33,418 nucleotides of DNA from Phycisphaerales bacterium (GTDB lineage Bacteria; Planctomycetota; Phycisphaerae; Sedimentisphaerales; Anaerobacaceae). How positions within the stretch are numbered: position 1 is the stretch's first letter; every line of letters begins with the position of its first letter. Where the stretch lies: NCBI GenBank assembly GCA_020346325.1, contig CP070782.1, positions 3,547,465-3,580,882 on the forward strand, in the 5' to 3' direction. The notes beneath the pieces were generated by a model. That model was not told where the DNA came from and searched no databases. It saw only the letters and a program-made list of their open reading frames with translations. Shown here piece after piece: positions 1 through 33,418 of the stretch. A program made the translations under genes and the position numbers.

Positions 1-1
1 G

Positions 2-571
2 CAGGTCATCAAACAGGTGATCACGCCCGTGCTACCTAAGAGACTGGTGGACAGGAAACTCGTCATCCACGTCAATCCCACCGGCCGATTCGTGGTTGGC
101 GGGCCGAAGGGCGACTGTGGGCTGACCGGGCGAAAGATCATCGTCGACACCTATGGCGGTCGCGGCAGCCACGGGGGCGGTGCCTTCAGCGGCAAAGACC
201 CCTCAAAGGTCGACCGGACGGCCAGCTACATGGCCCGCTACGTGGCTAAGAATATCGTCGCAGCCGGACTAGCCGACGCGTGCGAGGTGCAATTGGCCTA
301 TGCGATCGGCGTGGCCAAGCCTCTCTCAGTCCTGGTTGACACCGAAGGTACGGCCAAGGTGGACGAGCGATTGATCGAGAGGATCGTAAAGGAGATGTTC
401 CCGCTGACACCGAAGGGGATGATCGATCATCTCAAGCTGCGGCGGCCCGTCTTCCAGCGAACGGCGCGGAACGGGCATTTCGGCGGCAACCACCCGGACT
501 TCACCTGGGAGAAGACGGACATGGTGGCCAAGCTGCGAAAGGCCGCCGGGCTCAAGCCAAAGAAGAAATAG
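2..571 (+). CDS. metK: S-adenosylmethionine synthase, C-terminal part (5' end outside window)
   Basis: This is the C-terminal half of methionine adenosyltransferase, the cytosolic enzyme that makes S-adenosylmethionine from methionine and ATP. The reading frame is open from base 2, so the gene begins before the window; a GTG at 17 is internal and not a start. Visible family motifs are the [20 protein letters not shown] block, the following [16 protein letters not shown] glycine-rich loop with its conserved Lys and Asp, and the [13 protein letters not shown] helix. The C-terminus (NGHFGG followed by FTWEKTD) matches the usual end of the family, and the protein stops at a TAG with no sign of extension. 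A strong intrinsic terminator follows 28 bases later, so the gene closes its transcription unit. The identification is very secure. Confidence 0.97.
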
Positions 572-599
572 AGGCTTACACAGCTCAACTCATGTCAAG

Positions 600-628
600 A
601 AGGCCCGGCACTATGCCGGGCCTTTTTT
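600..628 (+). terminator. Intrinsic terminator after metK
   Basis: A perfect 9-bp stem (GGCCCGGCA at 602-610 pairing with TGCCGGGCC at 614-622), a 3-base loop and a run of six T at 623-628, with AA before the stem able to pair with the first T residues. This is a textbook Rho-independent terminator. It lies inside the 5' extension of the next open frame, which argues that the sigma factor gene starts downstream of it. Confidence 0.93.
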
Positions 629-714
629 GTTGCGCCTGGCCTGCCCGCTTCGTCATTCTGCCGGTGACGAATTTCTGTAAGTTCCGAGTGCCAAGCGGGT
701 CTAATATAGCAGCC

Positions 715-1275
715 ATGGCGAAGAAACCTGAGGAGCAGATGCTGGTGGAGCGGTTCCGCCAGGGAGACGATTCGGCGTTTGACAGGATCGTGGAGAGGCA
801 CGCGGCCGAGGTAGCGGCCCTGGCCAACCGTTTGCTCGGATGGCCTCAGGATGTGGACGATGTCGTCCAGGAGGTCTTTCTGGCGGCTTTGACCGGGCTC
901 AAGACGTTTCGCGGGGACTGCCGCCTGCGCAGCTGGCTCTTTACCATCACGCTTAATAAGTGTCGCCATCATCGCCGCCGGCTCAGTCGGCGACGGTCGT
1001 TTCGAATCGACGAGACGGCTGCGAGTCTGTGTTTGGACGAGAACGCTGAGATGATGGCGATTGATGCGGAATCATTGGCACGAGTCCGCCAGACCGTGCG
1101 GGCCCTGCCTCCGAAATACCGCGAAGTCGTGGTACTGCGTTATCTCCAGGGCCTTGAGACCGCCGAGATATGCTGGCTTCTGGGCGTCACGACGAACACG
1201 TTGAACGTGCGTCTGACTCGTGCCAGAAAGAAGCTCAAGGACGAGCTCAACGGACTGATGAAGGAAACGACATGA
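715..1275 (+). CDS. ECF-type RNA polymerase sigma factor
   Basis: A 186-residue sigma-70 family factor of the extracytoplasmic function group. Region 2 spans about residues 24-90, including DVDDVVQEVFLAAL (core binding) and FRGDCRLRSWLFTITLNKCR (-10 recognition). Region 4 spans about 125-178, with LPPKYREVVVLRYLQGL and an EICWLLGVTTNTLNVRLTRA helix-turn-helix. The frame is open back to 592, but that stretch contains the metK terminator, so ATG 715 is preferred. No Shine-Dalgarno is visible there; TAATAT at 702-707 lies where a -10 box for a leaderless transcript would be, which is a weak suggestion only. Its stop overlaps the next gene's start (ATGA), so it is coupled to a membrane protein that probably controls or accompanies it. 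Confidence 0.9.
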   Translation: MAKKPEEQMLVERFRQGDDSAFDRIVERHAAEVAALANRLLGWPQDVDDVVQEVFLAALTGLKTFRGDCRLRSWLFTITLNKCRHHRRRLSRRRSFRIDETAASLCLDENAEMMAIDAESLARVRQTVRALPPKYREVVVLRYLQGLETAEICWLLGVTTNTLNVRLTRARKKLKDELNGLMKETT

Positions 1276-1883
1276 GCGAAGAGCGTATCAGAGAACTGCT
1301 TCAGAATGCGGATCGCGCCGCGGGGCCCCCTCTGTTTGGCCCGATCAGGGCGGTGGACCTTCACCAGCGGCTTCGCCGGCGCAGGTTCGTGTGGGTAGGG
1401 ATACCGGCGGCCGCGGCGGCGGTCCTGCTCTTGGGTTTCGGGGCGTGGACGCTCCGCTTCAGGCTCGGAGTGCCCGCATCCCCACACCCGGATAGAATCG
1501 CTTCTCTGGAAGAGCAGGTCAGACAATTGCACGCTCAGACGGATGCGGCGTTGAAACTCGTTCAAGAGGTCCTGGCCCAGGAACGGCAGCAGCAGCGATT
1601 GGAGGCACTTGAAGCGAAGCTGGCGAGCATTCCGGACCCGACGGCAGAGATTGAGCGACAGGTCGACAGGACGGCCTTCATGCTGTTCTACGAGGCGGAC
1701 AAACTCTATCGGGAGTTGAACCAGACCGAATCGGCCGTCGAGGCGTACGAACAGGTTATCCGCCTGTTCCCGGATAATCAGTGGGCCCACGTCGCGCGGG
1801 AGCGACTGGCTGAAATCAAGCAAGTACGTATCAACAAATCCAATACGGAAGGAGACGCAAAATGCGGACCGCAAAGTGTCTAG
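1272..1883 (+). CDS. Membrane-anchored coiled-coil/TPR-like protein, putative anti-sigma or sensor partner
   Basis: A 203-residue protein whose ATG overlaps the sigma factor stop. It has a short cytoplasmic N-terminus (about 1-38), one transmembrane helix (about 39-60, preceded by RLRRRR), then an extracytoplasmic coiled coil (about 73-130, rich in Q, E and L) and a C-terminal segment resembling one TPR unit (ESAVEAYEQVIRLFPDNQWA, about residues 150-170). Position and topology fit a membrane partner of the ECF factor. It lacks the zinc-binding HxxxCxxC motif of ZAS-type anti-sigma factors, so calling it an anti-sigma factor is inference from operon order. Its last 22 bases overlap the next gene. 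Confidence 0.7.
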   Translation: MSEERIRELLQNADRAAGPPLFGPIRAVDLHQRLRRRRFVWVGIPAAAAAVLLLGFGAWTLRFRLGVPASPHPDRIASLEEQVRQLHAQTDAALKLVQEVLAQERQQQRLEALEAKLASIPDPTAEIERQVDRTAFMLFYEADKLYRELNQTESAVEAYEQVIRLFPDNQWAHVARERLAEIKQVRINKSNTEGDAKCGPQSV

Positions 1884-3775
1884 TTATTGTTCTGGTCTCG
1901 GCGGTGGTTTTCGGAGCCGAACGTCGCGTCTCGAACACGAGACAAGCCAGTTGCATCGTGAGGATCACGGCCGATCGTGAAATCATCCCACTGAACCCGC
2001 AGACCGTCAGCCATCTGATACACAGTTCGGCCGTGGTCGGCAAGGCCGCCCGCGAAGTGTTGGGGCTTGGTGTCGATGCTACTGCCCAACTTGGCAACGG
2101 CATTGAGATCGAATGGCTCGCACAAGCAGTTGGCCCCATCGTGCATCCACCCGAGCCACGCATATACGGGGGGAAAACCACGGGTTCGACCGGCCAGTCC
2201 CGTCGCGAAGGGCATTCCGAGATGGCGAGGCAATTGGCAGAACTTCATGACGATCGTTATGTGGAGAAGCTGCCCTCTGAAGACTCCGACCCGACGAAGG
2301 CGGACGCTCAGACAGATGCCCCAGGAATGATGATGGGTGGCATGGGAGGCATGATGGGTGGAGGCGGTATGAGTGGTGGCATGGGAGGCATGATGGGCGG
2401 AGGCGGCATGGGGGGCGGCATGGGAGGCATGATGGGCGGAGGCGGCATGGGCGGGGGCATGGGAGGTATGAGCAGCATGGGCGGCATGGGGGGAATGATG
2501 GGTGGCATGGGAGGTATGAGCGGGATGGGAGGCATCGGCGGCATGGGGGGCATGATGGGCGGAATGTACGGCGGCCCAGTTCGGGCAGCGCCGGCCGGCG
2601 GTGCCCAGCAGAATGCCACGCTCAGATTCTCGGTCCGGCTGCCCGAGGATGCACAGCCGGCGGCAAAAGAGTTTCTCGCAGCGCTGGTGGAAAACCTCAG
2701 AGTGACATTGAGCAGTGGGTACCAGGAACATGTCAGCCAACTCGAGACCCTGACAGATCTGGCCGAAGCACGGCGGCGAGATGCCGAGACCAGTGTCGAG
2801 ATCGTAATGGGCATCCGCTCACCGGAACGGCAGCTCATCGAAGGGCACCTTAACACGATCGTTGATCTATCCATACTGTCGCCGGAGATGCCGTTCTCAG
2901 AGGCCATTGAACACCTCAGAAATGCGGTGGAGCCACCGCTGCAGATCGTCGTACTCTGGAAGGAACTGCTCGAGAGTTGTGAGATTGAGCCCACCACGCC
3001 GATCGATATGGACGGTCTGCCCCAGGTCAAGCTCGAGACGGCTCTGAAGGTACTCATTGAGGCGGTCAGTGGCGGATTCAGTGACATCTCCTACCAGATC
3101 GAGGACGATGTCATCGTCATCCGAGAAGAGGAATTACAGGAGCCACAGGCGGTATCGACCGGGCTAGGCGCTGAGGCTGATGTCAGAGGCTTGGCGGCTC
3201 GACGACGTGAGTTGGCGCGCCGCCTGCAACAATTGGATATGGGCTTCGCCATGACAGAAGCCCGCCGCGCGGCGATTGAGAGGCAAATCATCGCAACTCG
3301 CGAAGAGACGGCGCAGAGGATGGAGGCAGATTCCGTTATCCGTGAAATGCAGAATCTGGTAGAGATGAGCCAGGCTCACCTGGAGACACTCACCAAAAGG
3401 TTCCAGGCAGGGAGTCTGGGCGCAACGGAAGTCGCTACGGCCAGAGAGAACTTGACACGAGCCAAGATCGAACTGGCGCGTCGTCGGGAAGAGTTGGCTA
3501 ATGCCGCTGGGGGTGGCCAACTCAAGGAGTTCAACAGCGAGTTGAGCCGCATGGCCATCGATACGGCCGAGAAAAGGGCTGAACTGGAATTCCTGCGCCG
3601 ACAACTCGCGGAGACAGAAGATCAGTTGGCCCAGGCCTCGACCTTTGACCCCCGAGCCGCACGAATTCGAACCGCCCGCGAGGCTCTGGATCTCGCCGAG
3701 GCTCACGTGACCCGGCTGAGAGCCCGACTGGCCAGTCTCCAGCCGCCAACGGTCACGGTGATCGGGGCCGACTGA
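1862..3775 (+). CDS. Secreted Gly/Met-rich protein with secretin-like and coiled-coil regions
   Basis: A 637-residue exported protein and third member of the sigma cassette; its ATG lies 22 bases inside the previous gene. Order of parts: signal peptide (about 1-19, ending VVFGA); a globular part to about 150; an extreme Gly/Met low-complexity tract (about 155-238); a region of about 255-330 with helices; a domain of about 330-425 (FSEAIEHLRNAVEPPLQIVV, then LETALKVLIEAVSGG and a DDVIVIREEE strand) that resembles the short STN/secretin N-type domains common in planctomycete exported proteins; and a long coiled coil (about 440-625) similar in texture to TolC-type efflux proteins. I do not recognise a named family for the whole. 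The same-operon sigma factor suggests an envelope-linked regulon, but the function is unknown. Confidence 0.75.
   Translation: MRTAKCLVIVLVSAVVFGAERRVSNTRQASCIVRITADREIIPLNPQTVSHLIHSSAVVGKAAREVLGLGVDATAQLGNGIEIEWLAQAVGPIVHPPEPRIYGGKTTGSTGQSRREGHSEMARQLAELHDDRYVEKLPSEDSDPTKADAQTDAPGMMMGGMGGMMGGGGMSGGMGGMMGGGGMGGGMGGMMGGGGMGGGMGGMSSMGGMGGMMGGMGGMSGMGGIGGMGGMMGGMYGGPVRAAPAGGAQQNATLRFSVRLPEDAQPAAKEFLAALVENLRVTLSSGYQEHVSQLETLTDLAEARRRDAETSVEIVMGIRSPERQLIEGHLNTIVDLSILSPEMPFSEAIEHLRNAVEPPLQIVVLWKELLESCEIEPTTPIDMDGLPQVKLETALKVLIEAVSGGFSDISYQIEDDVIVIREEELQEPQAVSTGLGAEADVRGLAARRRELARRLQQLDMGFAMTEARRAAIERQIIATREETAQRMEADSVIREMQNLVEMSQAHLETLTKRFQAGSLGATEVATARENLTRAKIELARRREELANAAGGGQLKEFNSELSRMAIDTAEKRAELEFLRRQLAETEDQLAQASTFDPRAARIRTAREALDLAEAHVTRLRARLASLQPPTVTVIGAD
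2324..2575 (+). repeat. Gly-Met low-complexity coding repeat
   Basis: An imperfect tandem repeat built from units such as GGMGGMMGGGGM (DNA units of about 36 bases around atgggaggcatgatgggcgg, repeated at about 2341, 2380, 2425 and 2460, then degenerating). It encodes about 84 residues that are nearly all Gly and Met, with a few Ser, one Ile and one Tyr. Third-position variation among units (ggc, gga, ggt, ggg) shows it is not a recent pure expansion. Similar Gly/Met tails occur on GroEL and Met-rich stretches on copper-handling proteins, but no function can be read from sequence here. Confidence 0.9.
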
Positions 3776-3800
3776 ATCGGGAGCAATCCGTTGCGACAGC

Positions 3801-3839
3801 CAAGCGGCACTTGCGGCACGTGCTGACCAGCGCCGCTTG
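3801..3839. terminator. Candidate bidirectional hairpin between convergent genes
   Basis: CAAGCGGC at 3801-3808 pairs perfectly with GCCGCTTG at 3832-3839, and a smaller palindrome (GCACGTGC, 3816-3823) lies in the loop. The site sits between the stops of the sigma-linked gene (3775) and the alkD-like gene (3856), where a shared terminator is expected. There is no T run on either strand, so it may instead be a Rho-dependent end or RNA-stabilising hairpin. Confidence 0.4.
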
Positions 3840-3855
3840 TTCTGCGCGCCGGGCG

Positions 3856-4548
3856 TCAGGTCTTGAGTCTCTTCCGGACTTTGTCCGAGGCCAGCTCGCG
3901 CAGGGCATCGGCGGCGATCCACCGCGCCGAACTGGAATCGAGCTTGTGGATCTGCTGCGCTGTCCGAATCGCCAGTTCGTTCAGATGGCAATTGCGTTTT
4001 CCGATCTGGCGCAGCGCCCAGTTGATGCCCTTCTTGACGAAATTGCGCTCGTCGATGGCGTGCCGGACAAGGTATGGCAGAAACTGCTCGAAGCGCTCGT
4101 CCGGCGCCTCCTTATCGTGGACGGCCAGCGTCGCCATGAGCACGAAGCCGGCCCGCTTGACGTATTCGGCCTCGCGCTCGGGCCACTCGAGCGCCTTGTC
4201 CCAGCCATAGGGTGTCTTGTCGAACAGACAGCCACAGGCCGCATCACACAGGGCCCACGAATTGAAATCCTGGGCCCATCGTTCCATCTGGCGCCGCGTG
4301 ACCTCGGCGGGGTCGTCCACCAGTGTGGCGAGAAGGCGAGCATCATGCACGCCGCTCCGCCAGAGTTGATCGGCGAGCTTGTGGTCCTTCCCGACCTCTT
4401 TGGCCAGGGCCCGCAACTTGGGGGCGGATACCCCCCAAGCATCCGGGACATGGACCCCGAACCGTGCCATCCCTGCGACGGCCTGCGGATTGCCTAAAGT
4501 CTTCAGTCGTCTAAGAACCTCACGATACCTGCATTCATCCGCTGTCAT
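3856..4548 (-). CDS. AlkD-like DNA alkylation repair protein
   Basis: A 230-residue HEAT-repeat protein of the AlkC/AlkD family, which removes N3- and N7-alkylated purines from DNA without base flipping. Supporting motifs are SWALCD (Trp98 and Asp102, the spacing of the catalytic Trp/Asp pair of AlkD) and [17 protein letters not shown] (Trp177, third aromatic of the cleft). The length fits the family. The frame extends six codons further to 4566, but the ATG at 4548 is preceded by AAGGAGA at a good distance and the upstream ATG has no Shine-Dalgarno, so 4548 is chosen. It stands alone, divergent from the metallo-hydrolase gene. No SOS or Ada operator was recognised in the 199-bp divergent region. 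Confidence 0.88.
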
Positions 4549-4747
4549 CGCATGTCTCCTTCCCATCGCACAAGATCCACTGCCCCTTATACTTCAGAGA
4601 CAACAACCTGCCAATGAAGCAGAAAAACGATTGTGCACTCCGATCCAGGCGGTTCTGATGGGGAGGATGTCGCCACGACCGGCGGCCATCGGCCCGCAGC
4701 GTAGGCCAGCGGCCGTCAGAGAACTATCCTGTCGCAAGGAGGTTGTT

Positions 4748-5479
4748 ATGAACACGGTGACCGAGATCGCCCCCGACGGATATCGCATATCCACGTTCGT
4801 CTCGCAGGCGAATCTTCAGTTCAACCAGTTCCTCGTCCGAGACGACGAACCGCTGCTGTTTCATACGGGAATGAGGCGTTTGTTCCCAACCGTTCGCGAA
4901 GCCGTTGCCAAGCTAATCGATCCCGGTATGATACGCTGGATTGGCTTCAGCCATTTCGAGGCCGACGAGTGTGGCGCGTTGACCGAATGGCAGAATCTGG
5001 CACCGAATGCCACCGCAGTGTGCAGCCTGGTCGCCAAGTCGGTTAGCGTCGACGATGTGGTCGCCGTTCGGCCCGCTCAGGCGCTCTGCGACGGCGAGGT
5101 TCTCACGACGGGAAAACATCGCTTCCAGTTCCTCCAGACGCCGCAGGTCCCTCATGCATGGGATGCGGGTCTGCTTTTCGAAGAGACGCAACGCCTGCTC
5201 TTGTGCTCGGATCTCTTCCACCAGAACGGCGACGTTGAGGCCGTGACGGAATCCGACGTCGTCGGTCGATTCAAAGACATGCTTATCGAGTATCAGCAAG
5301 GACCATTTGCCAACTAGCTGCCTTATGCCAGCCACACGGAACAAACGCTCCAGCGTCTGGCGTCGCTCCGGCCCGGGATTCTGGCCGCCATGCATGGCTC
5401 GACGTTCGTTGGTGATGGAGACAAAGCGCTTCACGACCTCTCTGAAGCGATGCAAGAAGTCCTCGGCGATTGTCACTAG
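4748..5479 (+). pseudogene. Flavodiiron-like metallo-beta-lactamase-fold protein interrupted by an in-frame TAG
   Basis: The gene starts at ATG 4748 behind AAGGAGG. Its first 189 codons encode an ODP-type metallo-beta-lactamase fold, as in the diiron domain of flavodiiron proteins: H69-x-E71-x-D73 in [12 protein letters not shown], His136 in VPHAWDAG and Asp155 in [13 protein letters not shown] at 5315-5317 ends this frame after PFAN. Directly after it, in the same frame and with no indel, 53 more codons run to 5476: LPYASHTEQTLQRLASLRPG, then an AAMHGSTFVGDG segment containing His216, the expected last metal ligand. Relatives usually have an aromatic residue (Tyr) at the stop position, so one base change from TAT or TAC explains it. 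The 189-residue product alone should lack a complete metal site. It is either a recent nonsense pseudogene, a sequence error, or read through. Confidence 0.8.
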
Positions 5480-5618
5480 TGAGATCCGGTCTGGGCCTCC
5501 GTTTGAGTCCGGCGCCGCTATGTCCGGGATTCGTTCACACCAGGGCAGGAGATTCGAGACGACCTCCGCGCAACTGCCACACTGTGGTCAACAGGACGCG
5601 CAACAACTGCATGTTGGT

Positions 5619-5921
5619 CTATGACGTTGCTGGTTCATACACCGGCTCCTGGTGGTGCGCAAGGATCTCGTCAATCTCCTTCAAGGAGAACTTGTTCAAC
5701 TGGACAATCTTGGCCTGAGGCCGGTAGACAGGCGGAAGAATGAACAGGGCATCCTTTTTGCTGTCCACCTCGACAATGATCCAGGCCTTGTGCTCGCCGT
5801 CGAGGCACCCGAAGTCGGCATGCGTCAGGTAATGGGAACCGGTACTGAGCAGGACTTTGACGGCGAGGGCACACTCATTCGTTTCCGGCCCGTGCGGAAC
5901 TTCAATCAGGAACCTTGCCAT
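5619..5921 (-). CDS. Small conserved protein of unknown function (MARFLIEVPH type)
   Basis: A 100-residue soluble protein with a ferredoxin-like or dimeric alpha-beta-barrel texture: strand MARFLIEVPH, helix ECALAVKVLLSTGSH, then THADFGCLDGEHKAWIIVEV, a KKDALFILPP segment and a final KFSLKEIDEILAHHQ helix. I recognise the pattern as a recurring small conserved protein, possibly near DUF3303-like proteins, but cannot assign a function. ATG 5921 follows GGGAGGT eight bases upstream, so the start is secure. It is convergent with the interrupted metallo-hydrolase and followed upstream by a 193-bp gap with no recognised signal. Confidence 0.7.
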   Translation of the reverse strand: MARFLIEVPHGPETNECALAVKVLLSTGSHYLTHADFGCLDGEHKAWIIVEVDSKKDALFILPPVYRPQAKIVQLNKFSLKEIDEILAHHQEPVYEPATS

Positions 5922-6114
5922 GGTATGAGACCTCCCTATAGATGTTTCACAGGCAAAACGCAGCCAGAGTCATGCGCAGAAACTGACCGCAATAGCGAGA
6001 CCTTGGCCGCCTGTCAATTCCCCATCGAGCACTGCGGGTAGCCCCCTAAGTATGCTTGCCCGCACTATTTCCGTGACTTAACCTCTTCGTCCAAGGAGGT
6101 CAAATCGTCGCCCC

Positions 6115-7536
6115 TCAAGCCCGCGGCCGGATATTCTGGTTCACGCGAAAGAAATTCGTCGGATCGTACTTCGTCTTGACCTCGACCAGGCGATCGTAAT
6201 TGGCGCCGTAGGTGGCCCGGATCCGATCATCGCCCTCTTCCATCATGAAGTTGATGTACGCCCCGCCGGCCGCATGTGGATGCAGAGCGTGCCAGTAATC
6301 GCGCGTCCAGGATTTGAGCCGCTCGGCTTTGGCAGGGTCAGGATCGACACCCACAATCACCATGGACCACTGCGCATCGCGGCAACGCCAAGCGGTGTCG
6401 GCCGACTTAACATCATGCACGGCACCATCGATAGGGTACAGATGCATCGTCGATTGCGGCGTCGGAAGCTGGGCACCGTGTTGCAGATGCAGTTCAATAG
6501 CCTCGTCGGTAAGCTGGTTGACGAAATCGCCCTTCCAATACCACTGATGGCCCGAGGGATAGAGCGGATCGAACATGCTCTGCAGTTGTGGGAAAGGCAT
6601 CGGGCCGAGGTGCTTAAAGATCGGTTCAGCGAAATCCCATACGGGCTCGAACGCCTTCTCAGCGTCATCCAGAGGTCCAGTGTAACACCAGACGATTCCG
6701 CACACCTTTTTCAGGTGAAGCTCCTCCGGGAATGGGGGCCCAGGCGGAACGGTCAGCAAAGCAAAGAACCCGTACAGTTCTCGCGGCATCTGCTGCATGA
6801 AGTCCCGGTACCATCTCATGACGTCCCCCGCCTGCTCCAGAGACCAGAACGTCACGCCCGCATGGACCGTATGGACCGGATGCGCCTTGAACAAGAAGGA
6901 AGTGACGATGCCGAAATTGCCACCGCCGCCGCGCAGGGCCCAGAAGAGATCTTGGTTTTCCTTGGGGCTGGCGATGACCAGACGTCCGTCCGCAAGCACA
7001 ACATCGGCCTCAAGCAGGTTGTCGATCGTCAGGCCGTACTTACGGGTGAGATAGCCATGACCACCTCCCAGTGTCAGCCCAGGAACTCCGGTGGTGGAGA
7101 TGACCCCGGCGGGCACGGCTAAGCCAAATGCGTGGGCGGCATGGTCTACATCGCCCCAGCGACAGCCCGGCCCGACGCGCACGGTGCGGTCCACCGGGTT
7201 CACGCGAACGCCTGTCATGAGGCTCAGATCGATCACCAGGCCGCCGTCGCAGAGGGCCAGTCCCGGACCGTTATGCCCGCCACCGCGCACAGCCACCAGC
7301 AAGTCTCTCTCTCTGGCGAAATCGACTGCCGCGATAACATCAGCCGCATCCACACACTGGACGATCAGCGCCGGACGCTTATCGATCATCGCATTGTAGA
7401 GCGATCGTGCCTCATCGTACCCAGGGTCGTCAGGATGAATGAGATTTCCGCGAATCGACGCTGCGAAGTCGGTCACGGTGGCTTCATCAAGATTCACTGC
7501 TCCATTCGAGATTGTTTTGACAGCAGCGGCGGTCAT
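6115..7536 (-). CDS. FAD-linked oxidoreductase of the berberine-bridge (BBE) family
   Basis: A 473-residue cytoplasmic flavoprotein. The N-terminal PCMH-type FAD domain (about 40-220) carries VRGGGHNGPGLA, in which His88 is the expected covalent FAD attachment site, and GVPGLTLGGGHGYLTRKYGL for the FAD pyrophosphate. In this second loop the cysteine that forms the second FAD bond in plant BBEs is absent, so single attachment is expected. The BBE domain is at the C-terminus (YINFMMEEGDDRIRATYG, then NYDRLVEVKTKYDPTNFF). Family members oxidise alcohols, sugars or secondary metabolites with O2 as acceptor; the substrate cannot be told. GGGGAA precedes ATG 7536. It lies downstream of osmC-like and methanethiol oxidase genes on the same strand, separated by 217 bp. 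Confidence 0.9.
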   Translation of the reverse strand: MTAAAVKTISNGAVNLDEATVTDFAASIRGNLIHPDDPGYDEARSLYNAMIDKRPALIVQCVDAADVIAAVDFARERDLLVAVRGGGHNGPGLALCDGGLVIDLSLMTGVRVNPVDRTVRVGPGCRWGDVDHAAHAFGLAVPAGVISTTGVPGLTLGGGHGYLTRKYGLTIDNLLEADVVLADGRLVIASPKENQDLFWALRGGGGNFGIVTSFLFKAHPVHTVHAGVTFWSLEQAGDVMRWYRDFMQQMPRELYGFFALLTVPPGPPFPEELHLKKVCGIVWCYTGPLDDAEKAFEPVWDFAEPIFKHLGPMPFPQLQSMFDPLYPSGHQWYWKGDFVNQLTDEAIELHLQHGAQLPTPQSTMHLYPIDGAVHDVKSADTAWRCRDAQWSMVIVGVDPDPAKAERLKSWTRDYWHALHPHAAGGAYINFMMEEGDDRIRATYGANYDRLVEVKTKYDPTNFFRVNQNIRPRA

Positions 7537-7577
7537 AATGCTTCCCCTTCAAAAGGCGTGTCCAAATGCCGATTGCG

Positions 7578-7602
7578 AACCTCCTGTAACAACCAGCAGG
7601 TT
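7578..7602. other. Inverted repeat upstream of the FAD oxidoreductase gene
   Basis: AACCTCCTG (7578-7586) and CAGCAGGTT (7594-7602) form a 9-bp dyad with one mismatch and a 7-base centre. It lies 42 bases upstream of ATG 7536 on the minus strand, in the leader or promoter region, where an operator or small leader hairpin would sit. No family is recognised. Confidence 0.3.
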
Positions 7603-7753
7603 TCAGAATCACATGAACGATGCGCAAACAACCCCTCTATAGGCTGCGCACGCGACCACGACATCCCTTACCGGCCCGGCCCATTGCGGTCGTCCGCGCG
7701 CCGAACTCGGAACATCGCGGCATTCGCCAGAACCGATACCCTGCGCAAACCGT

Positions 7754-8314
7754 CTACTTTGGCTCCACCGAAACATCCACCTTGGTACCGGCGATCAAGG
7801 TATTGAAGGTGGGTGAATACTCCGCGAGCCGCTTTAACCTCTCCATGTTCTCCACGTCGGCCTTGACTTTGAATTTCACGCGAATATTTGTGTAGCCCTT
7901 CGGAACATCTTCAGCCAGCCCCAGGAAACCACGGAGATCGATGTCGCCTTCAACCTGTGATTCCAACTCCTGGATATGAATGTCGCGAACGGCGGCGTGA
8001 GCGACCATGCTCGTTGTCAGGCAACCTGCCAGCGAATTCAACAAGTGCTCGACTGGATTGGCGCCCCCGTCCTCTCCCGCCAGAATGGCCGGTTCGTCAC
8101 AGTCGATTTCAAAGGGATGCTTGTGCGGCTGCTCCTCTTTGGCGCCATAGAAACTGGTGATCGTAGTGCGGTTGTGGTTGCCGTCAATCCACTTGTTATG
8201 CACGTGAAACCTGCACTTGGCGAGTCCAGGATCGTTCTTGATAGCACTGATAGTGCCCTGGAGGGTTTCTATATCGATGCCATTGACCGCATGAAGCGTC
8301 TGCTGCGCTGCCAT
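7754..8314 (-). CDS. OsmC/Ohr-family protein lacking the second redox cysteine
   Basis: A 186-residue protein of the OsmC superfamily, whose members reduce organic hydroperoxides with a cysteine pair. The core motif GGANPVEHLLNSLAGCLTTS (residues 83-102) supplies Cys98, the first redox cysteine position. At the place where OsmC and Ohr carry the partner cysteine, this protein reads AEYSPTFNTL with Ser167, so it belongs to the single-cysteine OsmC-like branch and may not act as a classic peroxidase. AAGGAG precedes ATG 8314. Its neighbours, a methanethiol oxidase upstream and a flavin oxidase downstream on the same strand, suggest an oxidative or sulfur-stress context, though gaps of over 200 bp leave operon structure open. 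Confidence 0.88.
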   Translation of the reverse strand: MAAQQTLHAVNGIDIETLQGTISAIKNDPGLAKCRFHVHNKWIDGNHNRTTITSFYGAKEEQPHKHPFEIDCDEPAILAGEDGGANPVEHLLNSLAGCLTTSMVAHAAVRDIHIQELESQVEGDIDLRGFLGLAEDVPKGYTNIRVKFKVKADVENMERLKRLAEYSPTFNTLIAGTKVDVSVEPK

Positions 8315-8558
8315 AGTTGAATCTCCTTTTTGTAGGCGGCTTATATGCCGTAACTGAACTGCCGGCCGAATTGACGAACAAGGGCGACACCAACAAAGAG
8401 CGACGTTTGAATGTCGGGGTCGACAGTCCCCAGTACTGGCTCTCAGGAATCACCGTACGAGGCCGTTTTCACGTCGGTTTCAACAAAACAAATAGCCCGA
8501 TCTAAATTGTATGGTTTTGTCCTGCTCCTAGACTAGAGCCCCATCGAGATTATGGATT

Positions 8559-10058
8559 TCAAACCCAAATGTCCGCGGTCGAGTCCCCATTCGGAAAACG
8601 AATCTCATGGCCTCGCGCCGGACCACCCGGTTCGGCTCCCAAATCCACACAGAACTCTTTGTTCCAAGACATGCCGCCATTGTCGGGGTCGCAATCCAGT
8701 TGAAGCATCAGGGAACCGTGCCTGGCGATGTCCGGGTAGAACTGATTGTCCCAACTGCTGTAGAGCGAACTGGTGAAGTAGAGACGTTTGCCATCCAGGC
8801 TAAGTTGAAGCATCTGGGGCCCGCCCGCCGGCTTCTTTCCGTTGATCGTTCCACCTTTGCCCAACAGGCCGTTGATCCAGACCTGCCCGGTCAGCTTGGG
8901 GTGACTCGGATCGGTGATATCATACTGACGAATGTCTCCATGGAGCCAATTCGCCAGATACAGGAAGCGGTCGTCCAAAGACAACAGGATGTCAGTGACC
9001 AACCCGGGTACGGGGTCGGCCTGGCCTTCAACCTGCACCGGCTCCACCTGAATGACCTTTTCGGCAGTCCACTTTCCGTCCTTCTTGCAGAAGTGCCAGA
9101 TGGAGCTGCTCAACGCCGCGCAAACGAACCCGTGGTGACTGTCCGGGTTGTGGTGAAACCGGACTTCCAAGGGCACCATGCCTTCGACCCCCAAGTCGAT
9201 GGTCTGGATGCGCTCGCGTGTCGTCCAATCCCAGAAGTGCAGGCGCTGGCCGTACTTGCCTGCTTTTGCGTCCTCCATGCGGAATCCGGGACCATAAGTC
9301 GTCGGCGCGGCAAATTCGCTACTGACCATCACATTGTGTCGTGGCTGATACCAGAAATCATAGTTGTAGGGCATTCCTTCGGTGCTCTTCTCCCACCGGC
9401 CGGCAATCCTAAACTTCTCGTCCACAATGAGGAAGCCGCCAGGCGAGTTTCCCTGACCATCCCCCAGTGCCGAAATGATGATCCTTCCGTCAGGAGCGCA
9501 ATGTACCGTGTGGAGAGCTGACAGATTCACCTTGCGTCGCACTTCCTGACCTTCGATGACCTTGTGCAGCCTCGGCTTAGACGGTGTGCTCACATCCACA
9601 AAGTGGATATTTGCGGAGTTCAAACCCGGAATAACCAGGTATTGACGCACCTTTCCGGGCTTCCCATGACAACTGCTGCACACATTCCAACCATAGTGAT
9701 GGAGCTCATCGGCCAAGAACGGCATAGGTAGTCGGTCGATGACCTGACTGTACGTTTTGGATCCCGGGTCCAAGTCCACCGTCAGGAGGGAGTCGGGCAG
9801 GGGTCGCCCGGTTGCCGTATAGATCGCTGGCACATACCCCAGAACCTCGCGTTCGGATTGCATGGCAGCCCTCGGCGATGGGTATGTCGCACAACCTTCC
9901 GGGTGATGTAAATGAGAATCCTCTGCCGTGCCCGTGCTTGGCCGAGCGAAAACCGCGCCAGGCAGCGCCACGAAGGCACCGCCGGCAGCTAGGAACTTGC
10001 GGCGATCCACTGGGGTTCCAGGATCGTCGCTCGTACAACGTGTCTGCTGTTCCGCCAT
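8559..10058 (-). CDS. Tat-exported methanethiol oxidase (selenium-binding protein SBP56 family)
   Basis: A 499-residue protein of the SBP56 family, whose bacterial members oxidise methanethiol to formaldehyde, H2S and H2O2 with copper. It has a twin-arginine signal (VDRRKFLAAGG at about 18-27, followed by a hydrophobic stretch ending GAVFA), so it should act outside the cytoplasm. Family motifs include NVCSSCHGKPGK (Cys127-Cys130, the SBP signature), the HTVHCAPDGRI blade, EVRFHHNPDSHHGFV with its histidine cluster, and the C-terminal RGHEIRFPNGDSTADIW. The frame is open 33 codons further upstream, but ATG 10058 follows AGGGAGGTGA, which decides the start. No dedicated copper chaperone or SCO gene lies next to it, unlike some characterised loci. 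Confidence 0.92.
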   Translation of the reverse strand: MAEQQTRCTSDDPGTPVDRRKFLAAGGAFVALPGAVFARPSTGTAEDSHLHHPEGCATYPSPRAAMQSEREVLGYVPAIYTATGRPLPDSLLTVDLDPGSKTYSQVIDRLPMPFLADELHHYGWNVCSSCHGKPGKVRQYLVIPGLNSANIHFVDVSTPSKPRLHKVIEGQEVRRKVNLSALHTVHCAPDGRIIISALGDGQGNSPGGFLIVDEKFRIAGRWEKSTEGMPYNYDFWYQPRHNVMVSSEFAAPTTYGPGFRMEDAKAGKYGQRLHFWDWTTRERIQTIDLGVEGMVPLEVRFHHNPDSHHGFVCAALSSSIWHFCKKDGKWTAEKVIQVEPVQVEGQADPVPGLVTDILLSLDDRFLYLANWLHGDIRQYDITDPSHPKLTGQVWINGLLGKGGTINGKKPAGGPQMLQLSLDGKRLYFTSSLYSSWDNQFYPDIARHGSLMLQLDCDPDNGGMSWNKEFCVDLGAEPGGPARGHEIRFPNGDSTADIWV

Positions 10059-10419
10059 GATCGTCACCTCCCTTTCTCTTGAAAGGTGGGTGCCGACCTC
10101 GAGGTCGGCCCATTCTTTGAGTACCTTAGACGCGCCAAGGGTGCACGAAGTCACCACCGATGGTGTCCACTCTCAGAAACGGTGCTGTCTCAAGGTGTAA
10201 TTAGCCTTCGTCCATCATTGTTCCAAGCCCACACCGATAAAGGCGCTCAACTCAATAGCGGGAACTGTTACGGATCGAGGCGGGGCGGGTTCCCAGGAAA
10301 TTAAAGAAAACCTATAGGTTTATTGCGGTTGCCAGACAAACAAAGGGCGGGCCATGGGCCGACCTGTCCGGGTATTGCTTGTCAGCGCAGTAGATCTCGG
10401 AGTCAGCACTCGCAGCGGA
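10059..10419. other. Intergenic region upstream of the methanethiol oxidase gene, with a perfect palindrome
   Basis: A 361-bp stretch between purH and the methanethiol oxidase gene, both on the minus strand, so it holds the oxidase promoter and any purH terminator. The clearest element is AAACCTATAGGTTT at 10308-10321, a perfect 14-bp palindrome 250 bp upstream of the oxidase start. No convincing gene or intrinsic terminator was seen. A transcription factor site is possible but unproven. Confidence 0.4.
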
Positions 10420-12030
10420 TCAGTGTTTGAAGTGGCGTTTGCCCGTGAAGACCATGGCGATACCGTATTTGTCGGCGGCGGCGATGACGTCAGGATCCTT
10501 CTTCGAGCCGCCAGGCTGAACGATGGCAGCGATACCAACCTTGGCCGCATTTTCCACGTTGTCGGGGAACGGGAAGAAGGCATCGGACGCGATCACGGCG
10601 CCCTTGGCCTCATCGCCTGCCTGCTTCATCGCCAGCAGACCGGATTCGACGCGATTCATCTGTCCGGCACCGACTCCGAGGATTCTCTTGTTCTTGGCAA
10701 TGATGATGGTGTTGCTCTTGGTGTGCTTGGCCACGAGCCATGCCATGCGCAGATCGTCAAGCTGCTCCGGCGTGGGCTGGGCCTTGGTCGGGAAGGTCAG
10801 GACTTCAGGCTCCCAACCCACCAGATCGCGCTTCTGCAGCAACAGGCCACCGACAACGCACCGGACGTCGTACTCGGAGGTGTCGATCTTGCTGCGGTCT
10901 ATCGCGCCCGTCTCGATCAGGCGGACACGACTCCCCCAGGTTTTCAGCGTGCGAATGATCTCCACCGCATCGGCATCGAACTTCGGCGCGATGATGACCT
11001 CGGCGAAGAAACCGCTGGCCCCAAGCGCCTTACCGAACCGACTGTAGGACTCCATGACGGTGCGAGCCAGCTCGACATCCACATTTCGATTCAGAGCGAT
11101 GATCCCACCGAACGCACTGACAACATCTCCCTCATACGCCTTCCGGTAGGCCACACAGATGTCTTCGTCGACAGCACAGCCGCACGGGTTAAGGTGCTTG
11201 ACGACCACGGCGGCGGGCTCGTCGAATTCCTTGACCAGTTCGAAGGCAGCGTTCGCATCCAGCAAGTTGTTAAAGCTGATTTCCGTACCGCCTTCCAGGA
11301 GTTTCCCGTTGCAAACCGACGGCTCGGAGCTCGGTGGAAGCTTGTAGAGGGCGGCGGTTTGATGGGGGTTCTCGCCATAACGGAGACCCTTCTCGCGCGT
11401 CAACGCGACAGAAACCTCGGTCGGATACTCGAGGCCCGCCTTGGCGCCGAAATACCGGGAGATCGCAGCGTCGTAGGCCGCTGTCCGAGCAAATGCAGCC
11501 AGCGCCAGGTCGCTCCGCAGACTCCCCGTCACAGCACCGTCGCCGTTCCGCATCTGATCGATGACCTGGGCGTACTGACCGGAGCTGGTGACCACGGTAA
11601 CGAATTTATGATTCTTGGCAGCCGAGCGAATCATGCTGGGCCCGCCAATGTCGATGTTCTCAACGGCTTCTTCAAACGAACAGTCCGGCCTGGCAACGGT
11701 CGCCTCGAAGGGATAGAGATTGACGCAGACCAGATCGATCGGCTCAATGCCGTGCTCAGCCATCGCATCCGTGTGTTCTTTCTTGTCGCGAAGCCCCAGC
11801 AGCGCCCCGTGAATCCTGGGGTGAAGCGTCTTGACTCTGCCGTCCATCATCTCCGGAAAACCGGTGACGGAATCGATACTCAAGACCTCCACTCCCGCCT
11901 CGGCCAGCGTGCGGGCCGTGCCTCCCGTACTGATGATCTTGACTCCCAGTTGGGACAGCGCCTTGGCGAAATCGACCACACCGGTTTTGTCGGATACGCT
12001 GATCAGAGCGGTTTTGATTGTGACGTCCAT
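10420..12030 (-). CDS. purH: Bifunctional AICAR transformylase / IMP cyclohydrolase
   Basis: A 536-residue enzyme for the last two steps of de novo purine synthesis: formylation of AICAR by 10-formyl-THF, then ring closure to IMP. The N-terminal MGS-like cyclohydrolase domain (about 1-200) shows [23 protein letters not shown] and GGRVKTLHP-type (here [16 protein letters not shown]) motifs. The transformylase domain carries [14 protein letters not shown] (about 216-229) and [10 protein letters not shown] with the catalytic Lys278-His279 pair. The C-terminal DAFFPFPDN and [14 protein letters not shown] motifs are complete. AAGGAG five bases ahead of ATG 12030 fixes the start, 16 codons inside the longest frame. 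The upstream PQQ-like gene is 69 bp away on the same strand and could be cotranscribed. Confidence 0.97.
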
Positions 12031-12099
12031 TTCAACTCCTTCTCCCTTGCCTCTTGATTGGCAGGCCTGATACTTCATTGATTCGCATCTTCTGTCTCA

Positions 12100-13209
12100 C
12101 TATCGAACCGGCTGCAGGCACACGATCCGTCCACGGTTGTCCGCGATGTAGATCATGCCGTCGACCGTGTTGGCCGCGTGCGCGATCACCGCGGCGAGGT
12201 TCATTGAGTAGAGCAACTTGCCCTGGCGATTGTCCATAACAGCCAGCGTATTAGACTTGGTGATGACATACGCCCTTCCGCCCGTTTCGGCCAACAGATC
12301 GACGCCCTCAGGCAGAAACCAGATCGCCTCTCCGGATGGCTTGTCAATGGCTGTTAAACCGCGACCCAGAGCGTACTGATAGACCGCCCCCGGAGTGACG
12401 CGTGGCGGACGATCCAGGATGGCCTCGGTTTGGTGTCTCCAAACGAGCGTGGCGGCGCCGACCCCAGTCGCGTCGACCCGGTAGACGTTGGTATCCTTGT
12501 TCGCGAAATAGAACGAGCGGCCGTCCCGAACAACCGGGCCGGCCATTGCTTCTGCCGCGTCAAACTGCCACAACTTGGTCGGAGCATCGGCCTTCATGGC
12601 GATCAGATTACCGGCATCCGTGCCAAACACGACCTCGTCCTCGTTCGCCAGGATGGAACTGATCGCCGACTCATTCCAGGCGGAGACCTCAAAGATCTGG
12701 ACCATGTCCCGCGCTCGCAGTACGTGTAGACGTCGATCAGCTGCGCTGACATAATAGAATCGGCTGTTACGCACGGGCGGAGCGACAACGCTCAGCTCCA
12801 AATCACTGACGCGCTCCCGGAGGCCACTGTCCTGATCGAATTCGACGAGTCGGTTGTCGATCACCGAGATCAGTTGATTGTCATAGGCACTCCACCCCAG
12901 CAACGGGAAACCCGGCCGAGCGAGAGGCTGGCTGAACACGGCGCGTCCGTTGTCTCGATCGAACGACCACGCGTAGTTCTGGCTGGAGCGTACGTACAGC
13001 CGCCTTCCCAGCACCGCCATGGCCTCAAGACTCTCGCCTTTCTTCATGGGGAGGCTCGCCTGCCAGACTCTGGTCAGTTGGGCGTACTCCAGCAACTGAT
13101 CGCTGACGACGCACGGCGCGACCTCGCCGCCAACGCCCGCAGCGGGCACCATCAAGAAGAGCCCGCCAACCAGAAGCCCCCACGCCTTCGGTCGTGACGT
13201 TGTCTGCAT
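12100..13209 (-). CDS. Exported PQQ-like beta-propeller repeat protein
   Basis: A 369-residue protein with an N-terminal signal peptide or anchor (hydrophobic stretch at about 10-27, WGLLVGGLFLMVPAAGVGG) and successive PQQ-type propeller blades: GRRLYVRSSQNYAWSFDRDN, a blade ending NRLVEFDQDSG, NLIAMKADAPTKLWQFDA, NVYRVDATG, GLTAIDKPSGEAIWFLP, NTLAVMDNRQGKLLYSMN and IYIADNRGRIVCLQP. These A-W-F and D-x-x-x-G blade signatures are typical of BamB-like or PQQ_2 proteins that act as periplasmic scaffolds; there are no quinoprotein dehydrogenase active-site residues to suggest an enzyme. ATG 13209 is preceded by GAGGA eight bases away; the long upstream frame overlaps the neighbouring gene and is rejected. 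Function unknown. Confidence 0.82.
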   Translation of the reverse strand: MQTTSRPKAWGLLVGGLFLMVPAAGVGGEVAPCVVSDQLLEYAQLTRVWQASLPMKKGESLEAMAVLGRRLYVRSSQNYAWSFDRDNGRAVFSQPLARPGFPLLGWSAYDNQLISVIDNRLVEFDQDSGLRERVSDLELSVVAPPVRNSRFYYVSAADRRLHVLRARDMVQIFEVSAWNESAISSILANEDEVVFGTDAGNLIAMKADAPTKLWQFDAAEAMAGPVVRDGRSFYFANKDTNVYRVDATGVGAATLVWRHQTEAILDRPPRVTPGAVYQYALGRGLTAIDKPSGEAIWFLPEGVDLLAETGGRAYVITKSNTLAVMDNRQGKLLYSMNLAAVIAHAANTVDGMIYIADNRGRIVCLQPVR

Positions 13210-13318
13210 CTTCGGTATCCTCAGGAAAACAGCCGTCTTCAGCAGTCCTTGCCTCCTCTGCTGACGGCCGCCGTATTGTCCTCGACTCCTATCGGGGGAA
13301 AGCGTCGACTTGCACACC

Positions 13319-13615
13319 TCACGGCAACTCAACACAGTCGGCCAAGTCGATATCATGCTCAGCCTCAAACTTCTGCATCTGTTCGATGCGCTCAATATCA
13401 TCCTGGATTCGGTTGGCCAGTTTGAAAATGTACGGCTTGCCCGCCAGACGATTTCGTAAGTCGTCGAGCATGGGCTCCCAGGAGCCACCGTACAAGTGTG
13501 CCTTTAAAGCCACCAGCATCTTGTGCTCGTCACCGAGACGATCGATGTACTCGGCCACCACCTTGTCCATCTTCGCGTTTGTGCTTTCCTTGCCACCTCG
13601 GGCTGGTTTAGCCAT
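13319..13615 (-). CDS. 98-residue hypothetical protein, charged and helical
   Basis: A small, mostly helical, acidic protein starting at ATG 13615 behind GAGGTT. After a flexible, lysine-rich N-terminus come KMDKVVAEYIDRLGDEHKML, AHLYGGSWEPMLDDLRNRL, then IFKLANRIQDDIERIEQMQK and an acidic tail with one Cys. I recognise no family. It lies 109 bp upstream of the PQQ-like gene on the same strand. Just upstream of the gene (13733-13746) a 14-base stretch repeats the sequence that encodes its KMDKV motif, which may be a remnant of a duplication. Confidence 0.6.
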   Translation of the reverse strand: MAKPARGGKESTNAKMDKVVAEYIDRLGDEHKMLVALKAHLYGGSWEPMLDDLRNRLAGKPYIFKLANRIQDDIERIEQMQKFEAEHDIDLADCVELP

Positions 13616-13773
13616 GGGCTGTAACCTCGCCATCTCAGCCGATATCAAGCCAGGGCACGTCACGCGAATCCTACCGCTCGGCGCCGGAGAATTCAATAGA
13701 TTTTCCCAAATTGACCGAGATAATCCGAGCCGACCTTGTCCATCTTGAGTTCGTCGCGTCCTGCGGAACAGCC

Positions 13774-13793
13774 CAGAGTGGTGAGCCACTCTG
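13774..13793. other. Perfect inverted repeat in a divergent promoter region
   Basis: CAGAGTGG (13774-13781), TGAG, CCACTCTG (13786-13793): 8-bp arms around a 4-base centre. It lies in the 298-bp region between the divergent 98-residue gene and the prolyl oligopeptidase gene, which makes it a candidate operator or leader hairpin. No regulator is recognised. Confidence 0.4.
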
Positions 13794-13913
13794 CGGAACG
13801 ATCTTGTTCGAAGGAATTGCCCACGCATCGGTTTGACAAAGGCGCGATCGGCCGGTTCAATGGTCGCCGGACACCATGATCAGACAACGAATCCCGTGGA
13901 CGGAGACCGGCGT

Positions 13914-16076
13914 ATGAACAGGAGAACAACCGCCGCCTTGGCGATCTCGATGCTCGCAACCACTTTTCCCTTTGGTTGCGGCCAGATCTCAGCCACCCGA
14001 ACCGAACGTCGCCGGCCGGTCTATCCCAAGGCCCGCAGGGACGCTGCCGTCGATGTCTACCATGGCGTCGAAGTCGCAGATCCCTACCGATGGCTGGAAG
14101 ACGCCGATTCGGCTGCGACCCAGGCTTGGGTGGCTCAGCAGAACGCTCTGACCGAGGAATTCCTGAGCGGCGTTTCTGCCCGGGCGCGGATCGCGGCCCG
14201 ACTGAAGGAATTGATGGACTATCCGCGCTACTCGTCCCTTTCCAAGCACGGGGGGCGCTACTTCTTCTGGAAGAACAGCGGCCTTCAGAATCAGTCTGTC
14301 TTCTACACTCAGAAGACTCTGGACGGCGAGCCGCGCGTCGTCATCAACCCTAACACCCTGAGCACTGACGGCACTGTGGCGGTGTCAACAGCCGCGGTGA
14401 GCTGGGACGGGAAGCTCCTGGCCTATGGACTGTCGCGCAGTGGCAGCGACGAACAGCAGGTGAGAATCCGAAACATCGACACCGGACAGGAGTACGACGA
14501 GACCTTGCAGTGGTGCCGTTTCACCACGATTGCCTGGGCACACGACGGCAGCGGATTCTTCTACAGTCGTTTCCCGGACCCTAACACCGTTGCCGCCGAG
14601 GATCGGATGAACTACAACCGGCTTTACTGGCACACGCTCGGAACTCCTCAAGCCGATGACAAGCTGGTCTATGAACGCCCGGACAATAAGGAACTCGGCT
14701 TCGCTCCAACCGTCACCGAGGATGGCAAGTACCTCGTCGTCTACGTCTATCATGGAACCGACCCGAAGAATCGCGTCTATTACAGGCCACTGCATGGTGA
14801 CGGTCCTTTCGTGAAACTACTGGACGAGGCGGATGCCAAGTATGAGTTCCTTGGTAACCAGGGAAAGACCTTCTACTTTCTGACAGACCTGGAGGCACCG
14901 CGCGGCCGAATCGTGGTGATCGACCTCGATCAGCCGCAACAACACGATTGGGAAACGGTGATTCCGGAGAGCGGCGATGTAGTCGACTATGCCGGCTTGA
15001 TCGGCAACCATTTGATCGTAGCCTACATGCACGATGTACATCACCAGCTCAAGGTGTGCCGCCTCGACGGCGATTATGTCCGTGACATTCCCCTGCCCAG
15101 CCTGGGAACGGTCGGCGCTCTCTCAGGCAGAGAAGACGACAGCGAGATGTTCTTCACCTTCACCTCGTTTCTCTATCCCAGCACGAGCTTTCGCTATGAC
15201 CTGCGCGCGAACGACCTCCGTGTCCTGCATGAACCGGAGATTGATTTCGATACGTCCGACTACGAGACCGAGCAGGTGTTCTGCACGTCCAAGGACGGGA
15301 CGCGCGTCCCCGTGTTCATCACGCGCAAGAAGGATCTGGCGCGGAACGGGGATCACCCCACCCTGCTCTACGGCTACGGCGGGTTCAACATCAATATCAA
15401 GCCCCGCTTCTCCACAGCCACGCTCGCCTGGTTGGAGGCCGGCGGCATTTACGCTCAGGCCAATATGAGAGGAGGCAACGAGTACGGCGAGACCTGGCAT
15501 CAGGCGGGTATGCTGGAGAAGAAGCAGAATGTCTTCGATGATTTCATCGCGGCCGCCGAGTGGCTCATGGAAAACGACTACACGCGGCCGGAGAAGCTGG
15601 CCATTCGCGGGGGAAGCAACGGTGGGCTGCTTGTCGCCGCCTGTATGCTTCAGCGACCGGATCTGTATGGAGCGGTGGTGTGTCAGGTGCCCGTGATCGA
15701 CATGCTGCGCTACCACAAGTTCACCGTGGGCCGCTATTGGGTCCCCGAGTATGGCAACGCCGAAGCCAGCAAAGAGGAGTTCGATTTCCTGTACGCCTAT
15801 TCCCCCTTGCACAACGTCAGGGCCGGCGTGAATTATCCGCCCATTCTGATCACCTCGGCCGACACGGACGATCGCGTGGTCCCATCCCACTCCAAGAAGT
15901 TCGCGGCGACCCTCCAGGAAAAGGCAACCGGCACCAATCCCATCCTGCTACGAGTCGAAACCAAGGCGGGCCACGGAGGCGGAAAACCCATCTCCAAGAG
16001 CATCGAGGAACAGGCTGATATCTACGGGTTTCTGTTCGAGATCTTTGGAATGGAGGACCACGAGAGCGCTCGATAA
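13914..16076 (+). CDS. Prolyl oligopeptidase, lipoprotein (peptidase S9A)
   Basis: A 720-residue serine peptidase that cuts small peptides after proline. The N-terminus is a lipoprotein signal (MNRRTTAALAISMLATTFPF followed by GC, lipid Cys at residue 22), so it is probably anchored in the periplasm or outer membrane. Next comes DPYRWLED, the usual S9A opening, a seven-bladed propeller (about 90-440), and the alpha/beta hydrolase domain with GYGGFNI, RGGNEYGETWH, and the catalytic triad: Ser568 in RGGSNGG, Asp653 in DTDDRVVP and His687 in KAGHGGGKP. Length matches the family once the signal is removed. ATG 13914 has GGAG upstream; a TTG 27 codons earlier is less likely because it would bury the signal peptide. 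It is convergent with the GH100-like gene, whose stop directly abuts it. Confidence 0.95.
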   Translation: MNRRTTAALAISMLATTFPFGCGQISATRTERRRPVYPKARRDAAVDVYHGVEVADPYRWLEDADSAATQAWVAQQNALTEEFLSGVSARARIAARLKELMDYPRYSSLSKHGGRYFFWKNSGLQNQSVFYTQKTLDGEPRVVINPNTLSTDGTVAVSTAAVSWDGKLLAYGLSRSGSDEQQVRIRNIDTGQEYDETLQWCRFTTIAWAHDGSGFFYSRFPDPNTVAAEDRMNYNRLYWHTLGTPQADDKLVYERPDNKELGFAPTVTEDGKYLVVYVYHGTDPKNRVYYRPLHGDGPFVKLLDEADAKYEFLGNQGKTFYFLTDLEAPRGRIVVIDLDQPQQHDWETVIPESGDVVDYAGLIGNHLIVAYMHDVHHQLKVCRLDGDYVRDIPLPSLGTVGALSGREDDSEMFFTFTSFLYPSTSFRYDLRANDLRVLHEPEIDFDTSDYETEQVFCTSKDGTRVPVFITRKKDLARNGDHPTLLYGYGGFNINIKPRFSTATLAWLEAGGIYAQANMRGGNEYGETWHQAGMLEKKQNVFDDFIAAAEWLMENDYTRPEKLAIRGGSNGGLLVAACMLQRPDLYGAVVCQVPVIDMLRYHKFTVGRYWVPEYGNAEASKEEFDFLYAYSPLHNVRAGVNYPPILITSADTDDRVVPSHSKKFAATLQEKATGTNPILLRVETKAGHGGGKPISKSIEEQADIYGFLFEIFGMEDHESAR

Positions 16077-17261
16077 CTACGCGTTTGAGGGCGTCTCGCG
16101 ACAGCGATCAAAGAACGGAGTAGCCCGCGCCCTCACGCAGTGGGCGGCATAGAGGTACATGGCCGCCGACCAGGTCTGCCAATCCTGGCCCTGGGGCGTG
16201 CCGTCCTGGGCCCGGTGCCATTCGTTGAAGCCAAACTCGACATCGGCAATCCGACACGCACGAATCAGGCTCGTCAGGACCATCAGTTTTCTTTCAGCCA
16301 ATCGATACCGCTGAGCGGCCACAAGGGCGGCGATGTAGAAACCACAGACGAACGGCCAGATCCCGCCGTTGTGGTATTCCCCCGGCTGATTGTACTTCTC
16401 GTAGCGCGGGATCCAATCCGGGTCTCCCGGCCTGATATAGGGAAAAAAATTCGGGGGCAGGGAGATCGCCAGGTCGTCGTTCTTCTGCAACTCTTCACAC
16501 TCAGTTTCAATCCACGTCACCAGATGGCCGGCTCGCGTAGGAGAGGCCAGTCCCGAGAGCAGCGCCAGGCTGTTACCCAGCAGATCGAAGCGCTCGCTGC
16601 GATAGACCTTGTACGACCACATGGCATAATACGGCTTGCGGCGCAGAACGAGTCCCTCATGCACGTGCCGCTGCTGCCGTTCGCCTTTGACGGTGAAGTG
16701 CGTCATCATCTCACGCAGGGCATCGGCACGCTCGTGTTGCCCGAGCAGGCACAGGGCCGCATAGAGAACGGTATTGACGTACAGGCCGTACCCCAGAACC
16801 CATTGCTCGTCGCGCCAGTCACTAGTCGGAAGCTGCGCGACCAGGACGCGGTCGCATGGCCCCTGGTATTCCATCCAGGTCAAGGCACGGTCTGTCGCCT
16901 CCCGAAGAAATTCCGGGTTCCCGGTCACTTGGCGAAAAAGCCCCACCGCCAAAAGGAACAGCGGCGTGGTATCACTGGCTCCCCGGTCATCGGGATCGTG
17001 TACGAGCGAGGGGATGTGCCCGAGCGGGGTCTGGTTCCTGGCCTGGACTTCCAGTACGTGTCGCCAAGCCTTGACGAGTCTCTCCTGGCCGGATACGAGT
17101 ACTCCGAGCGACGCAATCATCAAATCGCGCGTGTAGGGTTCGGGATAGCCCCAGCCGGCCGTGCGGGGAAGTCCCTGATAGGGACCACGCAGATTGTGCG
17201 AGAGAACTTCGACCGCCGCTGCTTCGGCCCGTTCAATGAGCTTCCAATCGGGCGCCGCCAT
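16077..17261 (-). CDS. GH100-like six-hairpin glycoside hydrolase
   Basis: A 394-residue cytoplasmic protein with an (alpha/alpha)6 toroid pattern, resembling neutral/alkaline invertases (GH100) and amylo-1,6-glucosidases. Typical segments are YPEPYTRDLMIASLG near residue 40, QTPLGHIPSLVHDPDD followed by SDTTPLFLLAVGLF, SDWRDEQWVLGYGLYVNT with acidic residues at the expected active-site position, HNGGIWPFVCGFYIAAL, and GFNEWHRAQDG then QDWQTWSAAMYLYA near the end. GH100 enzymes hydrolyse sucrose, but relatives such as this are not characterised and the substrate is uncertain. Its ATG 17261 lies one base after the glycosyltransferase TGA, so translation is coupled; the longer frame start at 17318 overlaps that gene and is less likely. 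Confidence 0.7.
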   Translation of the reverse strand: MAAPDWKLIERAEAAAVEVLSHNLRGPYQGLPRTAGWGYPEPYTRDLMIASLGVLVSGQERLVKAWRHVLEVQARNQTPLGHIPSLVHDPDDRGASDTTPLFLLAVGLFRQVTGNPEFLREATDRALTWMEYQGPCDRVLVAQLPTSDWRDEQWVLGYGLYVNTVLYAALCLLGQHERADALREMMTHFTVKGERQQRHVHEGLVLRRKPYYAMWSYKVYRSERFDLLGNSLALLSGLASPTRAGHLVTWIETECEELQKNDDLAISLPPNFFPYIRPGDPDWIPRYEKYNQPGEYHNGGIWPFVCGFYIAALVAAQRYRLAERKLMVLTSLIRACRIADVEFGFNEWHRAQDGTPQGQDWQTWSAAMYLYAAHCVRARATPFFDRCRETPSNA

Positions 17262-17262
17262 G

Positions 17263-18405
17263 TCAGGATATCCCAAGATTCTTTTGGACAATCTCGACAA
17301 ATCGTCGCGCGACAACACGATAGTCGAAGTTCTCCACAGCGCGTTCTCGCCCGGCTCGCCCTATCCTCTTTCTCAGTTCCGCGTCTCGCATCAATTCCAG
17401 AAGGTAGTCGGAAATATCATACACACTGGCACGATAGTCGACGGTGCGCGGATTCTTGAAGACGACACGATGACCGGCCTCATAACCCGATTCGCCTCCG
17501 ACAATCGTCTCGCGCAGCCTGATCTCCTGAGCGATCCCGGCCAGGCAGGCCGTCTTGCCATGCACCATGGTATCGAGCATTCCCATGGCCTTGATGCCAA
17601 TGACCGGCTTGCCACAGGCGTTGGCCTCAACCTGGATCATGCCGAACCCCTCAAGGCGCGACGGGGCGGCATAGATGTCGCAGGCCGCGATCAGGTACGG
17701 CATGAAGTTGCGCGAAATCACGTTGGTGGTGTAGGCCACATTCTTCTCGATGCCAAGCTGCGTGGCCAGCTGTAGGTCGACGAGATTCTGCTGCTCGGTG
17801 CGCGGCTGCGGCCAAACCTTGCAGACGTACTTCCAGTCCGGCGCCTTGGTGTCGATCATCGCCAGCGCCTGCATGACCTCCTGGGCCCCCTTGCTCGTGG
17901 CGTCGCCGCCAATGGTGAGGATCATGATCTGGTCCGGGGCAATCCCGAGTGTTTCGCGAACGGCGGTCACTTTCGGGTCGTGCGGGTCACGCGGAATGAA
18001 GGCATCCGTATCGCAACCGACGGGCAGCACCTTGATGTTTTTGCCACTGAGCCCATCCCGAACATAAACCTGTTTGACCCATTTGGAGGTGACGAGAATC
18101 AGAGGCAGTGATTCGAGCACCTCATGGTAGTTGGCCATGTATCCGTCGGCCACCAGCCAGGGCACAGGCTGGACGCCGTAACGCTGAGGGTGCAACACCA
18201 GATAGGGCGTGTGCCCCCAATAGCCAACGCCAAGCACGATATCCGGCTCGAACCACCGGTAGTACCATTCCTTCTCCTGGGCCGACTCGAAATGCACCGA
18301 ATGAACTTCCACCCCGAGTTCCACCAGGCCCCGGTGCAACAGGTGCCCCTGCGTGGCGAGCCCTGCCGGCGACGGAGGGTAGTCATACAAAGCCAGGACT
18401 TTCAT
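17263..18405 (-). CDS. Glycosyltransferase family 4 (GT-B fold)
   Basis: A 380-residue cytosolic GT4 enzyme, middle gene of the deacetylase/transferase/hydrolase operon. The N-terminal Rossmann domain begins MKVLALYDYPPSPAGLATQG, with the glycine loop near the acceptor site. The linker holds VTSKWVKQVYVRDGL and VLPVGCDTDAFIP. The C-terminal donor domain has LTIGGDATSKGAQEVMQAL and the retaining-GT signature APSRLEGFGMIQVEANACGK (E-x7-E). ATG 18405 has GGGAG eight bases upstream; a GTG at 18438, overlapping the preceding TGA, would add 11 residues and is the alternative. Sugar donor and acceptor cannot be read from the sequence. Confidence 0.88.
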   Translation of the reverse strand: MKVLALYDYPPSPAGLATQGHLLHRGLVELGVEVHSVHFESAQEKEWYYRWFEPDIVLGVGYWGHTPYLVLHPQRYGVQPVPWLVADGYMANYHEVLESLPLILVTSKWVKQVYVRDGLSGKNIKVLPVGCDTDAFIPRDPHDPKVTAVRETLGIAPDQIMILTIGGDATSKGAQEVMQALAMIDTKAPDWKYVCKVWPQPRTEQQNLVDLQLATQLGIEKNVAYTTNVISRNFMPYLIAACDIYAAPSRLEGFGMIQVEANACGKPVIGIKAMGMLDTMVHGKTACLAGIAQEIRLRETIVGGESGYEAGHRVVFKNPRTVDYRASVYDISDYLLELMRDAELRKRIGRAGRERAVENFDYRVVARRFVEIVQKNLGIS

Positions 18406-18434
18406 GCCGTCGGCTCCCACGGAGATGACGTGTC

Positions 18435-19061
18435 TCACTTGCCCTTTCCGAGGATCCAGAACGCCTCTTCTCTGGGAGTCGTTTGCGCCTCGAAACTGTC
18501 GGCATCAAAACCGTAGATGTCTTGGATGATACGATGTTTCTCGTCCCAGACATCCAGCGGCAGACGAAAATAGACATCGGCATCAGCCATGGGCCTGGGC
18601 AGGTATTTCTTTTCGCCGTCTTCGTAGGCAAACATCCACAACTCCTGGACAGAGAGCCGTCCGCTTTCGCGCAGCGCCATGACTGACTTGGCGACTTCTT
18701 CATGCCGCCGGTGCGAGGTATACTCCCCCCATAAGCCGTGTGTCAAGACCAGATCGTAACGGTCGGAAGGCAACAGGTCGGCAATGGCGTCTTCGACCGC
18801 GACCATACGCAGCGGCCGCTGGTCAGGTTCGTCGTCAAGGTCGCCCATCACACCTCTGGCCCCGAAGCATTCCATCGCCTTGTGAAACCGCGGAGCCCGG
18901 TCGGCATCGCTCCCTCGACACAGCGTCACTACGGTCCAGCAGTTATCCGGGTGCATCAATATGGTCCCGCCAGCCCACAGGGTCTCGTCATCCGGATGGG
19001 CCACAATGACACAGCAATTCGTGTGCTCGTAGGTCAGTCGGCCAATGTGGTCGTGCGCCAT
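18435..19061 (-). CDS. PIG-L (LmbE-like) zinc deacetylase
   Basis: A 208-residue enzyme of the PIG-L family, which removes acetyl groups from N-acetylglucosaminyl compounds with zinc. AHPDDE (residues 21-26) supplies His22 and Asp25 type ligands, and SHRRHEEVA supplies the distal histidine. The fold ends with YFRLPLDVWDEKHRII and a conserved tail. ATG 19061 is preceded by GGGAGGA nine bases upstream. It leads a three-gene unit with a GT4 transferase and a GH100-like hydrolase, so it most likely deacetylates a glycoside made or remodelled by those enzymes. MshB, BshB and teicoplanin-type deacetylases are other members; the true substrate is unknown. Confidence 0.9.
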   Translation of the reverse strand: MAHDHIGRLTYEHTNCCVIVAHPDDETLWAGGTILMHPDNCWTVVTLCRGSDADRAPRFHKAMECFGARGVMGDLDDEPDQRPLRMVAVEDAIADLLPSDRYDLVLTHGLWGEYTSHRRHEEVAKSVMALRESGRLSVQELWMFAYEDGEKKYLPRPMADADVYFRLPLDVWDEKHRIIQDIYGFDADSFEAQTTPREEAFWILGKGK

Positions 19062-19369
19062 CGTTCGTGTCCTCCCAGGCTCGCACCGTGTTTCTCAAGT
19101 GCCCTGGCTCGTCACCACCCGCCTGACGCCACGTGAGGACGCCGCGGCCAGACGCGTCGGCCCCACGGCTGCAAACGTGGAACCAATGGTAGTACATCAA
19201 CGATGAAAAGCAAGACTATTGTCGTCTCCAGGAGACGATCCGGAAATCCGCCTGGCCCCGACGGAGCGGCCGGCATAGCGTGGCGAGTATCCGCCACCTT
19301 ATATTGGTGCGGCGGCACCAGTGACTGAGGGAATGGGCTGGTTACCTGGTGGTGACGGCTGTTTCCAGT
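19062..19369. other. Intergenic region upstream of the PIG-L operon, with a dyad
   Basis: A 308-bp stretch between the DHH phosphoesterase gene and the PIG-L operon, both on the minus strand. It should contain the operon promoter and the DHH gene's 3' end. TCGTCTCC (19222-19229), A, GGAGACGA (19231-19238) is a perfect 17-bp dyad too tight for a hairpin, which suggests a protein-binding operator 161 bp upstream of the PIG-L start. No gene or intrinsic terminator was recognised. Confidence 0.4.
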
Positions 19370-20404
19370 CTAGGCCTTAACCAAACGGGAGTTGGCGGCC
19401 GTGTCGGCACCGATCGCCTTGAGAAACTTCTGTTCGATGTGTCTTTCGAGTTCCTGTCGCTCGATCTTCGTACCTTTCTTCAAAGGAATTTGGCCACCGG
19501 CATAGGTGAGATGCCCACCGCCGGTTCCCTTGCGGAAAACCATGCGTTTCATGACTGTCTCGGCCACCTTGTTTTCCTCAGCGGTACGGATGGAGATCAA
19601 AATCTTGTCATTCCAGAGCCCGGTACACATGGTCCAGGTCGTCTCGTCCTCCCGCAGCAGGAGATCGGCGACCTCGCCAATCATGTCGGGATTGTCAATC
19701 TCGCCCAGATCGGTGATGATGGCCGGCCCTTGAACCCGGGCGTTTCGCAGAGCATCAGCCAACATCTGATAGTAGACCCTCGGAACCTTACCCCTCTGAA
19801 TGACGCTAAGCATGCGTTTGTTGGCGAACGGGTACAGAAACTCAATAGCTTCGATGTCGGCGCGCGCCGCTTCGCGACCCAGGTCCTGGGTGTCGGAACG
19901 AATTCCATACAGCAGCGCCGTGGCCAGAGGGACTTCCGGCGTGATGCCGGCTTCGATGAGATACTCCACGAAGATCGTGGAGGTCGAGCCGTAGCCGCTG
20001 CGGATATCGGTGAAAGGGGCCGTGCGCGTCATGCGACGAATCGGATGGTGATCGATGACAACGTGGCATGGGATGTCCTTGGGCAGCGAGTTGTTCCCTG
20101 TCCCCGGCTGGGTATCCACCGCGGCGACCAAATCAAACTTGCCAAAGTCGATCTCGTCACAGGCGCGGAGATTCAGGCCCAGGTACTTGACCAGAGCCCG
20201 GTTCTCGCCCCGGCCGACCGTCCCGCCGCAGGAAATAGAACATTGCAGGTTGGCCAGACTGTTGGCCAATTTCCGCAGTGCCACTGCCGCAGCAATGCAG
20301 TCGGGATCGGGATTATCCTGGATGACGATGAGCAAGTAAGCCTTGCCCGCAAACAATTCGGTCAGCTTCTGGAGTTTCGAACCGGTCTTCTCGGCAGCTC
20401 TCAT
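19370..20404 (-). CDS. DHH-family phosphoesterase (NrnA/RecJ-like)
   Basis: A 344-residue manganese phosphoesterase. The DHH domain has IQDNPDPDCIAAAVAL (motif I; the usual histidine is Gln29, as in a subgroup with DNPDPD), AVDTQPG with Asp97, and VVIDHHP with Asp118-His119-His120. A GYGSTSTIFVEYL helix and a DLGREAA segment follow. The DHHA1 domain ends with FRKGTGGGHLTYAGGQIPLK, the GGGH substrate-binding motif. Relatives degrade nanoRNA, pAp or cyclic dinucleotide products; which applies here is unknown. ATG 20404 has no clear Shine-Dalgarno, but no better start is visible because homology begins soon after. Confidence 0.88.
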   Translation of the reverse strand: MRAAEKTGSKLQKLTELFAGKAYLLIVIQDNPDPDCIAAAVALRKLANSLANLQCSISCGGTVGRGENRALVKYLGLNLRACDEIDFGKFDLVAAVDTQPGTGNNSLPKDIPCHVVIDHHPIRRMTRTAPFTDIRSGYGSTSTIFVEYLIEAGITPEVPLATALLYGIRSDTQDLGREAARADIEAIEFLYPFANKRMLSVIQRGKVPRVYYQMLADALRNARVQGPAIITDLGEIDNPDMIGEVADLLLREDETTWTMCTGLWNDKILISIRTAEENKVAETVMKRMVFRKGTGGGHLTYAGGQIPLKKGTKIERQELERHIEQKFLKAIGADTAANSRLVKA

Positions 20405-20497
20405 GCAACAAACCCATTACACAGCGGCTTCAGGGTACAGCGCATGCCCCGCGCACGTCGAGACCCCGAACCTACCACAAAGATGGGCATTGTACAC

Positions 20498-20997
20498 CTA
20501 CCGAGAGCCCGTGCAAAGACCCATGTTGCCCCATTTGACCCTGCGAAACGGCCTCAAAGACCATCCCCGACCCGTTACACGCCAGTTCCGATGGAGAGGA
20601 AGAACGCCTTTTTCCGCAAAACCGAGCTCTTCGATGAAGTAAAAGGCCCGGGGATTGAATGCTCTGATCAATTCGACGATGGCGTCGGCTACTCGGCGCG
20701 GGACAATGGTGAAAATGATCTGGACCGCGCCACCGGCCCCCCGGCCCTCCACGCTGGTGACGCCGTGATCCCGTCCTCTGAGGTGACTCACCAACGAACC
20801 GGCTTCCTTCTGCGTGACAACCTGGATGAGGACGACACCGAGAGAGAGTCGCTCGACAGTCAAAATCCAACATAGTTGCCCATGGCAAAACCACCGGCAT
20901 AGGCGAGGTAACACACGGGATTCGACAGATTCTTCATGATCTCACCAATCGTGAGGATCCAGATGAGCACCTCGAAGAAGCCGATCAGCGGCATCAT
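20498..20997 (-). pseudogene. Frameshifted DUF2179/UPF0316 membrane protein gene
   Basis: Two adjacent frames on the minus strand together make a DUF2179 (UPF0316) protein. The membrane part, from ATG 20997 or 20994, reads [19 protein letters not shown], then [23 protein letters not shown], and stops at TGA 20862-20860. The next frame resumes at about 20868 with [20 protein letters not shown], then GRDHGVTSVEGRGAGG, VQIIFTIVPRRVADAIVELI and FNPRAFYFIEELGFAEKG, the DUF2179 domain. The join needs one missing base near 20866-20870, next to a TTTT run. The N-terminus is also poor: the frame continues upstream without a proper first membrane helix and hits TAG at 21066-21064. This looks like a decaying gene; a sequence error could explain the frameshift but not easily the poor N-terminus. 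Confidence 0.75.
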
Positions 20998-21152
20998 GAG
21001 TACGGAAATGGACCCCTTTCCGTTCCGGTATAGACGAGAGACGATTCGTCCGAATCGAAGTCTCTACAAACCCATCAGAATTCGAGCCCGGATATCACCC
21101 AGTCTGCCAGAACAAGTCAACTCACCCCGCGAGAGGATCTTCATGGCCGTAC

Positions 21153-22238
21153 TCACAGCCATTTCTTGCGCCGAAAAAATACCAACATGAGAATGGCAGT
21201 GACGAGCATCACGGCCCACACCCCAGCATAGCCGTAGCGCCACTTGAGCTCCGGCATGTGCTCGAAGTTCATCCCGTAGATGCCCGCGACGAACGTCAAC
21301 GGGATGAACAGAGTGGCGATGATCGTCAGCACTTTCATCACAGCGTTCATCCGATTGCTGATGCTGGAGAGGTAGGTATCCAGCATGCCACCCACCACGT
21401 CACGAAAGCTTTCGATGGTGTCGATGATCTGGATCGTGTGATCGTAGACATCCCGTAGATAGACACCGGTCGACTCGCCGATCAAATCCGATTCGCTCCG
21501 CTGAATACCGTTGATCAGTTCACGAAGCGGCCAGATCGACCGACGCAGGAAGATCATCTCGCGCTTGAGCCGGTAAATCGCCTGGAGCGTCCTCTCTTCC
21601 GGATCGGAAACCAGCTCGTCCTCCAGCAGTTCGATTTTGTCTCCCACGTTCTCAAGGATTCCGAAATAGCTGTCGACGATCGCGTCCAGCAAAGCATAGG
21701 CTAAATAGTCGGCTCCCAATTTCCGAATGCGCCCTCTGGAGTTCCGCAGTCGATCGCGAACCGATTCGAACACATCACCGACGCGTTCCTGAAAGGAAAT
21801 GACAACGTTAGCCCGCAGGATCAGACTGACCTGCTCAGCCTCGACGCTTTGCTGCTCGTCGCTATAGCTGAGCATCTTGAGTACGATGAAGACGTCCTTT
21901 TCATAGTCTTCGAACTTTGGACGCTGTCTCGTACTGAGGATGTCTTCCAGAATGAGCGGATGGAAATCAAAAGCCCGACCCAGTTTCTCGATCACCCCGA
22001 CGTCGTGAAGCCCATCGATATTGACCCACGTAACAGTGGGTGTGGCTATGAAGGAAGCGCACTCTTCGACCGAACGGATCTGCTTCTCGTCGTAATGCTG
22101 TTGGTCGTAGTCGATCACCGTGATACGGACCGATTCGACCTTCTTCTCCCCGGTGTAGATAAGCGTTCCGGGAGGCAAACCTGCCTTTTTGGCACGTGTA
22201 CGCCCCTTCCGCGCCGTCCGCGGCGTCTTGGCACCCAT
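21153..22238 (-). CDS. corA: CorA-type magnesium/cobalt transporter
   Basis: A 361-residue inner-membrane channel for Mg2+ (and Co2+). A long cytoplasmic funnel domain (VTWVNIDGL, FDFHPLILEDILSTRQRPKF, EDYEKDVFIVLKML, helices up to about 290) leads to two C-terminal membrane helices (about 298-318 and 337-355) separated by the YGMNFEHMPEL loop, whose GMN motif (322-324) is diagnostic. The basic tail RRKKWL is typical. ATG 22238 follows AGGGAGA; the frame continues 16 codons upstream into the neighbouring gene's stop region, which is disfavoured. It lies 34 bp downstream of the LapA-like gene and upstream of the decayed DUF2179 gene, all on one strand. Confidence 0.95.
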   Translation of the reverse strand: MGAKTPRTARKGRTRAKKAGLPPGTLIYTGEKKVESVRITVIDYDQQHYDEKQIRSVEECASFIATPTVTWVNIDGLHDVGVIEKLGRAFDFHPLILEDILSTRQRPKFEDYEKDVFIVLKMLSYSDEQQSVEAEQVSLILRANVVISFQERVGDVFESVRDRLRNSRGRIRKLGADYLAYALLDAIVDSYFGILENVGDKIELLEDELVSDPEERTLQAIYRLKREMIFLRRSIWPLRELINGIQRSESDLIGESTGVYLRDVYDHTIQIIDTIESFRDVVGGMLDTYLSSISNRMNAVMKVLTIIATLFIPLTFVAGIYGMNFEHMPELKWRYGYAGVWAVMLVTAILMLVFFRRKKWL

Positions 22239-22272
22239 GGCTCTATCTCCCTTCAAACGTCGCTTTGAAGAC

Positions 22273-22503
22273 CTATGCCTCGGCATCCTTCTTTTTTCTG
22301 AGAACGTTCGTGGTCAGGAGCACGCCCGTCAGTAGTCCCAGGAGAAACGTTAATATCAGGAGCAAAGCTCGTGACATTTCAAACCGCAGGAACAAGATGC
22401 GTGTCTCTACCGTCTGCGTGTTCTGGAAAAAGATGATGACGGCCAGAACCACGGCGACAATCAAAGTAACAAGCTTGAACTTGCTCTTCTTATCGATCTT
22501 CAT
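22273..22503 (-). CDS. LapA-domain (DUF1049) small membrane protein
   Basis: A 76-residue inner-membrane protein with two hydrophobic helices (about 10-27 and 45-67), basic ends (MKIDKKSKFK and LRKKKDAEA) and the family motif FFQNTQTVETRILFLRFEMS between them. LapA-domain proteins are linked with lipopolysaccharide assembly in Gram-negative bacteria, but short versions like this are widespread and their roles are poorly known. AGGAG six bases ahead of ATG 22503 supports the start. It sits between mscS and corA on the same strand with short gaps (66 and 34 bp), so the three are probably cotranscribed. Confidence 0.88.
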   Translation of the reverse strand: MKIDKKSKFKLVTLIVAVVLAVIIFFQNTQTVETRILFLRFEMSRALLLILTFLLGLLTGVLLTTNVLRKKKDAEA

Positions 22504-22569
22504 TGGGGGACTCCTATTGACGTGCAGGCATGAGCATGACGAAATCGCAGCAGGACGGAGACAGCCTCC

Positions 22570-23676
22570 TTAGTTGCGCATCCTGGACTCTGCCTTTTGC
22601 TTCTCATCGGCGACATCCCGCAACGGGTTCAGCTCAGCGCGAAGCCTGGGTAGTGCCTGCGGATAGTTCGTGCGGACAAACTCGACGAGTTTTTCCCGCA
22701 CGTGGCAGCGGAGATTCCAGGCCAGCGACGCATCCTCGGCGCTCATCAAGGCCCGAAGCTCGACGGCGCGTTCGGAGGTGTTGGTGACCTGGAGGACACA
22801 GACCTTTCGATCCCACCACTCCGAACCCTCCAGAATCCGCTGCAACTCCGCCCGAATTGCGTCAATGGGAACCGTGTGGTCCACGTACAGGAATACGGTC
22901 CCCAAGATATCGGCCGAAACGCGCGTCCAATTCTGGAATGGACTTTCAATAAAGTACGTAATGGGAACAATGAGCCGGCGGAGGTCCCAGATCCGAACCA
23001 CAACGTAGGTCAGTGCGATCTCCTCGATCCGACCCCATTCGCCTTCGACGATGACCACGTCATCCAGACGAATCGGTTGTGTGAACGCAATCTGGAGCCC
23101 CGCGATGAACGTGCCGATGGTCTTCTGGGCGGCCAGACCGACCACGATACCAATGATGCCGGCCGACGCCAGAATGGCCGTCCCGAGTTGTCTGATTCTC
23201 GGAAATGTCATCAAGATAGAGGCCGAGGCAATGACGACGATCACGATAATGATAATGCGGCGCAGCACTCTGAGCTGCGTGTGGATCTTACGGGCCCGCA
23301 AGTTGTCCTTGACGTCGACCTTGAAATGAAGAACGATGATATCGCTGAGCAGAAACGTCAGCCTGATCAGCAGCCAGGATACGAGAGCGATCAGAACGAT
23401 ACCGAAGGCCGTCTTGGCAGAAACTTCCAGTCCTGCCGGTAGTCCCAGCGGGTCGAGGCTCAATCGCACGGCGACCGCGACCATGATCCAGCGCGTCGGA
23501 CGGCGAAAATGCCTGACGATCAATTCATCCGTCGCGGAGGGGGTCCGTTTGGCGAATTCGGTCAGGAGACGAAAGATCACATGGTGACCCACCAAGGTAA
23601 GGCCTGCAACAACAGCCATGCCCCCCAGAAACACCGCCCAGCCCTGCCAATTACTCGCATTCAGAATGTCCAGCAT
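22570..23676 (-). CDS. MscS-type mechanosensitive ion channel
   Basis: A 368-residue small-conductance channel that opens on membrane tension and releases solutes after osmotic downshift. Hydrophobic helices lie at about 13-35, 62-78, 88-112 and 139-156. The pore helix and beta domain follow: TAILASAGIIGIVVGLAAQK, then GTFIAGLQIAFTQPIRLDDV, IVEGEWGRIEEIALTYVVV and IVPITYFIESPFQNWTR, all canonical. The C-terminal cytoplasmic domain ends in a charged tail. ATG 23676 follows GGGAGGG, so the 25-codon hydrophobic extension to 23751 is rejected, though it would add another helix. It heads the mscS, lapA-like, corA unit, an envelope and ion homeostasis group. Confidence 0.93.
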   Translation of the reverse strand: MLDILNASNWQGWAVFLGGMAVVAGLTLVGHHVIFRLLTEFAKRTPSATDELIVRHFRRPTRWIMVAVAVRLSLDPLGLPAGLEVSAKTAFGIVLIALVSWLLIRLTFLLSDIIVLHFKVDVKDNLRARKIHTQLRVLRRIIIIVIVVIASASILMTFPRIRQLGTAILASAGIIGIVVGLAAQKTIGTFIAGLQIAFTQPIRLDDVVIVEGEWGRIEEIALTYVVVRIWDLRRLIVPITYFIESPFQNWTRVSADILGTVFLYVDHTVPIDAIRAELQRILEGSEWWDRKVCVLQVTNTSERAVELRALMSAEDASLAWNLRCHVREKLVEFVRTNYPQALPRLRAELNPLRDVADEKQKAESRMRN

Positions 23677-23924
23677 GCCGTTGCCCTCCCTGACAAGGAT
23701 AGCCCATGCCACGAACACTGTCGTTGCGACTGCGATTGCTGTCGCGATCACGTACCCTCCTCATGCTACAGAGGCCCCGAGCACTTGCAAGAGGAATCTG
23801 TTCCGGCGGCCAACCTGGAGCAATCGACCATAAACCGGTCGAATCTTGCTGGAACCAGCGAAGCGGCCAACGTCAAATGCAGGCTGAATCCAGGAGATTC
23901 CTGCTTGGCATAAGATGACGAGAG

Positions 23925-24311
23925 ATGTTTTCTATGCGTACGGCTTTCGTCGTTACCATTGGCCTCGCCGGTCTGGCCGTCACTGCCTGCGCGGAGGCGA
24001 CAGAGGACGCGCCGAGTCCGACGATCATAGGGGATGAGCAGCGCCGGGCCGTCTCGGTTTCACTGACAGGCGAATGGAGTTGCGAAGGCGGGTCAACGCG
24101 GCGCCGGCTGGAGCTCCGCGACAATGGACAGTTCGAGATCGGTTCGAAGCGAGGATCGTACCAGATTGACGGCAATACGCTCGCGCTCGAAACCGACGAG
24201 AGCCAGGGGGGGCGACCGGCGAACGCTTTCTGCGACTCCATCTGGCCAACCGGCCGCAACAGCAGTGGATCATCGATCAGGAAATGGTGCCGCGCATCCG
24301 AGCCGCGCTGA
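23925..24311 (+). CDS. Small lipoprotein with a probably frameshifted C-terminus
   Basis: A 128-residue frame whose first two thirds look real: a lipoprotein signal (MRTAFVVTIGLAGLAVTACA from the second ATG at 23934, lipid Cys about residue 19 of that form) and a compact beta-rich segment (GEWSCEGGSTRRRLELRDNG, then FEIGSKRGSYQIDGNTLALE) like META/lipocalin-style lipoprotein domains. After a run of seven G at 24206-24212 the protein turns into Ser/Arg-rich low-quality sequence. At that point a different frame becomes protein-like. Either the gene is truncated and joined to foreign sequence, or a G is missing in the run and the true product continues to 24415. Two ATGs (23925 and 23934) are possible, neither with a strong Shine-Dalgarno. 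Confidence 0.55.
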   Translation: MFSMRTAFVVTIGLAGLAVTACAEATEDAPSPTIIGDEQRRAVSVSLTGEWSCEGGSTRRRLELRDNGQFEIGSKRGSYQIDGNTLALETDESQGGRPANAFCDSIWPTGRNSSGSSIRKWCRASEPR

Positions 24312-24415
24312 AATCAGAAGGCCTTGAGATTCCCAGCGACAGAATCGTCGTCTTCTACCTTCAGCGGGAAAGCCGTTCCGTCGGCCGTCCCGGCGGAAGC
24401 ACAGACGGAGTCTGA
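24206..24415 (+). pseudogene. MscS-like C-terminal fragment in a shifted frame
   Basis: In the frame one base off the lipoprotein, the sequence reads GATGERFLRLHLANRPQQQW, then IIDQEMVPRIRAALKSEGLE and IPSDRIVVFYLQRE before TGA 24413-24415. The pattern of a Trp, an amphipathic helix with RIRAAL and an xGLEIPSDR strand resembles the cytoplasmic C-terminal domain of MscS-type channels. There is no start codon or channel body in front of it. It could be the remnant of a second mscS gene deleted up to the lipoprotein, or the true end of the lipoprotein if one G is missing from the 24206-24212 run. The MscS resemblance is from memory of the family and is only moderately sure. Confidence 0.45.
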
Positions 24416-24446
24416 ATCCGCTCCCTGCCCAGCGGGATAGACTGCC

Positions 24447-24965
24447 CTAGAGATCGGCGTTGGGATCAGCGTTGGGATCGGCAATCGGCGGTTCATCTTC
24501 GAGAGGCACGTCCGCCAGATCGGGCTCTTCTATACCGCCCTTCTGGAGTTCTTCAATGAGGGCCGCCTGGTCGGCAACCAGGGCCTTTAACTGATCGACT
24601 TCTTTCTGTAGGCTCACCGTCGCACTCGTCTGGCCTTCGGCTCGCGCGCTCAGGTTGGTGATTACCTGTTCAGCCTGTCGGGCGAGAACCAGGGCTTCGT
24701 CCCGTTCCGGGATCAACTGATCAACCTGCTTCTGGAGTTCGTCCCGGGTCTCCCGCACGACATTGAGCTCTTCTTTCAGGTCCGTTATCTGCTGCTGGGC
24801 CTGGGCCAGACTGAATTCGAGCGTGCTGACCCTCTTCTTGGCCTCGCGGGCTTCCTGCCTTGCCTCTTCCGCATCACCGTCTCCGCAACCGGCCAAGCTT
24901 ACCAGACCCAGTATCAGCACTGAAAACGCACCAGCCGACACTGCCCATGCTACTGTGCCCTTCAT
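24447..24965 (-). CDS. Coiled-coil lipoprotein
   Basis: A 172-residue lipoprotein with signal peptide and lipobox SLAGC (lipid Cys about residue 27), then an uninterrupted coiled coil from about 32 to 140 (EARQEAREAKKRVSTLEFSL onward, rich in E, Q and L at heptad positions) and an acidic tail ending in a short duplication DPNADPNADL. Such proteins act as periplasmic spacers in the style of Lpp or are of unknown function. ATG 24965 follows GGGAGA; the 14-codon upstream extension lacks this. The DNA behind the tail shows the repeat of gatcggcgttgg-type units, a possible slippage site. It is convergent with the lipoprotein/MscS fragment. Confidence 0.78.
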   Translation of the reverse strand: MKGTVAWAVSAGAFSVLILGLVSLAGCGDGDAEEARQEAREAKKRVSTLEFSLAQAQQQITDLKEELNVVRETRDELQKQVDQLIPERDEALVLARQAEQVITNLSARAEGQTSATVSLQKEVDQLKALVADQAALIEELQKGGIEEPDLADVPLEDEPPIADPNADPNADL

Positions 24966-25102
24966 TGTCACTCTCCCGCAGGAATCAGGCCAAGACTGCG
25001 GCCCCACGGGCCGCCCAGCGGCATATTACTGATATACCACTCTCTGACTCTGTTATCGTCCACGGAGGGGGTCCATCTGTAGCCCGTAGACCCTTTCGAC
25101 GT

Positions 25103-25120
25103 AAAAAAATCGCCGTCGAT
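25103..25120 (-). terminator. Weak candidate terminator after agmatinase
   Basis: Read on the minus strand just past the speB stop: ATCGACGGCGAT (ATCG/CGAT stem with ACGG loop) followed by a run of seven T. The stem is only 4 bp, so termination strength is doubtful, but the position directly after the operon is right. Confidence 0.3.
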
Positions 25121-25121
25121 G

Positions 25122-25976
25122 TCAACCGTGGAACTTGTAGCTCAGGAATTGATAGATGAGTTTGGCCGCCAGGAAGTCGGAGGCCCAGTTGCCTGCGACC
25201 GGGCAGAGTTCGACCACGTCGAAGCCGACCACGGTTCGCTCACAGCACACGCGTCTGAGCAATTCGATCACCTCATACCAAAGTAATCCGCCCGGTTCAG
25301 GGGTCCCCGTAGCCGGCAGCGCCGCCGGGTCGAAAACATCCACGTCGATGGTCACATACACCTGCTCGGTCAGCCGGCCAATCGCCCGATCGGCCCATTC
25401 CGTTCGTCCCACGATGTCCTTGGCGAAGAAGATGCGGTCCCTGTCGACGGATGGTTTCTCGGAGATATCCATGCTCCGGATGCCGACTTGAACGATCGGG
25501 CAGCACTCCTTGATCCGAGCCATCACGCAGGCATGGTTGAACCGGGACCCTTCGTACTCGTCCCTCAGGTCGGAATGGGCATCAAGCTGGAGGACTGTGA
25601 CGCCGGGGAAATGAGCCGCGTGGGCCCGGGCCGCACCAACGCTGACCGAATGCTCCCCACCGATGACTACGGTGAACTTCTCACGATCCAGATGCTGGGA
25701 AACGCGCTGCTCGACAGCCGTGACCATGCGTTCGGGACAGGGCCCTGCATCAATGGTCGCGTCGGTGAAGATCCCTTGGCGGAAGACTTCCGAATCCGTT
25801 TCAATATCGTAAAACTCAAGGTTGGCGGAAGCCTCGAGTATCGCTTCTGGCCCTTTATCAGCCCCCTTGACCCAGGTGCTCGTTCCGTCGTAAGGAACGG
25901 GAATCACCACAATCCGCGCGTCGTCGGCACTGGAATACTCGGGCGGCAGCGCCCCAAAATTCGCGGTCTCTGTCAT
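25122..25976 (-). CDS. speB: Agmatinase
   Basis: A 284-residue ureohydrolase with a binuclear manganese site that converts agmatine to putrescine and urea. Metal ligands are visible: GGEHS (His109), LDAHSDLRDE (Asp132, His134, Asp136) and TIDVDVFDP (Asp211, Asp213). GTPEPGG in the substrate loop and GFDVVELCP near the C-terminus are family features, and length matches. ATG 25976 lies three bases after the stop of the arginine decarboxylase gene, so the two are coupled and form a complete arginine-to-putrescine route. Assignment as agmatinase rather than arginase or formimidoylglutamase rests on this context. Confidence 0.93.
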   Translation of the reverse strand: MTETANFGALPPEYSSADDARIVVIPVPYDGTSTWVKGADKGPEAILEASANLEFYDIETDSEVFRQGIFTDATIDAGPCPERMVTAVEQRVSQHLDREKFTVVIGGEHSVSVGAARAHAAHFPGVTVLQLDAHSDLRDEYEGSRFNHACVMARIKECCPIVQVGIRSMDISEKPSVDRDRIFFAKDIVGRTEWADRAIGRLTEQVYVTIDVDVFDPAALPATGTPEPGGLLWYEVIELLRRVCCERTVVGFDVVELCPVAGNWASDFLAAKLIYQFLSYKFHG

Positions 25977-25979
25977 GGG

Positions 25980-26531
25980 TCAATCGAACAGGAACATGGC
26001 AATCGCCACGGTGGTCGTCCAAAGATCCTTCTGACCGCGGGCCGCCTGTGTGACGTTAGAGGTACGAATGATCAGGCCACTGGACTTATAGACCTGTTCC
26101 TTCTCCGACCACGCTTTATCGGGATCGACGTCCAGCCCCAGCGTGGTCCCCAGCATGCCAGCCGCCAAGTCTTCTGACAAATCCGCGGCTTCCGTCTGAT
26201 TCATTCCGTGGCCGTGCACTTCGCTGAGATAGCCCCATTTCCGGGCGTCCTTGGGAACCGCGATCCCCACCGAAGATGCAACGAGACGACCGTGCTCGTT
26301 CGTGTCTGACCGCGCCATGACGCAGAAGCAAATTCCCCCCGGCGTCAGCTCCGCCAGTCCCTTTTCCCGGCTGATGATCTTACATTTCGGCGGCAAAATA
26401 GACGACACCTGCACCAGGTTCTGCTGAGCAACGCCTGCCTTGCGCAGGGCTTCCTCAAAGGACTTGAGCTGGTACTTGTGCCGGCCGACCCCCTTGGTCA
26501 GAAAAACCCGCTTGGGGACCATGCTTTGCAT
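25980..26531 (-). CDS. pdaD: Pyruvoyl-dependent arginine decarboxylase
   Basis: A 183-residue proenzyme that decarboxylates arginine to agmatine. It cleaves itself between Ser43 and Ser44 in NLVQVSSILPPKC, leaving a pyruvoyl group on the alpha chain (residue 44 onward) as cofactor in place of PLP. Other family blocks are MVPKRVFLTKGVGRHKYQLK at the start, LTPGGICFCVMARSDTNEHG and YLSEVHGHGMNQTEAADLSE, the last containing the catalytic glutamate region. ATG 26531 follows GGAGGTG; a GTG two codons earlier is less likely because it sits within the Shine-Dalgarno. The enzyme is typical of archaea and scattered bacteria. Its direct coupling to agmatinase makes the function firm. Confidence 0.94.
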   Translation of the reverse strand: MQSMVPKRVFLTKGVGRHKYQLKSFEEALRKAGVAQQNLVQVSSILPPKCKIISREKGLAELTPGGICFCVMARSDTNEHGRLVASSVGIAVPKDARKWGYLSEVHGHGMNQTEAADLSEDLAAGMLGTTLGLDVDPDKAWSEKEQVYKSSGLIIRTSNVTQAARGQKDLWTTTVAIAMFLFD

Positions 26532-26632
26532 CTTCACCTCCGTTTCTTCATGAGGACATCAGTGTGTGTCAGCGTAACCTTCGATCAGGCAGCGAATTAT
26601 AAGGAGCAGAGCCGCCCTGGCAACGAAAATAT

Positions 26633-27772
26633 TCAGAAGGCCAGATAGGCACCGGCCTTGCTGAGCCGAACCCCGGGTCGGCCGAGATCCTCCAGGCGCC
26701 GCATCCGCTGGCCGCGCCGTCCCTTAAGGATCCAATCGACGGTGATCGGGCCCAATCCGGGAACACGGAGCAACTCCAGGCGCGAAGCACGATTCACGTT
26801 CAACGGAAAGAACTCCGGATGATTCCGGGCCCAAACCTCCTTGGGATCGGCCTCCAGCACTAAACGGCCTTGGGAATCGAATATGATGTCGGCATCTTTG
26901 AAACCGTACTTACGCATCAGAAAATCCACCTGGTAGAGACGGTGCTCGCGCGTAAAGGTTTGAGCCGGATCGGAAGCATCGCTGTGCTCGGCCGCCAAGG
27001 AGGCGTCGCCGGAACCCTTTTGATAGGCGCTGAAGTAGATGCGCTGCAGCTTGAGCCTTTCGTAGAGCCCCCCCATGTACTTGACGATCTCGTCATCGGC
27101 CTCACCGGCCGCTCCCACGATGAATTGCGTCGTCTGCTTGACCCGGGCAAACCGCGTCCCCCTGGCCGTCAGGCGACTGATCAACTTGATAGGCTCGATG
27201 ATATCGCGGATGTAGTCCTTACGATTCGAAAGCCGAGCCAGATTCGCCGCCCCCGGTGTCTCGATATTCAAAGACACGGCACTGGCCAGTGAAACGGCTT
27301 CTTCGATCGCCGCATCGCTGGCTCCGGGAATCACCTTCAAATGAATGTAGCCCCGAAAGTGGCGCTTGCGGCGCAGCAGCCGGGCTGTCGCGGTGAGCCG
27401 GTCCATGGTCGCATCGGGCGAACCGATGACACCGGAACTGAGAAACAGGCCGAAGACCTTCTTCTGCTGGTAGTAGTCCAGGAACACCCGGGCCGTCTCT
27501 TCCGGCCCCAGACTGCACCGGCGAACATCCTGCTGCTCGCGCAGCGGACAGTATTTGCAGTCGTTACAACAGACGTTGGAAATCAACGTCTTCAGCAGAA
27601 CACTCCTGCCTCCGTTGGGCAGGATCACAGGGTAGATCCATCGACCGTCCTGGCCCCGTCGGCGTCCTTCGTCCTGACTCGTCCCGCACGCACAGGCTAA
27701 GTCGTATTGCGCATCAGCGCTGAGGATTTCGAGCTTCCGCTGCGTGTCCGGCTTGGAAATGACTGCAACCAT
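26633..27772 (-). CDS. Radical SAM protein of the putative DNA modification/repair type (UDG-linked family)
   Basis: A 379-residue radical SAM enzyme. The cluster motif is CCNDCKYC (Cys68, Cys72, Cys75), after the family's start ILSADAQYDLACACG. The barrel includes LSSGVIGSPDATMDRLT, YIHLKVIPGAS and LNIETPGAANLARLS. The C-terminus carries a helix-hairpin-helix DNA-binding unit (about 321-365: NVNRASRLELLRVPGLGPIT and an RRGQRMRRLEDLG follow-up). This matches the family annotated as putative DNA modification/repair radical SAM protein, often next to a UDG-like glycosylase gene; that partner is not in this window. AGGGTGA precedes ATG 27772; the 43-codon extension to 27901 is rejected. Reaction unknown. 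Confidence 0.88.
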   Translation of the reverse strand: MVAVISKPDTQRKLEILSADAQYDLACACGTSQDEGRRRGQDGRWIYPVILPNGGRSVLLKTLISNVCCNDCKYCPLREQQDVRRCSLGPEETARVFLDYYQQKKVFGLFLSSGVIGSPDATMDRLTATARLLRRKRHFRGYIHLKVIPGASDAAIEEAVSLASAVSLNIETPGAANLARLSNRKDYIRDIIEPIKLISRLTARGTRFARVKQTTQFIVGAAGEADDEIVKYMGGLYERLKLQRIYFSAYQKGSGDASLAAEHSDASDPAQTFTREHRLYQVDFLMRKYGFKDADIIFDSQGRLVLEADPKEVWARNHPEFFPLNVNRASRLELLRVPGLGPITVDWILKGRRGQRMRRLEDLGRPGVRLSKAGAYLAF

Positions 27773-27783
27773 ATTCACCCTGC

Positions 27784-27999
27784 TTGTGCGTCCCTGCCCG
27801 GTCGGGCGACCATCAGAACATCGACAAAGATCGAGGCTCCGCCAATATTCTACAGGGAAGCCGAGGACGCGAAAAGACCAAAAAAGATGGTGGATCATCA
27901 CTCTGGAACCCTACTGTCAACCTTGACGACAAGGGTGATCTCGATATCATCTTCGTTGGCTCGTACAATCCAAGGATCTCGGTCTTCGAGAATCTCTGA
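27784..27999 (+). pseudogene. Decapitated FG-GAP/VCBS repeat fragment
   Basis: In one frame ending at TGA 27997-27999 the last 32 codons read WNPTVNLDDKGDLDIIFVGS, then YNPRISVFENL. This is the pattern of a final FG-GAP repeat (D-x-D-x-x-G-D-L-D-I) and resembles repeats in the gene just downstream. Sequence before 27898 in this frame does not look like a propeller, and there is no room for the rest of a gene because the radical SAM gene begins at 27772 on the other strand. It looks like the 3' remnant of an FG-GAP gene, possibly left by duplication and deletion. Confidence 0.4.
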
Positions 28000-28036
28000 A
28001 GGTTCACAGCAGAAGCTATGGGGAAAGGATGTGCCC

Positions 28037-29284
28037 ATGTACAGGCGGAAGGCGGGTCCACTGGCATGCCTCGTCGTGATGGCGTCTCTCGCCTTGCTGG
28101 GCGCGGGCCAGGCAGCGGATTGGAGCTTCGTAGAGACCATCGTGGACGAGAATCCTCCGCAGCCCGACCGCGTCACCGACATTGAAATCGTAGACATTGA
28201 CAACGATGGCCAACCGGATCTGTGGTGCAGCGGGACGAAGATCGCGGCCGATCAGCGGTTGTCCACGTGGTACACGCGAGAGAACGACACTTGGCGCCGG
28301 CATACGCCTTTCCTGGGTCCTTCCCTCGGTGGTAATTGGGGCGACGTCGATGGCGATGGGGACCTGGACCTGATCACCGGCCAGGATCGCAATTCAGCTC
28401 GAACGGGCAACCACGCCCTAGTATGGATGGAGAATCCACTGTGTGATGGTGGCGATCCCGCTGAAGACGTCTGGGCCATTCACACGATTCACAGGGATCC
28501 GACCGATCCGGCCGAACTGCACACGGACTACATCGACACCCAGGGAAACCGCCTGCGAAAACTTGACCTGGACGGTGACGGCCGACTCGATCTGGTCATC
28601 GCCGCGTTTAAGCAGACGCTCTGGTACCTGCCGGGGCCGGCCGATCCCAAGGCAGGCCCGTGGCGATTCTACAAGATCGCCGAGAGCCGATACAGCCAGG
28701 GCGGCGCCTGCATCGCCGACCTCGACGCGGATCGCGATCTGGACATCGTGTGGGGGCGTTGCTGGTATGAGAACCCGGGCCGCCCTACGATCATTCCCTG
28801 GGAGCAGCACTTGATCGCCCCCGGCTGGCCCGATGAATCCCAGGTCGCCGTCGGTGACTTGGACTCCGATGGCTGGATGGACGTCGTGCTGGCGGCCCAC
28901 GTCACCGGGCATGGGCTCACCTGGTATCGCAATCCCGCGCGTGATCGAAGGCAGCAGTGGCTGAGGTTCCGAGTCCTCTCAGGCTGGAGGGGGCTACACT
29001 CCTGTCAGGTGGCTGATTTCGATGGCGACGGCGATCTGGACATCTTCGCTGCCCAGACCGCCAAGCAACCGGAGAAGCGTGTGGCTGTCATCGAGAATCG
29101 GGATGGCCACGGGAGGCAATGGCAGGTGCACATCCTTTCGACCGTTGGCTCACACCATGCCAAGGTCGGGGACATTGACAACGACGGGGACATGGACATC
29201 GCCGGCACGAACGACGAGATCGACACGAGACCCAGGGTCTGGATCAACCCGCTCAAGGGAGTTGCACCTTCGGCCGAGCCATAG
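28037..29284 (+). CDS. Exported FG-GAP/VCBS beta-propeller protein
   Basis: A 415-residue secreted protein. A signal peptide (MYRRKAGPLACLVVMASLAL, ending AGQA at about 25) is followed by FG-GAP repeats with Ca2+-binding aspartate loops: IEIVDIDNDGQPDLWC, NWGDVDGDGDLDLITG, LRKLDLDGDGRLDLVIA, CIADLDADRDLDIVWG, AVGDLDSDGWMDVVLA, CQVADFDGDGDLDIFA and KVGDIDNDGDMDIAGT. Seven repeats fit one seven-bladed propeller. Planctomycete genomes carry many of these, of unknown role, perhaps in carbohydrate or protein binding. ATG 28037 is preceded by GGGAAAGGAT; the long frame from 27707 is overlap with other genes. It is convergent with the sialidase gene 19 bp downstream. Confidence 0.85.
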   Translation: MYRRKAGPLACLVVMASLALLGAGQAADWSFVETIVDENPPQPDRVTDIEIVDIDNDGQPDLWCSGTKIAADQRLSTWYTRENDTWRRHTPFLGPSLGGNWGDVDGDGDLDLITGQDRNSARTGNHALVWMENPLCDGGDPAEDVWAIHTIHRDPTDPAELHTDYIDTQGNRLRKLDLDGDGRLDLVIAAFKQTLWYLPGPADPKAGPWRFYKIAESRYSQGGACIADLDADRDLDIVWGRCWYENPGRPTIIPWEQHLIAPGWPDESQVAVGDLDSDGWMDVVLAAHVTGHGLTWYRNPARDRRQQWLRFRVLSGWRGLHSCQVADFDGDGDLDIFAAQTAKQPEKRVAVIENRDGHGRQWQVHILSTVGSHHAKVGDIDNDGDMDIAGTNDEIDTRPRVWINPLKGVAPSAEP

Positions 29285-29303
29285 GCGCACTGTCGACTCC
29301 TGC

Positions 29304-30347
29304 TTAGAACTTGCTCGGGTCCAGAATCACGTGCTTGATGCTCTGGCGCCAGTACGTGTAGGTGGTATGAACCAGACCATCGTCGCTCTGAATGACGGCC
29401 GGGTAGGAGTATTCGCCCGGCTGATCCTCCAGTGTCAGCACCACGTCCCAATGCTTACCATCCCTGGAGATCGCCACATTCAGCGGAGTACGACCCTTGG
29501 GCGTATTATTGAACACGAGCAATTGGCGACCGTCCTGCAGTGTAACCGCATCGATGCCCGAACTCGGATTGGGCAACGTCGTAGCCTCGAATGGGCTCCA
29601 CGTCTTGCCGCCGTCGGTCGACCAAGTCTGGGCAATGAATCCCTGCCGTCGCGTGCGGCAAAGCATTTGCAGTCGACCATTGGGGTAGGTCAGAATGGTG
29701 GGCTGGATCACGCCGATATCCTTGCCGTCATTCAAAGGCCCGATGACCTGCCATTCCTTCAGATCCCGCGTTATCTCCACATGCGCTTGCCAGCCCTGAT
29801 GCTCGCTGCTGGAAGGACATAGAATGCGACCATCGTCCAGTTGGACGGGTTTGTTTTTGATCGGCCCCATCACCTCAGGAGGCAGACGACGCTGCGGCGT
29901 CCACGTCTTACCTGAATCATTCGAGACCGTCCATTCCCCCCACCAGCCGCGCGGGGTGGGCCCGACTTTGAAGAACAGCAACAAAGGCCCCTCCTTGGGC
30001 TGAAACAGCACGGGATTCCAGCAGGGATAGCGCATCTGGACCGACATCACACCGTTGGCCACTTCCACAGGCCTCGACCACCGGCCATTCTCGAGCCGCG
30101 CCACCCAGATGCCAACGTCATCTTCCCCCTCGTCGGTACCGGCGAACCACGCCGCGACGATTTGCCCATCCCGCGTCTGCTCGATGGTCGAAGCGTGACA
30201 ACCCGGTGTCGGTCGGTCCTCCAAAGGGAAAATTAGTCCACCACTAACCCATCCAGCCTGCGCTGACATCTCGCTGCTCCTGACCAGGCCCGGTCCCAAA
30301 GTCGTGCAAACGACCGTGAACAAAACCGCCCATCGTCCTCGCTTCAT
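29304..30347 (-). CDS. Exported BNR-repeat sialidase-like protein
   Basis: A 347-residue six-bladed propeller of the BNR_2 sialidase family (exo-alpha-sialidase-like), with a signal peptide (hydrophobic at about 6-22). Asp boxes are SNDSGKTW (142-149), STDGGKTW (243-250) and a degenerate SRDGKHW (294-300). IKNKPVQLDDGRILCPSSSE (about 163-182), RYPCWNPVLF and GEYSYPAVIQSDDGLVHTTY are characteristic blocks of the family's non-viral branch. Many members lack proven sialidase activity and act on other sugars or have unknown function. AAGGAGG five bases ahead of ATG 30347 sets the start. No sialic acid catabolic genes (nanA, nanE) are nearby. Confidence 0.86.
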   Translation of the reverse strand: MKRGRWAVLFTVVCTTLGPGLVRSSEMSAQAGWVSGGLIFPLEDRPTPGCHASTIEQTRDGQIVAAWFAGTDEGEDDVGIWVARLENGRWSRPVEVANGVMSVQMRYPCWNPVLFQPKEGPLLLFFKVGPTPRGWWGEWTVSNDSGKTWTPQRRLPPEVMGPIKNKPVQLDDGRILCPSSSEHQGWQAHVEITRDLKEWQVIGPLNDGKDIGVIQPTILTYPNGRLQMLCRTRRQGFIAQTWSTDGGKTWSPFEATTLPNPSSGIDAVTLQDGRQLLVFNNTPKGRTPLNVAISRDGKHWDVVLTLEDQPGEYSYPAVIQSDDGLVHTTYTYWRQSIKHVILDPSKF

Positions 30348-30564
30348 TGTAGCCTCCTTGTAGGTCCATCGCACCTTGTCGTGGGCTGGCCACTGATGGA
30401 ATTGCCTCTGAGGATATCCGCAGCCGATCCCAGCAATCATTGCCCATATCCTACCGGCTGGGCGCCCGCACGTAAAGCAGACTCGTATCACCGCTACCGT
30501 CCGATAGTCATACAATGGTTGCGGAAACCGAGTTGGAGATGGGGCATGAAGTATGGCTATGCCA

Positions 30565-31539
30565 CTAGCCGAAGGGAACCAGGACCAACTCCATCTTTCT
30601 GTTATCCCGCTCGACCACCACGGGTATCTCTGGCATGTCCCGGCCGTATTGGCGGTACTTCCTCGTGATCTGTAGGAGTTTCTGCTTGGGAGACTTCGTG
30701 TGGAGCGACTGGCCGGCAACGTGCGTAACGCGGTCGCCCTCGCGCAATCCCATGATGTCCTGAGTCAGGCGCAACCCCGTGACCCGACCATCCTCCACAT
30801 CAGTAACGAGAGGAAGCTCTCTGGCCAAATGCCTGATCTGGCTCGCCTGGATGGGCACGCGTCGCCCGGACCGTGCTGCAACAGCAACCCGGGCCGGCGC
30901 CGGCTCGGGAGTCGGCCTGTGACGTCTCGGCGCCGTGAGGCGATCCGACAGGACGCCGGGCTGGATCTTCGCGATCTGCGTTCCCTCGGGGGACTCGAAG
31001 AAGACCTCAGAAGTTCGTATCTCGGTGATGACCATGTCCCCGATCCTATCGCCTACCCGACACGGCACGTGCCTTCCATGATCCTTGACGATCACGACAG
31101 AAGACAACACGTCACTGGTCTTGACGATGCCAATAACCTCGATGCCCTCCGGCACGGCGACTGGAGGCTTGCGCGTGTTCTTCTGCCCCGCTCTGCTCGC
31201 CTGCCTCCGAGAGTTGAACATGTTGCGCTCAGATATGATGAGGTACTCGTCGAAAGCGGGCACCTCCTCTTCATCCTGGCCCAGCCCCTGCCCCACGAGA
31301 GATACGACCAGAAGCGCCAAGCCAACGATAACCATTCCCCTGAAATTCCTGCCGGAGCAGGTGCATGCGCGCGCCGATTCCGATCTCTCTGGCCTGATTT
31401 GCTGAGTTGTAGCCACACCATATCTTGCCCGACTTCTGTGTACCTCGGTGATTCCTTGCCGATCTGTCGCCTTCTCCTTGCCCATGAACACCCCATAGCC
31501 GCTGCGAGGTAGTTGAAGACTCCATTCGACATGCCTCAC
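30565..31539 (-). CDS. GspC-like protein with membrane anchor and PDZ domain
   Basis: A 324-residue frame resembling type II secretion component GspC/PulC, the inner-membrane linker that contacts the secretin. A hydrophobic segment (about 69-88, MVIVGLALLVVSLVGQGLGQ) precedes the homology region (EGIEVIGIVKTSDVLSSVVI, then HVPCRVGDRIGDMVITEIRT and EVFFESPEG) and a C-terminal PDZ domain (VTGLRLTQDIMGLREGDRVT, ending with a VVVERDNRKMELVLVPFG strand). The first 68 residues are basic and unlike GspC, so the start may be ATG 31335 instead of 31539; neither Shine-Dalgarno is decisive. No other Gsp genes are in the window. Membrane-tethered PDZ protein is the cautious description. Confidence 0.65.
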   Translation of the reverse strand: MRHVEWSLQLPRSGYGVFMGKEKATDRQGITEVHRSRARYGVATTQQIRPERSESARACTCSGRNFRGMVIVGLALLVVSLVGQGLGQDEEEVPAFDEYLIISERNMFNSRRQASRAGQKNTRKPPVAVPEGIEVIGIVKTSDVLSSVVIVKDHGRHVPCRVGDRIGDMVITEIRTSEVFFESPEGTQIAKIQPGVLSDRLTAPRRHRPTPEPAPARVAVAARSGRRVPIQASQIRHLARELPLVTDVEDGRVTGLRLTQDIMGLREGDRVTHVAGQSLHTKSPKQKLLQITRKYRQYGRDMPEIPVVVERDNRKMELVLVPFG

Positions 31540-32064
31540 TCCATTGTCTGGGAAATAAACGCCATTGTTGCGTCTGGTTAACCAGCTTTACTTAGTGCCA
31601 TCAGGATGACCTTTCGTAACGGCATTTATGGAAATTATGCCAAGTTATTTCCGGACGTTGCAGAAAATCTTTGTCACTATTCTCGACCTTTTCCCGGCCA
31701 TAAATGCCGCTCCTGCAATCCGAAATGGAGCTTAATTGCCTGTGACACGGAGACTTGCAGCTTCCAGCCAGCGGCAGGCATGTTTGAGCGCATACCGCTA
31801 AACCTGCGTGACACTCGGTCTCTGACGGTCGCGCCGGCAGGCGGAAGGCGGGGTGGTCAGGAGGCCACGGCCAGAGGCCCGACCAAATCCTGGCCGGAAA
31901 ACGGGTCGCAACTGCCAGACGGCTTGTATCCAAACACCTGTTAAAGTATCCTCATATTATGGATAAGGCGTCTGGTGGACTGCAAGCGATTGTCGGTGAT
32001 GAAGGTGGAAGAAGAACATCCAGTCGGCAAAACAGCCCCTCCCGGGGCTAATGGTGGCACCGGC
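31540..32064. other. Divergent region before the glycyl radical genes, with palindromes
   Basis: About 525 bp between the GspC-like gene (-) and the glycyl radical activase (+), with no convincing gene. It contains CTGGTTAACCAG at 31574-31585, a perfect 12-bp palindrome, and a perfect 12-bp inverted repeat, CGGCATTTATGG (31620-31631) and CCATAAATGCCG (31698-31709), flanking 66 bases. TATCC and GGATA flank a short AT-rich stretch at about 31947-31965. These could be operators or RNA structure controlling the activase operon. An AUG at 31999 or GTG at 31975 could extend the activase into the end of this region. Confidence 0.45.
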
Positions 32065-32967
32065 ATGTCGGGATGCATATTTGACATCAAGAAATATGCC
32101 ATCCACGACGGCCCCGGAATCCGGACAACCGTTTTCTTCAAAGGCTGCCCACTCCAGTGTCGTTGGTGCCACAATCCTGAGAGTTGGAAGACGAACCGGG
32201 AGCCCGGTTTCCGATCAGGCCGGTGCGTTCGATGTGGTCGTTGCGAAACAGTCTGCCAAGGTCAGGCCATTACCTTCCCGGACGGATACCCTGTGACGGA
32301 TGCCCAGAGGTGTGTTCTATGTGGCCGGTGCACGGCCGAATGCCCGGCTGAGGCCAGGGAGATCATCGGACGCCAGATGACCGTTTCCGAAGTGATGGCC
32401 GAGATCCGCAAGGACGTGATCTTTTACGACGAATCGGGGGGCGGGGCTACGTTTTCCGGCGGAGAACCCCTAATGCAGCCGGACTTTCTGCTGGCGTTGC
32501 TGAACCGATGCCGGGCCGAGAGCATACATACAGCAGTCGACACGACGTGCCACGCCAAGGGCGAACTGATGCAGCGTGTCGCCGCGGCGGCCGATCACCT
32601 GCTTTGCGACATCAAGCACATGGATTCCGGCACGCACGAGCGCTACACGGGTGTGCCTAACGACCTGATCCTGGATAACATCCGGGCAATGGCCGAGATC
32701 GGTGAGCGAATAATCATTCGAATCCCTGTTGTCCCGGGGTTCAACGATGACGACACGAACATAGCAGACACGGCCCGATTCGTGCGGTCGTTGCCGGCGA
32801 TCCGCAGGATTGATATCCTGCCCTATAACCGTGGTGGCCTGGAGAAATCGGTGCGGCTGACAGACCGGGTTGATCTCTTACGCACTGAGGCACCGGATGA
32901 TGAAAAGATGGCCCATATTGCCAGCACCCTCCATGGGTATGGGTTTGACGTCAAGATAGGTGGATAG
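32065..32967 (+). CDS. Glycyl radical enzyme activase (radical SAM), HypE-like
   Basis: A 300-residue radical SAM enzyme that installs the glycyl radical on the enzyme encoded next. The start MSGCIFDIKKYAIHDGPGIR is the usual opening of this family. The radical SAM cluster ligands are Cys28, Cys32 and Cys35 in GCPLQCRWCHNPES. Two further 4Fe-4S motifs follow, CVRCGRCETVC (54-64) and CVLCGRCTAEC (83-93), typical of activases other than that of pyruvate formate-lyase itself. GGGATFSGGEPLMQ and LPYNRGG near the end complete the pattern. ATG 32065 fits homology best; in-frame starts at 31975 and 31999 are possible. The stop is four bases before the next gene's ATG, so the pair is an operon. Confidence 0.92.
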   Translation: MSGCIFDIKKYAIHDGPGIRTTVFFKGCPLQCRWCHNPESWKTNREPGFRSGRCVRCGRCETVCQGQAITFPDGYPVTDAQRCVLCGRCTAECPAEAREIIGRQMTVSEVMAEIRKDVIFYDESGGGATFSGGEPLMQPDFLLALLNRCRAESIHTAVDTTCHAKGELMQRVAAAADHLLCDIKHMDSGTHERYTGVPNDLILDNIRAMAEIGERIIIRIPVVPGFNDDDTNIADTARFVRSLPAIRRIDILPYNRGGLEKSVRLTDRVDLLRTEAPDDEKMAHIASTLHGYGFDVKIGG

Positions 32968-32971
32968 AAAC

Positions 32972-33418
32972 ATGAACGAACGCGTCCGAAGACTACGACA
33001 ACAGAGCGTCGATACGCCGCCCCATATCTCGGCCGAACGAGCCGAGCTTGTCACGCAATTCTACCAGAGCGATGTGCCCTTGCGCGAGTCCATCCCCGTC
33101 ACGCGGGCCCTGGCGTTCAAACACATCATGGAGAACAAGACGATCTGCATCAATGAGGGTGAACTGATCGTCGGCGAGCGCGGTCCGGCGCCCAAGGCCG
33201 TTCCAACGTACCCGGAAATATGTATCCATTCAATGGAAGATCTCGATATTCTGAATTCCCGCGAAAAAACCGCCTACCGCGTCGATGACGAAACGAAGGA
33301 ACTATATAATAGCACAATCATTCCCTATTGGAAAGGTAAGTCGCAGCGCGAACGCATATTCGCGGAAATGTCGGAAGAATGGAAGGCCGCCTACGAGGCC
33401 GGGATGTTCACAGAATTC
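32972..33418 (+). CDS. Glycyl radical enzyme, trans-4-hydroxyproline dehydratase-like, N-terminal part (3' end outside window)
   Basis: The first 149 codons of a pyruvate formate-lyase-like glycyl radical enzyme; the window ends inside it. The N-terminus (MNERVRRLRQQS, ISAERAELVTQFYQ), the CINEGELIVGERGPAPKAVP block, PTYPEICIHSMEDLDILNSR and SEEWKAAYEAGMFTEF match the hydroxyproline dehydratase (HypD) group better than pyruvate formate-lyase or glycerol dehydratase as I recall them. HypD removes water from trans-4-hydroxy-L-proline to give pyrroline-5-carboxylate under anoxic conditions. The active-site Cys, the glycyl radical loop and the specificity residues lie outside the window, so substrate assignment is provisional. 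A GGTGGA lies before ATG 32972. Confidence 0.8.
   Translation, partial: MNERVRRLRQQSVDTPPHISAERAELVTQFYQSDVPLRESIPVTRALAFKHIMENKTICINEGELIVGERGPAPKAVPTYPEICIHSMEDLDILNSREKTAYRVDDETKELYNSTIIPYWKGKSQRERIFAEMSEEWKAAYEAGMFTEF

Follow-up and report, generated by a model that had tools for sequence, protein, structure and literature searches.

A probable recent nonsense mutation in an ODP-type diiron protein gene of a Phycisphaerales bacterium

A gene for an ODP-type (oxygen-binding diiron protein) metallo-beta-lactamase-fold protein in this Phycisphaerales genome is interrupted by an in-frame TAG at positions 5315-5317 of the window, the whole stretch of 33,418 nucleotides that was analyzed. We consider it probable that a recent single-base nonsense mutation inactivated the gene, which would have been a horizontally acquired accessory. 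Translation would begin normally and end after 189 residues. The resulting product would be missing His216 along with a central beta strand and the C-terminal helix, and is expected to be incapable of proper folding and of holding a diiron site. That the 52 codons past the stop are still protein-like would reflect the short time available for their decay. The features on which this reading draws are listed below with their positions in the window.

3856-4566, minus strand: DNA alkylation repair gene, the left neighbor, 70-72% identical in four genus mates
4736-4742, plus strand: Shine-Dalgarno-like AAGGAGG ahead of the ATG (direct reading)
4748-5314, plus strand: pre-stop part of the ODP-type metallo-beta-lactamase-fold gene, 189 residues, with H69, E71, D73, H136 and D155 (Pfam PF19583, E = 4.6e-11 for this part alone; 40-sequence alignment)
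5315-5317, plus strand: in-frame TAG, where homologues have Tyr190 (sequence and homologue comparison)
5318-5473, plus strand: same-frame continuation of 52 codons, with P192-Y193, M215-H216-G217, core strand 211-214 and C-terminal helix 224-242 (alignment and model)
5474-5476, plus strand: end of the frame (TAG), close to the ends of homologues (sequence and homologue comparison)
5619-5921, minus strand: conserved gene of 100 residues, the right neighbor, 70-71% identical in two genus mates

Read directly on the sequence, the TAG at 5315-5317 lies in frame with the ATG at 4748, which has a good Shine-Dalgarno sequence ahead of it, and comes after 189 codons. It is followed by 52 sense codons, free of indels, until the second TAG, and apart from the first TAG the single frame from 4748 to 5476 is open. 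At the local base composition, an open stretch of this length past the stop has a chance probability of about 0.17. Its openness is thus unremarkable, and the reality of a broken gene rests on homology. A scan of contigs identified 80 homologous loci, 55-77% identical where measured, in Acidobacteria, Nitrospira, Nostoc, Pseudomonas, Planctomycetota and other hosts from several phyla. The read-through frame aligns over its whole length with 81 homologues of about 240 residues, none of which has a stop at or near residue 190. The original prediction held that the TAG splits one indel-free frame and that a Tyr codon was to be expected in its place. The sequence and the end-to-end alignment bear out the first point, and residue 190 is indeed Tyr in 78 of the 81 homologues, with the remaining three carrying Tyr one residue later.

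Against the PF19583 model (ODP family beta lactamase; curated cut-off, 27.2 bits), the read-through frame scored 51.6 bits over residues 23-217, and the truncated product, at 43.4 bits, also exceeded the cut-off. All diiron ligands of the H-x-E-x-D, H, D, H pattern, which is that of the ODP family, are present in the read-through frame. In a 40-sequence alignment H69, E71, D73, H136, D155 and H216 are invariant, which agrees with the residue numbers originally assigned to the ligands (His136, Asp155, His216 and the H-x-E-x-D motif). H216 falls beyond the stop, so that truncation removes the last His ligand, as had been proposed. An AlphaFold model of the full-length protein, built with the same number of aligned sequences, has a mean pLDDT of 89.7, and its residues 190-243 include the core strand at 211-214 and the helix at 224-242. 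According to this model, the truncated product would miss both of these elements together with H216. The 189-residue product was itself modeled as a single sequence without an alignment, and the resulting pLDDT of 41 is hence uninformative about folding.

In both sequence and fold, the metallo-beta-lactamase domain was matched best by flavodiiron proteins (ROO, 1e5d; TM0755, 1vme; FprA; flavorubredoxin), with a profile E value of 1.1e-15 and a TM score of 0.81 for 1e5d. Flavodiiron proteins also have a flavodoxin domain, whereas no C-terminal, FMN-binding flavodoxin domain was found in the query, whose frame ends at 242 residues and matches as a metallo-beta-lactamase domain alone. In this respect it resembles the ODPs of Treponema denticola and Thermotoga maritima (PDB 6qnm, 6r9n, 6qrq and 6qwo; PF19583), which are likewise stand-alone metallo-beta-lactamase folds of about 240-255 residues. 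These structures matched with a profile E value of 3.6e-9 and TM scores of 0.69-0.75 over the query, at only about 16-19% identity, and unlike them the copy described here has a stop at residue 190. By profile and fold, the gene product is a stand-alone ODP-type protein of the metallo-beta-lactamase fold and a putative binder of iron and O2. The earlier designation of the protein as flavodiiron-like therefore holds as far as homology is concerned, and is refined to a stand-alone ODP type without the flavodoxin domain. For the homologues in Nitrospira, Nostoc, Pseudomonas, Acidobacteria and other groups there is no close solved relative, since all fold matches lie at or below about 20% identity.

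In T. denticola, ODP senses oxygen for chemotaxis and shows genetic coupling to a chemoreceptor homologue (PMC7666581). In contrast, no neighboring gene common across phyla was found for the ODP-type gene studied here, and gene neighbors thus give no clue to its function. The fold shared with T. denticola ODP at low identity makes O2 or redox sensing by the query protein a lead only.

Protein-like constraint is evident on both sides of the stop, as had been claimed. All of the 61 positions with at least 95% conservation are kept, except for position 190 itself, and this includes each of the 11 such positions that follow it, His216 among them. In comparisons with seven near homologues, pN was 0.17-0.30 and pS 0.64-0.86 after the stop; values before the stop were similar in kind, with pN well under pS in both parts. 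On a fixed tree, the tip branch was 1.54 times as long after the stop as before it, compared with a ratio of 1.37 for the whole tree, and ranked 16th of 50 tips, which is not unusually fast. As a rough bound, any unconstrained period would have taken up at most about one quarter of that branch. A slightly low pairwise identity to the nearest homologues hinted at faster evolution past the stop, but the tree did not support it. The locus has the marks of a recent pseudogene: one lesion in a sequence that is conserved elsewhere, and homologues that are intact. Constraint before and after the stop would be expected just as much from continued synthesis of full-length protein.

The neighborhood of the gene bears on its history. 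In four genus mates a second FAD oxidase gene adjoins the alkylation repair gene and there is no ODP-type gene; in two genus mates with the 100-residue gene, the second FAD oxidase gene is flanked by that gene and the alkylation repair gene. A fifth genus mate is without the entire block from a secreted-protein gene to purH. The ODP-type gene was thus found in none of the five, and no remnant of the FAD oxidase of the genus mates was found at the ODP-type site. Among the family genomes searched, only one other (G012) has the gene, at 59% identity and beside an OsmC gene, and the nearest homologues occur in other, mostly unrelated groups. The gene was probably acquired horizontally and is probably dispensable, judging from this distribution, and for a dispensable acquired gene loss by point mutation is unsurprising. 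Most other genes of the window are present in the genus mates in largely the same order, many of them aligned over most of their length, which indicates that the contig belongs to this genome.

Several other features of the block were recorded. An SBP56/methanethiol oxidase-like gene at 8559-10157 lies between the OsmC gene and purH, which adjoin each other in the genus mates, and is a second lineage-specific insertion. The OsmC-like protein (7754-8314) gave a below-cut-off match to the NCBIfam model for OsmC-related (seleno)protein. Positions 1862-3775 encode a protein of 637 residues with a long Gly-Met repeat (GGMGGMMGGGGMGGGM...) and no Pfam match; its conservation in genus mates mainly concerns the C-terminal part.

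If the TAG is not a property of the organism, it would be an error of assembly or consensus, or else an allele of a minor strain that became fixed in a metagenome consensus, and most cells would carry an intact gene. A single wrong base or a minor allele of this kind is possible, and we give this explanation a distinctly smaller share of the probability than inactivation by mutation. It draws on the state of the genome, which looks like a metagenome assembly: many contigs are joined by runs of 100 N, completeness is 75.8%, and the window coincides exactly with a single contig flanked by two such runs, which makes gene order beyond it unreliable. (The runs lie just outside both ends of the window, at G000:C1:3547365-3547464 and from 3580883.) The otherwise perfect preservation of the gene is also in keeping with an error. 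Against it, comparison of about 90 genes, or 36,000 codons, with their counterparts in genus mates and in one further genome of the family revealed no further nonsense mutation or frameshift, and many other genes of the window align with those of genus mates over most of their length. The raw list in this comparison held 18 stops, and inspection of ORF positions by eye placed all but the target either in matches antisense to a longer ORF or ahead of a start codon; no stops in ABC-transporter genes were present among the matches listed. A generally error-rich assembly was rejected as a cause, since a completeness of 75.8% fits missing sequence, in the form of the 100-N runs and missing tRNAs, and not frame breaks.

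The remaining alternatives suppose that the TAG is real and that the distal codons are nevertheless used. Decoding of TAG was approached through the suppressor tRNA-CUA and pyrrolysine genes that the original prediction had singled out. No tRNA with anticodon CUA was found among the 34 tRNA genes identified in this incomplete genome, and the genome contains no match to PylS above the cut-off, with one far below it, as in 12 of 14 control genomes. Release factor 1 (RF1) is intact, and 64 of the 180 long ORFs of coding composition end in TAG. The same tRNA search returned 44 genes in a genus mate, among them tRNAs for Tyr and Phe, neither of which was recovered whole in the present genome. When the tRNA-Tyr of a genus mate served as query, the sole tRNA-Tyr remnant found was a 3′ half directly after a run of 100 N (L279:1501-1532; G000:C1:1530284-1530315), its anticodon half lost to the contig break. 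With tRNA-Tyr cut at a contig end and other tRNAs absent from the assembly, the search for a CUA tRNA is incomplete. The available evidence indicates that TAG acts as an ordinary stop in this organism, and a suppressor tRNA is unlikely. Reassignment of TAG, to pyrrolysine or otherwise, has little beyond the identity of the codon to suggest it and is the least probable of all the explanations, given the intact RF1, the PylS result, the Tyr of homologues and the common use of TAG as a terminator.

Readthrough at a useful level, by near-cognate decoding or a natural amber suppressor, would let the TAG lower expression and yield a little full-length protein. Constraint past the stop is undiminished, the unreadable anticodon of tRNA-Tyr and the missing tRNAs leave room for a suppressor, and Belinky et al. 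(2021; PMC7918605) report that in-frame stop codons under purifying selection are widespread among bacteria. The present case is like theirs in having an isolated TAG within an otherwise constrained gene; their set, however, relies on stops common to at least two species, and here the stop occurs in one genome only. The stop that programmed readthrough would conserve among relatives is absent from all 81 homologues, which argues against conserved recoding. The RNA downstream of the stop showed no stable structure (z = +1.5, weaker than shuffles), and a strong suppressor would be costly where about one in three coding ORFs terminates with TAG; the lack of a CUA anticodon among the tRNAs found and the intact RF1 point the same way. 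We regard readthrough as unlikely, and slightly more so its particular form in which a tolerated, partly decoded amber codon would serve as an expression damper on a low-level diiron protein. That the gene works in two pieces, the C-terminal part having its own start, is very improbable: the C-terminal frame is intact, but the first in-frame ATG past the stop is Met215 itself, the split would cut one compact domain in the model, and no homologue is split.

Of the three origins first offered for the lesion, namely a recent event, a sequence error or readthrough, a recent nonsense mutation is the most likely, given that the other genes tested are unbroken and TAG reassignment is disfavored. We infer that the TAG is truly present in the organism and allows little full-length protein to be made, and that the gene is of horizontal origin and its lesion of recent age. 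Loss of function by point mutation is ordinary in bacteria, and the lesion, if real, would be one more example of an accessory, horizontally acquired gene lost in this way. If full-length protein is still made, the locus would instead provide a clean natural case of amber readthrough, in which the residue at the stop position is known from relatives.
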